IMG/VR virus record: IMGVR_UViG_3300035681_000001
Location: 124,001-188,000 of that record
Source: a virus
DNA: 64,000 bases
Strand: one strand, 5' to 3'
Shown: piece by piece, positions 1 to 64,000 of the stretch
Position numbering within the stretch: position 1 is the first letter of the stretch
How the letters are laid out: each line of letters starts with the position of its first letter
Program-made: the position numbers and the translations under genes
The notes under the pieces: generated by a model
What the model saw: only the letters and a program-made list of their open reading frames with translations
Told to the model about the DNA's origin: nothing
Database searches by the model: none

Positions 1-13
1 AACTAGTCTAATA

Positions 14-38
14 AGCCCTCGGAAACGGGGGCTTTTTT
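14..38 (+). terminator. Rho-independent terminator (upstream gene)
   Basis: An 8-bp stem AGCCCTCG/CGGGGGCT closes a GAAA tetraloop and runs into six T. It must end a gene lying before the window. It is the first of a series of similar terminators. Confidence 0.85.
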
Positions 39-65
39 GTGGGCCTCGTTAACACCCACGGAGGT
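39..65 (+). promoter_or_regulatory. Post-terminator leader hairpin, GTGGG type, plus SD
   Basis: GTGGG (39-43) can pair with CCCAC (55-59) around a loop containing CGTTAACA. GGAGGT (60-65) follows and the start codon is at 69. The same hairpin recurs at 1103, 1428 and 1874, always directly after a T-run. It may be a 5' mRNA cap hairpin or may overlap a promoter. Confidence 0.7.
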
Positions 66-68
66 AAC

Positions 69-608
69 ATGTCTCGCACCAGCCGCGTCAACGGCCTACG
101 CGACGGTCGTCGTGTGCCTAAAGCCCACCAGGGTTTTAGAAAGGTTCTGAGGGCCGAAGCCCTCAATCTGGATTTTCAGGTCCAGATTGAGGAGGATGGG
201 ACAGATCACTCCTTTGAGGAGGATTGGACAGATCAGATGTACAACTGGGAGCAGTACAACTGGGAGCAGTACAAGTTATTAAACCGTGTCATTTATGACG
301 ACGGTTTAGTAAAACTTGAGGTTGAAGCGTATATGCCTGTAAGGCAGTTATGCCTACACCTAAACTTAACTACGTGGTGGGGTAACCACTACGTAGGGAG
401 GGATATTATTCCCCACTGCTCCATAAAAGGTGTAATCAAGGCTTTTAGAGCCTACGTTGAAGAGCTCAAGTGCAAAGAGGTAGAAATACCTTTTTGCATA
501 TGTCCCTACGACGAAGACGGAAAAAGGGACTACCGAGTCTGTGTGTATCAGAAATTAGGGTTTGAAATAGACCCTGATGATCCAGATTTCCTAATCTTCT
601 GGACTTGA
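69..608 (+). CDS. Hypothetical protein, possible GNAT-like C-terminus
   Basis: A 179-residue protein. The start at 69 is chosen because GGAGGT precedes it and the leader matches three other cassettes. The N-terminus is basic. The middle has two short tandem duplications: a 27-bp unit encoding an acidic stretch near residues 40-55, and the repeated peptide YNWEQ. The last part (RVCVYQKLGFEIDPDD) resembles the final strand-helix of GNAT acetyltransferases (YxKLGF), but I cannot see a clear acetyl-CoA loop. Acetyltransferase function is therefore only a weak suggestion. The gene forms its own transcription unit, with terminators at 14-38 and 615-638. Confidence 0.7.
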   Translation: MSRTSRVNGLRDGRRVPKAHQGFRKVLRAEALNLDFQVQIEEDGTDHSFEEDWTDQMYNWEQYNWEQYKLLNRVIYDDGLVKLEVEAYMPVRQLCLHLNLTTWWGNHYVGRDIIPHCSIKGVIKAFRAYVEELKCKEVEIPFCICPYDEDGKRDYRVCVYQKLGFEIDPDDPDFLIFWT

Positions 609-614
609 TTTTAT

Positions 615-638
615 ACCCCCGGAAACGGGGGTTTTTTT
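615..638 (+). terminator. Rho-independent terminator
   Basis: ACCCCCG-GAAA-CGGGGGT followed by seven T; it starts 7 bases after the stop of the gene at 69-608. Confidence 0.9.
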
Positions 639-640
639 AC

Positions 641-657
641 GTAGGTCTAGTACCTAC
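641..657 (+). promoter_or_regulatory. Post-terminator leader hairpin, GTAGGT type
   Basis: GTAGGT/ACCTAC stem with a 5-base loop begins three bases after the T-run. It occupies the same place as the GTGGG and TTAGC leader hairpins but its sequence is different. Confidence 0.5.
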
Positions 658-671
658 ACCACTAACAAACC

Positions 672-890
672 ATGGCTATCTGCAAAACCTACTGGTCCCA
701 AGTTTCTGCTTGGGCAGAAACCCTAATATGGAAGGGGGAGGTAAAGCTCCCTACTTCATATTCAGCTGCCTTGTTAAAGGCAGACCTGCTAGTTGCTTTA
801 AAGCAATTAGCGGGCGAGAGCCCAGTTAAGTACCGCCTGCAAAGGCGGAGGGCGCCTTACCTGCACTTTGTGCTGGAAATAAGGCGGTAA
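672..890 (+). CDS. Small hypothetical protein
   Basis: A 72-residue protein with a predicted mixed fold and a basic tail (RLQRRR). I do not recognise a family. The start ATG at 672 lies about 15 bases beyond the leader hairpin, with no clear Shine-Dalgarno (SD) sequence. The gene is a single-gene unit closed by the terminator at 900-936. A longer overlapping frame starting at 605 runs through the terminator and is unlikely to be real. Confidence 0.6.
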   Translation: MAICKTYWSQVSAWAETLIWKGEVKLPTSYSAALLKADLLVALKQLAGESPVKYRLQRRRAPYLHFVLEIRR

Positions 891-899
891 TCTAACTTT

Positions 900-936
900 C
901 CCCCGGAGGGTGCCCCTGCACTCCGGGGGCTTTTTT
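900..936 (+). terminator. Rho-independent terminator
   Basis: A 9-bp stem CCCCCGGAG/CTCCGGGGG with a 12-base loop, then six T. Confidence 0.92.
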
Positions 937-940
937 GTGC

Positions 941-956
941 TTAGCAATTCAGCTAA
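941..956 (+). promoter_or_regulatory. Post-terminator leader hairpin, AATTCA-loop type
   Basis: TTAGC (941-945) pairs with GCTAA (952-956) around the loop AATTCA. The same loop with compensating stem changes recurs at 2498-2515 and 4419-4436. Confidence 0.7.
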
Positions 957-977
957 CACTTAAGCCCTCGGAGGGTC

Positions 978-1073
978 ATGGTCAAATCTACTTTCGGCAA
1001 CTTTATAGCCGTACGTCGCCGTGAGCGGCGTAAGAAGCTGTGGGCTACCTTTAAGAGGTGGTTGCGCAAGTAA
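978..1073 (+). CDS. 31-residue highly basic peptide
   Basis: A short reading frame with a good SD (GGAGGG, 970-975) and its own leader hairpin and terminator, which makes it credible despite its length. The peptide is very rich in Arg and Lys (VRRRERRKK, then a second basic patch) with aromatic residues, so nucleic-acid binding or membrane contact is plausible. No family is recognised. Confidence 0.6.
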   Translation: MVKSTFGNFIAVRRRERRKKLWATFKRWLRK

Positions 1074-1082
1074 CTGCCTTTA

Positions 1083-1102
1083 ACCCCTACGGGGGTTTTT
1101 TT
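1083..1102 (+). terminator. Rho-independent terminator
   Basis: AACCCC-TACG-GGGGTT stem and seven T, just after the stop of the basic peptide gene. Confidence 0.8.
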
Positions 1103-1124
1103 GTGGGCTATCGTTAACACCCAC
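1103..1124 (+). promoter_or_regulatory. Post-terminator leader hairpin, GTGGG type
   Basis: GTGGG/CCCAC with a 12-base loop ending CGTTAACA, followed by GGAGGT and the start at 1134. Nearly identical to 39-65. Confidence 0.7.
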
Positions 1125-1133
1125 GGAGGTAAC

Positions 1134-1400
1134 ATGTCGAGACTACAGCACCGCTTCGCAGCACGGGCTTACAACCTGTGCTGCGAGGCGGAAGCCTACG
1201 GTTTCGTCAATTCGGGCTGGTTACCACCGGCTCGACTTGACGACGACCACCTCCAGGTGTGGGTTGCAACGCTTTTAGGGCGCTGCAACCACTTAGCAGA
1301 GTTCTTGCTAAGGGCTACTCTGGTTTATCCAGAGGCAGCACACACCCTTAACCGGGTACGTCGGCTGGTCAAAGACTACCGACGTGGCCACTTAGGTTAA
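1134..1400 (+). CDS. Small hypothetical protein
   Basis: An 88-residue, mostly helical protein, basic at its C-terminus (RRLVKDYRRGHLG). The start follows GGAGGT in the repeated leader. The family is unknown. It is one unit of the terminator-hairpin cassette array. Confidence 0.65.
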   Translation: MSRLQHRFAARAYNLCCEAEAYGFVNSGWLPPARLDDDHLQVWVATLLGRCNHLAEFLLRATLVYPEAAHTLNRVRRLVKDYRRGHLG

Positions 1401-1404
1401 CTAA

Positions 1405-1427
1405 AACCCCCGTAAGGGGGTTTTTTT
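1405..1427 (+). terminator. Rho-independent terminator
   Basis: AACCCCC-GTAA-GGGGG stem followed by seven T. Confidence 0.88.
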
Positions 1428-1448
1428 GTGGGCCTCGTTAACACCCAC
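1428..1448 (+). promoter_or_regulatory. Post-terminator leader hairpin, GTGGG type
   Basis: GTGGG (1428-1432) and CCCAC (1444-1448) with the CGTTAACA loop. No SD follows here; the start ATG at 1459 is preceded by TAAGCTAACC. Confidence 0.7.
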
Positions 1449-1458
1449 TAAGCTAACC

Positions 1459-1833
1459 ATGTTCAACCTATTCCGTGCCGTTGCCGCTGATGCCTCCACC
1501 CCCATGGAAGCAATTAGTGCGCAACAGCAGCAGGACACTGTTGCTACCGAGGTCGCGTTGAAAGACGCGACTAAGATCAAGCAACAGGCAATGCTGCTAC
1601 GCAACGCAGCTGCAGACGCAAAACGTCTGCGGTTAGAGTTGCGCAAAGCCGAAAGGGTACAGGCTGAAGCCTGTGCTGAATTAGTTGCTGCTGAGGCAGA
1701 GGTTCTGGCTCTTCTTGATAGAGGGTTGGATAATCTTACTTTGGAGCCCCAAGGGACTCCAGAACCACAGGTCCCAGAACCTCAGTTGCAATTTGTAGCT
1801 GAAGACTTTCCTGCCCCGCCTGCACTGCCTTAA
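1459..1833 (+). CDS. Helical protein, paralogue of 1905-2282
   Basis: A 124-residue Ala/Glu-rich protein, predicted as a long helix or coiled coil over residues 10-95, then a Pro-rich tail (TPEPQVPEPQ). It is clearly paralogous to the next gene: both share STPMEA, EALKDA-like, LLRNAA, DAKRLR, VQAEACAELV and a Leu-rich end. The tandem copies keep the same leader and terminator type, so the whole cassette was duplicated. Function unknown; a structural or scaffold role would fit but is not shown. Confidence 0.7.
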   Translation: MFNLFRAVAADASTPMEAISAQQQQDTVATEVALKDATKIKQQAMLLRNAAADAKRLRLELRKAERVQAEACAELVAAEAEVLALLDRGLDNLTLEPQGTPEPQVPEPQLQFVAEDFPAPPALP

Positions 1834-1848
1834 TTAAGTAATCAACTA

Positions 1849-1873
1849 AGCCCCCGGAAACGGGGGCTTTTTT
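1849..1873 (+). terminator. Rho-independent terminator
   Basis: Perfect AGCCCCCG-GAAA-CGGGGGCT hairpin and six T. Confidence 0.93.
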
Positions 1874-1894
1874 GTGGGCTCCGTTAACACCCAC
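1874..1894 (+). promoter_or_regulatory. Post-terminator leader hairpin, GTGGG type
   Basis: GTGGG (1874-1878)/CCCAC (1890-1894) with CGTTAACA in the loop; start at 1905. Confidence 0.7.
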
Positions 1895-1904
1895 TGAGCT
1901 AATC

Positions 1905-2282
1905 ATGTTCAACTTTCGTGCCCGTGCTGCCAAGCCTACTTCCACCCCCATGGAGGCAGTGCTTGCTCAGCAAGCGGCAGATGCTGCCGGTACTGAAGCC
2001 GCGTTGAAAGACGCGGTTTCAGTAAAGAAGCAGGCCGTGTTGCTTCGCAATGCGGCAGTAGACGCAAAACGTCTGCGGGTTGAGCTATTAAAGGCTCAAA
2101 AAGTGCAGGCTGAGGCTTGTGCTGAACTGGTCTTAGCAGAGCAAGAGGTATTTGATCTTCTTAACGGAGGGTTGGATGCTCTTACTCTGCAGCAACCAGA
2201 GCAGCCAATGCCAACGCCGCCTCCACTGCCAGTGATCCAACCACTAGCAGTGGAGGACTACTTCCCTCCTAAACTTAACTAA
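1905..2282 (+). CDS. Helical protein, paralogue of 1459-1833
   Basis: A 125-residue Ala-rich helical protein with a Pro-rich C-terminal segment (TPPPLP). It matches the preceding gene along its length (STPMEA, ALKDAV, QAVLLRNAA, DAKRLR, VQAEACAELV) and ends with a different acidic/aromatic tail. The start at 1905 has no clear SD. Function unknown. Confidence 0.7.
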   Translation: MFNFRARAAKPTSTPMEAVLAQQAADAAGTEAALKDAVSVKKQAVLLRNAAVDAKRLRVELLKAQKVQAEACAELVLAEQEVFDLLNGGLDALTLQQPEQPMPTPPPLPVIQPLAVEDYFPPKLN

Positions 2283-2295
2283 AATTAAGTAACTA

Positions 2296-2318
2296 AGCCC
2301 CTTAACGGGGGCTTTTTT
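2296..2318 (+). terminator. Rho-independent terminator
   Basis: AGCCCC-TTAAC-GGGGGCT stem followed by six T. Confidence 0.88.
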
Positions 2319-2321
2319 GTA

Positions 2322-2389
2322 AGCTTTAGCTTAACCAATAAGAGCCGTTGCTCTGGCTGTGTATCGCACAGGTTGGTTAAGTTAAAGCT
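2322..2389 (+). ncRNA. Candidate structured RNA, three-way junction
   Basis: Positions 2322-2338 pair with 2373-2389 over 17 bp with a single G-U wobble. Inside lie two complete hairpins, AGAGC-CGTT-GCTCT (2341-2354) and CTGTG-TATCG-CACAG (2357-2371). The fold uses nearly every base, which is unlikely by chance. It sits in a 190-base gap between a terminator and the next leader. It could be a small RNA, a riboswitch-like leader, or a packaging or replication element. No known class is recognised. Confidence 0.55.
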
Positions 2390-2392
2390 GCA

Positions 2393-2421
2393 CCCCCTAA
2401 ACGTGCTAGCACATACGGGGG
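2393..2421 (+). other. Hairpin downstream of the structured RNA
   Basis: CCCCC (2393-2397) pairs with GGGGG (2417-2421) around an inner GTGC-TA-GCAC hairpin. No T-run follows, so it is probably not a terminator. It may extend the structured RNA at 2322-2389. Confidence 0.4.
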
Positions 2422-2475
2422 AAACTACTACTACTTATTAGTACACGGGGGCAAGTTTATAACCTTAACGTACAT

Positions 2476-2495
2476 CCGGAAACGGGGGTTTTTTT
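2476..2495 (+). terminator. Weak Rho-independent terminator
   Basis: CCG-GAAA-CGG core with partial outer pairing and seven T. It closes the gene-free stretch 2319-2495 and suggests that the structured RNA is transcribed as a unit. Confidence 0.55.
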
Positions 2496-2497
2496 GT

Positions 2498-2515
2498 CCT
2501 GGCAATTCAGCTAGG
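2498..2515 (+). promoter_or_regulatory. Post-terminator leader hairpin, AATTCA-loop type
   Basis: CCTGGC/GCTAGG, 6 bp including one G-U, closing the loop AATTCA. Compared with 941-956 and 4419-4436 the stem differs but stays paired, and the loop is identical. Confidence 0.7.
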
Positions 2516-2526
2516 CGTTAACACCC

Positions 2527-4368
2527 ATGGTTAAAATGACCCGCACCCGCCGCCAAGCAACTGCAGCTAAGGCTGCACGCATCAAAGCCTCCCAAGTTAA
2601 AAGTGCACGTCGTGCACTCCAGTTGCAATTTGACTACTACAACTTTGAATTAGTAACTGCAGGCAAAGCTGCGGTTGCATGGAACGAATCTGGAAAAGCT
2701 ACACCTATAAAATTTGTTACCGGTACCGGTACCAGCCAAGCTTCTGGTTGGTACCAAGAAGCTTGTACCAAAGCTGCTGCGGTAGCAGCGGAAGCTGTTG
2801 CTAGAACAGCACGTAAAACTGAACAAGCGGCACGTGCTCCTTGGGAGCAGCTTTGGGTGCTGCTTAAAGCTCAATATGGGCTGCAATTCAGTATTACTGC
2901 TGCTGAGTGGGAATCCCGGCAGTTAGATGCTGCTAAAGCTAAAGCTTTAGGACTTAGGTCTCCTAAACTTTCAAAAGCCCTAGTAGCTTTAGGGGTACCT
3001 ACCTCAGAAGTCTCCTTATTGTTAGGAGCTACTAAAACGGCGGTAACAGCTGCCGCAACTAACACAGACACTTGGGTGTCTAGTGATCTTAAAGACCTGT
3101 GGGATCAAGGCAATTCTAAACACTACTCAAGCTGTCAAGCTACTGACAGCCGTGCGGCTTGGGGTGGTGATACAAATTGGTGTGACATAGCTGCAGAAAC
3201 TAAGCACCTAGGTCAGCACCTGTTCTTATGGCTAATAGGCCAGAGGATGTCCATAGATGGCACCGGTTTTACGGCACGTGCTAAATTACGCGTGCTGTAT
3301 TATGACGAGGAGGCTACCGAGATAGCTGGTCTTTACATAGACCGCCCTTACGGAGCAGCGAGTACGTTAAAAGCTGGGTTAGCTCAGCTAGCTGAGTGGT
3401 GGGCTACTCGCAGCCACACTCCTATCTTTATGCCCACTACGTGGGAACGCCGAGACGGTGCCGGCAATGACTTTCAGTACCAATATGGTGGGCTACACGA
3501 GGAAAAACTATATTCACCCTCATCAACCTCAGGCTACCAGGACACCTGCACGCAGGGTGCCGGACCTTACGACTTTATGGTGCCAGTAGCACAACACGGC
3601 AGCCTTATACGGCGTGCTTTTACCGCACGTCCCAAAGAAGGTAACGTGTACCTACTGCCCCTAGCAGCAGTTAAGTACAACCCTCAAACTGATAAGTTTA
3701 CGGTACCTAAAGTGGCTACTAGGTCAGCACGGAGGCCTATTACGGAATCCTACCGCTATGTACGTAGTTTAGCTGTCAGCCTTGGGCTAACCGACTTTAA
3801 ATATGTTGGACAACAAGGAGTCGGCTATGGCACTCCTACCACTATTTACCAAGCAGGTAGTTATAAGTTTTTCGTCAACAAGAACTTAATACAACTAACT
3901 GATGACATGGGCCACACTACATACTGTGAGTGGGAAGAAGGAAGGCTGACAGTAAAAGAAGGTAATGTAGAATTAGGCTTAGTAATATCACAATCCTTAC
4001 CTTACGATTATAACGCTTCAGAGCGGTCCTTAACGGTATCAGCAGAAGAGTATTGGTGTCCAGATGTAGTCCGGGACTATGGATTTATGAAAGCTGAAGA
4101 ACTACCTTATACGCACGATAGTAAAGAACTTAGAGTGGTATCAGAGACTGGGGATTTTGAACTAGCAATAGAGCTACAGTACACCTGTAGTCCTGGACTA
4201 CTAGTAGTAGTACACGAGCCCATAGGATGGTATAAAGCAGTGGCTTTAGATAAAAGTAATATATCAGCTAATGTAGGTCACGTCTACATTAAAGACCACG
4301 AAGATTTTCTAGTGTATCATAAGCTTTTATGGGCAGAAAAGGATATTTTGTGGTGGAACTATAGATAG
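2527..4368 (+). CDS. Large hypothetical protein with basic N-terminus
   Basis: A 613-residue protein of unknown family. The first 40 residues are strongly basic and Ala-rich (TRTRRQ, KAARIKASQVK, SARRAL), followed by a helical region to about residue 190, then a longer part rich in Tyr, Trp and beta-type segments. No catalytic motif or membrane segment is seen. Alternative starts are the ATG at 2527 and the ATG at 2536; the repeated leader ends right at 2527. It is a monocistronic cassette ended by the terminator at 4390. A virion or DNA-bound structural protein is possible but is only inference. Confidence 0.7.
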   Translation: MVKMTRTRRQATAAKAARIKASQVKSARRALQLQFDYYNFELVTAGKAAVAWNESGKATPIKFVTGTGTSQASGWYQEACTKAAAVAAEAVARTARKTEQAARAPWEQLWVLLKAQYGLQFSITAAEWESRQLDAAKAKALGLRSPKLSKALVALGVPTSEVSLLLGATKTAVTAAATNTDTWVSSDLKDLWDQGNSKHYSSCQATDSRAAWGGDTNWCDIAAETKHLGQHLFLWLIGQRMSIDGTGFTARAKLRVLYYDEEATEIAGLYIDRPYGAASTLKAGLAQLAEWWATRSHTPIFMPTTWERRDGAGNDFQYQYGGLHEEKLYSPSSTSGYQDTCTQGAGPYDFMVPVAQHGSLIRRAFTARPKEGNVYLLPLAAVKYNPQTDKFTVPKVATRSARRPITESYRYVRSLAVSLGLTDFKYVGQQGVGYGTPTTIYQAGSYKFFVNKNLIQLTDDMGHTTYCEWEEGRLTVKEGNVELGLVISQSLPYDYNASERSLTVSAEEYWCPDVVRDYGFMKAEELPYTHDSKELRVVSETGDFELAIELQYTCSPGLLVVVHEPIGWYKAVALDKSNISANVGHVYIKDHEDFLVYHKLLWAEKDILWWNYR

Positions 4369-4389
4369 AAATTCTAAGTTAGCTTTACC

Positions 4390-4416
4390 AGCCCCCTCTT
4401 AGGAGGGGGCTTTTTT
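4390..4416 (+). terminator. Rho-independent terminator
   Basis: AGCCCCCTC-TTA-GGAGGGGGCT hairpin followed by six T, 22 bases after the preceding stop. Confidence 0.93.
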
Positions 4417-4418
4417 GT

Positions 4419-4436
4419 CTTAGCAATTCAGCTAGG
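4419..4436 (+). promoter_or_regulatory. Post-terminator leader hairpin, AATTCA-loop type
   Basis: CTTAGC/GCTAGG, 6 bp including one wobble, around the loop AATTCA, two bases after the T-run. Confidence 0.7.
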
Positions 4437-4454
4437 ATTTTCGCCTCGCAAAAC

Positions 4455-5030
4455 ATGTTCGAGACTACTCGCATTGAACAGCTTGTAAAGAGCACAGACT
4501 ACCGCTTTTACATTCAGGACCACCACAACGTTTTGGTGTGGTGCTTGGGGCAAGGAGAAGACTCAGATACTAGTTACGGTGGTGAGTCTTTAGAGTCTGC
4601 CTTAGAATGCTATAACGCTAGTTTAAAAGCTGAATGGCAACCTACCCAAGCTCTTAGCTTGCTGGCCAGCGACGTACAGCTGGTACGAATGGATTTACCA
4701 ATAAACACAGCGTATCAATCGGAGATAGATTTTCTCCTAAACCTGGAGAGTATAATAGGTACTGAGATGATGAAGGAAGATAATGAACCTGCGGCTGCTT
4801 TTAAGAAAACTCATCGTATTGAAGCTGCCGCTGTCGCGTTGCAAAGAGGTAAAGTTGTAAGGGTCCGCAAAGGAGACTTAGGTTCAAAAGTAGGTACAGA
4901 ATTACAAAGACTTAAAGTAGAAATTGAGAGGCTCCTTGTTAACAATGAGTCAAGTAACGTTGAAGATAAATGGAGGCTAAGCATAGCTCCTAGCCAAGGT
5001 GATTATCTATTGAGAGCCCGCCGCGTTTGA
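4455..5030 (+). CDS. Hypothetical protein
   Basis: A 191-residue protein, mixed alpha/beta in the first half and helical with basic patches (KVVRVRKGDLG) in the second. No family is recognised. The ATG at 4455 has no SD; the leader hairpin ends 18 bases upstream. Monocistronic, ended by the terminator at 5043. Confidence 0.65.
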   Translation: MFETTRIEQLVKSTDYRFYIQDHHNVLVWCLGQGEDSDTSYGGESLESALECYNASLKAEWQPTQALSLLASDVQLVRMDLPINTAYQSEIDFLLNLESIIGTEMMKEDNEPAAAFKKTHRIEAAAVALQRGKVVRVRKGDLGSKVGTELQRLKVEIERLLVNNESSNVEDKWRLSIAPSQGDYLLRARRV

Positions 5031-5042
5031 GTAGTTAAATTA

Positions 5043-5067
5043 AGCCCCCTTAACCGGGGGCTTTTTT
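5043..5067 (+). terminator. Rho-independent terminator
   Basis: AGCCCCC/GGGGGCT stem with a TTAACC loop and six T. Confidence 0.92.
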
Positions 5068-5077
5068 GTGCTTCGGC

Positions 5078-5099
5078 ATAGTGGTACCTAGCGCACTAT
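5078..5099 (+). promoter_or_regulatory. Leader hairpin
   Basis: ATAGTG (5078-5083) pairs with CACTAT (5094-5099). It is another hairpin between a terminator and the next start, but with a longer spacing and a new sequence. Confidence 0.4.
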
Positions 5100-5125
5100 A
5101 AAATGCTGGGTTTGCCTCAAAAAAA

Positions 5126-5653
5126 ATGAGCTCCACTAAAGATGCAGTCAAAGCCACCATTAAGTGGTTGGTTACAGAAACACCCAACCAGCCCCCGTGC
5201 TGGGTTAGGGCCACAGCCGCAGTAGTAGCACTGTTGGCTACTTACGGCATTTTAGCTTATGAGTTTATTGCTGAAGTCTGGTCCTTAGGAGTAGAAGGCT
5301 TATATGACCTAAACGATATACTGGCCGAACATTGGGTTAGCTGGTGGTGCCCTGGTTACGTAAAAGCAATAGAAACTCCAGTAAAACCTACGGTTGAGGT
5401 TACTACTAAATTTGTGGTAAAAGCTGTGGTAAAAGCTATAGAAACCGTAGTAGTAAGTGAAGTAAGTGAAGTAAGTGAAGTAAGTGAAGTAGCTACAGTA
5501 GAAACCAAGTTAGCTGAAGTAGCTGAAGTAGCTGAAGTCAAGGCAACAGCTCCCGCACCTACTGAAATCTTAGGAGAAATGGTAGATATTTTTAGTGTGA
5601 GTGCTACGCCTAACCGGGCTACTCGCCGCCGCCGCAGCCGCACCACTAAGTAA
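5126..5653 (+). CDS. Membrane-anchored protein with Val-Glu repeats
   Basis: A 175-residue protein. A hydrophobic segment near residues 28-50 (AAVVALLATYGILAYEFIA) predicts one membrane helix. Residues 85-145 are low complexity: a 9-base repeat (about 5456-5500) encodes SEVSEV and then AEVAEV units. The C-terminus is basic (ATRRRRSRTTK). The start at 5126 follows an A8 run with no SD. A surface or envelope-spanning role is possible; the family is unknown. Confidence 0.65.
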   Translation: MSSTKDAVKATIKWLVTETPNQPPCWVRATAAVVALLATYGILAYEFIAEVWSLGVEGLYDLNDILAEHWVSWWCPGYVKAIETPVKPTVEVTTKFVVKAVVKAIETVVVSEVSEVSEVSEVATVETKLAEVAEVAEVKATAPAPTEILGEMVDIFSVSATPNRATRRRRSRTTK

Positions 5654-5659
5654 TCTCTC

Positions 5660-5680
5660 AGCGCCGGCCGGACAGGCGCT
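5660..5680 (+). other. Intergenic hairpin
   Basis: AGCGCC (5660-5665) pairs with GGCGCT (5675-5680). There is no T-run, so it is not a classical terminator. It lies in the leader region of the large polymerase-helicase gene. Confidence 0.4.
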
Positions 5681-5762
5681 ATACAAATTAGATCACACCT
5701 ACTAGTAGGGCCGGCAGCTGTGTTAAGGGACTATGAAATGAGTTACCTAGACAGTCCAGCTA

Positions 5763-5792
5763 CAAGTCTTGCACGTGCTAGTGCAAGACTTG
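5763..5792 (+). promoter_or_regulatory. Perfect 12-bp leader hairpin before the polymerase-helicase gene
   Basis: CAAGTCTTGCAC (5763-5774) and GTGCAAGACTTG (5781-5792) form a perfect inverted repeat with a six-base loop. It lies 95 bases upstream of the preferred start at 5888. It may be an operator for a dimeric regulator or an RNA control hairpin. If translation started at 5738 it would be inside the coding region. Confidence 0.55.
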
Positions 5793-5887
5793 AAACACTC
5801 ACCCAACCCCCTCAACTCACCAACCCCCTCATGAACACCGCCACCACAGCAAAAAACAAAGAAAACCAAAAAGGTAACGAAAAGACC

Positions 5888-8800
5888 ATGCCCCAAGTGG
5901 TATTCAAGTTCTACCACCACGAGGTTAATCCAGAAGCCACCAAAGTGGCAATTCTGGCGCCAGGCCATGCTGCTGGTCCGGTGAACGCTAATGTGCCAGT
6001 TAACTTTGATACCGGCCACCTGGACAAGGCATGGGATACCATGAACCTACAAGGGGTCAACCGCCGTATTGACTGGCAAGGTACTCGCCTGGGTGCTGGA
6101 TCTGCTCAGTTCCGCGAAACTGACGGTAGTTTTAGTCCGGTAGTGTGGTCCTCGACACCCCGCACACGTAACTTGCGTGCGCCGGTGCAACTACTGTTGG
6201 CAACTTTAGTGGGAGGTCAACCTGATTGGGTAACGGGTGCGGTACCTTCTGGAAACGATGCTGCTATTCGGCAGCACGTAGCGGCAGCTATAGCTGCAGG
6301 TAAGTCACATGACTACTCGCAACACGGCTTCAGTTTGGAAGCCTACGTGTCTTTGAGTGAGATCCTAGCTCAACCTGGAGCTATACACCCTGTAACTGGA
6401 GCACCTACCGGGCGGCATTGGTTTGGTGTAATAGGTCAAGTTTACTCCATGGATACTTGTACCACTGGCGGTGCAGTACAAACGCGCTACAACTGTAGTG
6501 CATTTGATTTGTATTACTTGCCAGAGCCTGAATTCGGGCACAGTTCTTTAACACCACTCGACCCTTACGGTAAGTTAAATTTGTACGAGTCTTTGACTTA
6601 CGTACCCGAAGCCAAGGTGCTGCCCACTACTACGGTGGTGCTGCCTGCCGTACCTACGGCAGTACCTACTGCCGTACCTACTGCCGTAGGTAGTACCACA
6701 GTGTCAACTGCTGACACGCGTCGGTACTGGAATAGCTTTGGTATTCACGGTCTGCAGGTGCAGGAAATAACAGTAGATTCAGTAGTCCACGACTTTGATC
6801 TGATCAATAATTTTGAGGGCTGGAGTGAAATCCAATCTTTATTCCGTCTAGACGGCAGCGCGGCAGCTGCTGCAGTAACCGTTGCTGATGCAGCGCGGTA
6901 TTGGGTGTCCAAGAAGATGTATGGGAGTTACCAAAAAATAGGCGACCTAGCAGCCTACGAATGGACTGTTGCAGACTTGAAAGACTTGATCGAAATCATT
7001 GTAAAAGTGGGTACCAGCCGTGGCCTTGACGCTGACCACTTACCCTGTTGGTCTGGTGAGATGCTGCAGTTTGGGGCCGGCGGTCCTGCCTTTAAGGTGC
7101 TAGATAAGCGTATATATGACTACCGTGGGCGGTTGTTGCAAAACGTAGTAGAGCTAAAGGTTAGCTCCCACGTAAACGAATCAGGTCGGATGGAGTATAC
7201 CCTAGATGGTCTCCAGCAGGTCTCCAGTGCTACCCAGCTGCTTAAGTTGGTGTATTTCGGCTACTTGCCGCTATTAGCTCAGTCCATTACACAAGTAATG
7301 GACGCACTACCTGCAAACTTTAGTGAGTTTTGTAGGAATGCCTGGGTAGGAGCTAACCTAGTTAGTTGGTCGAAAGACCAAGTACTAGAACAAAACTCCG
7401 CCGCACGGCTGCGGATGGATAACTGCTATCCGATGACTATACGTCAGCCATATAGCCCGTTGAGCGGATCCTATTGGGTTCGCCTTAACGAAGACGGCCG
7501 CTTTGCGGCTAACTTAGTTAGCCACTACGAGAAACAAATCCGGTACTCCTCCAAAGAGTGTTCGGATTTGTTTAAAGAAGCCATTCGAGTAGCTTACCGT
7601 GAAGGTGGTCTAGACTACCGCTTTGACAAAAAGCTGTTAGTTGGTGGTGGCTTAGGTGCTGTAAACTGCCGGCTGTTGGCAGCTAATGACCCTGCAGCTT
7701 TTGCTGCTTTGCAGGCTAAGTTTGGGGTTACTGAGAGCTCAGTGCTATCTGGCACCCTGAAACTAGCTAAGGGTCTAAAGCGGCTGTTTTTGTCAATGGC
7801 ACAATCAGTGCCTGTCAAAGGTGCACTCCCAGCTGGGTTCTTGTTTAGAGGCCAAGAGTCTCCTGTGGAAGGGTTTTTGGCAGCAGTAGCATTAGCACCT
7901 ACTGTGGTGTTTACACCCGGTATGTCTGCCAGCGTAGGTGCTAAACCTGTAGCTGAAGTACGTAAGACCGTTAGGAATTACGTATTGCACTCTTTTGGCA
8001 CTGAACCTGAGTTCTTGATGGGCTTAGGGTGTGCTATCAAGCCTAACAACGTAGTTACTGAAACTACGCTGGGGATCACCCGTTATACGCTGGTAAGACC
8101 CACACCCATCAAGCCTAATGATTTACTGATACAAGTCGCTAACCCTAGTGGCTCAGTAAATGATGTAGTAAACACCTCTACATTTGAGGGTGATCTACAG
8201 TGGCTGGAATGGCAAGTCGTTCCTAGTATGCTGCCAGGGCAGACAGAGCTTAAACTCAGTTGGGAATTCCTAACTTACGAGAGCGATATGAAAGCTCGCT
8301 CGATTGCTAAAGCGCTGCTGGTAGACGTTAATCCAGACGTAATATTCGCTCATAATAAAGACCTAGGTGATGTAGACATCATCCACTTCCAAGACTCTTT
8401 GAAGGTGGATTTGTGGTGGTCTTACCTGATGTGTGCTGGGACTACCTTACGTTACAACTGGGATAAGCCTGAAGTAGCAGAACTCCGCCGGTTGGCGGTA
8501 GCCATTAACTCTAGGTTTGGGTTTGCAGCCTTTCAAGGCATACTAATAGACCCCGTGCATATAGCACTAGGTCACTACGACGCGTTCCAAGCTGAGTTCC
8601 GTAGGCTTTTCAGTCGGCCATTGTGGTTTAAGTTCGCTCAACTAGCCGAGTTCGGGCGTTTGTTATATGACATGCACCAGTCAGACCAATACGAACGGGT
8701 GGACTTGGGTGACGGTTACGAAAGTTACGTCACTAAAGGTGCTGACCCTAACGCACCAGACACCAACATCACCTCTTTTGTGGTGGAGTCCGGTACCGTC

Positions 8801-11800
8801 ACCGAAATCTGGCAGCGCGGGATGTGTCTAGTAGGCACTGAAACCTGCCCGGTTTATAACGTGGAACTCTTCGAGTCTACTACACCTAAAGAAAACGTAG
8901 GTGAGTCCTGGCAGTTCCCTTCAGAGCTGCGTGCACTGCAGTCCATCACCAGCAATGGTGTAAACCCTAAAGCGTTGGATGAGCTCACCAACACGATAAA
9001 AGCAGACATCCTGCCTAATTTGGCTATGGCTAAAATCCTGGAAGGGATGGCTAGCGGTAGTCTACTCGGAGGTAAGCGCACCATAGCAGTAGAAGCTGCA
9101 GCCGACGGGCACTACCAAGTATCTACTGCAGTGCACGCCCGGTTGCAGCAAATAGTAGCAGAACTAGGTGTAAACCTAGCCGCACCCGCAGAAGCTTTTG
9201 AAAAGCTGTCTGTAAGACTAAAAGACGTAGTCTTTACCTTTAAGGTGTCTGGCAAAGAGACCAGCATTTGGCTTCCTGCATTGTGGGAACTCAATAAGCT
9301 GCGTTCTACCAACGAGTCTGGGCAAACTTTGTCCAGTGTGTTCTACCGTTATTTCTTAGTGCCGCTGTGTCTCAACAACCACGTTGAAGCTGCAGTAGTA
9401 ATAAGACTTCGCGGTCAGCTTAGTTCGTTGTTGTACTCTAGCGAAACACCTAAGCTGCTGAAAGGCCGCACTAAAATAGGTGGTCGCCGTGTAGGTTTAC
9501 CTTGTATCCCCATAAGTGAAACTTGGGTGTTGTATTCAGATGACCCGAGTTCTGAGTACCAAAACGCACTGCAGTATTGCCGGCGTGCATCGTTAAACCT
9601 AGAAATAGGCCTTAACGACCACTTGGTCGGTTACAACTCACGTGCACCACTAGCAGCTGGCTGGTTGTCTAAACTGCGTGTGATTACACCTGCAGAAAAC
9701 ACCAGTAACTATTGGCAACTGAGCCCTTACTATTTGGGTATCAGTCCAGTAGCGCTGTACATAGACGGTGGTGATTGTGACGGTGACTCAGGCTATTGGG
9801 CTGAACAAGGACCTGAGTTTGAGAGTGAAATCCTGGACTACCAAACCGTTATAAATATCCGCAATGCGGGTATGGATGGCGACTGTCGGTATACAGGTAG
9901 TTACGCTTACGCGCACTACACGCGTAAGGATTGGGCTAAAGCTACCGTAACTATGTCTTCGGGAGTTATCAGTGGGTGTGTAATGACAGAAGAGCAGTAT
10001 TGCTCTTATAACGTCGGTGCACACATCGTACAACACGAAGCTGTCGGGTCCAGCTATAAGCTGTACATGCTAGGTGAACACTTGATTGACTGTGCTCAAG
10101 CTTATGAAAAACTAGGCATTGAGTGTGAGTTGTTGAAGCCCTTTATGGGTGCTCTAGCACCTAGTTTGGTGCTGATACTGGCAGAAATCTACGAGACTAT
10201 TCTCGGCGGTTTTACTCCAGAAGCACTGGAGTTGTTTGAAAGCTACCTCAAACCGGCTATCAAACAAGGTAAGCCTATCGCACTTAAGCAGCTTACTGAT
10301 TTTCGTAAGTTGCTGGAGCGCTTTGGAGCTAACTCTTTAAGAGCTGAGGAAATCCTAAAGTTGATCAATGTGATCTCTTTAGTAGCTGCCAGTGAAGTCA
10401 ACGGGTATCTGTCCCGTGAATACACTGGTTGGGATGGCCTAGCTTTAAGTGCAGCTCATGTTGTATTCGAGCTGGGTCGCGGTCGCTTTCACGGTATGTC
10501 AGCCTTTACTAAAGGTCAAATGCCTCAAACGCGTCAAGCGTTAGGGCAAAAAGCCGCACTAGTTAAGTTCTACGAACTGCTGCTAGGTGGACTGCAGACT
10601 AACCGTGAGTTGTACCACCGCTTATCGGAGACTTCTTCAGTAATAGGTTGCGGTAGGGTGCTGTTCAAGCACCTGCACGTAGAACTCGGGTTGATTAGTT
10701 CTAATTATCCCTGGTTGCGTCCAAACCTAACAGAACTGCAATGGCTTCCAGAAGTCTTTGAGCAGTTTAAGTGCTGTCAGCTTGCACCAGCTACTACCGA
10801 ACTTACTGAGACTACAACCGAAATTACAGTTGAAGCTACTACTGTAGCTACACCTGAACCTACTACTGCTACTACTACTAAACCTATTACAGTTCAAGTT
10901 ACACCGGAACCTACGTCAGCCGCACTACTTGAAACACTAAAGAAAAGTGTTTTATTTGAGCTTTGTGCTGAGCGTGGTCTTACAGTAGCCAAAAAAGCTA
11001 CCAAAGAGCAGTTGGTAAGCGCTTTACTAACTGACCCTAACGGACCACCCTCAGAGGCTTTAGTTATTGAGGTTTCACAAGACCCGGCAACTAAAGCTCT
11101 GAAGCAACGTATTGCTGAACTAGAAGCTCAAGTTGCCCAACTGGAGGCTCAAGTTACGCAAGACCCAGAAGATCCTGAAGAGCCACTCGCTGTAGTGTCT
11201 AAACCTAAACCGGACCCCAAACCTGATTCAGGTGCTGGGACAAGCGAACCCACCACACCCATTGCACCCGCTACCATGTCCGCTACATCAACGGCAGTCA
11301 ACGTACCTGCAGGTATGCCGGCTGACCTAACACCTTCTCAGATTAGAGCGTTTGAGTTGTTTCAACAAGGCCACAATTTGGTCATCACTGGAGCAGCAGG
11401 TACAGGTAAAACCTACCTTAGTAACTTGCTTAGGGAATACGCCCTTAAGAAAAACTACAAACTAGTAGTAGTAGGTTCCACAGGCACTTCGGTACTAAAT
11501 ATCAAAGGTGACGGCACCCTTAACTCCGTATTTGGGTTGGGTCTAGGTTTTAGTGGTAAACGCCCTTCGGGGCTAGAGGCCGACAGTTTACTAGCTGCTT
11601 CCAGAAGATCCCAGATTTGTAACGAGTACTTAGCGCTTACTGATGAAGCTGGTTTGATAATACTGGTAGACGAAGTAAGCATGGTAGATACTAAACTAGC
11701 TCGCCTAACGTGGGATATCACAGCACTACAAAACCACCCTACTCAGTGGGTGTTGATAGGCGATCCAGGACAGTGTACTCCTCCAGGAGGAGAGCTGTTC

Positions 11801-12679
11801 TTTAAGGATTCTACGTTGGACTATGAAGACTACACTGAACCGTATGAGTCTTTGCTAAAAATCGGTGATTTTAAATGCGTAGCCTTAAAAGAAGTCGTAC
11901 GTCAAGCTAACGATCCTGCTTTTTTAGCAGATCTAAACGACTTGCGAGTAGGTAAGACCCCAGGTTTAGTACTAAGAGAGCGCTTTGTGGCGTCTATTAA
12001 AGGATTACCGGAGCAAGCTATACACGCTTATTACAACAACGCAGACGTTGCTTTACACAACCGTAAGGGTACTGAACAACTTATTGCTGCCGGTGCTGAG
12101 TCTAGGGTATACCATGCCACGGTAAGAAAAATAAGTTCTGGGGCTCCTGATTGGCCCGCACAATTCAGCCCTATTGAGCCTCAAATGACACTGGCTATTG
12201 GTATGCCAGTAATGGTACGTAAGAACCTAAAAGCAGCAGATAGAACTTTACTAGCGTCTAACGGCACCACTGGTGTGGTAATAAAACTAAATCCAGATTC
12301 AGTGGTGCTAAAACTGAAAAACGGTAAAACTATCACTATCTCCCAACAAGAACTAGACGGCCCTAAAGACGGTAAAGGTCGTGATCTAGGTAAATACAAA
12401 CAACTGCCCTTGCACCCAGCGTTTGCCATTACCGGGCATAAGCTGCAAGGTCTAACCCTAGACGAACCTTTGGTGGTACACCTCTACCAAAGCGGCAGGT
12501 ACGGTCAAAGAGCAATCAATACTGCAGGCTGGTTGTACGTAGTATGCTCCAGAGTTACAGAAGCTCGACATTTATACTTTGCAGTAGGAGATGCTGATCC
12601 AACCGTAGTGTTTAATTGGTTCCTGAGTGGCAACCGAGTTGATCAGTCAGCGCTGGAATGGCTTCAGAGCCTGGAATAA
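5888..12679 (+). CDS. QDE-1/YonO-like RNA polymerase fused to Pif1/RecD-type helicase
   Basis: 2263 residues from the ATG at 5888. I prefer this start because it follows an A-rich leader like that of the gene at 17071; in-frame starts at 5738 and 5720 would add a low-complexity extension. At residues 1296-1300 is DCDGD within GGDCDGDSGYW, close to the metal-binding signature GGDLDGDxY of QDE-1/RDR polymerases and to DFDGD of RNA polymerase beta'. An upstream RxP...R element (SRAPLAAGWLSKLR) also fits. A Thr/Pro linker, a SAP/Rho-N-like helix pair and a short coiled coil lead to a helicase: Walker A GAAGTGKT (1835-1842), DEVSMVD (1928 on), GDPGQCTPPGG, TGHKLQG and a final VVCSRV box. The family call rests on motifs only. 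Confidence 0.8.
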   Translation: MPQVVFKFYHHEVNPEATKVAILAPGHAAGPVNANVPVNFDTGHLDKAWDTMNLQGVNRRIDWQGTRLGAGSAQFRETDGSFSPVVWSSTPRTRNLRAPVQLLLATLVGGQPDWVTGAVPSGNDAAIRQHVAAAIAAGKSHDYSQHGFSLEAYVSLSEILAQPGAIHPVTGAPTGRHWFGVIGQVYSMDTCTTGGAVQTRYNCSAFDLYYLPEPEFGHSSLTPLDPYGKLNLYESLTYVPEAKVLPTTTVVLPAVPTAVPTAVPTAVGSTTVSTADTRRYWNSFGIHGLQVQEITVDSVVHDFDLINNFEGWSEIQSLFRLDGSAAAAAVTVADAARYWVSKKMYGSYQKIGDLAAYEWTVADLKDLIEIIVKVGTSRGLDADHLPCWSGEMLQFGAGGPAFKVLDKRIYDYRGRLLQNVVELKVSSHVNESGRMEYTLDGLQQVSSATQLLKLVYFGYLPLLAQSITQVMDALPANFSEFCRNAWVGANLVSWSKDQVLEQNSAARLRMDNCYPMTIRQPYSPLSGSYWVRLNEDGRFAANLVSHYEKQIRYSSKECSDLFKEAIRVAYREGGLDYRFDKKLLVGGGLGAVNCRLLAANDPAAFAALQAKFGVTESSVLSGTLKLAKGLKRLFLSMAQSVPVKGALPAGFLFRGQESPVEGFLAAVALAPTVVFTPGMSASVGAKPVAEVRKTVRNYVLHSFGTEPEFLMGLGCAIKPNNVVTETTLGITRYTLVRPTPIKPNDLLIQVANPSGSVNDVVNTSTFEGDLQWLEWQVVPSMLPGQTELKLSWEFLTYESDMKARSIAKALLVDVNPDVIFAHNKDLGDVDIIHFQDSLKVDLWWSYLMCAGTTLRYNWDKPEVAELRRLAVAINSRFGFAAFQGILIDPVHIALGHYDAFQAEFRRLFSRPLWFKFAQLAEFGRLLYDMHQSDQYERVDLGDGYESYVTKGADPNAPDTNITSFVVESGTVTEIWQRGMCLVGTETCPVYNVELFESTTPKENVGESWQFPSELRALQSITSNGVNPKALDELTNTIKADILPNLAMAKILEGMASGSLLGGKRTIAVEAAADGHYQVSTAVHARLQQIVAELGVNLAAPAEAFEKLSVRLKDVVFTFKVSGKETSIWLPALWELNKLRSTNESGQTLSSVFYRYFLVPLCLNNHVEAAVVIRLRGQLSSLLYSSETPKLLKGRTKIGGRRVGLPCIPISETWVLYSDDPSSEYQNALQYCRRASLNLEIGLNDHLVGYNSRAPLAAGWLSKLRVITPAENTSNYWQLSPYYLGISPVALYIDGGDCDGDSGYWAEQGPEFESEILDYQTVINIRNAGMDGDCRYTGSYAYAHYTRKDWAKATVTMSSGVISGCVMTEEQYCSYNVGAHIVQHEAVGSSYKLYMLGEHLIDCAQAYEKLGIECELLKPFMGALAPSLVLILAEIYETILGGFTPEALELFESYLKPAIKQGKPIALKQLTDFRKLLERFGANSLRAEEILKLINVISLVAASEVNGYLSREYTGWDGLALSAAHVVFELGRGRFHGMSAFTKGQMPQTRQALGQKAALVKFYELLLGGLQTNRELYHRLSETSSVIGCGRVLFKHLHVELGLISSNYPWLRPNLTELQWLPEVFEQFKCCQLAPATTELTETTTEITVEATTVATPEPTTATTTKPITVQVTPEPTSAALLETLKKSVLFELCAERGLTVAKKATKEQLVSALLTDPNGPPSEALVIEVSQDPATKALKQRIAELEAQVAQLEAQVTQDPEDPEEPLAVVSKPKPDPKPDSGAGTSEPTTPIAPATMSATSTAVNVPAGMPADLTPSQIRAFELFQQGHNLVITGAAGTGKTYLSNLLREYALKKNYKLVVVGSTGTSVLNIKGDGTLNSVFGLGLGFSGKRPSGLEADSLLAASRRSQICNEYLALTDEAGLIILVDEVSMVDTKLARLTWDITALQNHPTQWVLIGDPGQCTPPGGELFFKDSTLDYEDYTEPYESLLKIGDFKCVALKEVVRQANDPAFLADLNDLRVGKTPGLVLRERFVASIKGLPEQAIHAYYNNADVALHNRKGTEQLIAAGAESRVYHATVRKISSGAPDWPAQFSPIEPQMTLAIGMPVMVRKNLKAADRTLLASNGTTGVVIKLNPDSVVLKLKNGKTITISQQELDGPKDGKGRDLGKYKQLPLHPAFAITGHKLQGLTLDEPLVVHLYQSGRYGQRAINTAGWLYVVCSRVTEARHLYFAVGDADPTVVFNWFLSGNRVDQSALEWLQSLE

Positions 12680-12983
12680 ACCTAGCTCACGTAGCGGTCA
12701 TATTAGAGTAACTTAGCGTAGCAGTCATAACTTAAAAAGTATTAAGTTAAACGTCCCAGCGTCTCCTACCTGAGGGGGCGCGGGGGGGTTTTTAAAAAAG
12801 TAAAACGGGCGCCTCGTTTTTGCAAATGTCTCAAAAAAGCAAAGCACCTGTCAGTCCAATACTGGCAGCTTTAAATAAGGTGGAGGTCCTCAAGACCCCG
12901 CCCAAAGCTTAGTTTTTGAGCCTTATCCAAAAAAGGATAGGGCTCGTCCACCAACCCCACTCAACTCAACGCAACCTCCTACT
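12680..12983 (+). promoter_or_regulatory. Intergenic region with hairpins; possible 28-residue ORF
   Basis: About 300 bases between the polymerase-helicase gene and acrIII-1. It holds two imperfect copies of CGTAGCGGTCATA/CGTAGCAGTCATA (near 12693 and 12716), a G-rich run ending in five T (near 12788) that could terminate, and a hairpin GAGCC(T)TATCC/GGATA(G)GGCTC at 12918-12945. A short frame at 12826-12912 would encode 28 residues, but its coding status is doubtful. AAAAAAGCAAAGCAC here is also found at 18116-18130. Confidence 0.4.
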
Positions 12984-13382
12984 ATGACTGTTTACCTGAT
13001 GAACACAACCGTCATCCCCTCGGGAACAGACGGTATCTGGGAAACTCGGGCTCTACCTGTAGAGGCAGCCCGCCTAAATCTTAAGGACTGGGTTTCCGCT
13101 GTGGGGCATGACTCCACAGCGGAGATTATGTCTGAGCTACTCGGGGTAGACATACCCGTCAACCGGGTAGCCGTTAAGCCCGTCCCCGGCGACCGACTGC
13201 TCTGTTTTAAGTTGAAGGGCCGCGCACCAGAAGGTGTTGTGCTCGATCGCCAGCAGCTTGAAAAAATCGGATACGAATGGGTCCTCATGACCTATCACGG
13301 TACGGTTGGCGCAGCGATCGACGCTGCCTTCAAAGACGTAGATAACTACATCATGGCGGTGAGGACTCACCCTCACCTATGA
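12984..13382 (+). CDS. acrIII-1: AcrIII-1 family (DUF1874) cyclic tetra-adenylate ring nuclease
   Basis: 132 residues, the usual size of the DUF1874/YddF/STIV-B116 family. The N-terminal YLMNT, the SAVGHDSTAEIMSELLG block with the active-site His, IPVNR, GDRLLCFKLKGRAPEG and LEKIGYEWVLM match the family motif order closely. Known members cleave cyclic tetra-adenylate (cA4), the second messenger of type III CRISPR, and so switch off accessory nucleases; viruses carry them as anti-CRISPRs. A C-terminal extension of about 30 residues is present beyond the core. The start at 12984 follows a C/A-rich leader without SD. Confidence 0.9.
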   Translation: MTVYLMNTTVIPSGTDGIWETRALPVEAARLNLKDWVSAVGHDSTAEIMSELLGVDIPVNRVAVKPVPGDRLLCFKLKGRAPEGVVLDRQQLEKIGYEWVLMTYHGTVGAAIDAAFKDVDNYIMAVRTHPHL

Positions 13383-13455
13383 ATGGCCAGCCGGGAGCCT
13401 GTCCCGGCAACTCCCCACTGCCAATTACAATCAAGCCACAGGACAACTTCCGCTC

Positions 13456-13530
13456 TATTGGGGGCTCAACTTTTTGCTCAATTTGCAGTAAGTCATTTTG
13501 ATAAAACTGAAAACTGGGACGTATGTCCTA
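13456..13530 (+). pseudogene. Remnant of the 14821-15117 gene
   Basis: 49 bases at 13482-13530 are identical to 15043-15091 (near the 3' end of the gene at 14821-15117), and the preceding bases are a diverged match. The rest of that gene is missing here. It marks a duplicated two-gene module in which the first gene of this copy was lost. Confidence 0.7.
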
Positions 13531-13555
13531 TAGAACCACAACCCTAAACCACCTC

Positions 13556-13957
13556 ATGTATTTCACTGAATCGCTACTAAGCTTCAATACAGAAAAACTA
13601 CTAGACCTAAGTAAACATTATCAACGACTGGCATCTCAAACCTCCTACGACGACTTAAGAACATTTCAGGCTTTCAAAAGGGCCAAGCTTGAAATTGATT
13701 GCGAAATAGCTAAGCGTAAAACCCGCCCAACCTACACGCGCTTAACTGACTACCGTACCGGCGAGCCAATCTACTTTGACTCTTCAGTAGTTCCTTTAGT
13801 GGTAAAACAGGAGAAAGACCCTGGTTACCACTACACATTAGTAGTAACTAATCACGGTAGTTACTCCGTTAGAGAAACCGCAGCAGAAGTACTATCAGCT
13901 AGCGGATGCAGTATTTATACACCAGCTCCACGCTGGACAGCAAAAATAGCACCTTAA
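13556..13957 (+). CDS. Hypothetical protein, paralogue of 15129-15704
   Basis: 133 residues. The ATG at 13556 is preferred over 13523 because 13523 lies inside the duplicated remnant, whereas ACCACCTC precedes 13556 as in many neighbours. Shared features with the gene at 15129: FQAFKRAKLEIDCEI, a YTRLTDY(R)TGE segment, a YSVRETA block and the C-terminal PAPRWTAKIA. Family unknown; a small nucleic-acid- or metal-independent fold cannot be told apart from sequence alone. Confidence 0.65.
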   Translation: MYFTESLLSFNTEKLLDLSKHYQRLASQTSYDDLRTFQAFKRAKLEIDCEIAKRKTRPTYTRLTDYRTGEPIYFDSSVVPLVVKQEKDPGYHYTLVVTNHGSYSVRETAAEVLSASGCSIYTPAPRWTAKIAP

Positions 13958-13977
13958 ACCACTCACCCCTTACACCC

Positions 13978-14202
13978 ATGAAACTATTCAGCTGCTACAA
14001 CTGTGGTGTAGTACTAGACCCCAAAGTTCTTGCTTGGCCTACTAAACACTTCGACTACTCCAGACAACCTAGATACTCTGGGGATCTCAGTCCATGTGGA
14101 AGGCTAGTAGCAGTGGGGCCGGAGGGCGACTTAAGATGGAAACCTACCCTACCCTGCCCTGTTTGCCAAAACCCCCTAACTGAACCTGGAGCCAATGACT
14201 AA
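13978..14202 (+). CDS. Small zinc-ribbon protein
   Basis: 74 residues with CYNC near the N-terminus and CPVC near the C-terminus, a typical four-Cys zinc ribbon. The start is the ATG at 13978 after ACACCC. The stop overlaps the next start (ATGAC), so the two are probably translationally coupled. Function unknown; small zinc ribbons of this kind often bind nucleic acid or protein. Confidence 0.65.
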   Translation: MKLFSCYNCGVVLDPKVLAWPTKHFDYSRQPRYSGDLSPCGRLVAVGPEGDLRWKPTLPCPVCQNPLTEPGAND

Positions 14203-14413
14203 CCTACCACCACCCGCGACTTGGGGATACATACGCTGGCATAGCAAGCTAACTAGAAGAGAAGGTGGTTGCAACTACCCAATAGCCAACCCTGCCGAGA
14301 AAGTTGCTCAGTTAAATTCGTCAAAGCCTACACTAGAGCACTGGTATATCCCTGTATCAGTAACCCTCCCCTCACCTAGCCAATGGACTTCACCCACCCC
14401 ACAAACGAAGTAA
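14195..14413 (+). CDS. Small hypothetical protein
   Basis: 72 residues, overlapping the zinc-ribbon gene by 8 bases and the next frame by about 30 bases. It has a positively charged patch (RWHSKLTRREGG) and a Pro/Ser/Thr-rich end. No family is recognised. Confidence 0.5.
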   Translation: MTNLPPPATWGYIRWHSKLTRREGGCNYPIANPAEKVAQLNSSKPTLEHWYIPVSVTLPSPSQWTSPTPQTK

Positions 14414-14803
14414 ACCTCGAATATCAAAATGGCAATAAGTACTCAATTGATAAAGAAGGAAATTTAATATACCGTAAGTTTGAAAACGGCGACCAAGAAT
14501 GGTACGAAGGCGCAAAGCTGATTCGTAAAAAAATATGCAAATGGCAGAGAGAAATCTTATTGTTCCGCTGGTACCGTAACCTACCAACAGACTGAACAGA
14601 AGTTGGAGATTTGGTATGACGAGGGACGTATGGAAACTCGTCGTAGGTATCCTAACGGCGATGAAGAGTGGTATGACAAGTTCCATAGGGAAATAAGATC
14701 AGTTTCAGAAGGCCTTACAAAAGAATATACCTACGACGCAGATGGCTACCGTAGAGCCGTAAATCTAAAATACAAGCAAGTTTCTCCTAAGGCCCTGTTC
14801 TGA
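14383..14803 (+). pseudogene. YwqK/MORN-like repeat protein, frameshifted in an A7 run
   Basis: The first frame (14383-14595) encodes repeats such as NGDQEWYEGAKLIR, and the second (from about 14534 to 14803) continues in the +1 frame with YANGREKSY, LEIWYDEGRMETRR and NGDEEWYDKFHR. Removing one A from the A7 run at 14527-14533 joins them perfectly into one 139-codon frame. The (NGxxEWYxxGxL) repeat is like YwqK/MORN-type antitoxin and phage proteins. It may be broken, restored by transcript slippage, or a sequencing error. Confidence 0.7.
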
Positions 14804-14820
14804 AACCTTAAAACCCTAAA

Positions 14821-15117
14821 ATGAACACTCCTGAACTAACGTGGGAATCTCGGCAAACCAGATATAGTAATACAGTTAAAACCTACAGAGATGACGGCCT
14901 TTGGTTAGCAGTACGTTTTAAAATCAATCAAGGTTGTTTGTCCTCTTCTGTTAAGACATACAAAACCGACACTTTACTAAACGAAATAAACCTTGATATG
15001 GGTAAGTTTAGTTCTGACGAAGGGGCCAAACTTTTCGCCCAGTTTGCAGTAAGTCATTTTGATAAAACTGAAAACTGGGACGTATGTCCTAACTTAAAAG
15101 TCATTAGTATCTACTAA
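14821..15117 (+). CDS. Hypothetical protein, first gene of duplicated module
   Basis: 98 residues, beta-rich first half and a C-terminal helix (AKLFAQFAVSHFDKTENWDV). The last part is duplicated as a remnant at 13456-13530. Paired with the gene at 15129, 11 bases downstream. No family is recognised. Confidence 0.65.
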   Translation: MNTPELTWESRQTRYSNTVKTYRDDGLWLAVRFKINQGCLSSSVKTYKTDTLLNEINLDMGKFSSDEGAKLFAQFAVSHFDKTENWDVCPNLKVISIY

Positions 15118-15128
15118 CCCACACTCTC

Positions 15129-15704
15129 ATGGATTCTTACGAAGAGACCTTCCACAACTTGATCAAAGATGTGCCCTTAGAAGAGCTACAAGAACTCAGC
15201 AAAAGAGGACAGATTGTAGCTCACGCAGCTCGCGACAATTCAACGTTTCAAGCTGCTAAAAGAACCAAGCTCAGGATTGACTGCGAAATAGGTCGGCGTA
15301 GAGCCCAATCAGTTGCAGTATCTGACTTCCCACGTGCAGTATCTCACCTCCCACATTCCATGAACAACTCCACTATTACTGATTCCCGGGACCAAATGTT
15401 ACAGCAGCCTACGAACTCTGAAGCTCTCAAAAAAACCGAGCCAGTCAACGGGAGTAGACCTCAACCTACAGCACCTTACGTGTGTCTGACAGAGTACGCC
15501 ACTGGAGAGCTTATGTATTGTGACTTTGCAGCAGATCAGCCGTTAATGATAAGAACTATAAGAGCTCCTAACTACCATTACACGCATATTATGACAGCCC
15601 ACGCTGAATACAGCGTTAAAGAAACGGCAGATGAAGTGCTGTTAGCTACCGGGCGGGGTAGCTTTAGACCAGCTCCACGCTGGACAGCAAAAATAGCACG
15701 TTAA
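15129..15704 (+). CDS. Hypothetical protein, paralogue of 13556-13957
   Basis: 191 residues. N-terminal helical part (LEELQELSKRG), then AAKRTKLRIDCEI, an insertion of about 50 polar residues absent from the paralogue, and a C-terminal domain with YVCLTEYATGE, YSVKETADEVL and PAPRWTAKIA. The conserved ends and the variable middle suggest two short domains. Function unknown. Confidence 0.65.
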   Translation: MDSYEETFHNLIKDVPLEELQELSKRGQIVAHAARDNSTFQAAKRTKLRIDCEIGRRRAQSVAVSDFPRAVSHLPHSMNNSTITDSRDQMLQQPTNSEALKKTEPVNGSRPQPTAPYVCLTEYATGELMYCDFAADQPLMIRTIRAPNYHYTHIMTAHAEYSVKETADEVLLATGRGSFRPAPRWTAKIAR

Positions 15705-15739
15705 GTCACTACCCACCTACTAACCTACACTCTAGACTC

Positions 15740-15928
15740 ATGAACCCTAACCCCACCACCGCTACCTACCTAAAATGCTCGATGTCTAACTCTGCCATCA
15801 CACTAGCAAAAAAGTGGGAACGCAAGGGTTTTAACCTACGGGTTAAACTCCTCAAACTAAACACCACCACCCAATGGCATCTCCTTACTGGGAACCCACA
15901 GACCAAGGTTCAGACCGAGAAGACCTAG
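15740..15928 (+). CDS. Small hypothetical protein
   Basis: 62 residues, basic (KKWERKGFNLRVKLLKL). The ATG follows TCTAGACTC. It overlaps the frame at 15874 by 55 bases in another frame, so only one of the two may be real over that part. Confidence 0.4.
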   Translation: MNPNPTTATYLKCSMSNSAITLAKKWERKGFNLRVKLLKLNTTTQWHLLTGNPQTKVQTEKT

Positions 15929-16008
15929 GTCTAGTCGAACTGTTAGAAGAAACTGCCGGAGATCTCCGGCAAGCTTTGCTCGGTTTGATGAATAAACAGG
16001 AGGAATAA
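15874..16008 (+). CDS. Small acidic protein
   Basis: 44 residues, acidic and helical (LGLVELLEETAGDLRQALLG). It follows the ACCACCACCCA leader typical of this region. It ends directly before an A-rich stretch and the hairpin at 16022. Unknown function. Confidence 0.45.
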   Translation: MASPYWEPTDQGSDREDLGLVELLEETAGDLRQALLGLMNKQEE

Positions 16009-16021
16009 AAAAAGAAAAGCG

Positions 16022-16047
16022 CCAGGCTGGGTAACCACTCAGCCTGG
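16022..16047 (+). promoter_or_regulatory. 8-bp hairpin before the NblA-like gene
   Basis: CCAGGCTG (16022-16029) pairs with CAGCCTGG (16040-16047). It ends 8 bases before the start at 16056, so it would affect ribosome access to that gene. Confidence 0.5.
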
Positions 16048-16055
16048 TCAACACT

Positions 16056-16310
16056 ATGGAACCTTTAGAACTCACGCTAACCCAAAAGTTTGAACTAGAA
16101 AAGTACCAACGGATCATTAGGGAAACCGAAGACCTAGCAGGCCTTAAGAGCCTAGCGGAGACTTTATTTCAAGCTTGGCAGTCACAAAAAGCAGCCACTC
16201 AGTGGCTAATGCGCCAAAACCTCAGCAGACAAACTTATGTCAGTAGCTTGCCCACCGCGCCCACCACGCCCGCCGAGCCCCTACCCGCCCAGCCCACCCA
16301 ACCCACCTAA
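16056..16310 (+). CDS. nblA: NblA-like phycobilisome degradation protein
   Basis: 84 residues. Residues 4-60 match the NblA pattern seen in Synechococcus elongatus: LTLTQKFELEKYQR against the family's LSVEQQFDLQKYRQ, then the acidic spacer, a second helix with Leu at fixed spacing, and the closing (M)RQ. A Pro/Thr-rich tail (PTTPAEPLPAQPTQPT) is an extra. NblA binds phycobiliproteins and delivers them to the Clp protease; some freshwater cyanophages carry it to dismantle antennae during infection. The identification rests on motif similarity across a short protein, so a profile search is the deciding test. Confidence 0.65.
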   Translation: MEPLELTLTQKFELEKYQRIIRETEDLAGLKSLAETLFQAWQSQKAATQWLMRQNLSRQTYVSSLPTAPTTPAEPLPAQPTQPT

Positions 16311-16324
16311 ACGGTAAACGTTAA

Positions 16325-16405
16325 GGGGGTATGGTGGAACAGCAGACACGCTTGGTTTAGGTCCAAGTGCCGAAAGGTGTGCAGGTTCAAGTCCTGTTAC
16401 CCTCA
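16325..16405 (+). tRNA. tRNA-Leu (anticodon UAG)
   Basis: Acceptor GGGGGTA pairs with TACCCTC (one G-U), the anticodon stem CTTGG/CCAAG closes the loop TTTAGGT (anticodon TAG), there is a long class II variable arm (TGCCGAAAGGTG), and the T-arm is CAGGTTCAAGTCCTG. The discriminator is A and the 3' CCA is not encoded. It reads CUA, which is a common Leu codon in this window. Confidence 0.95.
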
Positions 16406-16410
16406 CTACA

Positions 16411-16743
16411 ATGCCTAAAACTGATAACCGCCACATGTCTCGGGATTTTACCGGAGACATCTCTGAGTTAGACGACCAGCACCTCAAAAACGTCCTAAAC
16501 CTGCACTTACGGTCTATCGCCACAGCAGGTTATGAAAACTCCTTAAACCGAGTGTGGGTGCTGCCGCCTTACTTAGCAGAAGCCCGGAAACGTAACCTAA
16601 AGTTTCCATCTAAAGGGGCATTCCCTGAAATCATTAGTCGCATAGACAATGAAGACTGGGAGTGGGAATTCGAGTCGTTAGGCCGGGCAGATGCCTACGA
16701 GTTTGAAGAATTCTATGGTATTACCTCTTACGTAGACCTTTAA
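16411..16743 (+). CDS. Hypothetical protein
   Basis: 110 residues from the ATG at 16411; an in-frame ATG at 16435 (MSRDFTGDI) is an alternative. Acidic, with a WEWEFES stretch and EFEEFYGI near the end. It starts 5 bases after the tRNA. Family unknown. Confidence 0.6.
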   Translation: MPKTDNRHMSRDFTGDISELDDQHLKNVLNLHLRSIATAGYENSLNRVWVLPPYLAEARKRNLKFPSKGAFPEIISRIDNEDWEWEFESLGRADAYEFEEFYGITSYVDL

Positions 16744-16845
16744 AACTAGTGGATCGAACGCTGGTTAAACTTAGGCAACCTGAGGGGGTTGGGGCTAAGT
16801 TTAAACTCCCAGATCGGATTAACTCAAAATAAAGAGGCCCTTTAA

Positions 16846-16974
16846 GCTGCGGCCATAATACCGCAGCAGTTCTGTGAAACCGGATACCGGCACTAGCAGA
16901 CTTGGTAGAGCCTTACTGCCACCGAGTCCACTACCACTGAGTCCACTACCACCAACCGTTGCAGGTTGGTGGTA
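16846..16974 (+). promoter_or_regulatory. Leader region with two strong hairpins and a 16-bp direct repeat
   Basis: GCTGCGG/CCGCAGC (16846-16852 with 16861-16867) and a perfect 11-bp inverted repeat TACCACCAACC/GGTTGGTGGTA (16947-16957 with 16964-16974). GAGTCCACTACCAC occurs twice 16 bases apart (16924, 16940). The region 16744-17070 holds no gene and leads, through an A/C-rich stretch, to the SSB-like gene. The layout parallels the leader of the gene at 5888. Confidence 0.55.
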
Positions 16975-17070
16975 ACACTCTAGGTTGCACTTGTTAGTAC
17001 TTTGAAAAACAAAGGAAAGCACACGGTCACAAGACCACCTAAAAAACCAAAAAGCCAAAAAACCAAAACC

Positions 17071-18024
17071 ATGACTACTACTAACGCCAACACTGCCACT
17101 GCTGCCGCAACTCAAGCTCAAGCCGTCGCTGCTGGGTGTAAACGGTCGCAACCTTATGCTTTCTTCGTGAAAGAGGTCGCAAAGGATGAAAATCTCGCTC
17201 GTTGCGTACCAGCGTGCTTCAAAGCACAGGCCCAAAAAGGTGCTTCATGCTTTTCGCTGTCTAGCGAAGACATAACCCAGCGTCGTTTCTCGATCGTCAT
17301 CAACGATCCGACGTTGATGCAACCGGAAATGGGAATGCTGCTGGACGACGAGACCAAAGCTAGTTTCTCGGAACTCCCGCTTAGTGCAACTGCACCTGGT
17401 AACAGGTACGCATATTTGCAAGCCAAAGTGTTGGAGCACTACAAACAAGCCTTTCAAGCCGGCAACAACCCGTACACCGGCGTGAAGCTGAAGTTGCACC
17501 TTAGTGCAATTATGGACTCACAAGGCAAAATGGTGATTCAAGTTCCTGGTGCTAAAGAGTTGCCTGAGGGTACCGGTTGGCTTAAGGGCTTTAAATCAGC
17601 CACTCTTCTGGTGGGCCCTGAATACGTAGAGCAAGGGCTTTTCTCTCTAGAGGAGTACCACGGGCTGCACGAATACGCCACTTTGGCGGGTCTTATTACC
17701 CAACTCGACGGTACCCGTTACAGCTCAGTAAACGCCAAGCAGCGTCAGTATCTAACCCCTAAACCAGGGGTTGAGGCTACATTTCAGTTCCAGATGGTTC
17801 CTAGGCTAAATCCTACCAGTAACGTTTACGTGCCTGGCCTAGCCGACATCCGTTGGTTTGGATTCATGGTAGTTGGTCTCAATAGCGGCGGTCTCGCACA
17901 AGAAACCGCACGCCCGGCAACCACAGCTCCTCAGGAAACTGCTGACCTGCCCCCACTGCCTCCCCTGCCCGTACCTACTACTGCCCCGGTACCTACTACC
18001 GAGGACGAGGACATTAAGTTCTAA
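17071..18024 (+). CDS. Putative ssDNA-binding protein with SSB-like acidic tail
   Basis: 317 residues. The start at 17071 follows repeated AAAACC leader units; an upstream in-frame start at 17002 would translate those repeats. Residues 1-30 are Thr/Ala-rich. The body (about 30-280) is a beta-rich globular region. Residues 285-308 are a Pro/Thr linker and the last residues are EDEDIKF. SSB proteins end in an acidic tip such as DDDIPF that recruits partner proteins, and the linker-plus-tip layout here is the same. I cannot prove an OB fold by eye. A replication or recombination role near the polymerase-helicase would fit. Confidence 0.5.
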   Translation: MTTTNANTATAAATQAQAVAAGCKRSQPYAFFVKEVAKDENLARCVPACFKAQAQKGASCFSLSSEDITQRRFSIVINDPTLMQPEMGMLLDDETKASFSELPLSATAPGNRYAYLQAKVLEHYKQAFQAGNNPYTGVKLKLHLSAIMDSQGKMVIQVPGAKELPEGTGWLKGFKSATLLVGPEYVEQGLFSLEEYHGLHEYATLAGLITQLDGTRYSSVNAKQRQYLTPKPGVEATFQFQMVPRLNPTSNVYVPGLADIRWFGFMVVGLNSGGLAQETARPATTAPQETADLPPLPPLPVPTTAPVPTTEDEDIKF

Positions 18025-18050
18025 AAAGCCTAGCTTAAAGCAGCTTAACC

Positions 18051-18077
18051 AGCCCCCTTAACCGGGGGCTTTTTTTA
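18051..18077 (+). terminator. Rho-independent terminator
   Basis: AGCCCCC/GGGGGCT with loop TTAACC and eight T, 26 bases after the stop of the SSB-like gene. Confidence 0.93.
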
Positions 18078-18151
18078 AATAACCGGGAGCTTTTTTAAAC
18101 AAACAAAGGGGCTCACTAAAAAAAGCAAAGCACTCGGTAAAGAAAAAACCA

Positions 18152-18670
18152 GTGAACCCTACACGCTTTCGAGGCACTGTACTGACAACGGAATTCGTCC
18201 CTAAGTTGGACGAAAACCTTAGTTCGGCTCGGCAGTGTAATATGCCCGTACGAGCCCTACGGCTCCGGTTGTCAGTAACACACGCCCAACCTGAAACTGA
18301 ATCTCCTGAGGGAGATTGGTACGAGATTAGGGAGCCCGGTTACCCTGATATCATAGTAGATCAACTAGTAGGCTACACCCCCGGACAAATCCACCTCTGG
18401 GCTGGGCCTGAAGAATCCCGCTACGGCGGTAGTTATGACTTTGACCTAGAAGCCGCTACTGAAGTATGGGTTTGGTCACCTAATGATACCCCTAAAGTTA
18501 AATACATTAGCTATAACTGTCCACGACGTAGCTCCCGAGAAACCGGTAGTCGGGTGTTGCATCAATTTACATACCCAAACGTGTTTCAGCGAGTGGAGCA
18601 ATCACTAGCACTAGCTCCCCCTAACGTTGAAAAATGCGTAATGCCGCTGCCGCTGCCGCTGCCGGTTTAG
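18152..18670 (+). CDS. Hypothetical protein
   Basis: 172 residues from a GTG at 18152, preceded by an A-rich leader containing AAGCAAAGCAC. It has a WYEIREPGYPD segment and a Trp-rich middle (TEVWVWS). The last residues are PLPLPLPV, encoded by four CCGCTG-type repeats that in the overlapping frame encode the Ala-rich start of the next gene. Family unknown. Confidence 0.55.
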   Translation: MNPTRFRGTVLTTEFVPKLDENLSSARQCNMPVRALRLRLSVTHAQPETESPEGDWYEIREPGYPDIIVDQLVGYTPGQIHLWAGPEESRYGGSYDFDLEAATEVWVWSPNDTPKVKYISYNCPRRSSRETGSRVLHQFTYPNVFQRVEQSLALAPPNVEKCVMPLPLPLPV

Positions 18671-18900
18671 GTGTTTTACTGGCATTACCCGCATGGTTCT
18701 TAAAAGACTCATCGAACCTCAGTAAAAAAGCGTACCGCTACGAAGGCCCGTATGTAATAACACGGGCCTTTCCTAACCGTACCTACACCGTGCGGGTCTC
18801 CAACCAACTCGTAACAGTCAGTTCACTAACACCACTACCACCCACTGGCATCGCAGTAATCACCAATGACGGCTTCGCTAAAACTATTAGTAGGCGCTAG
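18634..18900 (+). CDS. Small membrane protein
   Basis: 88 residues with an N-terminal hydrophobic segment (AAAAAAGLGVLLALPAWFL) and a soluble beta-rich part. It overlaps the preceding gene by 37 bases and the following one by 35 bases. Together with 18866 and 19213 it forms a tight membrane-protein group. Unknown family. Confidence 0.6.
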   Translation: MRNAAAAAAAGLGVLLALPAWFLKDSSNLSKKAYRYEGPYVITRAFPNRTYTVRVSNQLVTVSSLTPLPPTGIAVITNDGFAKTISRR

Positions 18901-19219
18901 TATCGGACTTATCGTACTCGCGTTGCTTAACCCACCACCACCCACCGCCACCACCACTTATGCTACACGTGCTACTGTTATCAGCTCCACTACCCCCGGT
19001 AACTACATTAGTACGCCCGGTGGAGTGCTGGCCATTAATGACCGGCTCGCTGTTGGTTCTACTTGGACTAACGTTAAGGTTACTGCCGGCAGATTCTCCG
19101 GCACGCTAGTCCGTGGGGCTGGCGGGAACGTATGCCGCAGTCTTTTAAGCCCCGAGGCCAGGAGGAGTACCCTTTATCGTGATAAAGAAACCGGTACGTA
19201 CGGGGTACTAGAATGCTAA
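18866..19219 (+). CDS. Membrane-anchored or secreted protein
   Basis: 117 residues. Residues 5-24 are hydrophobic (LLVGASIGLIVLALL) and are followed by a Pro/Thr-rich stretch, suggesting a signal anchor. The exported part ends with two Cys. It overlaps both neighbours (7 bases with the next). Unknown family. Confidence 0.6.
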   Translation: MTASLKLLVGASIGLIVLALLNPPPPTATTTYATRATVISSTTPGNYISTPGGVLAINDRLAVGSTWTNVKVTAGRFSGTLVRGAGGNVCRSLLSPEARRSTLYRDKETGTYGVLEC

Positions 19220-20250
19220 TATTTATCCCACTAGGTTTAATAGCCGTATTTACAGGTGCTCATGGAATCGGGTCCAGTTACCTAGCAGCCGCCTTAGCAC
19301 TAGGAGTTTGTAATTGGGTAGGTCTCAGCCCTACTGATACTACTTCTATAACGGTAGGTTGTTACTTGTTAAACCTACTAGCTGGTGCAGCTCATGAATT
19401 TGGTGGCACGTCTTCAGATGCAGCTTTGGCACTAGGGGCCTATACCCCGGAACCCGTACCGGTAAGGATACTGCAGTGCAGTAATTGGAAAGCCGCCGCG
19501 TTAGGCATAAGTGCGTGCTTGCCTATAGGTAACCCACCTCACCTAATGGGTGTAGGCGGGTTGGTGCTGGCGGGTATATTACTACTACTAGTACGTAAGC
19601 TCAGCACCGGCGTGTTGGTAGTGGTAGTAGCTTCCGGAGTGTTATACGCTATAGCGTGGCACTTGGTAGCACCTACTAGTACCCTAGCTTCACTAGGGTT
19701 AATAGCTGGGTTGTTCGTACCTAGCTTATTGTGGCCCGGACCTGCACGCCCCACCGACCCAGAAACTTACCCTAACCCGCTAGGTGTATTAGCCGCTGGG
19801 TTTTACAGTTGGATAACTCCTGGTTTCACTACTGGTCTGGCTACTACTACGTTGTTAAACCCTACTATTTACCGCCCAGCAGTAACAGCTGTAATCGGCG
19901 GGGCTATAGAAGGTTGGAACCTACAGCTAATAGAACGCGGCGGGGAATCTAGTAAAACCCCACTAGGTAACTTACTAGGTACTCAACTAGAACCGTGCCA
20001 CGGCATGATTCTACTAGCGGTGACGTTAGCCTTGGTAACTTTCTTTTTCCCTATAGGGAATAGATTCGTACCGCACGCCAGGTGGGTTTCCATAGGGTCT
20101 TTAATAACCCAATCCGTGTTGACCACTGGGGTAATAGGAACCTTAACGTTCCTAGTAGCCGGGGTGTTAGCTCGTTACCTACAAACACTAGTACCGGGTT
20201 CAGAAGAAACCCGCAGTTTAGCTTTCCTAATCCCCGTAGCTACTAGCTAG
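19213..20250 (+). CDS. Polytopic membrane protein
   Basis: 345 residues with about eight to ten hydrophobic segments across the whole length (for example GLIAVFTGAHGIGSSYLAAA and VLVVVVASGVLYAIAW). No transporter signature is recognised. Last gene of the overlapping membrane group that begins at 18634; its stop codon lies within the terminator hairpin. Confidence 0.7.
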   Translation: MLIFIPLGLIAVFTGAHGIGSSYLAAALALGVCNWVGLSPTDTTSITVGCYLLNLLAGAAHEFGGTSSDAALALGAYTPEPVPVRILQCSNWKAAALGISACLPIGNPPHLMGVGGLVLAGILLLLVRKLSTGVLVVVVASGVLYAIAWHLVAPTSTLASLGLIAGLFVPSLLWPGPARPTDPETYPNPLGVLAAGFYSWITPGFTTGLATTTLLNPTIYRPAVTAVIGGAIEGWNLQLIERGGESSKTPLGNLLGTQLEPCHGMILLAVTLALVTFFFPIGNRFVPHARWVSIGSLITQSVLTTGVIGTLTFLVAGVLARYLQTLVPGSEETRSLAFLIPVATS

Positions 20251-20263
20251 CCGGGGGTTTTTT
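20232..20263 (+). terminator. Rho-independent terminator overlapping the stop codon
   Basis: CCCC (20232-20235) pairs with GGGG (20253-20256) around an inner TAGC/GCTA stem, followed by six T (20258-20263). The stop codon at 20248-20250 is within the hairpin. Confidence 0.75.
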
Positions 20264-20273
20264 GACGTAACAG

Positions 20274-20393
20274 CCTTTAACCTACTAGTACCTACCTAAG
20301 CTAGTGACCCTAACACCGTACGTGGAGTTAAAACTCACCTAGCGCGGCAACCTTAGTGACTACCCAGCTAGGTAGTACCGCGCCCGTTAAAGG
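20274..20393. repeat. Nested inverted-repeat structure
   Basis: CCTTTAAC (20274-20281) can pair with GTTAAAGG (20386-20393). Inside are GCGCGG (20342-20347)/CCGCGC (20378-20383) and CTACC/GGTAG (20360-20364 with 20371-20375), plus GAGTT-AA-AACTC near 20324. The nesting suggests a folded RNA or a cruciform site. Confidence 0.5.
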
Positions 20394-20605
20394 TACTAGG
20401 TGACCACTAAAGTGTGACACTTGATAAACCGGCACTAAAAACTTGATTTTTACCTTTGCTCTTTTTTTACTTTACGTGCGTAAAAAAGATGCTAGTATTA
20501 GTCAAGGGGACACCCCTGCTAATTACCTACCGACTACACTACCAGCTTCACTACCAAGGGCTAGACCGAATTCCCACAGCACCTAGAGCACCCACAGCAC
20601 CGTAC

Positions 20606-20704
20606 CGAATTACGTTTAGTAAGACATCCCAAAGCGAATCCCACGGCCAGAGCGAATTCCGACCTAAAGCGAAACCCACGGCCAGAGCGAATTACGTTTA
20701 GTAA
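20606..20704. repeat. Direct repeats, iteron-like
   Basis: A 28-bp unit beginning AAAGCGAA and ending GCGAATT occurs at 20631-20658 and 20666-20693 with one mismatch, 35 bases apart. CGAATTACGTTTAGTAA occurs at 20606 and 20688. CGAATT also occurs at 20567. Spacing near 35-47 bases resembles iterons. Confidence 0.6.
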
Positions 20705-20826
20705 AACCTGAAACGACCCCCACTGAGCCTAAAAACACCTGCTAGGCAGGGTAGCTTTTAACTAGTATTTACTAAGACCTAACTAACAGACTTTACTAAA
20801 TACCAGTTAAAGGTTAAAATTTTTAG

Positions 20827-20880
20827 GGTAACAGCCCGGATAGGATAATATTTTTTTGAGGTAACAGCCCGGATAGGATA
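20827..20880. repeat. Two perfect 21-bp direct repeats, 33 bases apart
   Basis: A 21-base unit beginning GGTAACAGCCCGG is present at 20827-20847 and 20860-20880. The 33-base step is about three helical turns, and the spacer holds ATAATATTTTTTT. Such phasing is expected for protein-binding iterons or operators next to an easily melted segment. Confidence 0.65.
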
Positions 20881-21000
20881 CTGTGTAGTAGTATGCTTTA
20901 AGGTGTGGGCTGTGTAAGCCCTAAAACCTGCTTTTACTTAAAGTTTTCGTCTAAGTCCTTTAAGGGGCTTATTTTTTTTGAGTGGTGTTTTCTTATTTAA

Positions 21001-21016
21001 AGCCGGTAAACCGGCT
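21001..21016. other. Perfect palindrome hairpin
   Basis: AGCCGGT-AA-ACCGGCT, 7-bp stem with a two-base loop, just after an A/T-rich stretch. Possible operator or stem-loop. Confidence 0.4.
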
Positions 21017-21346
21017 ACTGTAAGTTTAGCTCCTTATTACCCTGCTACCTACTCTCTAGTTACTCAGTTAATCCTAAACCTTACCTATGCTAAGGTTTTA
21101 CCCTGCGGCTTTCTGCGCTTCTAGTCAGTATTATTCCCGGCCGCCGGGTCCTACCGTTTCACAGTCAGTTTTTAGCACCGGTTTTTACTACGAGTACCAC
21201 CCCAAGCAGCTATCACGACGACTAAGAAAGATTTTTTGAACTTTTTACCAGTATCACTTCATTAACTATTGAATGGCTAAAGTCAGCCCGCCCTAGGGTT
21301 CCTAGGCACGCGTCAACTACTAGTACCACCTCACTTACTTCCCCTA

Positions 21347-21548
21347 ATGAAAACCCCAGGCTCTTTTGACCTTAACTTTTTTGGCCGGCGCTGAATTTGT
21401 TGCATCTCATGATGAATCTGGCCTAAGGTTAGGTCTTTCTAAGCCCGATTAACAACTACACCCTGAAATTAAAGTACCGCCTGAGGTAGATTGTTACTAC
21501 GATAACGGTAAGATTAACGCTTTTATGGACTTTTTAAATCAAACCTGA
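21347..21548 (+). pseudogene. Broken small gene (extra T plus in-frame TAA)
   Basis: The ATG at 21347 starts MKTPGSFDLNF. Removing one T from the T6 run near 21378-21383 lets the frame continue as LAGAEFVASHDESGLRLGL, then a TAA after SKPD, then QLHPEIKVPPEVDCYYDN and a final TGA at 21546. The composition is protein-like on both sides of both lesions. Family unknown. Confidence 0.5.
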
Positions 21549-21559
21549 CCTCACCGCTC

Positions 21560-21712
21560 ATGACACTTTACTGCTATCGAGTCACCACCAAAGCTGGTAC
21601 TTTTGACGTAATGGCCGCCACACCAGCAAAAGCTATTAGCCAGGCTTTTTACCTTGCTAACACCCGACGGCCGCCGGTAGTCATTTCTTGTCTGCAAATG
21701 GGAGAATGGTAG
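21560..21712 (+). CDS. 50-residue hypothetical protein, possibly truncated by TAG
   Basis: Encodes a compact 50-residue protein with YRVTTKAGTFDV and AKAISQAFYLAN, a pattern found in small phage proteins. It stops at TAG (21710-21712) after MGEW, but the same frame stays open with VWKDGKSTQPAYP, so the gene may have been longer. Start ATG follows ACCGCTC. Confidence 0.5.
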   Translation: MTLYCYRVTTKAGTFDVMAATPAKAISQAFYLANTRRPPVVISCLQMGEW

Positions 21713-21762
21713 GTTTGGAAGGACGGTAAATCAACTCAACCTGCTTACCCAACTTACTTTAA

Positions 21763-21948
21763 ACAGCTCGCATCACCGTTTATCTCCAACCCGATGAAAC
21801 TATTCCTGAAGCTCTATTTAGAGTTTTAGGAATAGCACCATCCGAGAAAACAGTCCTTCCGCCAGGTATTGGTATTATTGGGAGCAACCTACGCTCCACA
21901 CGCATTACCCCTCCGCACATTTTTGAGAATCATGACCTACCCACTTGA
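21763..21948 (+). pseudogene. Gene remnant without start
   Basis: An open frame with protein-like content (RITVYLQPDETIPEALF, then RVLGIAPSEKTVLPPGIG) ends at TGA 21946. It has no good start codon and is out of frame with the preceding gene. It overlaps the start of the next gene. Probably the tail of a decayed gene. Confidence 0.45.
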
Positions 21949-22216
21949 TAAGTCTGGAAATGAAACCTGCATTCTTTTTCAAGGATCATGGAACGTAAAG
22001 GATGGAATAGCATCCTTTACCTCCTCGCTAACAAACACCATTAGTAGATACAACCGACAAGCTCTGGAGCTTGCTATTCAAAACGTAAAAAATACTCGCT
22101 CGTCGTACAAAACTTACGATGCCTATATAGCTAGCTTGTTTCATTTTCAGAGCGGATTGTCAATGCTTAATGCCCGCACTGGCCTGAAACTGAGCAGTAC
22201 CGCTGTCAAGTGTTAA
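21932..22216 (+). CDS. Hypothetical protein
   Basis: 94 residues from the ATG at 21932; a start at 21869 would extend into the decayed gene. Helical, with a basic, Ser/Thr-rich middle (NTISRYNRQALELAIQNVK). It ends 2 bases before the P-loop gene. Unknown. Confidence 0.6.
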   Translation: MTYPLDKSGNETCILFQGSWNVKDGIASFTSSLTNTISRYNRQALELAIQNVKNTRSSYKTYDAYIASLFHFQSGLSMLNARTGLKLSSTAVKC

Positions 22217-22218
22217 AC

Positions 22219-22743
22219 ATGAAAGTAATCACAAAAAGCCGAAGATCGGGCAAAACAACCGAACTATTAAAGCTCGCTCAAAACTCTCAATATGCTTTTG
22301 TGTGTTGTGATTTACATGAATACCACAGAATAAAAGCGCTGCAGCCTAATATTCCTTTGTTTACGTTTAACGAGCTAAAACGCCAAGCGTGCAAAGGTTA
22401 TAAGATTAAGGGATTTGTTATTGACAATGCCGACCTGTGTATTCCTAATACAATTTGGACTGATAACTGGGAGGATGCTCAGACAGAGCTGATTGAATTG
22501 TCGGCAAAACACTGGAAATATATCTCTGTCTGTGAGCATTCTCAAGCTTACTCCATAGCTACAAAAGCAAAAGAGTTAGGCTATAACATTCCTTTTCCTG
22601 TTTTGCATAACGAACGCTGCCACGTCAAACCAACACTGTTTTTCGATCCAGAAAAGTACTTGCAAAAGATTGCCGGCGGACCCATTGAGTATGTGACTAC
22701 TTCTAGTGTTAACACTTGTTACCTAACACTGCCACATCTCTAA
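22219..22743 (+). CDS. Small P-loop ATPase-like protein
   Basis: 174 residues. Near the N-terminus KVITKSRRSGKTTELLKLA fits a Walker A loop (SGKTT) directly after the first strand, and FVIDNAD around residue 75 is a likely Walker B. Small proteins of this layout are common in phages and plasmids; their targets are unknown. The following gene starts on the last base of this stop (TAATG). Confidence 0.65.
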   Translation: MKVITKSRRSGKTTELLKLAQNSQYAFVCCDLHEYHRIKALQPNIPLFTFNELKRQACKGYKIKGFVIDNADLCIPNTIWTDNWEDAQTELIELSAKHWKYISVCEHSQAYSIATKAKELGYNIPFPVLHNERCHVKPTLFFDPEKYLQKIAGGPIEYVTTSSVNTCYLTLPHL

Positions 22744-23492
22744 TGAGCGTCACCTTTTTGCTGCAAGTAGGTCCTGTAATGACCTCAGAAAAAGTGATTT
22801 GTGTCTTTTCTAACTATTCCTATAAGTTCTGTAAGTATGAAGACCTAAAGAAAATACCCACTAGCCGGCGCTTTGAGTACGTACCGGTAGGTTCTGTAGA
22901 GTGGACCTGTGCTTATTGTCAACACGTAGGTATTACCCTACCACCTAGCATTTCATACCTTGGCGACTCACACTTACACCGTAAGGTCCGTAAAGGGCAG
23001 TACCACGAAGCTGGTATCGACGAATTTGTAAAACCTGTACAAACCAAGATCTTTACGGGTAACCTTAAGCGGGCTTTAGTAACTGAACAACCGCTAATTG
23101 ATCCTAACACTGAAGTCTGGATTTCTGAACCGGTAACATTCGAGTCAGAATTCCGGTTCTATATACACGACTATGCACACGGACCTGAAATCAAAGGGTG
23201 GGCTAGGTATGACGATCTTTCAATAGACAACCCAGACCCAGACCACGAATTAGTAAGGCGTATTGCTGCAGAACTACACTCCAGCCTAGGACCTGGAGCG
23301 TATTCAATTGACATCGGGTGGCGACCTGACCTACAACGCTACACTTTAGTAGAACTTAACGATGGGTGGTCATTAGGGTACTATGCTGGTATGCACAGCC
23401 CTACTAGGCAACAATACGCCGACATGCTAGTTGACCGCTGGCTGCAGATTCTCCTACAACTGCCCTTAAACAAAGTAAACCACGGACTCTAA
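22743..23492 (+). CDS. ATP-grasp domain protein (DUF4343-like)
   Basis: 249 residues. The C-terminal half has the ATP-grasp signature: FESEFRFYI (nucleotide-binding strand), YSIDIGW and VELNDGWSLGYY, where the acidic and Asn residues coordinate Mg-ATP. ATP-grasp enzymes ligate a carboxylate to an amine or thiol; the substrate of this group is not known. The N-terminal 100 residues contain CAYC, likely structural. In cyanobacteria and phages this type often appears as a stand-alone protein modifier. Confidence 0.75.
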   Translation: MSVTFLLQVGPVMTSEKVICVFSNYSYKFCKYEDLKKIPTSRRFEYVPVGSVEWTCAYCQHVGITLPPSISYLGDSHLHRKVRKGQYHEAGIDEFVKPVQTKIFTGNLKRALVTEQPLIDPNTEVWISEPVTFESEFRFYIHDYAHGPEIKGWARYDDLSIDNPDPDHELVRRIAAELHSSLGPGAYSIDIGWRPDLQRYTLVELNDGWSLGYYAGMHSPTRQQYADMLVDRWLQILLQLPLNKVNHGL

Positions 23493-23567
23493 ATGAACGA
23501 CTGTTGGAGTTGCACTCATTTAGAAAAAGAACACATTCAACCACTAGCTAAAAATGGCGCACCTTAA
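23493..23567 (+). CDS. Very small Cys/His peptide
   Basis: 24 residues beginning MNDCWSCTHLEKEH. The CxxC-H arrangement is zinc-finger-like. It fits between the neighbours (overlapping the next start), but its shortness makes it doubtful. Confidence 0.3.
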   Translation: MNDCWSCTHLEKEHIQPLAKNGAP

Positions 23568-23937
23568 ACCCGTCAAAGAACTTAAAAAGTTAGACCTCTA
23601 CTTTCAGCACTTGGAGTCAATAGACTCCATGATAACTAGTATTGATGAGTTTAAAGCATCACTAATCCAGTTTAAAGAAGAAGGATGGGAAGGTAATGAG
23701 TGGGATGGTTCACTAGGTAGCCTTTACAAATTTCACTGGGTAGAAGATGAAGAATATGACCGAGCAATCACTTTAGCCCTACAAAACAAACCTAGCTGGG
23801 ATGAAGCTCCAGAAGACGCAGAATCTCTAGCTATTGCTATTTGGGATTCTGACTACCAATACCAGTGGGTGTGGTTTTATCACCGAGACCCTATAGATAC
23901 CGTTTTTGCTGAAAACCGACCTACAAGTAAAAAATGA
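23554..23937 (+). CDS. Acidic hypothetical protein
   Basis: 127 residues, strongly acidic (pattern DE, WEGNEWDGS). Its layout (helical start, KASLIQFKEEGWEG, then a Trp-rich part) loosely matches the gene at 58343 (LISQLQKYKEQGWES), so they may be distant relatives. Overlaps the next start as ATGA. Confidence 0.6.
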   Translation: MAHLKPVKELKKLDLYFQHLESIDSMITSIDEFKASLIQFKEEGWEGNEWDGSLGSLYKFHWVEDEEYDRAITLALQNKPSWDEAPEDAESLAIAIWDSDYQYQWVWFYHRDPIDTVFAENRPTSKK

Positions 23938-24062
23938 CTGACGATCCTAGACCTCAAGCAGCACAACGAATTGCAGATGCTTTCTATTGTAAAGTCCCAC
24001 CAAACTACCAACAAGGAGGACTTAGCGCTGCCCTTCGTCAATTAATTGAAGAATGTGCATGA
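23934..24062 (+). CDS. Small hypothetical protein
   Basis: 42 residues starting in the ATGA overlap with the preceding gene. Helical, with AAQRIADAFYC and LRQLIEECA. Coupled translation is likely. Unknown family. Confidence 0.5.
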   Translation: MTDDPRPQAAQRIADAFYCKVPPNYQQGGLSAALRQLIEECA

Positions 24063-24063
24063 G

Positions 24064-24336
24064 GTGAAAACAAACAGAGTTTTTTTGTCTGTAAGAGACA
24101 TTGTTGACATTATCACTGAACTGGAATCGAAAAGACTACTTAACGAAATCTACCAAGAAGCAAAGCAGATCTACGAATCTCGTCTCAGCTGGGGAGAAAA
24201 GTATCATTTGATTTTTTCCGAGAGGATTTCCAAACAAACATCATTTAGTTGGTGTGATCCAGACACATCATACAAAGATGATGTAACCGCATACATGGAC
24301 GGATTTGATTACTACATGGTGAATCAAAATGACTAA
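24064..24336 (+). CDS. Hypothetical protein
   Basis: 90 residues from GTG 24064, chosen because the TTG at 24046 lies inside the preceding gene. Helical first half, Tyr/Asp-rich end (GFDYYMVNQND). Overlaps the next small gene as ATGA-type. Confidence 0.5.
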   Translation: MKTNRVFLSVRDIVDIITELESKRLLNEIYQEAKQIYESRLSWGEKYHLIFSERISKQTSFSWCDPDTSYKDDVTAYMDGFDYYMVNQND

Positions 24337-24418
24337 TCTCCTAGTGACCCTAAATGCTTATCAAGCCCTAATACTATGTTGGGGTATTGCAGTCGCACTT
24401 AACCTACTACCTCAATGA
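24329..24418 (+). CDS. 29-residue membrane peptide
   Basis: A nearly fully hydrophobic peptide (ALILCWGIAVALNLL) that overlaps the preceding stop and the following start. One membrane helix is predicted. Position and overlaps support translation; function unknown. Confidence 0.5.
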   Translation: MTNLLVTLNAYQALILCWGIAVALNLLPQ

Positions 24419-24912
24419 AAACAACCGGCCGCATACCACTTCCAGAATATCAAACTGAACCAAAGGTTTACACTCTTCAAATCACTGAAAAGCAGGTCCA
24501 AGCACTTAAAAAAGCAACAGACCTGCTAATGAGAGTTCAACTGGGTCAGTGGAGAGAAATCACAGACCACCTGCCTCTAAAACAACCAATTGATTATGCT
24601 GAGCTTCATCAACACCTAGACCTTATTGGTAGGATTTTATCTGTTTACCTAATTGATTCAATTGATGGTTATGGTTCATCATTAGGTGTTGGGCACAAAA
24701 AACTTCCAGAGTCTAATAGCATCCTTTATGACCTTCATTGCATACTTCGCCGGCAACTCGCCGTTGAGAGAGCAGTTGAAAGCGGTCAGATTGAAAATGA
24801 AAATGTTCCTAGGAGTCAAATGCCTTGCGGTGTAGATTTTGATACTCCTTACCATTGGGGGTCTGAACCGTTAGCAAAAATTGAGAGAAGATCCAATGAA
24901 AAGACTATTTGA
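24415..24912 (+). CDS. Conserved phage-type hypothetical protein
   Basis: 165 residues. A short polar start, then a helical domain (QVQALKKATDLLMRVQLGQW, E...DHL) of a type I associate with phage proteins of unknown function that carry an ALDLYSRIGxGQ-like element. Starts in ATGA overlap. Confidence 0.6.
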   Translation: MKTTGRIPLPEYQTEPKVYTLQITEKQVQALKKATDLLMRVQLGQWREITDHLPLKQPIDYAELHQHLDLIGRILSVYLIDSIDGYGSSLGVGHKKLPESNSILYDLHCILRRQLAVERAVESGQIENENVPRSQMPCGVDFDTPYHWGSEPLAKIERRSNEKTI

Positions 24913-24936
24913 ATTTCTATTTCCCGCAGGAGCAAA

Positions 24937-25152
24937 ATGAAAGCTTATAAAGTTGAGTTACTGATAGTAGATTCAGAAAACGTAGGTGAACAGGAGATTG
25001 TACACTCACTTCAGAGTGTAAGGTACTTGTACCCCACCGTAAAATCCATACAAGCTAGAGACATTGGGTACTGGCATGACGACCACCCTCTAAACCAAGG
25101 CGATGAAAGCTACTATCAAAAGTTGTTTAAAGACCCTTTAAGTATGAAATGA
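24937..25152 (+). CDS. Small hypothetical protein
   Basis: 71 residues from the ATG at 24937, with CAGGAGCAAA just upstream as a possible SD. Alpha/beta pattern with an acidic centre. Overlaps the next gene by ATGA. Unknown. Confidence 0.55.
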   Translation: MKAYKVELLIVDSENVGEQEIVHSLQSVRYLYPTVKSIQARDIGYWHDDHPLNQGDESYYQKLFKDPLSMK

Positions 25153-25535
25153 AATTTTATTATGTGGAGTGGGATGACTATTCTTTTCATGAAATTGAAG
25201 GCGAATATGTTGAAGTTTCACGAAAATTTCAACATAGAGGTAAATATGCTAAACTTGAAGGGTTAAAAAAACCTGTACCAATTGATTATGATTCTCTTTC
25301 TATAATTCATCCAAATTATAGTTCAAGTCTGGAAAAGTTAAGAAATGAAGTAATTGAATGGGTAGAAGGTCATATACTATATCACAAATATCACTTAGAG
25401 CAAACTGAAAAGACACTTGGTGAAATTAAAAATAGTCTAGAATGCCTAGAAAGAAGGACTAAGCACCTCTTTGAGGTGTTTCCTCAAAAACTACATCATG
25501 AACCCAAACCTACACTTCAAGAATTTACACCATGA
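25149..25535 (+). CDS. Hypothetical protein with C-terminal coiled coil
   Basis: 128 residues. N-terminal beta-rich half (YVEWDDYSFHEIEGEYVEV), C-terminal heptad-like helix (LEQTEKTLGEIKNSLECLER). The stretch is more A/T-rich than its neighbours. Unknown function. Confidence 0.55.
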   Translation: MKFYYVEWDDYSFHEIEGEYVEVSRKFQHRGKYAKLEGLKKPVPIDYDSLSIIHPNYSSSLEKLRNEVIEWVEGHILYHKYHLEQTEKTLGEIKNSLECLERRTKHLFEVFPQKLHHEPKPTLQEFTP

Positions 25536-26077
25536 GCACACTACACCTCAGCGCTTCCAGAGAAGTTTACACAAAATCTGGCAAGAAGGACACTCAAACA
25601 AAGTTCATTGATCTTCTTCAAACTCCGACTGAAATCACTTATAAAATCTTAGAGTCCGGTACTTTTGAAGAGCAATTAGACGCTTATTGTAAGTGGTCTG
25701 AGCAACAAGAAGCTGAACGGGCAACAGACGAACACTACCCAGACGACTGGATGGAAATCTACGATAGTGAGATTCGATCTAAGGAATCTTACTTAACTTT
25801 TGATATTGACATTGAACGGCATACGGCTTCAGGATACTCAGCCGAAGTTTACGATAACCTTACAATCTTAAGGGTAGTGCTTAAAGGTGAACCTGAGTTT
25901 GATGAAATCTTGAGTCAAAAAGATAAGGATATGGCTTTTATACACCACAACGAAGCCCAGAATCATATCGGTGTAGGTTATCGTTTAGTGGTAGAAGCTA
26001 CAAATTCAGCCTCAGTTCGCAAGCAAATTTCCGCAATGCGGAGAGACGATTATGAATTGGAGTTCTTTGCTATGTAA
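25532..26077 (+). CDS. Hypothetical protein
   Basis: 181 residues, acidic, starting in ATGA overlap. Helical centre around YCKWSEQQEAERA and a beta-rich end. No family recognised. Confidence 0.55.
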   Translation: MSTLHLSASREVYTKSGKKDTQTKFIDLLQTPTEITYKILESGTFEEQLDAYCKWSEQQEAERATDEHYPDDWMEIYDSEIRSKESYLTFDIDIERHTASGYSAEVYDNLTILRVVLKGEPEFDEILSQKDKDMAFIHHNEAQNHIGVGYRLVVEATNSASVRKQISAMRRDDYELEFFAM

Positions 26078-26130
26078 GCAAAAAGTAATCTTGAAACTAG
26101 CACATCAAACTACTTCAATCGGAATTTACA

Positions 26131-26296
26131 ATGCCAGTGACAACTGCTTACAACATCTACACTGAAGAAGACAATCAAGCAGACGGCGACCACGAGGGAG
26201 TGGTTCAGTACGTCAAATAGTTACACTCAAACCAGACCTTTTGAAGACTGGTATGAAGACGCTGAGCTAGTGGTAGTCTCCTGCAGGCCCTTGTAG
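26131..26296 (+). pseudogene. Broken small gene
   Basis: The ATG at 26131 gives 29 residues (MPVTTAYNIYTEEDNQAD...) before TAG, while the +1 frame continues with TRPFEDWYEDAELVVVSC to TAG 26294. The two parts read like one small acidic protein split by a frameshift. Confidence 0.45.
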
Positions 26297-26359
26297 GAAC
26301 ACCGCTTGACACTAAAGCGTACCTCTAATTTCACTAACCCCACTAACCTCACTAACCTA

Positions 26360-27022
26360 ATGACCACGAGGCCTTCCACAATCGACCAGCTACTTGATTA
26401 CTGGCCAGGAAACATTCCCTTTAAGACAAAACTAGTTAGCGATGACGGTTGCATGTGCGCCCAGGCTCAGGCGCTGTATTTTCTGGGAAATCTGACTGAT
26501 GATGAAATCCGCGCCATGGGTCAAGCCGACGCTGATAGGCGAGTTGCCAAACTGTTTGGGATTAGCCTTGCTCACTCGGTCTTGCTGCGCATTGTAAACG
26601 ACGGGCAAAAGGGTGCGCCTTCTAGTGTAATTAGAAATCCGGAACAAGTTTTAGGAGATCAAGCGCACGCTGTCCTTGCGTTTTGGCGGCATCTTGATGG
26701 TATAACGCCAGCAGCCTGGGCACCAGTCAAGGCAGCAACCGAGGCAGCAGCCGAGGCAGCAACCATAGCCAAAAGAACAGCTGAGGCAGCAGCTGAGGCA
26801 GCAGCCGGGGGAACAGCCAAGGTAGCAGCCTGGGGAGCAGCCATGGCATCAGCCATGGTAGTACCCAGCTCAAGACCCAACGCAGCAGCCTACGCTTCCA
26901 ACGAGATCCAGGGCGCTGCTGTTATGTGTGCAAACAATAAACCGTTTTTCTATTTGCCGCTATTTGGGTTTTCAGATCCACAAGCGGTAATTGATGCTTC
27001 TGAGACCAATACCACTTGTTAA
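26360..27022 (+). CDS. Hypothetical protein with Ala-rich repeat segment
   Basis: 220 residues from ATG 26360, preceded by ACTAACC leader repeats; a TTG at 26306 would read through them. N-terminal domain has CMCAQAQALYFLG; residues 115-170 are Ala-rich repeats (AAEAATIAKRTAEAAAEAA type) encoded by GCAGC repeats. C-terminal part has a hydrophobic PFFYLPLFGF. Unknown family, known mainly from phages in my judgement. Confidence 0.6.
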   Translation: MTTRPSTIDQLLDYWPGNIPFKTKLVSDDGCMCAQAQALYFLGNLTDDEIRAMGQADADRRVAKLFGISLAHSVLLRIVNDGQKGAPSSVIRNPEQVLGDQAHAVLAFWRHLDGITPAAWAPVKAATEAAAEAATIAKRTAEAAAEAAAGGTAKVAAWGAAMASAMVVPSSRPNAAAYASNEIQGAAVMCANNKPFFYLPLFGFSDPQAVIDASETNTTC

Positions 27023-27025
27023 CTA

Positions 27026-27178
27026 ATGAAATATGAACAGCAACTGGCAGCTATTTTTCAAATCCACGCAGTTCCTGAAAAGGTACAAATAGAGCTTAGA
27101 GCTCTATTTAAGAAAAGTAACCGCGAGTCCTTTCACCAAGGTTGGGCAGAGTGTGACACAAACAGGTCATACGATTAA
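27026..27178 (+). CDS. 50-residue hypothetical protein
   Basis: Starts 3 bases after the preceding stop. Helical (QLAAIFQIHAVPEKVQIELR), then FHQGWAECD. Not recognised. Confidence 0.5.
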   Translation: MKYEQQLAAIFQIHAVPEKVQIELRALFKKSNRESFHQGWAECDTNRSYD

Positions 27179-27183
27179 CCAAC

Positions 27184-27230
27184 CCCACTAATCCCACTAA
27201 TCCCACTAATCCCACTAATCCCACTAATCC
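27184..27230 (+). repeat. 9-bp tandem repeat in leader of FGE gene
   Basis: Five TAATCCCAC-type units run up to the start of the gene at 27232. It is the most regular of the C/A-rich repeat leaders in the window. Confidence 0.8.
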
Positions 27231-27231
27231 A

Positions 27232-28005
27232 ATGACTGACACTCCCACCGAATTTGATGAAATCCTACCAGCAGAAGCTGTATCAATCAAACTACTAAAA
27301 ATCCCAGCAGGTAGCTTTTTAATGGGCTCTCCACCAGAGTCAAACTCAGATTATGAAAAACCTCAACACCTAGTAACTCTAGAGTCTTTCTGGCTTTCTC
27401 AAATACCTATTACTCAAGCCCAATGGTCTATAGTAGCAAACTGGCCGACCGTAAACGTACCCCTCAAACCAAACCCTTCTTATTTCAAGGGACCAAATAA
27501 GCCTCTAGAGCAAGTAAGTTGGGAGGATGCGATCGAATTTTGTAATCGCCTGTGCCAGCGCACTGGCCGCTATTATAGTTTACCTAGCGAGGCACAATGG
27601 GAATATGCTTGCCGAGCTGGCACCACCACTCCTTTCCACTTTGGCGAAACGATCAGCTCTGAGTTGGCAAATTACAATGGAAATTACACCTATGGTAAGG
27701 GTCAAAAAGGGGTTTATCGCAAACAAACCACCAACGCCGGCAGCTTCCCCGCCAATGCCTGGGGGTTGCACGACATGCATGGCAACGTGTGGGAGTGGTG
27801 CGCTGATCACTGGCATGACAACTATAACGGAGCACCAGCAGATGGTAGCCCGTGGACTAACGACACTAATTATGTAGGAACTAGGCTGCTGCGCGGCGGC
27901 TCGTGGAGCAGCAACCCCGGGATCTGCCGCTCGGCTTACCGCAGCAGCTCCCCCCCGGGCTTCCAGCTCGGCAATGTGGGGTTCCGCGTCTGTTGCCTCC
28001 CCTAA
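27232..28005 (+). CDS. FGE-sulfatase-fold protein, DGR variable protein 1
   Basis: 257 residues of the formylglycine-generating-enzyme (C-type-lectin-like) fold: IPAGSFLMGS near residue 25, PITQAQW, PSEAQWEYACRAG, HDMHGNVWEWC, and a terminal LRGGSW...CRSAYR...VGFRVCCLP. In cyanobacteria this fold is a frequent target of diversity-generating retroelements, whose variable region lies at the C-terminus as here. The last 117 bases are far richer in G+C than the rest and match the second copy at 56283 except at defined codons. Display or ligand binding is more likely than sulfatase activation. No SD; leader of TAATCCCAC repeats. Confidence 0.9.
   Translation: MTDTPTEFDEILPAEAVSIKLLKIPAGSFLMGSPPESNSDYEKPQHLVTLESFWLSQIPITQAQWSIVANWPTVNVPLKPNPSYFKGPNKPLEQVSWEDAIEFCNRLCQRTGRYYSLPSEAQWEYACRAGTTTPFHFGETISSELANYNGNYTYGKGQKGVYRKQTTNAGSFPANAWGLHDMHGNVWEWCADHWHDNYNGAPADGSPWTNDTNYVGTRLLRGGSWSSNPGICRSAYRSSSPPGFQLGNVGFRVCCLP
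27889..28005 (+). other. DGR variable region 1
   Basis: Constant blocks CTGCGCGGCGGCTC, TGCCGCTCGGC and TACCGC are shared with 56283-56397. Between them, codons AGC AGC AAC, ATC, AGC AGC TCC and TTC CAG CTC GGC AAT stand where copy 2 has CAC AAC CAC, GGC, AAC CTT CAC and GAC GTC TAC TTC AAC. This fits adenine-directed mutation of AAC codons in a template repeat, which is not in the window. Confidence 0.85.
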
Positions 28006-28011
28006 GATCAA

Positions 28012-28466
28012 GTTTTGCCTTTAGCTCTCAAAAGCAATTATGACAGCCTTGCCAACGACGAAAGCTACCTAAAGCTTTGATTAGCTACTGGTCTTTCTTT
28101 AATTCAACGGCTCCGCTTAACCCAATCCACCAAGATTTTTTACATCCGGAGTACGCAGTGTCTCTCAATTTTGAACCAAACCCTACTGTTGCAGGGTTTA
28201 ATAGCATTCCTTAAGACGAGAAGAAAGACTTAAGCGATGATCAACTACGTGAAAGGACCACCCGCAACTTTGCGGGTGATACTGTGGAAATAGCAAAACT
28301 AACTGGCGATGCTACCGCCGCTCAGCCTTTTATTGAGCGGCGCAAGGTAGTTGTTCCCTGGTTGCTAGAGTTTGCTGTTCAAGCCGCTAATAACGGTTTT
28401 CCTCGTGCTGCTGGAAAGTTGACGTTAGCTGCCCAACTTTTGGGCGAGCGTCTGGACTCTGAATAA
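28012..28466 (+). pseudogene. Decayed gene; C-terminal open frame 28284-28466
   Basis: The open C-terminal part encodes IAKLTGDATAAQPFIERR and WLLEFAVQAANNGFPR. Upstream the same frame reads RTTRNFAG and DLSDDQL, then a TAA at 28212-28214, then further protein-like sequence (PLNPIHQDFLHPEYAV, FEPNPTVAGFNSIP). An earlier frame ends with YDSLANDESYLKL. One nonsense and probably one frameshift break the gene. Family unknown. Confidence 0.5.
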
Positions 28467-28528
28467 GCTAAAGCCCTCAACACAGTATTTCACTTAACGT
28501 TAGGCTAGCAGTTCAGGCAGCTTATGTG

Positions 28529-28567
28529 TTGTGCCCAGCAACTTTCGAGGCTGGCACAAGCGTTTTT
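28529..28567 (+). terminator. Terminator-like hairpin
   Basis: TTGTGCCCAGC pairs with GCTGGCACAA with one bulged C, followed by GCGTTTTT. It separates the decayed gene from 28613. Confidence 0.6.
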
Positions 28568-28612
28568 GGTTACTGAAATTTAACTTAAACCCCACCACTC
28601 CAACTACTTCAA

Positions 28613-28891
28613 ATGACTGTAACTTCAGCTGGCGTTAATTCAACAGCTCACGCCAACTACATTAAATTGCAGACGCAGGCCTGGGATGACGCCGCGAAAG
28701 CTTGGTTTGCAGCCGCAGGCGAGCTTCGGGCTTTGCTTCAACACAAGGGTGAAGATTACCCCGAAAACAGCGAATGGCTAGACATGCGAAATCGTGGAGT
28801 CTACGCCTTGGTACAGAAAGCTGTTTTGTTAGAGACGGTAGCCAAAGGTAATCCCTCAGAGTACATCTGGCGGGCAAAGATAGCATCGTAA
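28613..28891 (+). CDS. Small helical protein
   Basis: 92 residues, helical and Ala-rich (WDDAAKAWFAAAGELRALLQ). ATG at 28613 after an ACTACTTCAA leader. Unknown; stands alone upstream of rtcB. Confidence 0.6.
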   Translation: MTVTSAGVNSTAHANYIKLQTQAWDDAAKAWFAAAGELRALLQHKGEDYPENSEWLDMRNRGVYALVQKAVLLETVAKGNPSEYIWRAKIAS

Positions 28892-28911
28892 CTGCAGCAA
28901 TTTATCAAAAG

Positions 28912-28982
28912 TTGGCCTGTTTCGGCGATTTGCCAACATTCCTGATCGAGAGACGACAACTGCCTATCAAAATAGGCAGTTG
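28912..28982 (+). promoter_or_regulatory. Two hairpins upstream of rtcB
   Basis: TTGGC/GCCAA (28912-28916 with 28932-28936) and a perfect 11-bp stem CAACTGCCTAT/ATAGGCAGTTG with a CAAA loop (28957-28982). They end 65 bases before the rtcB start and may terminate the preceding gene or control rtcB. Confidence 0.5.
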
Positions 28983-29046
28983 CGAGTCCTAACACCACGA
29001 CCCACCGGAGTCTATCCGGTAACTATTCATTTTTACATCAAGTACC

Positions 29047-30261
29047 ATGCAATTTTTCACCACCAATGGCGTTCCGGTCAAAGCTTGGACTGATGGAGTA
29101 CCAGTCGAAGACAAAGCTATGCAACAGCTAAATGCTCTCGCTTCGATGCCTTTTGTTTACAAACATATTGCCGCAATGCCTGATGTTCACTGGGGACTTG
29201 GTGCAACAATAGGCTCCGTAATCGCTACCAAAGGGGCTGTAATTCCTGCCGCCGTTGGCGTTGATATTGGCTGCGGCATGTCTGCTCAGCGGACTACATT
29301 AACCGCTAGCGATTTGCCTGACGACTTAGGGACGCTCAGGTCTGCCATCGAGGCTGTAATTCCTCATGGTCGCACAGATAACGGCGGCCCAAATGATCGG
29401 GGCGCTTGGGGGAACGCTACCCGTACAGCTGAAGCTGCAATGCAAATACTGCAGCCGGGACTTGATGGCATTACTTCCAAGCATCAGGCAATTAGCAAGG
29501 CAGCTCAACGTGCAGTCTTGCACGCTGGTACGCTCGGAGGCGGCAACCACTTTGTTGAGATTTGCCTTGACGAAGATCAAAGAGTTTGGATTATGTTGCA
29601 CAGCGGGAGTCGTGGTGTTGGCAACAGGATTGGCACCTACTTTATCGAGAAAGCTCGTAAAGAGATGGAGCGATACTTCATCAACCTCCCCGACAAAGAC
29701 CTTGCATATTTAGTAGACGGTAGTGAGCTGTTTGGCGACTATGTTCAAGCAGTCGGCTGGGCGCAAGATTACGCCATGGCCAATAGGTCGTTAATGATGG
29801 ACGCAGCTTTACACGTATTAAAACAAGCTGTGCCGAAACCATTTGCTTGTGACTGCAGTGCAGTTAACTGTCATCACAACTATGTATCCAGGGAGCGTCA
29901 TTTTGGCTCTGACGTACTACTTACTCGCAAGGGAGCCGTATCTGCCAAAGAGGGTGAGCTGGGGATTATTCCTGGCAGTATGGGAGCAAAATCATTTATC
30001 GTGAAAGGCAAGGGCAATCGCGAATCATTTTGCTCCTGCTCTCATGGAGCTGGTCGTAAGATGGGCCGAAATGAAGCCAAGAAGCGTTTTACGATTGAGG
30101 ATCACATTGCTGCCACTGCCGGCATTGAATGTAGAAAGGATCTCAATGTAATCGACGAAACACCGGCAGCATATAAAGATATTGATGCCGTTATGGCGGC
30201 ACAGGCTGATCTGGTTTCGGTGGTTCACACGCTTAAACAGGTTGTTTGTATTAAAGGGTAA
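29047..30261 (+). CDS. rtcB: RtcB-type RNA ligase
   Basis: 404 residues, as in short bacterial RtcB proteins. Metal site GVDIGCGM (residues 71-78), GGGNHFVE (164-171), HSGSRGVGN (185-193), VNCHHNYV, GSMGAKSFIVKG and the CSHGAGRKMGR block with the guanylylated His are all present. RtcB joins 2',3'-cyclic phosphate and 5'-OH RNA ends using GTP and Mn. On a mobile element it can repair tRNAs cut by host anticodon nucleases; no archease partner is seen nearby. Codon use is more G/C-ending than in the flanking small genes, which suggests a separate origin. Confidence 0.95.
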   Translation: MQFFTTNGVPVKAWTDGVPVEDKAMQQLNALASMPFVYKHIAAMPDVHWGLGATIGSVIATKGAVIPAAVGVDIGCGMSAQRTTLTASDLPDDLGTLRSAIEAVIPHGRTDNGGPNDRGAWGNATRTAEAAMQILQPGLDGITSKHQAISKAAQRAVLHAGTLGGGNHFVEICLDEDQRVWIMLHSGSRGVGNRIGTYFIEKARKEMERYFINLPDKDLAYLVDGSELFGDYVQAVGWAQDYAMANRSLMMDAALHVLKQAVPKPFACDCSAVNCHHNYVSRERHFGSDVLLTRKGAVSAKEGELGIIPGSMGAKSFIVKGKGNRESFCSCSHGAGRKMGRNEAKKRFTIEDHIAATAGIECRKDLNVIDETPAAYKDIDAVMAAQADLVSVVHTLKQVVCIKG

Positions 30262-30379
30262 CTCAACTCACAGCCCACCAAAGCCCATCTGCTAACTATC
30301 CCAGCGCTATTAAAACCCATGAAAGACTCCAAGCAGTTGCATTGGAGTACCCTTTACCTTTAACTGCAAACTGCTGAGA

Positions 30380-30419
30380 CCTACGTCGGTAATATAGTCA
30401 ATATACCTGCCGGCGTAGG
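30380..30419 (+). other. Hairpin after rtcB
   Basis: CCTACG (30380-30385) pairs with CGTAGG (30414-30419); inside, GGTAATAT-like arms pair further. No T-run. The 230 bases 30262-30492 hold no other clear feature. Confidence 0.45.
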
Positions 30420-30492
30420 CTACTAGTAATCAACTCAAGTTTGGCCTACCAAAACACAAACAAAGTAAATCACAAGAAGACCAAAGGCTCTT

Positions 30493-30819
30493 ATGTCTCC
30501 AAAGCTTAAACCTCTAATCTACCTCGCTGCTGCAATTGGCGGTATTGCCTTAATTTGGGGTGTCGGCTTTTTAAGCCTCGGCTATTATTCTTTCTTTGCT
30601 CCTAAACAACAAGCTGTTGAACGGCAAGTTTTTGAATATAGCCCGTCAGCTATAAGGGGCAGTATTCAAGACATCCGCCGCTACTATGCTGAGTACTTAG
30701 CAACCCAAGACCCAGCACAACGTGCTGCTTTAGCCATTTTGATCACCACAGCATACGATCAAATCCCACCTGACCGTCTAAGTTTAGAAATCCAAAACAT
30801 CTACGACAAAGTAAAATGA
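30493..30819 (+). CDS. Single-span membrane protein
   Basis: 108 residues. One strong membrane helix (YLAAAIGGIALIWGVGFLSL) near the N-terminus, then a helical soluble part. It overlaps the lipoprotein gene by ATGA, so the two are likely co-translated and may act together in the envelope. Confidence 0.65.
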   Translation: MSPKLKPLIYLAAAIGGIALIWGVGFLSLGYYSFFAPKQQAVERQVFEYSPSAIRGSIQDIRRYYAEYLATQDPAQRAALAILITTAYDQIPPDRLSLEIQNIYDKVK

Positions 30820-31310
30820 AAAAGCTCGTCGCCTTAGCAGCACTGTTATTGCCTTTAACTGCTTGTGGGACACCTACTGCAGATTCTACCGACCAAAAAA
30901 ACCAAGAAGTCCTTCAAGCTGAATCAGTTCGTCAGGTAGGACTACCTAAAATCAAAAACTTTACTGTTAAAAAGCAGCTCAGAAGAATCCAAGAAGCAGT
31001 AGACCAAGCTAATTTGCTGACCTACTCATACACCAAGTCAGACCACACCGGAAAACTGGTGTGGTTTTGTGACTCAGTCGGTTATACAGTATCATCTGCT
31101 GTTCAATTTACTAATCCCAGTAAGGTAGTTTACGACACCAACGGCCCGGTAGTAGTCCCTCAAGCAGATCCTGATGGTACGTTTAGGCCTACTTCTGCTG
31201 AAGGTAGCTGGGTTTTCTGTATACATAACGGAAAAGCAAAGCCCGTTTACTCAGAAGAACGCATTAGTACTTTCCCATACCGCAGAGCTGAAATTCTAGG
31301 AAGCTATTAA
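30816..31310 (+). CDS. Lipoprotein
   Basis: 164 residues with a signal peptide and lipobox LTAC (Cys at residue 17), then KNFTVKKQLRRIQEAVDQAN and TYSYT, VWFCDSVGY, QFTNPSK: a pattern seen in small lipoproteins of phages and plasmids of Proteobacteria as well. The mature part is probably periplasmic. Function unknown; surface exclusion is one possibility. Confidence 0.7.
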   Translation: MKKLVALAALLLPLTACGTPTADSTDQKNQEVLQAESVRQVGLPKIKNFTVKKQLRRIQEAVDQANLLTYSYTKSDHTGKLVWFCDSVGYTVSSAVQFTNPSKVVYDTNGPVVVPQADPDGTFRPTSAEGSWVFCIHNGKAKPVYSEERISTFPYRRAEILGSY

Positions 31311-31374
31311 TAAAGGTAGCCGTTAAGAGTACTGCCACCTTTACGTACGACCCGCAATCAAAGCTACACCAACT

Positions 31375-32025
31375 ATGACTAACGCCATCCAAAAGCTAAT
31401 TGCAGACGACTCTTGGGCAGCTACTTTTCAAACTCTTAGACAGTACCGTAGCGCCTTACTAGAAGCACTTGCAGAAGCACCTACTACTACCCCAAAAACA
31501 GATGACGAAATCCTAGAATTTCTGGAAGAATTTCAACTGGAAAACCAACCATTACAGATTGAAGGAGATCTAGAAAGAAGTAGAGATGGTAAATTATGCT
31601 GGGTTATTGATCAAGAAATTGATGCTACAGATGCAGTTTTATACCTAGCCCGTTATGCTGTCGGCTCTTCAACAGGATCAATACTTCAACCTATAAAAGT
31701 TAAGTTTTTTCAAGACAAGAATCTACAAATTGAAGCTTGTAATCGCAAGTGTACTCATTTTGTGATTGTAAAATACGAGGGTTCGTATTACAACCGTCAA
31801 AATGAAAGATTCCTAAGTAAAAATGGTATCTGGGAGCCAAATACTGGTAATTATGAAGTGTTTCTAGAGAAATTTAGTTGGCCTACTGTACGAGAAGCTC
31901 GTCAAGCCTTAGAAGACTTTTTCCCACCAAGCCCTGTACCATTAACTTACGGACAACAAGCAGCCAGAATTACTGAACTCGAAACACAACTCCGCGCCGC
32001 ACATGCCAACCACCCTAACAGTTAA
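31375..32025 (+). CDS. Hypothetical protein
   Basis: 216 residues. Helical N-terminus, an acidic stretch (DDEILEFLEEFQLE), a beta-rich centre and a C-terminal helix. First of four overlapping genes (31375-32852) running up to the second tRNA-Leu. Unknown. Confidence 0.6.
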   Translation: MTNAIQKLIADDSWAATFQTLRQYRSALLEALAEAPTTTPKTDDEILEFLEEFQLENQPLQIEGDLERSRDGKLCWVIDQEIDATDAVLYLARYAVGSSTGSILQPIKVKFFQDKNLQIEACNRKCTHFVIVKYEGSYYNRQNERFLSKNGIWEPNTGNYEVFLEKFSWPTVREARQALEDFFPPSPVPLTYGQQAARITELETQLRAAHANHPNS

Positions 32026-32236
32026 CCTCACGTATTTCAAAAGCTCTGGGAAGTATTATGATCAGGGCTCTTATGAAGTTGATGCTTCAGTGTATTTACA
32101 TCAAATCTGGGACCAAGTTAAACAGCTTCGTGATACTGGTCGACTTCCTGGACTACACGACGGAGCTAGCAACTATAACATCTTAATAAACGTTCCTGGT
32201 CACCCTGCTGAACACCCTCACCTTTTAATGCAATGA
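32003..32236 (+). CDS. Small hypothetical protein
   Basis: 77 residues, overlapping the previous gene by 23 bases and the next by ATGA. Beta-rich start and a His-rich end. Unknown. Confidence 0.5.
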   Translation: MPTTLTVNLTYFKSSGKYYDQGSYEVDASVYLHQIWDQVKQLRDTGRLPGLHDGASNYNILINVPGHPAEHPHLLMQ

Positions 32237-32571
32237 CACGTCGCAGAGAAATCAGAGAGTACGCTAAAGACCATACTGGTCAGGTCATAGAAAATGACCT
32301 TGAAGAAGAGCCATCAGACCTTAAAAGGCTTATTGAGACCCTAGAATCATTTTTGAGCCAAGGGTACACCTCACGTCAGGTCGATGTTTACCATACATTT
32401 AACGGAAACGCCGTTGCAAGAATAAAGTACTACAAAACCAGACAAGAAACAGATGAGGAAATTAAAGAGCGTGTAGAAGAAGAAAACAAACGAAAAAGAC
32501 GACTTGAAAACAGACAAAAAGTTATTGATGGTCTAACACCTGAACAGAAAGAGGCTCTAAACCTAACATGA
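32233..32571 (+). CDS. Charged helical protein
   Basis: 112 residues with a long charged helix near the C-terminus (EEENKRKRRLENRQK). Coupled to both neighbours by ATGA overlaps. Unknown. Confidence 0.55.
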   Translation: MTRRREIREYAKDHTGQVIENDLEEEPSDLKRLIETLESFLSQGYTSRQVDVYHTFNGNAVARIKYYKTRQETDEEIKERVEEENKRKRRLENRQKVIDGLTPEQKEALNLT

Positions 32572-32852
32572 TCAACACAATCTACATCAGTCCCTACACC
32601 ATAAACCTAGAGCATATAGCTGCAATTAAAGACGCCCAGTACTATACTAAAGATTCTACAATAAAATTTGATATAGTGCTGATTAGTGGTGCTATACTCA
32701 AAATTGATCTAGGTGAGGCGGATGAAACAGCACTAGAGTTACAAAAAGAGTTTATTAGTTGGGTAATTGACAGTTGGAAAGCAGGTGAGTGCTTGTCTGT
32801 CACTTATAAAAAACAGTTTGCTACTCTAAAGTGGACTAAACACACTAGTTAA
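32568..32852 (+). CDS. Small hypothetical protein
   Basis: 94 residues, alternating beta segments then a helix. Ends 5 bases before the tRNA-Leu. Unknown. Confidence 0.55.
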   Translation: MINTIYISPYTINLEHIAAIKDAQYYTKDSTIKFDIVLISGAILKIDLGEADETALELQKEFISWVIDSWKAGECLSVTYKKQFATLKWTKHTS

Positions 32853-32857
32853 TCTTC

Positions 32858-32937
32858 GGGGGCGTAGGAGAACGGCAGATCCAACAAACTTAAAATTTGT
32901 AGCTTCGGCATTGCGGGTTCGAATCCCGCCGTCCCCA
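32858..32937 (+). tRNA. tRNA-Leu (anticodon UAA)
   Basis: Acceptor GGGGGCG/CGTCCCC (one G-U), anticodon stem ACAAA/TTTGT with loop CTTAAAA (anticodon TAA), class II variable arm with TTCG-type loop, T-arm GCGGGTTCGAATCCCGC, discriminator A, no encoded CCA. It reads UUA, another common Leu codon here. Confidence 0.95.
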
Positions 32938-33013
32938 CTGTTTACCTAATGACCTTGTTAGTAAAAATTGCACTAACAGTATAACCAGACTTTACCACGC
33001 CACTAGTTCTTAA

Positions 33014-33277
33014 ATGATCTACACTACACTTCAAGTTATTGCTTGGATAACACAGATATTGGTCATTGGGACTTTAATAAACCTATTAGCTCAAACCGCA
33101 GCTGACTGGGTCTTCAGCTACTTTGATAAGTTGTACGACCGCATTTATTGGCACCAGGCCAAACGTTTGTGGATAATACTGACCTTAAGAAACTATTGCA
33201 GCACTCTAACTTATATTTTTTTGCTGGTAGTACCCATAGTAACCTGCCTACTGCACCTTAAAAACCATTGGCCATGA
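33014..33277 (+). CDS. Two-span membrane protein
   Basis: 87 residues with hydrophobic stretches near residues 5-30 and 62-82 flanking a Tyr/Arg-rich loop. Overlaps the next gene by ATGA. Unknown. Confidence 0.6.
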   Translation: MIYTTLQVIAWITQILVIGTLINLLAQTAADWVFSYFDKLYDRIYWHQAKRLWIILTLRNYCSTLTYIFLLVVPIVTCLLHLKNHWP

Positions 33278-33627
33278 CTACAGACCCACACCTTTACCGA
33301 ATAATAGACTACCACTACGAGAACGCCTACGTACTACCCACCAGCACGACCCTAATAACTGTACAACACCTACAAATAGTAAAAACTACGAGGTGTGGTG
33401 TGTGGGTTAGGAAGCCAGACTTTTCACTTCGATGGGTTTCTAATAGTTCTACCAAGAGGTACGCCTGGCCTACTGAAGCTGAGGCTTGGGAATCCTTTAA
33501 AGCACGCAAAGCCAAGCAGCTAGCTATTTACCAAAATAAACTAGCTCAAGCAACCGTAGCTTTTGAACTAGCAAAATTACCAGACACACTAAAAGACCTA
33601 ATAAAGAAAAACACCCGTAGCTTTTGA
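33274..33627 (+). CDS. Hypothetical protein truncated by a 61-bp duplication
   Basis: 117 residues as it stands. At 33554-33614 begins a 61-bp unit repeated exactly at 33615-33675. The repeat shifts the frame, so translation stops at 33627. Without it the frame would run on to 33793, adding about 40 residues and ending one base before the next start at 33795, as is normal here. A recent duplication event is the simplest reading. Confidence 0.7.
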   Translation: MTTDPHLYRIIDYHYENAYVLPTSTTLITVQHLQIVKTTRCGVWVRKPDFSLRWVSNSSTKRYAWPTEAEAWESFKARKAKQLAIYQNKLAQATVAFELAKLPDTLKDLIKKNTRSF

Positions 33628-33675
33628 ACTAGCAAAATTACCAGACACACTAAAAGACCTAATAAAGAAAAACAC
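33554..33675 (+). repeat. Exact 61-bp tandem duplication
   Basis: Two identical 61-base units, both beginning CCGTAGCTTTTGAACTAGC. Identity suggests recent origin; length is not a multiple of three. Confidence 0.95.
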
Positions 33676-33794
33676 CCCTAGCCGTAATACTACTTTGGAG
33701 CTTCAGTGGGAAGCTGACCCACCGTACCCACGTAGCTTAAACACTCAAAAAATGCTTGATCCAGGTTTCCATAACACACTACACCTCTACTAAA

Positions 33795-33974
33795 ATGAGT
33801 TACCTTGTGGTCAAAGCTACTGTTTATTTTTTGTGGTTTTTAGTAAACCTGTGGGTCAGCTGCAGGCTTTGCTTCTTGATTGCCTACAAAACTATGTATG
33901 GCCACAACACTAAGTTACTAGAGCTATTAGCCTACAGTATCTGGGTAGGGTGGGTAGTAGTAGTGTTCTTATAG
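33795..33974 (+). CDS. Small membrane protein
   Basis: 59 residues from ATG 33795, with two hydrophobic segments (YFLWFLVNLWVSCRLCFLIA and LAYSIWVGWVVVVFL). The longer frame from 33756 overlaps the ancestral end of the duplicated gene, so 33795 is preferred. Unknown. Confidence 0.55.
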   Translation: MSYLVVKATVYFLWFLVNLWVSCRLCFLIAYKTMYGHNTKLLELLAYSIWVGWVVVVFL

Positions 33975-33988
33975 CCCTAACTAGTGTG

Positions 33989-34156
33989 ATGTTGTACTTT
34001 GTAATTAGTACCTGCTTTTTGTGTCTAAATTTGTTGGCTGCTCGGCAGCTTTACGGTACCTTAAAGCGGTTTGTTAAGAACGACAACCTAGCTAAAAGTT
34101 ATACGCTGTGGCTGCTAGGTGGTTGCTACTTTTTGGTAGTGTTGGTATTTAGGTAA
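33989..34156 (+). CDS. Small membrane protein
   Basis: 55 residues from ATG 33989 with two membrane segments at the ends and a basic middle (RQLYGTLKRFVKND). Forms a pair with 33795. Unknown. Confidence 0.55.
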   Translation: MLYFVISTCFLCLNLLAARQLYGTLKRFVKNDNLAKSYTLWLLGGCYFLVVLVFR

Positions 34157-34157
34157 C

Positions 34158-34670
34158 ATGGAACGTTTTGTTTACTCAGATCCGCATTTTGGTCATCGCA
34201 AAATCGTAGGGTTTACGTTACTAGACGGCAGCCCTATGAGACCTTGGGGTACTTTAGAAGAAATGCATGAAGCCCTAGTAGCTAACTGGAATTCTGTAGT
34301 TACTAAAAACGACCGCGTGTTGGTTGTAGGTGATGTGGTGTGGGACCTACCTACTTTACCTATCTTAAAACGGCTAGCAGGTATCAAAACCTTAATACGC
34401 GGTAACCACGACGTATTTCCAGCTCGCAAGTACTTGGATTACTTTGAAGACGTTTTAGGTGTTCTAAAAAAAGGAAACCGGCTGTTCAGTCACTATCCTG
34501 TACACCCAGATTCAATTTCATATTCCATCCAACAAAACATCCACGGGCACTTACATGAAAAAGTAGTGTGTCTACCTGACGGCTCACCAGACCCACGATA
34601 CTTTAACGTTTCGGTCGAGCGTATCAACTACACACCTTTGAGTTGGGACCTTTTACCTAAAATCCAATGA
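34158..34670 (+). CDS. Calcineurin-like metallophosphoesterase
   Basis: 170 residues with all family motifs in order: SDPHFGH (residues 7-13), GDVVWD (near 55), RGNHD (near 78), SHYPVH and NIHGHLH. The metal-binding Asp, Asn and His residues are kept. Small phage and bacterial members act as phosphodiesterases or phosphatases on nucleotides, including cyclic and ADP-ribose-type substrates; the substrate here is unknown. Overlaps the next frame by ATGA. Confidence 0.9.
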   Translation: MERFVYSDPHFGHRKIVGFTLLDGSPMRPWGTLEEMHEALVANWNSVVTKNDRVLVVGDVVWDLPTLPILKRLAGIKTLIRGNHDVFPARKYLDYFEDVLGVLKKGNRLFSHYPVHPDSISYSIQQNIHGHLHEKVVCLPDGSPDPRYFNVSVERINYTPLSWDLLPKIQ

Positions 34671-35239
34671 CGCAGTTGCCTACCAAAACCCTAAATACAG
34701 AACAACCAACACCAAAAACACAAGCACGTTTAGTAATCTTAAGCAGACTGTTATCGTGTCCTACTATAACAGGCCGCTGGTCCAACACTTCAGCTACTAA
34801 TAAACCAGTAGTAGGAGATCTTGTTTCACTAAGCTGTGCGCCTCCTTCTAAATACTATGTGTCTTGGCTTCGAGATTTTGACCTTAAAAATGATTGGCCC
34901 CGGTACTTACTAGAAAGCATTGAAGACGGTGAGCTTTCTTGGTGAAGTAACGTCAATATCAGCATCTATAGCCGAGAAATTGCCTGCAACCCTTCATGGC
35001 AGTGGGATGATGAGCAGTTCGCTTTTAATAACCGGTGGCTTCAAGTTTGCCGGGATAATAACGCTTACGACATTTTAGGTTGTGAGCCTGTATTTAACAA
35101 CAAAACAGTTTTGTTGACCACACGCATTCGTTGGACACAAAACAAATCTGCTCGGTTATTTCCAAATTGGAAAACAGTTACCAACACGCAAATGGATGAC
35201 TGGTATAAAGAATGCAAACAACAGTACGTATCAACTTAG
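34667..35239 (+). pseudogene. Hypothetical protein interrupted by in-frame TGA
   Basis: The frame encodes 92 residues to TGA (34943-34945) after GELSW, and stays open for 97 more codons (SNVNISIYSREI..., SWQWDDEQFAF, NWKTVTNTQMDDWYKE) to TAG 35239. The sequence around the stop (tgg-TGA-agt) suggests a former Trp codon. Either a nonsense mutation or readthrough. Family unknown. Confidence 0.55.
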
Positions 35240-35258
35240 CTGTGCTTGGTCCAGAGCC

Positions 35259-35288
35259 CAGCACTAGTACCTACTAGTGCTGCATCTT
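35259..35288 (+). terminator. Terminator-like hairpin
   Basis: CAGCACTAGT/ACTAGTGCTG, perfect 10-bp stem with loop ACCT, followed by CATCTTTT. Confidence 0.6.
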
Positions 35289-35343
35289 TTATAAAACCTA
35301 CTTACACGTAGGTAAACACTGTAATTTACCTCTCACTACCAGC

Positions 35344-35766
35344 ATGTTCGCTTTAATCGAAACTAAAGGCGCTACTCACATAGCAGTCTGCATTCCAAGA
35401 GAAAATGCAGATAAATCAATTCCTGCTATCGTTGGCTTGTTTGAAGACAACACAAAATTTATTCAGAAAGGCTTCTCAGAACTAAGTGTCTGTAAGCCTA
35501 ACATTACCATAGTGCTAGGTCAAGTACTTACTTTTGAGAACTACCAAAACGAAATGGTAGTAACTATACCGGACAGCAACACTGTTTTTGAAGGCTACGA
35601 CCCCCTAACACCTGAAGTGTTGTTATCAAATAAAAAAGCAATAGAAGCAAAAGACCAAGAAATCGCACGCTTGAGAGCTGAACTGACTTTGACAGAAAAC
35701 AGACTAGCTAGGGCAAAAGACGAACTAGCTTCAGCAGGTTTAACAACAGGAATCCTAGCTAACTAA
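35344..35766 (+). CDS. Hypothetical protein with C-terminal coiled coil
   Basis: 140 residues. Alpha/beta N-terminal domain and a C-terminal heptad helix (EIARLRAELTLTENRLARAK). Flanked by hairpins on both sides, so it may be a single unit. Unknown. Confidence 0.6.
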   Translation: MFALIETKGATHIAVCIPRENADKSIPAIVGLFEDNTKFIQKGFSELSVCKPNITIVLGQVLTFENYQNEMVVTIPDSNTVFEGYDPLTPEVLLSNKKAIEAKDQEIARLRAELTLTENRLARAKDELASAGLTTGILAN

Positions 35767-35778
35767 ATACTAGAACCT

Positions 35779-35806
35779 CCGGCACTGTTTCCAGCAGTGC
35801 CGGTTT
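35779..35806 (+). terminator. Terminator-like hairpin
   Basis: CCGGCACTG/CAGTGCCGG perfect 9-bp stem, 7-base loop, then TTT. Short T-run lowers confidence. Confidence 0.6.
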
Positions 35807-35830
35807 AACTACACTCACCTAACCAAGCTC

Positions 35831-36022
35831 ATGGAACTGCTTGTTTGGAACAAACTGGTCATAATGTTGTCGTTGTATATACCGCTTAACGTAGTTCCTA
35901 TAGAACTAGCTCGAACCATAAAATCAAACTCCCAACACCCTTTGGTGGCTGTGCTGCTAAACACCATAGTAGTATTGATCGCCGTAGGTAGCTTTAACAC
36001 CCTAGTACACACCTTTTTCTGA
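35831..36022 (+). CDS. Small membrane protein
   Basis: 63 residues with two hydrophobic segments. Its stop is directly followed by the next start. Unknown. Confidence 0.5.
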   Translation: MELLVWNKLVIMLSLYIPLNVVPIELARTIKSNSQHPLVAVLLNTIVVLIAVGSFNTLVHTFF

Positions 36023-36229
36023 ATGGATCTCACTGCTCTAAACAACACCAACCAAGAACTACTAGATATGTTCGCCGTGGTCAGCGGCCTAGTATTGGTA
36101 TTCTTTGGGAGTCTTTTGTTGGGATTAGGTCTCATTAAAATCCTGGAAACTTCCAACAAAACCACAGCTGCCCTTACGGTGTTGTTGATCGTGACCAGTA
36201 TTTTCGCTTACCGCCAACTAGTACCCTAA
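36023..36229 (+). CDS. Small membrane protein
   Basis: 68 residues with two membrane helices (VVSGLVLVFFGSLLLGLGLI and ALTVLLIVTSIFAY). Pair with 35831. The two-span size is holin-like, but many small membrane proteins look the same. Confidence 0.5.
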   Translation: MDLTALNNTNQELLDMFAVVSGLVLVFFGSLLLGLGLIKILETSNKTTAALTVLLIVTSIFAYRQLVP

Positions 36230-36274
36230 AAGTACACGCTCACGCCATGCCACCCGCGCTAGTAGCCTTTAGGG

Positions 36275-36312
36275 TCCCAAAACAAAACCCTTGCCCACAG
36301 CCCGTTTTGGGA
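36275..36312 (+). other. Intergenic hairpin
   Basis: TCCCAAAAC (36275-36283) pairs with GTTTTGGGA (36304-36312). A further GAGGT/ACCTC pair follows before the start at 36350. No T-run. Confidence 0.45.
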
Positions 36313-36349
36313 AGCGAGGTGGTAGACTGACAAAGTTACCTCACTACTC

Positions 36350-37207
36350 ATGAGTTTACACAAAACTTACTCGTTTGATGAAGCTGCCCTCAGAGCCCTT
36401 GTTGGATACGACGCTGCCTCCCCTACTAAATTAGTGTGGCTCCAAGACCACGGTGACTCTAAAAAAGGGGAAGTAGCCGGCAACGTAGTAGATGGTGAAC
36501 CCGGCACTGTAACCGCTTACTGGCCAGGTTGTGTAGACAAAGACGGAGCATCTTACGCCAAAAAGGTAAGCCTACAAATCAAACGCGTTGTTTACTGGTT
36601 GCTATACCCACAAGAAGACCAAAACGATAAACCTGTTTTTCAAGTGTATGCCCACACTAAGGTAGACCCCCTCGCTGTAGGGATGTACTTCCAGGGTGAG
36701 CAGCCTATGTTCTCACTTCGTCTAAAAAACAGAGACTCTACGTTACCTAAAGAATACTTAGAACAATACGCAGCCCGAGAGGCTGACCTAGCTCAACAAA
36801 CCCAGCACGCTGCTGTTAGATACGCCGTTCAACAGGCCGCTCAACAGGCCGCTGAAGTACGTGCAGTAGAAAGACCAGTTGCTGATGAGTTTAACACTGA
36901 GCAAATAACTGAGCTAAACCTACAAGTTGCAGACTACAAAGGTGCTCATGACTACGTAGAGTCCGTAGACGAGGATGTAACCTCGCAGCCGCCCATTAAC
37001 AAGTGGCTTAGTAGATGGGAGTGCAAGCCGGCTACGCGAACTGAACCCTACGTTAAAGTAGAGGCTAATCTTAAAGAAGAGTGTGTGCTAGTAAACATAA
37101 AACACAACATAGCTCAGGTATACCCAAACCCTACAGCAGCTAGAAATAGAGTCGATATTTTAGCTAAATCTTATTCTGGAGACTGGTCAATCCTACCCCT
37201 AACGTAA
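36350..37207 (+). CDS. Hypothetical protein
   Basis: 285 residues. N-terminal part beta-rich, residues about 140-180 Ala/Gln-rich helical (AVQQAAQQAAEVRAVE), C-terminal part mixed. No family recognised. ATG at 36350 after ACTACTC. Confidence 0.6.
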   Translation: MSLHKTYSFDEAALRALVGYDAASPTKLVWLQDHGDSKKGEVAGNVVDGEPGTVTAYWPGCVDKDGASYAKKVSLQIKRVVYWLLYPQEDQNDKPVFQVYAHTKVDPLAVGMYFQGEQPMFSLRLKNRDSTLPKEYLEQYAAREADLAQQTQHAAVRYAVQQAAQQAAEVRAVERPVADEFNTEQITELNLQVADYKGAHDYVESVDEDVTSQPPINKWLSRWECKPATRTEPYVKVEANLKEECVLVNIKHNIAQVYPNPTAARNRVDILAKSYSGDWSILPLT

Positions 37208-37208
37208 A

Positions 37209-37472
37209 ATGAACCCTACCCCTGAAATAAAGTGGGTAGCTTTTACTCAACGTCGGTCTACTAAAGGCCGGCGTTCTTTTTTAGCTATCCACAAGTCCAA
37301 CTGGTATGAATCAGACGTATATACAGTATGGTTTGATAAAATTGAGGGTAAGCTAGTGCGCTGGCCGTTGTCAGTACCGCCCACGCACTACGCTGAAATC
37401 ACAGCTCCCGAACCAGTCTCTCTTACCCGCGAGGAGTGGCAGAGATTTTTTACTCAAGCTACTCCTTTTTAA
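37209..37472 (+). CDS. Small hypothetical protein
   Basis: 87 residues, basic start (TQRRSTKGRRSFLA), Trp-rich. One base after the preceding stop. Unknown. Confidence 0.55.
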   Translation: MNPTPEIKWVAFTQRRSTKGRRSFLAIHKSNWYESDVYTVWFDKIEGKLVRWPLSVPPTHYAEITAPEPVSLTREEWQRFFTQATPF

Positions 37473-37475
37473 TTT

Positions 37476-37979
37476 ATGGACAAAAAACTCAAAGTTGCTG
37501 AATTTCTAACCTCTGTAACCCTAGTTGCAGGGTTAGGTTCCTCACGGATGGATCCACGAAAAACTTGTACCATAGGTGCCATCAACCTAGCACTTACTGG
37601 TCTACGTAGGGATGATCCTTTGCCATGTATGTCTCCTAGTTTAACGAATTTTGTAATAGTACTACAAGACCGCATGAGTAACGCAGCCAGAAACTCTGCA
37701 GAATGGAAAGCTATAATTCCACTACTACTAGACACTAGAAATCAAGAAGATGAAATAAAAAAACGTATTAATACCTTTTGCAGCTGGCTTGATCTTGAAG
37801 GGGCTAGCGCACCTATTGATGCGTTTAACCCTTCTATTTTAATACGTCAAATACTAGGATTAGAGCCGCTTGAACTACGTAGGCCTTATACTACTACTTC
37901 GTCCTTTGGTAATTTAGCCACAACACTCTTTGGAGAGTTGAAGTATTACTCACTAACACTCACACCTAAAGCACAATGA
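37476..37979 (+). CDS. Hypothetical protein
   Basis: 167 residues; starts three bases after the preceding stop. RMDPRKTCTIGAINLAL near residue 28 recalls cytidine/deoxycytidylate deaminase-like openings (RDPNxxVGA), but no zinc-binding HAE/PCxxC is present, so I do not call it a deaminase. ATGA overlap with next. Confidence 0.5.
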   Translation: MDKKLKVAEFLTSVTLVAGLGSSRMDPRKTCTIGAINLALTGLRRDDPLPCMSPSLTNFVIVLQDRMSNAARNSAEWKAIIPLLLDTRNQEDEIKKRINTFCSWLDLEGASAPIDAFNPSILIRQILGLEPLELRRPYTTTSSFGNLATTLFGELKYYSLTLTPKAQ

Positions 37980-38329
37980 AAAAGAAAACGCGTCTGAAAC
38001 TAGAACACCTCATAAGCCGAGAAGTATTCGGCTCAACTTACCTTAACGACTTGAATACTATTTGTCGGCAAATCCAAAAGCACAAGAGTTCAATTCAAAG
38101 GCTGAGGTGTTACTATTTGTCACAAGACAATGACCGGCGGGAAGGTCAGGACACTTACGGATACGCTTCCATTGAAAAAGTTCAGTCAACATTAGAGTAT
38201 ATATACGACAGGTTCTACTATACCTTTAGGTTGACATGGCTGCTGGGTCTGCCAGAACAACTTGACTCGCTAAAAGTTAAAGAACTTTGTGTTGACTGGT
38301 TACAGACTGCAGGTTTAGTGAAAAACTAA
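37976..38329 (+). CDS. Hypothetical protein
   Basis: 117 residues, basic at the start (MKKKTRLKLEHLISRE), helical throughout. Unknown. Confidence 0.55.
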   Translation: MKKKTRLKLEHLISREVFGSTYLNDLNTICRQIQKHKSSIQRLRCYYLSQDNDRREGQDTYGYASIEKVQSTLEYIYDRFYYTFRLTWLLGLPEQLDSLKVKELCVDWLQTAGLVKN

Positions 38330-38384
38330 CTTAACTTCGCCAAAGTCACTTAAAGTTGTAAACCTTCTGTATTGACCGGACCTT

Positions 38385-38654
38385 ATGCTAGTAAGCTCAG
38401 AACCCTACACTGATTCTCTAGGTAATCAGTGTTGGTTAGTAAAAGTAGGTGGGCTAAGTACTATCAAGAGCTCGGCCCACTTAATAAACGACGGCGTAGC
38501 CGCGCTAAAAAGATTAAGGATACAACGCATTAATGAGTTGTACACCAAGTACTGCTACTACCAAGGCATCGGTACTGACTCTCCCGACGCAGAGTTAATA
38601 TGGGACGAGGCTGAAGCCCAGTATGACTGGCTAGAAGCTGCGGGCCTAGTCTAG
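38385..38654 (+). CDS. Small hypothetical protein
   Basis: 89 residues; the C-terminal helix ends DWLEAAGLV, like DWLQTAGLV at the end of the preceding gene, so the two share a small C-terminal helix motif. Function unknown. Confidence 0.55.
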   Translation: MLVSSEPYTDSLGNQCWLVKVGGLSTIKSSAHLINDGVAALKRLRIQRINELYTKYCYYQGIGTDSPDAELIWDEAEAQYDWLEAAGLV

Positions 38655-38694
38655 AACTACCGACACCTTAACTCAACCAAATCCCACTAACCTC

Positions 38695-38814
38695 ATGGAA
38701 ATCACTTTCATTATTTTGTACGCCTTGGTACTAATTGGTATTTCCTTAATTCTCCCAGAACCAACCAAAAAGCCCCGCAGTAAATGGGATGAAGTTAAGG
38801 TTGATGATGACTAG
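38695..38814 (+). CDS. 39-residue membrane peptide
   Basis: Hydrophobic N-terminal helix (FIILYALVLIGISLIL) followed by a charged tail (KKPRSKWDEVKVDDD). Leader CCCACTAACCTC matches other genes. Unknown. Confidence 0.5.
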   Translation: MEITFIILYALVLIGISLILPEPTKKPRSKWDEVKVDDD

Positions 38815-38853
38815 TTAGTGCACTTAACTACAATCAACCTGCCCTAAACCACC

Positions 38854-39120
38854 ATGAAGTGCCAACCACAACCTGGACAAGTCTGGGTTAATAATAAAAC
38901 CCATAATACAGCCACTGTCATCAGAGTTACCTCAGACAGGGTAATATTTAGAACTACAACAGAATGGGACTGTTGTTATGAATTGTTTATTGAAACATAT
39001 TCAATTGATGTAAAAAGTAGTATCGCAAACCTCGTAAAAGAACAGAAACTGTTAGCAGATAACATCAATAGACTCCTGACATACCAAAAAGAACTTGCTG
39101 AAACCAAAAACCCAGAATGA
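38854..39120 (+). CDS. Hypothetical protein
   Basis: 88 residues: a beta-rich SH3-like start (PGQVWVNNKTHNTATVIRV) and a C-terminal helix. ATGA overlap with the macro-domain gene suggests coupling. Unknown. Confidence 0.55.
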   Translation: MKCQPQPGQVWVNNKTHNTATVIRVTSDRVIFRTTTEWDCCYELFIETYSIDVKSSIANLVKEQKLLADNINRLLTYQKELAETKNPE

Positions 39121-39626
39121 GTCTCCACAAAATCTCAGGTAACCTACTCACACTAGCCGCCGAAGGTAAGTTTGATTGGGTGCTACACGGCTGCAACTGC
39201 CACCATACTTTTGGTAGTGGTATAGCTCGATCAATTGCTGAAAAATGGCCTGCGGCAGCTGCTGCAGATCGTAAAACCCCTTATGGAGATCGCAGGAAAC
39301 TAGGAGCTTCTACTAATGCCCTAATAACTACTGAAGCCCGACCGTTTTACGTAGTAAACGTTTACACACAGTTTGGCGTAAGTTCTGAAAAAGACCAATT
39401 TGAATACGAGGCCTTTGAGAGGTACTTAGTTAAACTAGCCAGACGGACTAAATTAATGCCAAAAGTTCAAATAGGTATGCCATATATCGGCTCAGGTAGA
39501 GCTAACGGAGACTGGCAACGCATCGAAAAGCTAATACAAACCTTTGCGGAAAGCAACGCAGACGTTTATTTGGTTGACTATCGCCCACACGTGCCTCTAG
39601 ACCCTCATTTGAACTTTGAAACCTGA
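39117..39626 (+). CDS. Macro-domain protein
   Basis: 169 residues covering a full macro domain: an opening ISGNLL, then GCNCHHTFGSGIARSIAEKW for ADP-ribose binding, NVYTQFG, and MPYIGSGRANGDW near the end. Macro domains bind or hydrolyse ADP-ribose, ADP-ribose-1''-phosphate or ADP-ribosyl groups on proteins or nucleic acids. In this element it may work with the ADP-ribosylglycohydrolase at 59380 and RtcB (which handles tRNA ends). The start is in ATGA overlap. Confidence 0.88.
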   Translation: MSLHKISGNLLTLAAEGKFDWVLHGCNCHHTFGSGIARSIAEKWPAAAAADRKTPYGDRRKLGASTNALITTEARPFYVVNVYTQFGVSSEKDQFEYEAFERYLVKLARRTKLMPKVQIGMPYIGSGRANGDWQRIEKLIQTFAESNADVYLVDYRPHVPLDPHLNFET

Positions 39627-39786
39627 AATTGAAGCAGCTATCTCAGCTTTTTGGGATGAATCCTTAAAGCACGAAACTTTAAGATCACCTGTCAGAATGG
39701 AAGCTGCTCTAACGGCAGCTTCCAAAGGTGCTTCAGCACTCAGCACACCTGACACCAACACCAATCAACTTAAAAATGTTCCCTAG
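39616..39786 (+). CDS. Small helical protein, TTG start
   Basis: 56 residues from TTG 39616, overlapping macro-domain and next gene ends. Helical (EIEAAISAFWDESL, RMEAALTAASKG). It fills the gap between two genes in a reasonable way, but its start is weak. Confidence 0.4.
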   Translation: MKPEIEAAISAFWDESLKHETLRSPVRMEAALTAASKGASALSTPDTNTNQLKNVP

Positions 39787-40141
39787 GTTCTTTAAGCAAA
39801 TTTCATTTGCAGCCACAGCATACAAACACTATCCAACTGCAGAAAGCGGGATTGAAGCAGAAGAAATTGCCGAAAGAACTTCATTTGCCCTTGACTGCCT
39901 AAATAGCAAGACCTACTACAACCAAAGAGTTAACAGTTTTTTAGGTGAGGCTCTACCAGATATACTACAACTGTTTACGTGTGACGGACCTATTAAGCTA
40001 CAACCACAAAATAATGACCACAGATTTATATCTAAGGTAGTTGAAAGACTAAAAAAGCTAGGCCTTACAGTTACAGTACATCAAAAAGGGCCACATTTTT
40101 ATAAAACCTTAGAAGTAAACAAAGAAAACTACAAGATTTAA
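39776..40141 (+). CDS. Hypothetical protein
   Basis: 121 residues from the ATG at 39776. Helical, with a C-terminal beta pair (LTVTVHQKG, YKTLEV). Unknown. Confidence 0.55.
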   Translation: MFPRFFKQISFAATAYKHYPTAESGIEAEEIAERTSFALDCLNSKTYYNQRVNSFLGEALPDILQLFTCDGPIKLQPQNNDHRFISKVVERLKKLGLTVTVHQKGPHFYKTLEVNKENYKI

Positions 40142-40160
40142 CATCCACGCCGCTAACCCA

Positions 40161-40841
40161 ATGGACATCGTTAATCTACCCACCCCTGTAGTTACTGTAG
40201 ACCCAGCAGTACTAACTGAAGTACCCATTGCTGAAATTGCTGAAGTACCTACTGCTGAGGTACCTACAGTAACTACAGACACGACCACACGCAAAGCTGA
40301 ATTAGCAGCTAGAAAAGCTGCTCTAGCAGCTGAAGCTAAAGCTATCGTAGCTGCAGAACGTGCTGAAGCTAAAAAAGCCCGCGAATTAGCTAAAGCTAAG
40401 GTTCGCGCACAAGAAGAAGCACTAAAAGAAACAGCTAAAATGCTAATAGAGCTAGCTGTTTACGTAAGGCGCAATTATTCCAGGTATCTTGATCAACTAG
40501 AAATAGAATTTACAACCTTCGGAGATTATATTGAAATTAGTGATATAAAAGTTATAAGTGAAAGCACAAGCGCAAGGCAAATTGAGCTAGAAACACTACA
40601 GTCCTTCTCTTATTATTATAATTTGCCAACCAGCAGTAGGCTACGAAAAGCAGGATTTACTACATACGATAGTATCCTAACCAACGTTATAGAAGAGCAC
40701 ATTTGCTGCTACCTACCACCTAATCAAGACGTTAGAGGCAAAGTAATAATAGAACCTACTGCTGCACCTGCAAACAGGGTTTTGGTGTACCTCCAAAACG
40801 AACCTGAAGCAGCACCTGCCTTTCCCGACCCAAACCCCTAA
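40161..40841 (+). CDS. Hypothetical protein with charged coiled-coil segment
   Basis: 226 residues. Residues 1-45 are Val/Thr/Pro-rich repeats (EVPTAEVPTV), 45-100 a Lys/Ala/Glu-rich helix (KAELAARKAALAAEAKA), then a globular part and a Pro-rich tail. The repetitive start resembles the acidic repeats in the gene at 5126. Unknown. Confidence 0.55.
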   Translation: MDIVNLPTPVVTVDPAVLTEVPIAEIAEVPTAEVPTVTTDTTTRKAELAARKAALAAEAKAIVAAERAEAKKARELAKAKVRAQEEALKETAKMLIELAVYVRRNYSRYLDQLEIEFTTFGDYIEISDIKVISESTSARQIELETLQSFSYYYNLPTSSRLRKAGFTTYDSILTNVIEEHICCYLPPNQDVRGKVIIEPTAAPANRVLVYLQNEPEAAPAFPDPNP

Positions 40842-40865
40842 CTCACTAAACTCCGATTAAAACCC

Positions 40866-41189
40866 ATGTTTGCTAACTTGGCCTACCACAGCTTTACAGC
40901 ACTAACGGAAGGGCATTACCCTCCAGGTTTTGATAACTGCTTGGAACCACTGCAAACTCAACTAAAACGACAACAAAACCTAATAGAAGAGCAAGAAACA
41001 GTTGCCCTATTAAGAGAAGAAATCCTAAAACTACCCCCATTACAACGACAAATAGTAGCTTTAAGTTACTATCTAGGGAACAAGCAGACAAACGAGGTAG
41101 CTGCAACGTTAGGTCTTAGTGTTAAGGAAGTTGAAAACCAACACGAACAAGCTGTGGAAACTCTCAGGTACCAACTAAGCAACAAATAA
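40866..41189 (+). CDS. Sigma-70 region 4-like helix-turn-helix protein
   Basis: 107 residues. The last 55 residues read LPPLQRQIVALSYYLG..EVAATLGLSVKEVENQHEQAVETL, the pattern of a sigma region 4.2 helix-turn-helix (-35 recognition). There is no region 2, so it is not a complete sigma factor. It may direct the host RNA polymerase or act as a promoter adaptor. Leader ATTAAAACCC, no SD. Confidence 0.65.
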   Translation: MFANLAYHSFTALTEGHYPPGFDNCLEPLQTQLKRQQNLIEEQETVALLREEILKLPPLQRQIVALSYYLGNKQTNEVAATLGLSVKEVENQHEQAVETLRYQLSNK

Positions 41190-41195
41190 AAAAGT

Positions 41196-41232
41196 AATAA
41201 GGTGAAAACCAAAACCAAAACCAACCAAACAC
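41196..41232 (+). promoter_or_regulatory. AAAACC-repeat leader
   Basis: AGGTGAAAACC followed by CAAAACC units up to the start at 41233. Almost the same leader precedes the gene at 62136, and AAAACC units precede 17071. Confidence 0.5.
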
Positions 41233-41646
41233 ATGGACTCTAGTGTTCTTAAATTCTGCCAGTGCCTAAACTGGAATAAAAAGTTGGTGTCTTTGTGCTC
41301 TCGACTAATAAATGAACTGTCAGAATACAAAGCTCTTCACCCACAACACGACAAACAACTTGTAAATCACGCTCGTACGTTGCTAAGCCACCATCCTTCT
41401 ATTGAAGCCTTAACTGAAATTTCAACTGAAGAACTCTCAACCAGCCAACCTACCCAATGGTTCTTTTACAGTGGATTTGAGAAGTTAACTGAAACTGAGC
41501 GAGCCTACTTTTGTGGATCTTATAAGCCTGATTGCTATAAAATGCCAGGTTGTATTGAAGTCGCAGCAAAAGAAATAGCTAGAGGTCGCAATTGCTCGGT
41601 AGAAGCCATACACCTTACAGCTTTTACTCCTTTACCTAACTCCTAA
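41233..41646 (+). CDS. Hypothetical protein
   Basis: 137 residues with Cys at both ends (FCQCLNWN; YFCGSYKPDCYKMPGC), perhaps a metal site. Unknown. Stop TAA shares a base with the next start. Confidence 0.55.
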   Translation: MDSSVLKFCQCLNWNKKLVSLCSRLINELSEYKALHPQHDKQLVNHARTLLSHHPSIEALTEISTEELSTSQPTQWFFYSGFEKLTETERAYFCGSYKPDCYKMPGCIEVAAKEIARGRNCSVEAIHLTAFTPLPNS

Positions 41647-41996
41647 TGAAAACCAAAGGTTCTAATCTTACCCCAGTAGGATCTCAAGAAGCTTTACGAC
41701 TTGCTGATTGGATAAGCGCAGAAGCTGAAGCAGAAGCTCAATCAGCAGGTACCTCAGCAGTGGGTACTTCAGCTTTTTGTTATAAATGCGGACGTATTGC
41801 TGTAGCACTAAAGCAACTAGCTGCACTAACTAACAGTTCAACAGAACAAGGGTTGTGCTGTGAAGTGGATGGACCAGCTGTGCCCACAGGCAGGGAACTG
41901 GCCTCTATCAATAAGCAGTCTACAGCACACAGCTGGCCTTTTGATAAAGACTCAGTTTATGGCTACGGACCTGAACCTATTCCACAAACTGAATGA
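41646..41996 (+). CDS. Hypothetical protein with Cys pair
   Basis: 116 residues; Glu/Ala-rich (ISAEAEAEAQSAG), CYKC in the middle and GLCCEV later. Unknown. ATGA overlap with next. Confidence 0.5.
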   Translation: MKTKGSNLTPVGSQEALRLADWISAEAEAEAQSAGTSAVGTSAFCYKCGRIAVALKQLAALTNSSTEQGLCCEVDGPAVPTGRELASINKQSTAHSWPFDKDSVYGYGPEPIPQTE

Positions 41997-42208
41997 GCAC
42001 TATAGAAGCTGAGCTAATCAATCTGATTGACAAGCTCAGGGCTTTAGGTGCATATGCTGACGCTGCTTTAGCCGATTACCTTATGTTTCAAGCGAAAGGA
42101 TACCTACCTGAATTGCTGGAACTTAAAGGTTATGCAACTACAGCACTTGAAGCTCATACCGCAACGCTTAAAGAACGTAGCGGGCCAGATAAAGCCACAA
42201 CTACCTAA
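41993..42208 (+). CDS. Small helical protein
   Basis: 71 residues, helical and acidic (ELINLIDKLRALGAYADAAL). Unknown. Confidence 0.5.
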   Translation: MSTIEAELINLIDKLRALGAYADAALADYLMFQAKGYLPELLELKGYATTALEAHTATLKERSGPDKATTT

Positions 42209-42282
42209 ATTAACACCTTACTGACAAACTGACAAATTCTCTAAGCTCCAAAAAAGCCCATCCAAGTATTGTAAATCTCACC

Positions 42283-42501
42283 ATGACTACCCCGAGTGTT
42301 GTAGACTTCGCCGTTGAAGTACTACAAATGAACAGAAGAATCATGGAATTAGAGGCTGAGGTTGAACGCCTTAGTTTCTTCAAAGAAGAATATTTTAAGC
42401 TAATGGAACATTCCAATAATCATACTAATAGGCTATTCGGTATTGCACTCCTAGGAGCAATTGGTGATATTGAAGGTGCTCAAGCACTAGCCGATTCTTA
42501 A
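42283..42501 (+). CDS. Small coiled-coil protein
   Basis: 72 residues with a leucine-rich helix (VLQMNRRIMELEAEVERLSF). Unknown. Confidence 0.5.
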   Translation: MTTPSVVDFAVEVLQMNRRIMELEAEVERLSFFKEEYFKLMEHSNNHTNRLFGIALLGAIGDIEGAQALADS

Positions 42502-42536
42502 ACCTCAATTCTCTTTCACCCCTACCACCACCTACA

Positions 42537-42806
42537 ATGCTTTCCGTTCACTATCCAGGTTGGATCCAGCACATTTCTCTTGACAGGCCAAAAGGCTCTA
42601 ATCCAAAAAACTTTCCACCAGAAGGTTATAAATCAAAAGAAGCCAAAGACCTAAACGACAACTGCTTAAGTGTAATTAAAATTGAAGCTAACTATGACGA
42701 ATTGCTAAAGTGCTGTCACATTTTAGGTAGGACACCTCCAGAGTCTACGATCCTTACTCACACTTTCATAGGTGTTAATGCTCAAGAGATTGCCGCTAAC
42801 TGGTAA
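42537..42806 (+). CDS. Small hypothetical protein
   Basis: 89 residues; ATG follows CCACCACCTACA. Mixed fold, no recognised motif. Confidence 0.5.
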   Translation: MLSVHYPGWIQHISLDRPKGSNPKNFPPEGYKSKEAKDLNDNCLSVIKIEANYDELLKCCHILGRTPPESTILTHTFIGVNAQEIAANW

Positions 42807-42850
42807 ATCTATCTATAAATCACTAACCGACTAACCCACTAACCTACCTG

Positions 42851-43174
42851 ATGACTATGGACTTGCCTGTATCTGAATCTGAACTCTGGGATCTAGAACT
42901 AGAACTTTATTATGCATCGGAAACTATTGCCGGTAGGTTTTTTGAAGCTGTACAAAAACTAAACTGGCAGCAATTTGATATCGAGGTTTGGGGAATGATT
43001 TTTAAAGGTTACATCCTAGTAACCTTGCAGGAGTTGTGGGAAGCAGGAGGGCTGGATTACGTTACACGAGCGTTAGAAATACTGATTGAAGATCCAGCCA
43101 GTTTGCGTAAACTGCGTTCAGAAGGACAACTAACTGCATTAGCAGATTTCTACGAACAGCTAGTAAACGCATGA
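42851..43174 (+). CDS. Hypothetical protein, tandem paralogue
   Basis: 107 residues. Shares with the next gene a block of about 50 residues: I(A)xRFF, W, KGYILVTLQELWEAGGL. A local gene duplication. Function unknown. Confidence 0.55.
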   Translation: MTMDLPVSESELWDLELELYYASETIAGRFFEAVQKLNWQQFDIEVWGMIFKGYILVTLQELWEAGGLDYVTRALEILIEDPASLRKLRSEGQLTALADFYEQLVNA

Positions 43175-43521
43175 TTCCCAACTACGCTGCTGCAGGTATT
43201 GATCCTGTAATACAAGCTGTTCGCTTAAGAACCACAGGCCAAATTTGGCCTGTGGGGTTGTATGATCACCCTTTATGGAATCAAGAGTTTACCCTACATT
43301 CAAACCGCAAAACAATTGCCAGTAGGTTTTTCTATGTATGTCAGTCTGGCTGGCCTGCACTTTCTACCAGTAGGTGGGAGTGGATCCTAAAAGGAACCTT
43401 TAGTGTCACTTTACGTGATTGTTGGGAAATAGGCGGGCTTTCACTAGTAAGGCAACACCTAAGAACACCTACTGTGATTCAACTTAAACTTGAAGATGTA
43501 GCAACTACAACGTCGTTTTGA
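43171..43521 (+). CDS. Hypothetical protein, tandem paralogue
   Basis: 116 residues. TIASRFFYVCQSGWPAL and LKGTFSVTLRDCWEIGGL match the preceding gene. ATGA overlap. An element similar to QSGW also occurs in 61673. Unknown. Confidence 0.55.
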   Translation: MIPNYAAAGIDPVIQAVRLRTTGQIWPVGLYDHPLWNQEFTLHSNRKTIASRFFYVCQSGWPALSTSRWEWILKGTFSVTLRDCWEIGGLSLVRQHLRTPTVIQLKLEDVATTTSF

Positions 43522-43594
43522 CGTGTACTTACCTAATCACACACCACAGCGGCGCAGCAATAGCTCCGCTCCACCCACACCCGTACTTCATGCC

Positions 43595-44101
43595 ATGTCA
43601 ATGAAAATTGAAATTGACTTAAACGACGTTTTTCGTGATGAAAGTGGCTATCCCGAAGAATCTACCGAAGACTCAATTAGGCGACAAGTCCTTACTCGCT
43701 TAACGACTGAATACCGAGAGCGGCTTTTCAAGCGTTTTGACGATGAACTAGCTGCGATCATGCAGGCTCAGATCCAGGAAGCTATCAAGTTACAAATGCC
43801 ATCTTTGGTAGATGACATTATGAACGCTGAGTTTACCCCAGTTAGCAATTACGGAGAACGCTCCAACCCCACTACTTTTAGGGAGGAGATTGTTAAAGCT
43901 ATCAAATCTGAGCTGTCATACAAACCCAAGAGCTACTCCAGCGAAGAAAACGTTTTTACAAGAGCCGTGAAGGGTGTTGTTAATGAGCAGACAAAAGTTA
44001 TTGAAAAAGCGCTGAGAGCAGAAATAGATGACTCATTCAAGCGTGATGCTATCGCTTTTGCCGTCACAAAGATTCAAGAAAGACTAGGTCTATCTAAGTA
44101 A
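43595..44101 (+). CDS. Helical hypothetical protein
   Basis: 168 residues from ATG 43595 (MSMKIEIDLNDVF), preferred to the GTG at 43523 because a C/A-rich leader lies between. Highly charged, helical and probably oligomeric. Unknown. Confidence 0.6.
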   Translation: MSMKIEIDLNDVFRDESGYPEESTEDSIRRQVLTRLTTEYRERLFKRFDDELAAIMQAQIQEAIKLQMPSLVDDIMNAEFTPVSNYGERSNPTTFREEIVKAIKSELSYKPKSYSSEENVFTRAVKGVVNEQTKVIEKALRAEIDDSFKRDAIAFAVTKIQERLGLSK

Positions 44102-44119
44102 CCCCCTCATTCAACTCAC

Positions 44120-44764
44120 ATGACCACTCCCACCCCACCCCGTGGGTGTTTTATAGCACTAGAAGGCATTGATGGCTGTGGTAAGACTACTACTACTAAA
44201 GCTCTAGCTGAGTGGCTACCCACCAGTGGATTAATGCCCTCAGGTGCTAAGTTAGTAGTAACCCGAGAACCAGGGGGTACTGCTCTAGGTGCAGAAATAC
44301 GAAAACTATTGCTGCATCCACTCAACGTACCTACCCCTACCACTGAGTTGCTTCTATTTACAGCTGATAGAGCACAACACGTAGAAACTATTATCAAGCC
44401 TGCTCTAGCAGCAGGTGATTGGGTATTATGTGATCGCTACACTGGTTCTACGGTAGCTTACCAAGGTTACGGCCGAGGTATTGATTTAGGACTCATAGCT
44501 TCTTTAGAGCAAGTAGCCACTTCAGGCCTCAAACCAGACCTTACTCTGTGGTTGTACTTGTCAGTTGAAGAGTCATTAGCTCGTAGGAAAACTAAAACCA
44601 ACGACCACATCGAATCAGCAGGCGAGGCTTTCCTAAAAAGGGTTGCAGCAGGTTTTGCTGATATAGCCTGCAAAAACTGGCATCTTATCGACGCCCATCA
44701 AACAGCCAACGCAGTTTTGTCAGACTGCCAAAAAACCATTCAACTTTATTTCCCCCACCAATGA
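44120..44764 (+). CDS. tmk: Thymidylate kinase
   Basis: 214 residues, family-typical length. P-loop GIDGCGKTT (near residue 15), the TREPGG motif for dTMP, FTADRAQH, and DRYTGSTVAYQGYGRG with the catalytic DR(Y). It phosphorylates dTMP to dTDP with ATP, feeding DNA synthesis. It is followed, overlapping, by a broken nucleoside 2-deoxyribosyltransferase-like gene, so this was a nucleotide-metabolism pair. Confidence 0.95.
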   Translation: MTTPTPPRGCFIALEGIDGCGKTTTTKALAEWLPTSGLMPSGAKLVVTREPGGTALGAEIRKLLLHPLNVPTPTTELLLFTADRAQHVETIIKPALAAGDWVLCDRYTGSTVAYQGYGRGIDLGLIASLEQVATSGLKPDLTLWLYLSVEESLARRKTKTNDHIESAGEAFLKRVAAGFADIACKNWHLIDAHQTANAVLSDCQKTIQLYFPHQ

Positions 44765-45136
44765 ACGCAAAGTACGTATTTCTCGGCGGAACCTGCAACG
44801 GTTCTACTTGTTACTACAACATGGACTGAAGTAGATAAAGCTGAAGAGCTTCGTCAGCGTGAAAGCTGTAATTACTGTCTTTATGTAATTACACCTGAAA
44901 TGACTGGAGTTTACTCCACTGCTGAGGCGGTAGAAGATAGTATCAAGCGCCCTAACAAAACTCTTTTCTGCTTTTTAACAGAAGCTAACGGCAAACAGTT
45001 TGATAAACCTCAAATCAAAAGTCTTCAAGCAACATCAGAACTGATACAAAGAAACGGTGCCCGTATTTTTCAAAGCCTTGAAGGTGTAGCAGCCTGGTTA
45101 AGATTCTCCGCAGAGCATGACTCGCACCATACGTAA
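44761..45136 (+). pseudogene. Nucleoside 2-deoxyribosyltransferase-like gene, deleted and frameshifted
   Basis: The start reads YVFLGGTCNGST, the typical opening of this family (Nuc_deoxyrib_tr_2). After a short break the +1 frame continues with TWTEVDKAEELRQRESCNY, CLYVITPEMTGVYS, EAVEDSIKRPNKTLFCFL. About 20 residues between these blocks, including the expected active-site region, are missing. The 3' part keeps a start at 44900 but the enzyme cannot be complete. Confidence 0.8.
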
Positions 45137-45479
45137 AGTTCCTATACGGCGGCAGCACCGCCGCCCTCTTACTCAAAGAACCAGAAAAGCTAAATACCTA
45201 GAACTAGCAGAACTAGACGACCTAGGTGCAAGGCTACAATCTCGGGTATCCACTTTATGGATACCCAGCGCTTATGGAGACCTAAAAGTAAGCAGCTTAA
45301 CTCAATACCACCCCTACCGGTTATGGTTGCAAAAACGATGTACCGAGTTTCTTAAAAGCCGACCCGGTAAACTTCAGTTTGACACACCAGATTGGTATGA
45401 GTGGCACCAAAACTACTTACGAACAAAGAATAATGCAAGATCCCGCAGTTCCAGATCCACGCAACGACGAAGACTATGA
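45117..45479 (+). CDS. Basic hypothetical protein
   Basis: 120 residues, basic at both ends (RTIRKVPIRRQHRRPL; RSRSSRSTQRRRL). Nucleic-acid contact is plausible. Its 3' end overlaps the next start by ATGA and an alternative small frame at 45433. Unknown. Confidence 0.5.
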   Translation: MTRTIRKVPIRRQHRRPLTQRTRKAKYLELAELDDLGARLQSRVSTLWIPSAYGDLKVSSLTQYHPYRLWLQKRCTEFLKSRPGKLQFDTPDWYEWHQNYLRTKNNARSRSSRSTQRRRL

Positions 45480-46324
45480 CACCTACGATTACGGTACCGA
45501 GCCCCTGCCCGGAGATCGTACCTGGCAGCGATTACCACTACTTGAACGAAACGTTTCAGAAGCTGGTAAAACTGGACATAGCCGACCTTAAATACTTACT
45601 GGTAAGTACACCTTGGGTTCATTTTTTACAGTATAGTGATGCAAAAGACAAAGTAGTCCTTAGTAGCACAGAATCTTTTAAACACGCTTGTTGGGGTAAT
45701 AGCTTTATGCCTCAGGAGTATAAAGACCATTATTACTCTAATCTTTTAATAGACAAAACACTCCTGTCACCCCCCTATGGATGTAGGGTGTATAGTGGCG
45801 TACCTGATACTTTTGAAAATCCACTTACGCGATTGGTGTGGTTAGCCCTAAAAGACTCTTTCCGAGATCCAAATTTTAATCAACGTGGTGCTTGGGAAAA
45901 AATCATAAGTGCAGGGGGAGTTACAGAAGATGTTTTACTGGACATCTTTAAATGTGTGCAACCTGCCACCAAATCACGTTTTGTAGAAGATGCCCTTTAT
46001 AGCACCACAGCAAATATACCATCAAGCTTTATAGACTACGTTAGCTCCGCTGGAAACTGTGGCGAGTTTAGCAGCGTGCATATCCCCAGAGCACTAGAAG
46101 TATTAAACCAGCTTGATAGGGGCCAAATACTTGGAAAATGGAAGCTGGTTGGAGCTAATAATCTGTGTCAACATGTTGCTGGTTGCATCAATGATCACTG
46201 TACTAAACCGCAGAACACTCCCACCACCACTGCCGGGGACACTACGGATAGTAGTGGATCGAACGTCAGCGTTAGGGAACCCGTTCCCGATCACTTCGCC
46301 CGACTCGCAGGCGTTAGTAATTAA
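45476..46324 (+). CDS. Hypothetical protein
   Basis: 282 residues. N-terminal and middle part globular with Cys/His near the end (NLCQHVAGCINDHC). The last 45 residues are Thr/Ser/Pro-rich and lie over the start of the DUF4326 gene in another frame. Unknown. Confidence 0.55.
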   Translation: MTPTITVPSPCPEIVPGSDYHYLNETFQKLVKLDIADLKYLLVSTPWVHFLQYSDAKDKVVLSSTESFKHACWGNSFMPQEYKDHYYSNLLIDKTLLSPPYGCRVYSGVPDTFENPLTRLVWLALKDSFRDPNFNQRGAWEKIISAGGVTEDVLLDIFKCVQPATKSRFVEDALYSTTANIPSSFIDYVSSAGNCGEFSSVHIPRALEVLNQLDRGQILGKWKLVGANNLCQHVAGCINDHCTKPQNTPTTTAGDTTDSSGSNVSVREPVPDHFARLAGVSN

Positions 46325-46505
46325 ACAATACCGTGAGTGGTTGGTCAAACAACTACAAACTCGCAATAGAGCTTCAGCTGCTTTCAACCACTTACTGAAA
46401 CTAGGGCAACACCACGACTTAGAACTTGTTTGCTGCAGCCCTTTAGACTGCGCAGACATCATTAAAGAACTATTAGAGCAGCGTTTGTATCCTCCTACCA
46501 CTTAA
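46191..46505 (+). CDS. DUF4326 family protein
   Basis: 104 residues from the ATG at 46191, overlapping the preceding gene by 134 bases. VDRTSALGNPFPI, the helix YREWLVKQLQ, LLKLGQHHDLELVCCSP and CADIIKELL match the DUF4326 pattern (GNPF...L...LVCxxxPxxCHxxxI). Function of the family is not established; it is common in phages. Start at 46113 is also in frame but lies deeper in the neighbour. Confidence 0.8.
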   Translation: MITVLNRRTLPPPLPGTLRIVVDRTSALGNPFPITSPDSQALVIKQYREWLVKQLQTRNRASAAFNHLLKLGQHHDLELVCCSPLDCADIIKELLEQRLYPPTT

Positions 46506-47353
46506 TGACTGAGTCTGTTTGGGTTGATCCTGCAGCTTTTAGGGATGAAGCTAGTATTCCCACTAGTCCTCTAGAGCAAACTACACTTTCTTACTCCAAG
46601 CTACGTACGTTACACGTCAACGGCGCCCTTACTTACCAGCGTAGGTATCTAGAGGGACTAAAAGACCCTATGACAGAAGCTCAAATCTTAGGGATTGCAA
46701 CCCATAAAAAGCTACTGGAACCGGAATCGTTTGGCGAAGACTTTTTGGTTTTACCTAAATTAGACAAACGCAAAAAAGCAGATAAGGAACAGTATGAAAA
46801 CGCTGTAGAAGAAGCTGCTGTTGAGGGTAAACTCATAATTCAAGAACCAGCTGCAGAAGCTGCTGCTGCTATGGCAGCAGCAGTAAGCAGCCATCCTCTA
46901 GTAGCACCTTTACTGGAGGATGCACTAAAAGAAGTAGAACTTAGATGGCATAAAACAGCTACGTATGGAGGTCAGCAACACAATTTTCCTACCGTAGCTT
47001 ATCTAGACTTCCTGAACCCCACATTAAAAGCAATGGGGGACCTAAAAGTTATCTCAGGTGGGTTTGACCCTTATCGCTTTCCTAGTAAAGCTAAAAAAGA
47101 GTTTTACCACGGCCAAACAGGGTTGTATTTAGAAGGAGCTGAAATTAACTCAATTGAAGTTGAGTCTTTTAATTTCATTTTGGTCTCATCTAAAGCACCA
47201 TACGACGTAGCCGTTTGCCCTACTGAACGCGAGTTTATGGAGCGTGGTAGGGTAGCTGCTACAACTACCACTAATGCGCTGTACCAACGGCTGTTGAGTA
47301 ATAACTGGATTTCGTATCCAGAACCAATACCAGTAAACTTTGTACCCTGGTAG
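46505..47353 (+). CDS. PD-(D/E)XK exonuclease, RecE/exonuclease VIII-like
   Basis: 282 residues. LSYSKLRTLHVNG near residue 28 and the block ILGIATHKKLLEPESF followed by VLPKLDKRKKADKE are typical of the RecE/DUF3799-type fold; VELRW, YLDFLN and GDLKV give the Glu, Asp and D-L-K of the active site, then FYHGQTGLYLEGA and FNFILVSSKAPYDVAV. Such 5'-3' dsDNA exonucleases act in single-strand-annealing recombination. No annealing protein (RecT/Erf/Red beta) is evident, but the SSB-like protein at 17071 may assist. Confidence 0.85.
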   Translation: MTESVWVDPAAFRDEASIPTSPLEQTTLSYSKLRTLHVNGALTYQRRYLEGLKDPMTEAQILGIATHKKLLEPESFGEDFLVLPKLDKRKKADKEQYENAVEEAAVEGKLIIQEPAAEAAAAMAAAVSSHPLVAPLLEDALKEVELRWHKTATYGGQQHNFPTVAYLDFLNPTLKAMGDLKVISGGFDPYRFPSKAKKEFYHGQTGLYLEGAEINSIEVESFNFILVSSKAPYDVAVCPTEREFMERGRVAATTTTNALYQRLLSNNWISYPEPIPVNFVPW

Positions 47354-47422
47354 TAATACAACTAAAGTGACAGCTCCACAGGCTAAATCTAGCGTGGTTT
47401 TTAAACACAATAGTTGTATTAC
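47353..47422 (+). ncRNA. Long intergenic hairpin at the end of the exonuclease gene
   Basis: GTAATACAACTA (47353-47364) and TAGTTGTATTAC (47411-47422) form a perfect 12-bp stem. Inside, CCAC/GTGG and GCTA/TAGC pair further. The stem begins on the last base of the stop codon. There is no T-run. A structured 3' UTR, antisense target or small RNA are options. The rest of 47423-47530 holds nothing clear. Confidence 0.5.
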
Positions 47423-47530
47423 AAGATCAGTACCTAAAGCAGCTATAAGCTATACTTTGTTAAAAGCTTTAACTTAAGCACTTCTTAGCAGACCCACAAA
47501 CAAAGAACATCACCAGCAAAGTAAAAAACA

Positions 47531-47785
47531 ATGACCACCGATCCACTACTCAGAGAAGCTATTCGGCTGGGCTTTACAGTCACACCAGGTAGTAACCACT
47601 GGAAACTCACACACGAAAATGGAGGGAGGACCGTGCTTTCATACAACGGAGGGCACAAAAAGAAACCCAAAGCACAACAAGACTTTCTAGCTGACCTTCG
47701 CAGAATAGTACGAGGTCAATTTGCACCACCCAGGACTCAAAAACCACCTAAACTCACTAAGGTTAAAAGCCGTAAGGGCAGTTAA
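47531..47785 (+). CDS. HicA-like small RNA-binding protein
   Basis: 84 residues. GFTVTPGSNHWKLTHENGG is close to the HicA mRNA-interferase core (GS-H-...H with the catalytic His), then a basic tail. No HicB antitoxin follows. It may be a lone toxin-like RNA-binding protein. Motif-level evidence only. Confidence 0.5.
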   Translation: MTTDPLLREAIRLGFTVTPGSNHWKLTHENGGRTVLSYNGGHKKKPKAQQDFLADLRRIVRGQFAPPRTQKPPKLTKVKSRKGS

Positions 47786-47835
47786 GCATCTAACGTACAC
47801 CTCTAAACCAAACTCACCACTCTGGTAAAAACAAC

Positions 47836-48081
47836 ATGTTGAACTTCCGTATTCCATTTCTACGTGACTTCAAACTCTTCCTAGAAGATATTACTTTTTG
47901 TCCAATAGCATCCTTTCATAATTGGTGTTGGTTGATGACCCATCAGATTGATGAACCATATTATGAAAGTAATTATGCTTGGTTTTGGGTTCACTTAAAC
48001 TGTTACTCTGATTTAGATAATGGTGGCTGTGAACACATTCCTACTCCTGAGTTCCTAATTGAACTAAATGGCCCGCTTTAA
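47836..48081 (+). CDS. Small hypothetical protein
   Basis: 81 residues, aromatic and acidic (NYAWFWVHLNCYSDLDNGGC). Unknown. Confidence 0.5.
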   Translation: MLNFRIPFLRDFKLFLEDITFCPIASFHNWCWLMTHQIDEPYYESNYAWFWVHLNCYSDLDNGGCEHIPTPEFLIELNGPL

Positions 48082-48126
48082 AGCACCTAACCCGTACCAC
48101 TACACCACACTTAACTGAGCTTTACC

Positions 48127-48504
48127 ATGAAACCATTTGAGTATTACGATCCCAGCGCCCTTACTGCAACAGCAGACTACACTACAGTCTACGTTCACGA
48201 TAGGGGCAAATTGATTTGGGAGGGTACCTTTTACGAATTTATGCGGCAACGTTTTAGTAGTAAGCTAGCTGTGCAAAAAGTAGTAGATATTGCAAAGTAT
48301 AACAAGCACCAACAAGAATACGATAAAAAAAGAGCAGAACTTCGTGCAGAATTTCAAAAAGATTTGTTTGAAGAATTTGGTGTTACTGACCACCCTAAAG
48401 CAGTCCGGATCTATAACTATGTCTACTCAAAACACCCTCATTACACCTTTAGGGAAATTTATGATACATTCGGTGAAATTGTAACGTTACTCATAAAAGA
48501 CTAA
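48127..48504 (+). CDS. Hypothetical protein
   Basis: 125 residues; charged helix in the middle (EYDKKRAELRAEFQKDLF). Unknown. Confidence 0.55.
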   Translation: MKPFEYYDPSALTATADYTTVYVHDRGKLIWEGTFYEFMRQRFSSKLAVQKVVDIAKYNKHQQEYDKKRAELRAEFQKDLFEEFGVTDHPKAVRIYNYVYSKHPHYTFREIYDTFGEIVTLLIKD

Positions 48505-48526
48505 GCCGCTCACACGTTAATTAATC

Positions 48527-48649
48527 ATGACCATTGTAATTCCAGCTTGGCTAGTAGGTTTCCTAACAACAGCAGGGTGGATAGGACTTATAGTACTGGC
48601 CGCTTTAGGCTGTGTAATGGTTTATATCATAGCTACCTTTAGGTTTTAA
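48527..48649 (+). CDS. 40-residue membrane peptide
   Basis: Nearly wholly hydrophobic (GWIGLIVLAALGCVMVYIIA), one or two membrane helices. ATG preceded by TTAATTAATC. Unknown. Confidence 0.45.
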   Translation: MTIVIPAWLVGFLTTAGWIGLIVLAALGCVMVYIIATFRF

Positions 48650-48655
48650 TCACGG

Positions 48656-48901
48656 TTGACTAAAACTCCAGGCCCGCGCTCTCGTCTTAAAGTAGGAGAA
48701 ACAGTTAAGGTACTAAGAAACATCTACCGTCTGCCATCAGAACCCGACCCACGTAAATCCCAACTCTACGCAGCTGAAGGAACTGTAGGGGTAATAGAAG
48801 AACTTTTTGCTGACTTCGAGAGACCACCTAGGCACTACGCTAAAGTTAGGTCCGGAGACCAACTTTTGACTTTAAGAATCACTTCACTAGGTAGGGTATG
48901 A
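48656..48901 (+). CDS. Small beta-rich protein, TTG start
   Basis: 81 residues. LKVGETVKVLRN and EGTVGVIEEL suggest an SH3-like barrel. ATGA overlap with the next gene. Unknown. Confidence 0.5.
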   Translation: MTKTPGPRSRLKVGETVKVLRNIYRLPSEPDPRKSQLYAAEGTVGVIEELFADFERPPRHYAKVRSGDQLLTLRITSLGRV

Positions 48902-49398
48902 CTGCTCACGACGACCTAGCCAAAATCGACTTGGTTCGCAGCCACATAGAAAACGTACAACGCTCTACTTACCGTTTGGGCTGCCGGTTAATTTCTAAAG
49001 GTGATGTAGAACTGGGTCGTAACCTAATAGCTAACGGCCAAATACATGACAACTCTAAGTTTAAGGGCATTGAATTCGAGCACTTGTTTTACGGAGACCC
49101 GTTGTTAGAAGACGTTCGTAGGCACCACGTTGCACTAAACCCACACCACCCAGAACACTGGGGTGGCATTAAAAAAATGCCCGCCGTATACGTAGCTGAG
49201 ATGGTGTGCGACTGGTACGCACGGTCAACCGAATTCGGTTCTGACTTTCGCGGCTGGATTACACACCAAGCTACGGCTAGGTTTGGCTTTAGTGTACAAG
49301 ACCCCGTGTACCTACAAATTATGGAGTTTGTGGAGCTGCTGTTAGGTAATCCCTTTAAACCTAATAACAATGAAGTGCAAGCTAAAGGACACAACTAA
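48898..49398 (+). CDS. DUF5662 family protein
   Basis: 166 residues with the family's His/Asp-rich pattern: HDNSKF (near residue 50), FEHLFYG, HHVALNPHHPEHWGG and VAEMVCDWYARS. The spacing of HD and HH residues suggests a metal-dependent, HD-like helical fold. Function not known; members are common in phages. Start in ATGA overlap. Confidence 0.8.
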   Translation: MTAHDDLAKIDLVRSHIENVQRSTYRLGCRLISKGDVELGRNLIANGQIHDNSKFKGIEFEHLFYGDPLLEDVRRHHVALNPHHPEHWGGIKKMPAVYVAEMVCDWYARSTEFGSDFRGWITHQATARFGFSVQDPVYLQIMEFVELLLGNPFKPNNNEVQAKGHN

Positions 49399-49455
49399 GG
49401 CTGTTAGTTGGGCTGAACTAATCAGTAACCGTTGCTTAAAAAAAAGACCTGCAAA

Positions 49456-49499
49456 GTTACGTGAACTTAGGTAAGCTTTTAGCCCTAAGTTCACGTAAC
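49456..49499 (+). ncRNA. Perfect 16-bp hairpin in a gene-free gap
   Basis: GTTACGTGAACTTAGG (49456-49471) pairs with CCTAAGTTCACGTAAC (49484-49499) around a 12-base loop. GGGCTG (about 49413) and CAGCCC (about 49504) could close a larger fold. It has no T-run. It is the longest perfect stem in the window. Confidence 0.55.
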
Positions 49500-49549
49500 C
49501 TAAACAGCCCAAACGGGTCAGTTACTCAAGTAGTTCACAACCAACCATT

Positions 49550-49745
49550 ATGAAAATCATTGCTCATACTCCTTACGGAGTCTTTGAATCACTTGAAGCT
49601 GCTTATGATCCACAAAAATTTGAAAAGCTTGAGGAGCCGCTAAAAAAAACTTCCAGGCGCACCATTTTTTAGCTTTAGTGCCACTAAGGGTGAGGTTTAC
49701 TTTACACCCGAAATGATTAAACAATCACTGTTTATCCTAGAGTGA
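49550..49745 (+). pseudogene. Small gene frameshifted in an A8 run
   Basis: The first frame (MKIIAHTPYGVFESLEAA...) ends at TAG 49670 after SRRTIF. Taking one A from the A8 run at 49642-49649 gives LPGAPFFSFSATKGEVYF and TPEMIKQSLFILE, ending at 49745. The joined protein has about the length of the next gene, with which it shares a general layout. Confidence 0.6.
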
Positions 49746-49749
49746 AATT

Positions 49750-49977
49750 ATGGAGTCTTTGAATCAGACCTACCGAATTACTAAAGAAATCAACCTTTTT
49801 CATACAACTGATGATTTTGGGTACTGCTTCACGGCTGATGAATATGGAACCGTGTGCATCACTGAAACACGAGGAATGGAAGCAATGACTGGTACTACTA
49901 CACACCTCCACGTACGTAAAGATTGTATTCCACACTTTATTAAAGCACTTGAAAGCTTTAGTGTAGACAAAGCATGA
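49750..49977 (+). CDS. Small hypothetical protein
   Basis: 75 residues, beta-rich with His residues (TTTHLHVRKDCIPHFI). Possibly a relative of the broken upstream gene. Overlaps the next gene by ATGA. Confidence 0.55.
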   Translation: MESLNQTYRITKEINLFHTTDDFGYCFTADEYGTVCITETRGMEAMTGTTTHLHVRKDCIPHFIKALESFSVDKA

Positions 49978-50141
49978 GTGACGAACAACTCCTCAAAGAA
50001 TACTGCAAAGAAATTTCCCCAGCCTCGGCGTCATGCTGCAGTCTAACTGTCGCTGAGTTAATTGAAAGACATAGACGTTTAAGACAAAAAAGTATTGAAT
50101 GGAATGATACCTATGGCGAAGCACTTAAAAAAAGGTTATAA
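49974..50141 (+). CDS. Small hypothetical protein
   Basis: 55 residues with CCSLTVAELIERHRRLRQK. Start in ATGA overlap, end overlapping the next frame by 29 bases. Unknown. Confidence 0.5.
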   Translation: MSDEQLLKEYCKEISPASASCCSLTVAELIERHRRLRQKSIEWNDTYGEALKKRL

Positions 50142-50256
50142 AGACGGATACGACTTTGGAGTTCAAGATGCAGGCAAAAATGTCATTAAGCTACAAGACC
50201 TTCGTAAAATGACTCTAGAAGAAATTGCTAATCTGATTGGAACTGATGACTACTGA
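50113..50256 (+). CDS. Small hypothetical protein
   Basis: 47 residues (KHLKKGYKDGYDFGVQDAG, then LEEIANLIG). The GYKDGYDFG element is often seen in small phage proteins. It overlaps both neighbours. Unknown function. Confidence 0.5.
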   Translation: MAKHLKKGYKDGYDFGVQDAGKNVIKLQDLRKMTLEEIANLIGTDDY

Positions 50257-50488
50257 ACAAATATTTAAACTTGCTAAAACGTGTGGATTTGATGAGTTCA
50301 CAGGTAAAAAAGAAACAGAAGAAAGTGACGATACTTACTGGGAGTGTTAGGCCAACCAACTTTTGAACTTTGCTCAAGGAATTCGTCAAGAAACTATCAA
50401 GGATGTTATTACTACACTAAAAGGCGTTCCTAATTCAGAAGCAAATAGAACAGCAATCAATTGTATTACTAATATGGAGAATGACTAA
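50246..50488 (+). pseudogene. Small gene interrupted by in-frame TAG
   Basis: 34 codons (MTTEQIFKLAKTCGFDEF...) to TAG 50348-50350, then the same frame continues for 45 codons (ANQLLNFAQGIRQ, GVPNSEANRTAINCI) and ends at TAA overlapping the next start, as intact genes here do. One-base change from CAG would give the stop. Confidence 0.5.
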
Positions 50489-50696
50489 AATTCCACTTCA
50501 AGCAGTTACTGTCACTTACACTCAAAGCCTGACTATCACACCCGCAAATGAAATGTTTGAAAATTGGGATGTGGAACCCACACAAACAGCATTTGAGGGT
50601 TACGCTTTAGCCCTATTGGAGTTAGGTGAGGGTAAGTGTAATACAACTACTACAAGACTAACAACCGTTGAAATTAACTGGGAAGACGCCAACTAA
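50481..50696 (+). CDS. Small hypothetical protein
   Basis: 71 residues, beta-rich (AVTVTYTQSLTITPANE) then helix. The start sits in the overlap with the previous frame. Unknown. Confidence 0.5.
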   Translation: MTKIPLQAVTVTYTQSLTITPANEMFENWDVEPTQTAFEGYALALLELGEGKCNTTTTRLTTVEINWEDAN

Positions 50697-50860
50697 TGAA
50701 CTTTTTTGACAAACTGACTATTGGTTGGGTGCAGATGCGTGACTCCCGTTGGGAGTGGTGGTATCACCTTACTGAAGCTCGACGAGAAAACTATTGGGAG
50801 TTCTGGCACCACTTGAACTTTGATCTAGTAGCCTACGTTGAAGAAAAGTACTATACCTAA
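50696..50860 (+). CDS. Small Trp-rich protein
   Basis: 54 residues rich in Trp and charged residues (SRWEWWYHLTEARRENYWEF). TAATG-type overlap with the previous gene. Unknown. The following 180 bases to 51041 show no gene. Confidence 0.5.
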   Translation: MNFFDKLTIGWVQMRDSRWEWWYHLTEARRENYWEFWHHLNFDLVAYVEEKYYT

Positions 50861-51041
50861 AACCAACCCTAGCTACTAAAAAATAGAACTACCCTAAGGT
50901 CTCAGTTACTTAAGTATCAAACAGCAGACCACACCAACGTAGTACTTAAATACACCCTTACAACCGTAACTGAACCTAACTTAAGTCCGTTAGCAAACAC
51001 GCTACCTAACTTGATTGCCACCTTATGCTAGCTAGAAACTC

Positions 51042-51707
51042 ATGAAAATCATTTCTAAATTCAAAGACTACTACGATTGGGTAGCTCAGCGTTACGGCGG
51101 TGGTGATCCACTTAATACGTGGTCGCGACTAGATTTCTTAGTCAGACACTACCACGGCGAATCAGTTTTTGACACACCAGAAACTACCTACCACGGCGTA
51201 GTAAACCACAGTTGGGGGACTCCTACAGATAACTACGGCTGGAACCTAACGTTCTGCGTACTAAATGGTAGACCCTACCCATTAGTAAACTACTGGGAGA
51301 CAGATCGTCTGGGCATCACCCACGTACAACCTAAAAGGTTATTGCGTGAGGGTGATGCTTTCTTGGACTTTTACAGACAAACCCGAGGTCATCACACAAA
51401 AAAAGAAGAGCAAATACAAAGTTGGTTAAACCCTAAAGAGTCTCACCTGCTCTTGAAGGTTTCACGAGAACTACAACAACCTGCTTTCATAATACGCGGC
51501 CGTGAACTAATCGAAGGTAAGCTACCGAGGTTGGGTGAGCTGGGCTTTGCTGCTCTATTTAGTGCCGAGCAGATGTACCAAAACCTAAGTTACTTTGTAG
51601 GTAATTATTTGCGAGAATCAGCAGACCTAAAACCACCAGTCACAATCTCAGACCGAGATCGTATCCTACAACATGGCTTTGACCTGAAAAAATCATTCAG
51701 ACGTTAA
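51042..51707 (+). CDS. Conserved phage-type protein (MKIISKFKDYYD family)
   Basis: 221 residues. The opening MKIISKFKDYYDWV is characteristic of a protein family that I know from large phages and some bacteria and whose function is unknown. The centre has TFCVLNGRPYPLV and the end a basic tail. It is useful as an indicator of phage ancestry. Confidence 0.7.
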   Translation: MKIISKFKDYYDWVAQRYGGGDPLNTWSRLDFLVRHYHGESVFDTPETTYHGVVNHSWGTPTDNYGWNLTFCVLNGRPYPLVNYWETDRLGITHVQPKRLLREGDAFLDFYRQTRGHHTKKEEQIQSWLNPKESHLLLKVSRELQQPAFIIRGRELIEGKLPRLGELGFAALFSAEQMYQNLSYFVGNYLRESADLKPPVTISDRDRILQHGFDLKKSFRR

Positions 51708-51715
51708 GACACACC

Positions 51716-51937
51716 ATGGCAATTTTCACGTTTTCCTGCTATTCACGATGTGGTAGTTACTTTACTTCTTATTTGAAAAAAGTTATAGTAAGAGCTGAAA
51801 CTCTTGATCAAGCGCGTAAATACCTAGAAAAATGGCAAGAAGAACAAGGGTACAGTTTTAAAACAGAAAATGTTCAGGTTGAACAAAATAATCAGGATAC
51901 AGGAGTAATAGACTATGATTTCAGTTCTGATTATTAG
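51716..51937 (+). CDS. Small hypothetical protein
   Basis: 73 residues, Cys/Tyr in the first part and an acidic end. ATG after ACACACC. Unknown. Confidence 0.5.
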   Translation: MAIFTFSCYSRCGSYFTSYLKKVIVRAETLDQARKYLEKWQEEQGYSFKTENVQVEQNNQDTGVIDYDFSSDY

Positions 51938-51976
51938 TTTTAACTGTTTGCAACAACCAACCAATTAGTAACCACA

Positions 51977-52681
51977 ATGTTTACGTTAAAAGACGCTAAA
52001 GTTGAAGATCAAGTTGAAGACTCAACAGGCTGAAAAGGTAAGATTCAGCATGTTACATACGGTCTTTATAAAGTTAATTTTGGACATAAAGGAACACAAA
52101 CTTTTTGTGTTAATGGTGTTGCTTACGACGATCAACTGCAACCCCTCAGCGCTCCTCGTTTAGTTAAATGGTTACCAGCTGCAGCTCCTAAACTCATGAA
52201 TCCCTCAACACTCAGCACACCTGAATTTAGTTTGGCCGGCGCTTCCAAAGGAGATCGAGTTACAAATTCTGTAGACCAGCAAGGAACTATCGAGTACATT
52301 AGTGAAATTTATGGAATCAGGTTCGATAACGGTTCTATAGATCGCTATGAAAGCGACGGTTGTAGTGAGACAAACCCTCTGCCAATAGTAAGTTGGCAAA
52401 AAGCTACTACCCCTCAAACGCTACCTATACCAGCCACCTACTCTCCTACTATCACAGACATTGACGTTAACGGAAACATACAAATACTCACATCTCGCGG
52501 CTGGGAAGTATGTTCTTGGGCAGAATACGAAAAAGAACAGTGGGCACACACTCCACTGTACCTTAAAGACCCTAAAAAGCTGGCTGGTCACATACAATGT
52601 GCTATTGATGGGGGCGCTATATCGCGTGATGTCTTGCAACAACTACTTATTTACTTAAAATTGAACACTCAGGTGCAGTAG
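51977..52681 (+). CDS. Two-domain protein with in-frame TGA; paralogue of 52912
   Basis: One frame from ATG 51977 to TAG 52681, broken only by TGA at 52031-52033 (after EDSTG). The part before and after the stop, and the part from 52196, show two barrel-like repeats (VEDSTG-KGKI...; VTNSVDQQGTIEYIS). The C-terminal domain (ILTSRGWEVCSWAEYEKEQW, AHTPLYL) matches that of the gene at 52912. If the TGA is a real stop, translation can restart at ATG 52196 (161 residues). Confidence 0.6.
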
Positions 52682-52723
52682 CTCTTACCAAGCTGTTGCC
52701 GTACCTAAAAAACCACTCAGCCA

Positions 52724-52912
52724 ATGTCAACTACAACACTCACCGCACCTGAATTAGGAGACACCCAAGTAATCAAAACAGGTGACTGCTATGTCGCTGA
52801 AACTTACGCTTGTGTAAAAGGCAAAAACCAATGGATCGCACTTTGTGATCCTATGCGCAGTCTTACTGAGGCTTTTAATAAAATCACTCTCACAGGAAGG
52901 TACCTCCCTTAA
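52724..52912 (+). CDS. Small hypothetical protein
   Basis: 62 residues; beta-rich (TQVIKTGDCYVAETYAC). Its last base is the first of the next start (TAATG). Unknown. Confidence 0.5.
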   Translation: MSTTTLTAPELGDTQVIKTGDCYVAETYACVKGKNQWIALCDPMRSLTEAFNKITLTGRYLP

Positions 52913-53808
52913 TGTTAAATTTAGTAGACTGCAAAGTAGGTGACTTTGTTACCTATGCAAATGGACACGTCGGTCGGATTATTGGTAGTAACTACTTAGC
53001 TGAGACAATAACAACAAATGTGTATGTTGATGGTTCAGGGCATCATAATAGGAAACATACTCTAGAAGGCAGACATTCAAATCCAGAATGGTGCATAATT
53101 CATGTAAAACCTGAAGCTCCTGTAGACCTTCATAAAGCTCAACCAGGCGACACAGTTATCTATAGCGACGGGGCTGCAGGTATTATTACTGAGATTCAAG
53201 TTACAGAAGATTTTAAGTTTAAGTGTAAGTGCTTGTTAAGTGGATTTCATACATACCACCGACATAATGGTGCGAGTAAGACTTACTCCCACAAATACCG
53301 AGTAATTGCAGTAGAGCCTGCAATAGACCTTAGTAAAGCCCAACCGGGTAACACGGTAATCTATGCAAATGGTAGCCCTGGAGTATTTAAAGGCAATGTT
53401 GACAACTTACTGCATTATAGTAGTTACTCAATAGAACACGGCGTTTTAGCACACACAAAGTCTGGTAAGCATACTCTTAAGGATACACATCCACTAGACA
53501 TAAAAACCGTAATTAGCTGTACTCACCCTAAACCAACTGAACCAATGCAACTCCCTACTGAAGGCATTACCGCTACACGACCTACTATTAAAGATGCTGA
53601 CTCCCGAGAGAATGTCCAAGTACTAACTGGCGAAGGCTGGGGTATTAAAAGATGGGACCTAACTGGAAAACTACCGTGGGCACACACACCTAATTACCGC
53701 CCACTTACTAAAAAGGACTTAGCCTTACAGCTATCAAACAACTTAGAAAAAGACGCCGCACCTTCAAGTCACCTACTAAAACTCATCCTTAACTACCTAA
53801 ACGAATGA
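52912..53808 (+). CDS. Triplicated barrel-repeat protein
   Basis: 298 residues with three repeats of about 70 residues, each opening with a KxGDxVxYANGxxG-type element: VGDFVTYANGHVGRI, PGDTVIYSDGAAGII and PGNTVIYANGSPGVF. A C-terminal domain (VQVLTGEGWGIKRWDL, PWAHTPNY, LLKLILNYLNE) matches the protein ending at 52681. The repeats look like KOW/SH3-type barrels; function unknown. Confidence 0.65.
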   Translation: MLNLVDCKVGDFVTYANGHVGRIIGSNYLAETITTNVYVDGSGHHNRKHTLEGRHSNPEWCIIHVKPEAPVDLHKAQPGDTVIYSDGAAGIITEIQVTEDFKFKCKCLLSGFHTYHRHNGASKTYSHKYRVIAVEPAIDLSKAQPGNTVIYANGSPGVFKGNVDNLLHYSSYSIEHGVLAHTKSGKHTLKDTHPLDIKTVISCTHPKPTEPMQLPTEGITATRPTIKDADSRENVQVLTGEGWGIKRWDLTGKLPWAHTPNYRPLTKKDLALQLSNNLEKDAAPSSHLLKLILNYLNE

Positions 53809-54410
53809 AACACTCACGTGTAGTAGCTCTTACTTTGAGCTGCTCTTTTGTAGCTGTTAGTCTGGCAGGTTGTGGACCTGATACCCCCAGCAAAAACTAC
53901 AAATCAGTTTATGAATCAGTAAAAGAATGTGTAGCAGACTCACGTAGTCAGTCTGACTGTAAAGACTACTACAACTCAGCTCTAAATAGCCACCTAGAAA
54001 ATGCCCCTAGGTACGTGTCACAAAAAGACTGCCTAGCAGAAGGGTCTAATAAGTGCGTGGAAATAGGGTTAGCTCCAGACTCAGTTTGGTTGCCTGAGAT
54101 GGTAGGATTTACTGCTCAATACAACCCTGCATATCTTAGTAAAACCAACACTAGCAACCCCAACGATCGAGTAGTAGTTGAACCGTCTAACGACGGTGAC
54201 AACACATTCATTATGTTGGGGTCTTATTACAACTCTGGATCTGCTACTAGATTATCTGAAGGAATGACAGCGGGTAACTTACGTGGAACGTCAAGTAGAG
54301 TATTTAACTCAGGTGTTACTCCTGGTAGTTACACTTCAACTACAAGTCGTAGCAGTGTAGCCTCAGTGAGCCGAGGTGGCTTTGGCTCTAGGGGAGGTGC
54401 AGGGTCTTGA
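53805..54410 (+). CDS. DUF1190 (YgiB/YjfM-like) lipoprotein
   Basis: 201 residues. Signal peptide with lipobox LAGC (Cys about residue 23), then VKECVADSRSQSDCKDYYNSA, ENAPRYVSQKDCLAEG with paired Cys, and a Ser/Gly-rich tail (SRGGFGSRGGAGS). This is the DUF1190 pattern. In bacteria DUF1190 genes lie next to glutathionylspermidine-synthase-like genes (ygiB-ygiC), and so here, with a 4-base overlap. Function of the pair is uncertain; peptide-type ligation at the envelope has been suggested. Confidence 0.85.
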   Translation: MKHSRVVALTLSCSFVAVSLAGCGPDTPSKNYKSVYESVKECVADSRSQSDCKDYYNSALNSHLENAPRYVSQKDCLAEGSNKCVEIGLAPDSVWLPEMVGFTAQYNPAYLSKTNTSNPNDRVVVEPSNDGDNTFIMLGSYYNSGSATRLSEGMTAGNLRGTSSRVFNSGVTPGSYTSTTSRSSVASVSRGGFGSRGGAGS

Positions 54411-55648
54411 AAAGACACGTTGTACAACCCCGACCAAACTGGGTTTCAGAAACAGAAGCTCTAGGATGGGGATTCTTTGCTACTTCATCAGGAGAAAACG
54501 GAGATCCTTATTGGCACGAAAAAGTAGCCTATGAGTTTACAGCTGAAGAAATCGACGTTTTAGAGGAAGCCACCAACGAACTTCAAGAGCGTTGTTTAGA
54601 AGCAGTAGCTTACGTAGTTACTAAACCTAAGCTGCTTAGCAAATTAGGTATTCCCTCCAGCCACCACGAACACGTGCGGCGGTCTTGGGAGCGTGCTGAC
54701 CCTAGTCTTTACGGTCGCATGGACTTTGCCTATTTAGGCGGTAACTCACAGCCTAAATTATTAGAATACAACGCTGACACACCTACTGTAGTACTAGAAA
54801 CTGCAGTATTACAGTGGCAGTGGCTATAAGCCGTAAGGCCGGGAGCTGATCAGTTTAACTCTCTACACGAAGCTTTACTGGAAAACTTCCAGGCCCTAAA
54901 AGCTAGGATCCCCGCTGGAGAAACTTTCTACTTTGCTGGTGTAGAAGAATGTGAAGAAGAGTACTGGACTTGTGTGTACCTGCAAGACCTAGCTTCCCAA
55001 GCTGGCCTAAAAACTAAGTTTATTAACTTGCCAGACATAGGCCTACAACACGGTGCTAAAGAGTCATCCAAGTTTATAGACTTAGAGGGTAACGAAATTC
55101 GGTACTGGTTTAAGTTGTATCCTTGGGAGTGGTTAGTAGAAGAAGAATTCGGATCGGCTACACGCTACGCATCCGGCATGGTAGAACCAGCATGGAAAAT
55201 GGTGCTGTCCAATAAAGGACTGCTACCCGTGTTGTGGGATTTATTCCCCAACCACCCTAACTTACTACCAGCGAGCTTTGATCACCCAGTAGGTGACCTA
55301 GACGGATGGGCTTACTTACAATGGGAACGTAACGCCTCAGCTGCAGATCTAGAAAGCTATGCCGCAGGTCAGTTGTACCCTTTTGACTACATTACCAAAC
55401 CAATGTTGTCTAGAGAAGGAGCTAACATTGACTACTATGAAAAAGGTAAGTTAGTACACCGCACGGGTGGTAACTACTTAGGGCCTAGAATCTACCAAGA
55501 ATTTGCACCTACCTTCACTTCAGGTGAGTACAAAGCCATCATTGGTAGCTGGGTAGCTCGCCGGGCTTGTGGAACTATGGTCCGCGACGTTAAAGGTTTA
55601 ATTGTTCAAGATACTACCGCAGTAGTTCCTCACTGGTTTAACCCTTAA
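54407..55648 (+). pseudogene. Glutathionylspermidine synthase-like (YgiC-type), in-frame TAA
   Basis: One frame of 414 codons broken by TAA at 54827-54829. Before it: FAYLGGNSQPKLLEYNADTP and LQWQWL. After it: AVRPGADQFNSLHEAL, YFAGVEECEEEYWTC, KLYPWEWL, EPAWKMVLSNKGLLPVLW, and a final VVPHWF. Intact relatives read (E)D-V-P-GADQFN at this point, so TAA replaces a Glu or similar codon. The ATP-grasp-type synthase fold is otherwise complete in length. It is broken, read through, or a sequence error. Confidence 0.85.
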
Positions 55649-55664
55649 TTATTGTTCAATTGCC

Positions 55665-56552
55665 ATGAATTCTCGACACGAAAAGCTCAGCGACTCGATT
55701 GCAATAACTATGCAATCTATTCCTGCTGGATCTTTTTTAATGGGATCTCCAGAAGACGAACTTAACCGTTCAAATACCGAGAGTCCTCAACACGTAGTAA
55801 GCCTGGAAGCTTTTGAACTAAGTACTGCTACTATTACTCAAGCTCAATGGGCAGAAGTAGCTAAGTGGCCCGCCGTAAATCAAGCCCTAAAGACTGATCC
55901 TTCTAAATTTAAAGGATCAAATAAACCAGTACAAAACATAAACTGGTATGAAGCAATGGAATTTTGCACCCGGCTTAGTGCTAAAACAGGTAAAGACTAT
56001 ACTTTACCTAGCGAGGCACAATGGGAATACGCCTGTCGAGCAGGCACTAGTACTCCTTACAATTTTGGATTGACAGGTTCTGACCAAATAACCCGGACAG
56101 ACGCTAACTTTGACAGCCAACAACCCGTTAACGTAGGTAGTTTTTGTGCTAATACCTGGAAACTCTATGACATGCACGGAAATGTATGGGAGTGGTGTTT
56201 AGATGATTGGCACGATAGTTATGAAAACGCTCCAACAGATGGCAGTGCTTGGGGTGGTCAAACTATCAATAGCCGTAAGGTGCTGCGCGGCGGCTCCTGG
56301 CACAACCACCCCGGGGGCTGCCGCTCGGCCTACCGCAACCTTCACCGGCCCGGCGACGTCTACTTCAACGTCGGTTTGCGTGTGGTCTGCCTCCCTAAAA
56401 ACCTAAAAACCCAAAACACCAACCACCAACTGACTGAGCTAGCTCTAATGATGGTAGGTACTATTGAAAAGTCTAAGCTGTTTATTCCAGAAATCACAGA
56501 CACCATTCGTAAGGCCCTTACTAATCAAATGAAAAACTCAAACTACAACTAG
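55665..56552 (+). CDS. FGE-sulfatase-fold protein, DGR variable protein 2
   Basis: 295 residues. The same fold as the gene at 27232: IPAGSFLMGSPEDE, TITQAQW, LPSEAQWEYACRAG, YDMHGNVWEWC, LRGGSW...CRSAYR...VGLRVVCLP. The variable region at residues about 207-243 is G+C-rich and NNY-coded. Unlike copy 1 it carries about 50 more residues after the variable region (ELALMMVGTIEKSKLF...), a helical tail perhaps for oligomer or anchor. It stands just after the DUF1190/YgiC-like pair. No SD. Confidence 0.9.
   Translation: MNSRHEKLSDSIAITMQSIPAGSFLMGSPEDELNRSNTESPQHVVSLEAFELSTATITQAQWAEVAKWPAVNQALKTDPSKFKGSNKPVQNINWYEAMEFCTRLSAKTGKDYTLPSEAQWEYACRAGTSTPYNFGLTGSDQITRTDANFDSQQPVNVGSFCANTWKLYDMHGNVWEWCLDDWHDSYENAPTDGSAWGGQTINSRKVLRGGSWHNHPGGCRSAYRNLHRPGDVYFNVGLRVVCLPKNLKTQNTNHQLTELALMMVGTIEKSKLFIPEITDTIRKALTNQMKNSNYN
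56283..56397 (+). other. DGR variable region 2
   Basis: Aligned codon by codon with 27889-28005. The constant scaffold (LRGGSW, CRSAYR, PG, VG-RV-CLP) is kept while CAC AAC CAC, GGC, AAC CTT CAC and GAC GTC TAC TTC AAC vary. All but one variable codon end in C. The following CTCCCTAA would lie near the homing end. Confidence 0.85.
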
Positions 56553-56562
56553 TATTACTCAA

Positions 56563-57243
56563 ATGAACCTTAACCTAATTGAGCTACCTAAGTGGCCACT
56601 GTGTAGCGTAAAAGGCACCTCAGTAACCCTAGAACAAGCAATGGAAATTCTTGTTCGTACACAATGGTATTTTAGTGGAACCCAAGAACACGAACACCTA
56701 CTAAAGATCTTTTACACTACTATTCCTAAGCCTGAATGGGGATCAAATTGGTGGGTTTGGCCTCTTGGTCCTTTTAACAATTCAAAAATAGACGTAATAA
56801 AAAAGAGAAAACAATATCAAAATGAAATGGGTATCTTACCCTTAGAGTACTTAACCAATGCACAAGCAATGTCTTGTGTACTAGAGTCTACGGGTTGGTG
56901 TGATTGGGATGGTAAAATCTCACAGCTTGAGTACCTAGCTTCAAAGTGGCCTTCAGCGATGCAAGTGTATGAAGAGTGGGTGCTGTTAGCTAAGACCTTT
57001 CCTTTTTTAGGACTTACTTGTTGTTTGTTTAGAGACGACGGTAAGATTGCCATCGTTTATGAAGTTATTAAGGGTACCGTGTCAGCTCGTGAACCACAAG
57101 AAACTGAACTAGCTAATTACCCAGCTGATGAGGCTGATGAGGCTGACGAAGCTGATTACAACTCTAAAGAATCACCCACTGACCCTGAGCTCTGGGCGAG
57201 AGCTTGTAAACTAACTGCCAACTCCCTAATCAAGAGCTTGTAA
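56563..57243 (+). CDS. Hypothetical protein with Asp/Glu/Ala repeat
   Basis: 226 residues. Trp-rich globular part; residues about 188-200 are ADEADEADEAD encoded by repeated GCTGATGAG. The last codons and the stop lie in a 34-bp tandem duplication. Unknown family. Confidence 0.6.
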   Translation: MNLNLIELPKWPLCSVKGTSVTLEQAMEILVRTQWYFSGTQEHEHLLKIFYTTIPKPEWGSNWWVWPLGPFNNSKIDVIKKRKQYQNEMGILPLEYLTNAQAMSCVLESTGWCDWDGKISQLEYLASKWPSAMQVYEEWVLLAKTFPFLGLTCCLFRDDGKIAIVYEVIKGTVSAREPQETELANYPADEADEADEADYNSKESPTDPELWARACKLTANSLIKSL

Positions 57244-57267
57244 ACTAACTGCCAACTCTCTAATGAT
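57200..57267 (+). repeat. 34-bp tandem duplication
   Basis: GAGCTTGTAAACTAACTGCC and the following 14 bases occur twice, at 57200-57233 and 57234-57267, with a few differences at the end. The second copy supplies the stop of the upstream gene and the leader of the next. Confidence 0.8.
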
Positions 57268-57463
57268 GAAACTAGGTTTTACTATACAAGCACCCCAACG
57301 AATTGCTAGATGTCATCACTGTAGGGAATCCATTAAGCCAGGTGAAGTTTCAGTGGTATTAACTACTGAAACCCACGGTAAGCTTTCAAGGTTGTATATA
57401 CACCTTAAGTGTTACTTAAACCTAGTACCTGAAGTACTCCAACTAACCAACTCAACTCCATGA
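57266..57463 (+). CDS. Small zinc-finger protein
   Basis: 65 residues. ARCHHCRESIKPGEVSVVL and then YIHLKC give C-x2-C...H-x2-C, as in PARP-type or LIM-like zinc fingers. A start one codon upstream (57263) is also possible. ATGA overlap with the next gene. Confidence 0.6.
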   Translation: MKLGFTIQAPQRIARCHHCRESIKPGEVSVVLTTETHGKLSRLYIHLKCYLNLVPEVLQLTNSTP

Positions 57464-57801
57464 CTAAATTTGCAAAATGGGTACTGTGGAACAGCACCCA
57501 ACTAACACTCACTTGCCTGTGGCTATTTGCAGGTCTCGAATGGGCTGGAAACTTAGTGCGTTTTTACTTGGTAGTAGTTTTAGTCCTCAGTTTAGTGTTT
57601 GTACTAACTGCACCTAAAGAAAGCAAAGCATTTAAAGAGGTACAAAAAGAAGGACGCAGTGTAAGTAAACAACTTTCCATCACTATTGACCTCATTACAA
57701 TCTGTTTGTTGGCATCACAAGGTGAATTCTGGTTTGCTGCTATAGCTCTTGGGGTCACTGGACTTGAGTCATACGTTTTTGATAAAACACCCACTGCTTA
57801 A
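57460..57801 (+). CDS. Membrane protein
   Basis: 113 residues with two N-terminal membrane helices (LTCLWLFAGLEWAGNLVRFY, LVVVLVLSLVFVL) and a third near residue 90. Unknown. Confidence 0.6.
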   Translation: MTKFAKWVLWNSTQLTLTCLWLFAGLEWAGNLVRFYLVVVLVLSLVFVLTAPKESKAFKEVQKEGRSVSKQLSITIDLITICLLASQGEFWFAAIALGVTGLESYVFDKTPTA

Positions 57802-57815
57802 TCACTGCAACCTCA

Positions 57816-58019
57816 ATGGATCCAGTAAAACCAGCACACAACTCTAAAAGGTTAATTACTGAACACTTAGCTGCACTAACTCGTGTAGTACTAGTAAACG
57901 TAGAAACCGGGCGGTTTCCACTGACTGTGGACCACCACTGTGGTTGGCTAGACCTAAATGCTATTACCGAAAGCTGTACTGGAATCTTAGAGCTGTCCGG
58001 TGCAGCCAAGTATAAATAG
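57816..58019 (+). CDS. Small hypothetical protein
   Basis: 67 residues; ETGRFPLTVDHHCGWLDL in the middle. ATG follows TGCAACCTCA. Unknown. Confidence 0.5.
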   Translation: MDPVKPAHNSKRLITEHLAALTRVVLVNVETGRFPLTVDHHCGWLDLNAITESCTGILELSGAAKYK

Positions 58020-58040
58020 GACTACCTTAAAAGTAAGTGG

Positions 58041-58346
58041 GTGGACGTAAGCTCTTTTAGTGAAGAAGACCTTGCAAACCTAGAAACAGCTAACGCTAAC
58101 TATGAAGGCCTGAAAGAAATGGCTAAACACCATCGTAGAGAAGCAGAAGAAGTCCGCAGAAAAGCAGGGCGTGCGTTGAACGCACTGAACACACTAGAAC
58201 AAGAGTTCTTAAAAAGGGTAACTGGTGCTATAAAAGATTTTGAAAAAGCTAATCCCGCTATAAAACTAGAAGACCTGAAAAAGCTAATAGCCGAACAAAC
58301 TGTAGGTTCAGTAGAACAAGTCCAAAAAGAGCTCAAACTCCAATGA
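58041..58346 (+). CDS. Coiled-coil protein, GTG start
   Basis: 101 residues, a long charged helix throughout (KHHRREAEEVRRKAG, LEDLKKLIAEQT). Start GTG 58041. ATGA overlap with next. Unknown. Confidence 0.6.
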   Translation: MDVSSFSEEDLANLETANANYEGLKEMAKHHRREAEEVRRKAGRALNALNTLEQEFLKRVTGAIKDFEKANPAIKLEDLKKLIAEQTVGSVEQVQKELKLQ

Positions 58347-58606
58347 AATTAGCCTGCCTCGTAGCACAAGACATCAGAAGTGAACTAATAAGCAAAGACC
58401 TAACCACTCTAATCTCACAACTACAAAAATACAAAGAACAAGGCTGGGAAAGCTTTTCGGCAGACACAGACACAGACTACTCCTTAATGAGATGGGAACT
58501 AGAAACAGACGAAGCATATTTACTCCGAACGAATAAAAACTCACGATACGAAATGTATCTTCAACTCAAAAAAGAATTTGAATCCCATGAAATACCGCAT
58601 TGTTAA
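58343..58606 (+). CDS. Acidic hypothetical protein
   Basis: 87 residues; LISQLQKYKEQGWESFS is like a stretch in the gene at 23554. Asp/Thr repeat (SADTDTDY). Unknown. Confidence 0.55.
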   Translation: MKLACLVAQDIRSELISKDLTTLISQLQKYKEQGWESFSADTDTDYSLMRWELETDEAYLLRTNKNSRYEMYLQLKKEFESHEIPHC

Positions 58607-59054
58607 AAGAACTGGTACAACCACTACGTACTACATAGAAGAAAGGTTTCTGTGGTTCTTCTGGAGACGCTTGTGTCCATCTATAGTAAGAGGTACTTAT
58701 TATGAAGCAAATCAAACCCTTAAGGAACGTTTAACTCCACCAATTTATGAATACCTAAAACCTAACCTAAAACCTAACCCAAAGCCCACCAAAGAACCCA
58801 CCAAACAACTTAACCTAGAGCAGTACTGTACTCCCTTAGTAGTAGGTATTTTTGAAGATGGTAATAGACTAACAGGGAAACTGTTTTGCAAAGAAGGTGA
58901 TTACTTTATCGAGACCTTAGGTGTTAACGTATGGCACCACGAGTGCTACGGTCCATTCACTAGTACAGGTGAAGGTAAGGAAAATTATCGAGGACCTAAC
59001 CTAGTAAAAGCACAACGTCTACCACACCCTACTTCAAACCAATGCTTAAACTGA
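58587..59054 (+). CDS. Hypothetical protein
   Basis: 155 residues from ATG 58587. Two parts: MKYRIVKRTGTTTTYYIEER with FLWFFWRR (a short beta-hairpin domain known from phage proteins), then a KPNPKPTKEPTK linker and a beta-rich end. Overlaps the previous gene by 20 bases. Confidence 0.55.
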   Translation: MKYRIVKRTGTTTTYYIEERFLWFFWRRLCPSIVRGTYYEANQTLKERLTPPIYEYLKPNLKPNPKPTKEPTKQLNLEQYCTPLVVGIFEDGNRLTGKLFCKEGDYFIETLGVNVWHHECYGPFTSTGEGKENYRGPNLVKAQRLPHPTSNQCLN

Positions 59055-59377
59055 AACAACTCTGGTTGCAAGGGGTTCAGACGCTCCTGACTTTTATACT
59101 AAACACAGTTATTGAGGGGCTTAAACTATTCATTAAACTAGGAGAACTAATTGGTCGTGTTTTTCGCCTTGATAGATTAAGTATTGGAGACTATACACAT
59201 TACGCAATACTAATCTGGGCAGGTGGCGTGTTGTTAACTTTAGTAGGCTGGGTGGTTAACCTAGGCAAAGTACTCTTTGCTATTCCACCCCACCTACAAG
59301 ACGTAACGACTTTGTACGCACTACGAGTGATTGGTATCCCCGCCGTGCCTTTGGGTGCAGCACTAGGATTTTTCTAA
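59042..59377 (+). CDS. Membrane protein
   Basis: 111 residues with membrane segments near residues 12-35, 60-85 and 95-111. Overlaps the previous gene by 13 bases; ends 2 bases before the next. Unknown. Confidence 0.55.
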   Translation: MLKLKQLWLQGVQTLLTFILNTVIEGLKLFIKLGELIGRVFRLDRLSIGDYTHYAILIWAGGVLLTLVGWVVNLGKVLFAIPPHLQDVTTLYALRVIGIPAVPLGAALGFF

Positions 59378-59379
59378 CC

Positions 59380-60342
59380 ATGACATTTAAGCCAGGAACT
59401 TCAGAAGATCGTGCTCTAGGAGCTTTTATTGGTCTAGCTGTAGGAGATGCTTTAGGTGCTGCAGTTGAGTTTTGCACAAAAGGTAAGTACGAACCTCTAA
59501 CCGACTACCGAGATGGTGGGCCATTTAACTTGATTGGAGGACAGTGGACTGATGACACCTCACAAGCTATTTGCATAGCTGAATGGCTGTTAGGGGACTT
59601 TTTATCCGTAGGTAACCTAAGAGACCGTTTTTGTGAATGGCTGTACACAGGTAAAAATTCTTCTACAGGGGTCGCCTTTGACATCGGTAATGGTACCCGT
59701 CAAGTATTAGAACAACACCGTGTTAGGCAAGTAAACCATAGAACCTTAGAAAACTCTGGAGGTAACAACGCAATTATGCGTTTAGCTCCAGTGGCTCTTC
59801 GGTATTACAACAATTTTCGTGAGGCTTTGATTTATGCACGTCAAAGTGGTGAAGCAACCCACAGTCATAATTCTTCAGTAGACTCCGTAAGCCTACTGAT
59901 TGCGATACTGATAACAGCTATTCGTGCAGAAGTAGACTTACCTAAGGTCATAGCAGGCTTAGCTGTAGCAGGTTTACTGCCAGAAGATTCTGAGCTTCGG
60001 CTCCAGTTCATGAAACTCGTCCACCAAGGAAGTCTAGCTCCAGACATCATCAACGTTGATGGGTACTCAATCACTACGTTGTTGGCTGCTACACAATCTT
60101 TCCTGAGAACTCACACTTTTGAAGAATGCGTTTTAGACGCTGTCAATAAAGGTGGTGATACTGACTCTGTAGGTGCTGTAGCAGGTCAAATAGCCGGTGC
60201 TTACTATGGGTACTCTCAAATACCTGAACGGTTCTTGACTAAACTGTGGGATCACAATCGACTAGTTGGCCTCGGTATCCAGCTAATAAATGAACGTAAA
60301 TGTTGGACTAAGGCTGATTTCTTGGAGTTTTTCCTGCAATGA
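59380..60342 (+). CDS. ADP-ribosylglycohydrolase (DraG/ARH family)
   Basis: 320 residues, family-typical. GAFIGLAVGDALGAAVEF, QWTDDTSQA (metal-binding TDDT), GGNNAIMRLAP, THSHNSSVDS and NKGGDTDSVGAVAGQIAGAYYG, the second metal site GDTDS, are all in order. The enzyme removes ADP-ribose from proteins or nucleic acids using two Mg ions. In the element it may reverse host ADP-ribosylation used in regulation or defence, alongside the macro-domain protein at 39117. The Asn in GGNNAIM is an unusual variant of the family's GNGSIM. Confidence 0.93.
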   Translation: MTFKPGTSEDRALGAFIGLAVGDALGAAVEFCTKGKYEPLTDYRDGGPFNLIGGQWTDDTSQAICIAEWLLGDFLSVGNLRDRFCEWLYTGKNSSTGVAFDIGNGTRQVLEQHRVRQVNHRTLENSGGNNAIMRLAPVALRYYNNFREALIYARQSGEATHSHNSSVDSVSLLIAILITAIRAEVDLPKVIAGLAVAGLLPEDSELRLQFMKLVHQGSLAPDIINVDGYSITTLLAATQSFLRTHTFEECVLDAVNKGGDTDSVGAVAGQIAGAYYGYSQIPERFLTKLWDHNRLVGLGIQLINERKCWTKADFLEFFLQ

Positions 60343-60367
60343 AATCACACGAAATCTTTCAACCACA

Positions 60368-60661
60368 ATGAAAGTACGGCTTAAAACAACTGAATTTACT
60401 TTCCCTAGCCTGAAAACTCAAAGGGTTTAAGCGAGAACTTTAAACACTCCTTGAAAGCTCAGAAACAGTAAAAGCCATTGAAGCTTGGTACGAGTCTTAC
60501 CGCAGTATTCCAGTGGAAAAGTTTCTAGAGTGCACACCGATCCATGAACATAAAGCCCTAGTAGAGAGCATAGATGAAAAGCTAAAGATGCTGAATAGTG
60601 CTAAAAACTTAATAACTGTTCACCTCCAACTTAAAAGTGATGAAACTGTCTGCCATCAAAC
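60368..60661 (+). pseudogene. Decayed small gene
   Basis: Three frames in turn carry protein-like text: MKVRLKTTEFTFPSLKTQ, then ENSKGLSENFKHSLKAQK, then ETVKAIEAWYESYRSIP, VEKFLECTPIHEHKALVES to 60661. At least two frameshifts are needed to join them. Probably a dead gene. Confidence 0.5.
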
Positions 60662-61017
60662 CACCACCTGAATACGGTTGGATATGCTGTGTGGCCTCTG
60701 AAAATAAACGCTGGGCACTGGGAGTGTATCCAGTAATGTTTGGTTATCGAGTAAGAGGCTGCTTAGTAAACTCCAGTAGTGTTTGTATTGACTACTGTGC
60801 AGCAAACCAAACTGACTTTTTAGCAGAGCTCTTTTTGGTACTTCAACTAATACTAGAACAACTACCAGAAGACACCACTGAAACAGAAATGTCAAGGCTA
60901 ATGCCAGGTTATACCACCAGACCTATCAACCAAGATGCTTGTTGGAGTACATTACGTAACCTAGCAATACAAGACCAAGCACTAGAAAAGTTACACAACT
61001 TACGTAAACACTCTTAA
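60640..61017 (+). CDS. Hypothetical protein
   Basis: 125 residues from ATG 60640. PPPEYGWICCVASENKRWAL near the start, hydrophobic centre (FLAELFLVLQLILEQL). Unknown. Confidence 0.55.
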   Translation: MKLSAIKPPPEYGWICCVASENKRWALGVYPVMFGYRVRGCLVNSSSVCIDYCAANQTDFLAELFLVLQLILEQLPEDTTETEMSRLMPGYTTRPINQDACWSTLRNLAIQDQALEKLHNLRKHS

Positions 61018-61021
61018 TCAC

Positions 61022-61231
61022 ATGACTTACCAGCACCACCAATTAAATGATCAACTAGTCAAACTCAAAGATCAAATTCGTGAGCTTTACTCATACATAG
61101 CCAGCGAAGCTTTTATACGTTTACCTGAAGAAGAACGTGAGCTGCTAATAATGCAACTAGAGCAAATGCAGGCTCTATACGAAACGATACAAAAACGAGT
61201 GTCAATCCAGTTGAAGTATTTGAAAAACTAG
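61022..61231 (+). CDS. Small coiled-coil protein
   Basis: 69 residues, helical with heptads (LNDQLVKLKDQIRELYSYI, LLIMQLEQMQALYETI). Unknown. Confidence 0.55.
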   Translation: MTYQHHQLNDQLVKLKDQIRELYSYIASEAFIRLPEEERELLIMQLEQMQALYETIQKRVSIQLKYLKN

Positions 61232-61248
61232 GTCGTCCAGAGTAGAAT

Positions 61249-61266
61249 TGGTGTGGAACCACACCA
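61249..61266 (+). other. Intergenic hairpin
   Basis: TGGTGTGG-AA-CCACACCA, perfect 8-bp palindrome, 18 bases after the preceding stop. No T-run follows. The rest of the 135-base gap shows nothing clear. Confidence 0.5.
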
Positions 61267-61366
61267 GTTAGTCAGCTTAACACGTGCGTACGAGAGCGCC
61301 GTTTTTTCAAATAAGCTGCTAAGTACCTTAAACCAACAAATCACAAACCTCACTTACCTCTGAGTC

Positions 61367-61594
61367 ATGCTAAACAATAGGGTTAGCAGCGGGCGGAATC
61401 CTAACTGGCAGCCCACATGCAGTACATGTAACTACCTTATACGTCCAACCGACTGTAGTCACAACGGTGGATGGTGCGGGCATCTCCAAAACCGTGTACG
61501 TCCTCAGCCGGGTTGGCCTAGTGGCTTTACTCCCAGCGTGTCGAGTACAGGCGGGTGCGACCTGTTTTCATCACTACTACCACAACCTGTGTAA
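61367..61594 (+). CDS. Small Cys-rich protein
   Basis: 75 residues. CSTCNYLIRPTDCSHNGGWC, then GFTPSVSSTGGCDL: four or five Cys and a His fit a zinc-binding knuckle. This composition is seen in small cyanobacterial and phage proteins. ATG at 61367 after AGTC. Confidence 0.6.
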   Translation: MLNNRVSSGRNPNWQPTCSTCNYLIRPTDCSHNGGWCGHLQNRVRPQPGWPSGFTPSVSSTGGCDLFSSLLPQPV

Positions 61595-61672
61595 ACACTT
61601 AGGTAAGTACGTGTATCCTATTAACTCAGTATCTCACTACCATACCATAAACCCAATTTACTACTCATCCTT

Positions 61673-61945
61673 TTGCAAATCACCTACCTAATCGAAGAAG
61701 TACCTGAACTAAGCACCACTCACAGTCCCCTAACAATACCAGAAAACCTATTTGAACAATATGACTGGGAAGAAGAACTAGTACGCCAAGCTGCACAGGT
61801 TTACTACTTTGGTCAATCAGGCTGGGCTTGTGAGCACGGCTGGCCACTAACTTTTTCAGTGTGGTGCGACCAAACCACGTTGCTAACTAAACGTATAGTT
61901 TTTGTACTAGATGGACAAGACCCACCTGAATTTGATATTACGTAA
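61673..61945 (+). CDS. Small Trp-rich protein, TTG start
   Basis: 90 residues. AAQVYYFGQSGWACEHGWPL recalls FYVCQSGWPAL in the gene at 43171, so they may be distantly related. Start TTG 61673, weak. Unknown. Confidence 0.5.
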   Translation: MQITYLIEEVPELSTTHSPLTIPENLFEQYDWEEELVRQAAQVYYFGQSGWACEHGWPLTFSVWCDQTTLLTKRIVFVLDGQDPPEFDIT

Positions 61946-62097
61946 ACCATAAAGGAACTAGTATTCTTTACTTAGCGTTCTCAAAGCTTTCATAACCGTT
62001 GTGAGGTAAAAACTACTACCCTACTACCCACAACTACAAACCTTAGTTACGCAGACCTTAAAACCTTTAACAACAAAATAAAAAAGAAAAGTAAGTA

Positions 62098-62135
62098 GGG
62101 TAAAAACCAAAACCAAAACCAAAACCAACCAGCAA
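62098..62135 (+). promoter_or_regulatory. AAAACC-repeat leader
   Basis: GGGTAAAAACC then repeated AAAACC units and CAACCAGCAA to the start at 62136. Nearly identical to 41196-41232, 21 kb away. The rest of 61946-62097 holds no gene. Confidence 0.55.
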
Positions 62136-62645
62136 ATGGCTCATTTTCACGAACTGTACGTAGCTAAACTAGTAAACGAAGCTCAACTAAATAAAGATGT
62201 AGTAACTCCTGCAGCAAGCTACAAAATTGTGGCTCAAAACATTTTTCAAGACGCTGTAAATAACTTAAAAGCATTAGCTGCACAATACCAAAAAGATGTA
62301 ATTGAGCCTTTTTGTGATGAGTACGAAGTAAGATTTAACGCAGACTACTCATTGTTGTATACAACCTACGATTGGCTTGTTTTTATCGACAAAGAATGTA
62401 CATTAAACCATAAGCTACTTGAATACTTAACAAAAGGTAAAGTAGTAGACCACACAGAATATGAAGTGTGGGAAAAGTATGCAGAGTTTCTGTATCAACT
62501 GCCCCCTAATTTTGAAGTACGGCTGAAGAATATTCTAGAAACCCTAGACTACTTTAACTACCTGCATGAGCATCATATAACTCTTAATATGAAAAGCTAC
62601 ACAGGTAAAAAACCTACCACCACTAATGAAACCACAAACCCTTAA
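62136..62645 (+). CDS. Hypothetical protein
   Basis: 169 residues, helical with aromatic clusters (YDWLVFIDKECTLNHKLLEY). Ends in a Thr-rich tail. The next gene overlaps by 20 bases. Unknown. Confidence 0.6.
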   Translation: MAHFHELYVAKLVNEAQLNKDVVTPAASYKIVAQNIFQDAVNNLKALAAQYQKDVIEPFCDEYEVRFNADYSLLYTTYDWLVFIDKECTLNHKLLEYLTKGKVVDHTEYEVWEKYAEFLYQLPPNFEVRLKNILETLDYFNYLHEHHITLNMKSYTGKKPTTTNETTNP

Positions 62646-63045
62646 AAACAGAATCTTCAAGATTTTATTCCCCCAACAGTACGTAACTGACAAAGTAAAT
62701 GAGTCTCTGTGTGCTCTATTACCAGAGCTTATTGAATTTGTACGTAGCGAGCGGACTAAGTTTACGTTTAACTTAGGAGATGTAGACTATGAGTACGCAG
62801 ACGTTTTAGTAACGAAATTAGGAAGCTGCAACCTATCAACAGAAGTAGTATTCAAGTCAGGTACAGCTGAAGTAACTGTTTATACTGCCGATCACGGTGA
62901 TAGCGACGATACTGTGAGCTTGACAGATCTAGGACTTAAGTTGGTAAAACTCAAGAAAGAATTTGGAATTAATATGAACGACAGTATTTACGAAGGGGTG
63001 TGCTTACTCTACTCAACCAAAACAGCTGGTAGCCAATCAAGTTAA
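62626..63045 (+). CDS. Hypothetical protein
   Basis: 139 residues. Basic start (MKPQTLKNRIFKILFPQQ), then an alpha/beta part (TFNLGDVDYEYADVLVTKLG). The layout resembles the gene at 39776 (MFPRFFKQ... helical domain ending in a beta pair). Unknown. Confidence 0.6.
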   Translation: MKPQTLKNRIFKILFPQQYVTDKVNESLCALLPELIEFVRSERTKFTFNLGDVDYEYADVLVTKLGSCNLSTEVVFKSGTAEVTVYTADHGDSDDTVSLTDLGLKLVKLKKEFGINMNDSIYEGVCLLYSTKTAGSQSS

Positions 63046-63056
63046 CTGACCGACCA

Positions 63057-63230
63057 TTGAACTCATCACAAACCCGACGATTTAAACTTGAGTTGGTAAG
63101 GGACCTACTGATTGCTGCAGTAGTATTCAGCTGCTTACTAAACCTCAGTAAACCACCTAGTAAAAAACAGTGCTCTAATCCCAGCACTTACCGCACCACA
63201 CACGGCCTCAAAGTCCTTAATTGTTTTTAG
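63057..63230 (+). CDS. Small membrane protein, TTG start
   Basis: 57 residues with one membrane helix (DLLIAAVVFSCLLNL) and a Lys/Ser tail with two Cys. TTG start after CCGACCA. It ends 2 bases before the next start. Confidence 0.45.
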   Translation: MNSSQTRRFKLELVRDLLIAAVVFSCLLNLSKPPSKKQCSNPSTYRTTHGLKVLNCF

Positions 63231-63232
63231 TC

Positions 63233-63628
63233 ATGCGCAAGTCTATGAATTGGACTGCAGCTATTGCAGTAGCAGTAGTAGCAGTAGTAGGTGCATTAAT
63301 GTTTGTGCTGCCTCAATATGGAGTGTGGCAACAGTCTCTAGAAGGTAAAGCTGAACTACAAAAAGCCGAGTACACCCGCCAGGTTGCAGTGTTAGAGGCT
63401 CAGGCTAGGCTTGATAGCGCTGGTAAGCTAAAAGAAGTTCGTATCAAGGAAGCCGAAGGTATTGCAGAGTCCAATAAAATCATTGGGGCTAGTTTGAAGG
63501 ACAACCCGGAGTATTTGACCTTCCTGCAAATTCAGCACATTGCTGAGGGTGCTGCTGCAGGCAACAAGACTTATTTCGTAGCCCCTAACCAAGGCGGCCT
63601 GCCCGTTCTGACAACACCCTTAGGTTAG
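63233..63628 (+). CDS. Stomatin/prohibitin-like membrane protein
   Basis: 131 residues from ATG 63233; the TTG-type start at 63221 is less likely. An N-terminal membrane helix (AAIAVAVVAVVGALMFVL) leads to a long charged helix with VRIKEAEGIAESNKIIG and ends YLTFLQIQHIAEG...TYFVAPNQGGLPVL. This matches the C-terminal part of SPFH-family proteins without the SPFH domain itself. Phages carry such short forms, perhaps to alter host membranes or exclude competitors. Confidence 0.65.
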   Translation: MRKSMNWTAAIAVAVVAVVGALMFVLPQYGVWQQSLEGKAELQKAEYTRQVAVLEAQARLDSAGKLKEVRIKEAEGIAESNKIIGASLKDNPEYLTFLQIQHIAEGAAAGNKTYFVAPNQGGLPVLTTPLG

Positions 63629-63686
63629 TAAGAGATTTAAACCCCACTTAAGGTTTAATACTTACCAATCACCGCACTAATCTCAA

Positions 63687-64000
63687 ATGTCTACTAACAC
63701 CACTTTAACCAAAACAGCCACAACTGGTCAAATTCAATCTTTAAGCTCACTACCGCCACTGCCTTTTCAAATTGACTGGTCTGCAGTTTTTGAGTTGAAC
63801 CAAGCTGCTGGTTTTGATTATCCGATAACTCAAGAAATCCTTGAAAAAGACCTTAGTTTCTTAACACAAGAACAACAAGAAGCAAACTTACTGCACGTAG
63901 CTTTGTGGATAAAAAAGGAACCTGAGACCTTTAATATGAAGCAGTGGCACGACACAAGCACTAATACGTACCCTGAAACTTTTGAACAAGCGGCTCACTG
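63687..64000 (+). CDS. Hypothetical protein, cut by window end
   Basis: 104 codons are visible with no stop. Thr/Ser/Pro-rich start, then acidic helices (QEILEKDLSFLTQEQQEANLL). ATG at 63687 after ATCTCAA. Unknown. Confidence 0.6.
   Translation, partial: MSTNTTLTKTATTGQIQSLSSLPPLPFQIDWSAVFELNQAAGFDYPITQEILEKDLSFLTQEQQEANLLHVALWIKKEPETFNMKQWHDTSTNTYPETFEQAAH

Follow-up and report, generated by a model that had tools for sequence, protein, structure and literature searches.

The question raised by this locus is whether an RNA polymerase and a helicase are held in one phage protein, and what such a protein would do. The window analysed here is a stretch of 64,000 nucleotides, part of a 189,763-base IMG/VR virus record (G000). 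The giant gene in it is a single uninterrupted reading frame (2263 aa from the ATG at 5888), and an alternative upstream GTG at 5720 would lengthen the protein by 56 aa. In an earlier note, made from the letters alone, a QDE-1/YonO-like signature, GGDCDGDSGYW, had been placed at about 9767-9799 of this frame, together with a full helicase set (GAAGTGKT, DEVSMVD, GDPGQCTPPGG and TGHKLQG). The position of the signature was exact in an open frame, and the helicase motifs were all located as described, the last two at residues 1958-1968 and 2182-2188, respectively. The features are collected in Table 1. By library searches with the single giant protein, the helicase part only was recognised. No match to the N-terminal residues 1-589 was obtained by the Pfam scan at E≤10, and the alignment with the closest relative (G012) by blastp ran from residue ~446 onward. 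The SAP/Rho-N-like linker proposed in the same note was not recovered: there was no SAP/Rho_N match, and Pfam on the linker alone returned weak coiled-coil models only.

Table 1. Positions in the window of the giant gene, its protein regions and its motifs
Feature	Position	Strand	Basis
Giant gene, putative RNA polymerase-helicase	5888..12679	+	open frame; same architecture in related phages
N-terminal region, residues 1-589, without recognised domain	5888..7654	+	Pfam, blastp
Putative RNA polymerase core, residues 590-1640	7655..10807	+	nine-sequence alignment; profile search matches
Putative DPBB-B (lysine barrel), residues 760-980	8165..8827	+	motif level only
K802-A-R804-SIA-K808	8291..8311	+	K, R, K invariant in nine-sequence alignment
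QDSLKVD (D836, K839, D841)	8390..8410	+	invariant in nine-sequence alignment
DPBB-A (aspartate barrel), residues 1180-1345	9425..9922	+	AlphaFold, Foldseek, YonO-family profile match
NSRAPLAAG (R1252-x-P1254)	9635..9661	+	R, P invariant in twelve sequences
GGDCDGDSGYW, residues 1294-1304, putative metal-binding triad D1296/D1298/D1300	9767..9799	+	invariant in alignments
Low-complexity T/P/E-rich linker with coiled coil at ~residues 1736-1765	10838..11257	+	Pfam scan
SF1B Pif1/RecD/Dda-like helicase, residues 1810-2231	11315..12580	+	Pfam, PHROG, PDB matches
Walker A GAAGTGKT, residues 1835-1842	11390..11413	+	motif position
Walker B VDEVSMVD, residues 1927-1934	11666..11689	+	motif position

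The capsid protein, tail sheath and terminase of the window phage were nearest to those of Ma-LMM01-kind Microcystis phages and Microcoleus phage My-WqHQDG (~28-36% identity). By these comparisons the phage is placed as a distant relative of Ma-LMM01 and, because its nearest matches come from Microcystis/Microcoleus phages, its host is likely a cyanobacterium. A family A DNA polymerase, UvsX, a DnaB-like helicase, a portal protein and a ribonucleotide reductase are encoded, together with a primase (G000 52851-54068) that is an orthologue of the Ma-LMM01/My-WqHQDG primase. The family A DNA polymerase (L018:9028-11315, + strand) is found as two ORFs, one for the exonuclease part and one for the polymerase part, separated by a gap, and is split in Ma-LMM01 too. 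The terminase ORF (L016:12390-16133, - strand, 1248 aa) possibly contains an intein, its residues ~110-660 matching other phages' helicases annotated as intein-containing. Two kinases of PHROG 18508 (27232-28005 and 55665-56552) match the early-gene product gp062 of Ma-LMM01 at 52% and 43% identity, respectively, and an RtcB RNA ligase (29047-30261), a glutathionylspermidine-synthase-like protein (54974-55648) and an ADP-ribosylglycohydrolase (59380-60342) are also present.

When IMG/VR was scanned with one protein at a time, neither the polymerase part nor the helicase gave a relative, and the matches to two D.DGD DNA patterns look like chance. Relatives were gathered via the terminase, and the polymerase part then matched seven related records (best E 1e-90). 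By the polymerase profile nine records were matched clearly and two more weakly, the weak matches falling on the triad in the v-type protein (the second giant described below) of these two. Homologues of core residues 590-1640 are present in nine related phage records; a scan of bacterial genomes gave no relative. The nine-sequence alignment used below consists of the window protein and eight relatives at 20-29% identity to it.

The C-terminal module is an SF1B helicase of the Pif1/RecD/Dda type, and its motif set is complete, as in T4 Dda, Pif1 and RecD2. It was matched by Pfam AAA_30 (3.4e-11) and PIF1 (1e-8), both over the cut-off, by PHROG 325 'Dda-like helicase' (9e-46) and by solved Pif1-type helicase structures (1.3e-14). 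To our knowledge, none of the known Dda/Pif1/RecD2 helicases is joined to an RNA polymerase. In six phages (the window phage, G012, G037, G016, G015 and G003) the helicase is fused C-terminally in proteins of 2263-4243 aa, in G014 it lies N-terminal of the polymerase in the same chain, and in G018 and G017 it is the next ORF after the polymerase. Ma-LMM01 (gp160) and My-WqHQDG (WOL31354) encode it by a gene of its own, and no helicase was found within the 16 kb taken around the polymerase of G038. The helicase is thus fused or adjacent to the polymerase in 9/12 phages; in the other 3/12 it is unlinked or was not found close by. When the free Pif1 gp160 of Ma-LMM01 was compared with the window phage genome, the fused helicase was the only match. 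A functional link between polymerase and helicase is suggested because fusion, reversed order and adjacency all occur, and from the recurrent fusion we infer that RNA synthesis may be coupled to strand unwinding.

Record G017 (L119:3944-8476, - strand) has its polymerase in two ORFs followed by the helicase ORF. The 1117-aa ORF has the N-terminal part, and the shorter one carries SRAP...DCDGD with its own ggaggac ribosome site; in cells, beta and beta' are likewise separate chains. The accessory modules of these proteins vary. A kinase-type AAA_33 and an HExxH motif are present in G003; NADAR plus macro (G014; L121), NADAR (My WOL31509; L049:42-10274) and DUF4326 (G037; L150) are either inserted into the polymerase or fused with it; an AlkB-type 2OG-Fe(II) oxygenase precedes the polymerase core within one chain in G012 (L115:2055-13823, + strand) and G037 (L150). 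The NADAR, macro and DUF4326 modules may serve in counter-defence against NAD/ADP-ribose-based immunity.

Such a chain could also be read as an analogue of a primase-helicase, in which the two-barrel enzyme would supply RNA primers while the helicase opens the fork, in the manner of T7 gp4; primase-helicase fusions are frequent in phages. The helicase is nearest to Dda, which is a replication accessory helicase of T4 (PMC3016281). However, the genome already holds the primase orthologue described above and a DnaB-like replicative helicase, so priming does not depend on the giant protein, and the polymerase is retained without a helicase in Ma-LMM01 gp064 and My WOL31509; a priming role is therefore considered unlikely.

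The relation of the other part to known polymerases was estimated by profile comparison, for which two established families, P23-45 gp64 and YonO, served as the yardstick (they match each other at P 0.027 only) and terminase and helicase as the negative controls (P 0.24-0.8). Against the YonO family, the profile of residues 1180-1420 scored P 1.9e-4, and both R-x-P and DxDGD fell in register; none of 150 column shuffles reached this score, and the reversed profile was also not near it. The DPBB-A profile matched the v type at P 4e-5 and the LMM01 gp064 family at P 8e-4, and the nine-sequence profile matched Ma-LMM01 gp064 at P 2.6e-5 along the whole core; by hhalign with the single window sequence this last comparison was uninformative and became significant only once relatives were added. 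The match to P23-45 gp64 was marginal (P 0.013-0.07, reached by 2/150 shuffles) and that of the DPBB-B region to YonO was not significant (P 0.62). The Pfam RdRP family PF05183 (QDE-1/RDR) matched relative G018 at its DPBB-A domain with E 0.0016, below the cut-off, and did not match the window protein; among 14 control genomes B. subtilis alone was matched, probably through YonO of the SPbeta prophage. The kinship with QDE-1 and YonO claimed earlier is in line with these YonO and PF05183 matches.

YonO of Bacillus phage SPbeta is likewise single-chain and has its upstream R...K and K in the same order; unlike the giant protein it has ~840 aa and no helicase, the core of the giant protein being longer with extra insertions, and the likeness is visible to profiles only. 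In P23-45 gp64, GADYDGDIGYV stands in register with GGDCDGDSGYW; this protein has 616 aa and is without a helicase. QDE-1 and the eukaryotic RdRPs share the GGDxDGD, RxP, Q/K-x-R...K and K motifs; unlike the giant protein, they are RNA-templated and cellular and are without a helicase. The profile matches to YonO and, in one relative, to the RdRP family of QDE-1 would also suit RNA-dependent synthesis of the kind that QDE-1 is capable of, in which the helicase would separate RNA or RNA-DNA duplexes. However, within this clade DNA serves as the template for the P23-45 enzymes (PMC10770324) and for YonO, an experimentally proven RNA polymerase that requires the Asp triad (PMC5467207), and the fused helicase is of the DNA-helicase type; RNA as the template is thus held to be very unlikely.

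The first barrel of QDE-1 has invariant Q736, K743 and K767, and its second barrel has the aspartates D1007/D1009/D1011 (PMC1750930); the invariant residues of the YonO family are R266, K271, K316, R492, P494, D535, D537 and D539. The nine-sequence alignment has 22 invariant columns in all, including K802, R804, K808, D836, K839, D841, R1252, P1254, G1295, D1296, D1298, G1299 and D1300. The DxDGD triad and the R-x-P motif, ~40 residues upstream of it in the same barrel, are invariant in both this and a 12-sequence alignment. The order of the motifs is identical in the giant protein, QDE-1 and the YonO family, and the pattern would be expected of a two-barrel active site. K802.R804...K808 is likely the equivalent of motif 2 of QDE-1 (Q736...K743) and of YonO R266...K271, and K839 likely that of QDE-1 K767 and YonO K316, on the best alignment, itself not significant. 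R1252-x-P1254 would be the counterpart of NRAP in beta' and of RxP in QDE-1/YonO. The conserved lysines predicted for the second barrel were found as invariant motifs, the support for a fold there being at the motif level only.

A polymerase part that is degenerate or a structural scaffold, with only the helicase and the accessory modules at work, might be considered, as these proteins are very large, diverge fast and carry many accessory modules; it is held to be highly improbable, since the few columns that stay invariant at an otherwise ~20-30% identity to the window protein include the Asp triad, R-x-P and the K/R motif.

From composition, D.DGD is expected 0.36 times and GD.DGD 0.025 times in the long ORFs of this genome, so that D.DGD alone could arise by chance. 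The GGDCDGD region goes beyond chance because G-D-x-D-G-D, R-x-P and the K/R motif are invariant in nine sequences and a fold match is added to them. AlphaFold gave a poor model of the whole core (1051 aa, pLDDT 51.5, pTM 0.35), with which no match was obtained by Foldseek, and DPBB-B is therefore supported by motifs only. Residues 1150-1345 were modelled with modest confidence (pTM 0.51, core pLDDT mostly 70-80), and the alternating strands and helices were consistent with a DPBB. With this DPBB-A model, each of the best 50 PDB matches listed by Foldseek was the catalytic largest subunit of an RNA polymerase (best E 2.2e-4, probability 1.00); they came from bacteria, archaea, eukaryotes, plastids, poxviruses, ASFV and phage AR9. 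RNA polymerases also led the named matches from the viral library, where a protein of Microcystis phage MaMV-DC, itself uncharacterised, stood at rank 37. The two-barrel fold proposed in the earlier note is thus borne out, at modest model confidence, for the triad domain, which resembles the catalytic subunits, and is putative for the second barrel, which was poorly modelled. A chance D.DGD within some other fold, to which the expectation of 0.36 per genome and an HMMER (hmmsearch) search of the PDB that found nothing with the polymerase profile would be favourable, is scarcely credible beside listed fold matches to RNA polymerases only, shuffle-controlled profile matches and motif invariance.

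The giant protein is probably a member of the two-barrel (DPBB) RNA polymerase superfamily, a single-chain phage enzyme with an SF1B helicase and with QDE-1, YonO and the P23-45 RNA polymerases as its kin, and it is most likely the non-virion RNA polymerase of a Ma-LMM01-type phage. It would be made after infection and would transcribe phage genes, its active site being formed by both barrels, with the Asp triad on DPBB-A and Lys/Arg on DPBB-B. Helicases of the SF1B group travel along single-stranded DNA in the 5'-to-3' direction. If this polarity of the family applies, the helicase would travel along the non-template strand in the direction of transcription, the same way as the polymerase. 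Tethered in this manner, it may help to open DNA at promoters or further downstream, dissolve R-loops or clear roadblocks, with no need of host sigma factors. It speaks against this reading that a k-mer search found no phage-specific promoter motif and turned up, upstream of genes, repeats resembling intrinsic terminators instead. Near-identical hairpins of this kind (GCCCCCGGAAACGGGGGCTTTTTT) are located at 15-38, 615-638, 1850-1873, 2295-2318, 2472-2495, 5044-5067 and 18052-18075; over the 5 kb that lead up to the giant gene, most of them stand immediately ahead of a short gene, and a shared GTGGG...CCCAC leader follows several.

By a D.DGD scan of ORFs of at least 150 aa, exactly two proteins were found in the record of the window phage and two in Ma-LMM01. 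The second giant of the window phage (v type; G000:C1 108854-118486, L014:4854-14486, + strand) has 3211 aa and QLGDYDGDTF, and is encoded near the portal gene, outside the window; its homologues are Ma-LMM01 gp080 (3562 aa; L023:7700-18388, - strand) and My WOL31285. The n type comprises the window protein, Ma-LMM01 gp064 (L022:43811-48832, - strand, NEGDADGDQC) and My WOL31509 on the second My record; My WOL31396, considered first for the My phage, was rejected for having no D.D.D. By profile searches the v type is present in 12/18 related records, and in 8 of these 12 the n type accompanies it. As is proposed here for the window phage, Thermus phage P23-45 has two single-chain two-barrel RNA polymerases, one of which belongs to a giant protein: gp64 is its non-virion enzyme, and gp96 is the virion one, joined to the tail tape measure. 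In P23-45, pre-early transcripts are made by the virion enzyme and early transcripts by the non-virion one (PMC10770324). The place of the v type near the portal gene fits a virion role by this scheme, and by analogy the v-type giant is a probable virion-packaged RNA polymerase, which would transcribe the earliest genes.

Both Ma-LMM01 proteins are annotated as hypothetical; gp064, which matches the core profile and directly adjoins the published early-gene block gp054-gp063, and gp080 are candidates for unrecognised RNA polymerases of a cultured Microcystis phage. For the lineage of Ma-LMM01-like cyanophages, transcription by two previously unrecognised polymerases, a giant virion one encoded near the portal and a non-virion one, is proposed tentatively, at a little under an even chance. 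In most large members the non-virion enzyme would then be one molecule with a helicase and exchangeable NADAR, macro, AlkB-like oxygenase, kinase and peptidase modules, able to transcribe by itself and independent of sigma factor and host RNA polymerase.

In the published descriptions, MaMV-DH01 is said to be without an RNA polymerase of its own (PMC9927357), and, counting against a phage enzyme, in Ma-LMM01 three classes of gene expression without known regulators were reported, sigma70-like sequences preceding all of them, from which host sigma70 was concluded to serve throughout (PMC5780444). No report of RNA polymerases in Ma-LMM01-type phages and none of an RNA polymerase-helicase fusion was found in the open literature, seen mainly as titles and abstracts; prior mention elsewhere is possible. 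As far as found in the open literature, polymerase and helicase are each known, and the joined machine and its lineage are apparently new.

Two-barrel polymerases carry out transcription in all cells, and simple single-chain ones bear on the origin of this kind of enzyme. Combined in a single chain, and retained or joined anew on several occasions in evolution, a polymerase with its own unwinding motor would offer a minimal model of transcription assisted by a helicase (cf. TFIIH/Pol II). The candidate RNA polymerases also bear on the published puzzle of the Ma-LMM01 expression classes with their sigma70-like promoters (PMC5780444), and since two of them, gp064 and gp080, are named in culturable phages, the question is directly testable.
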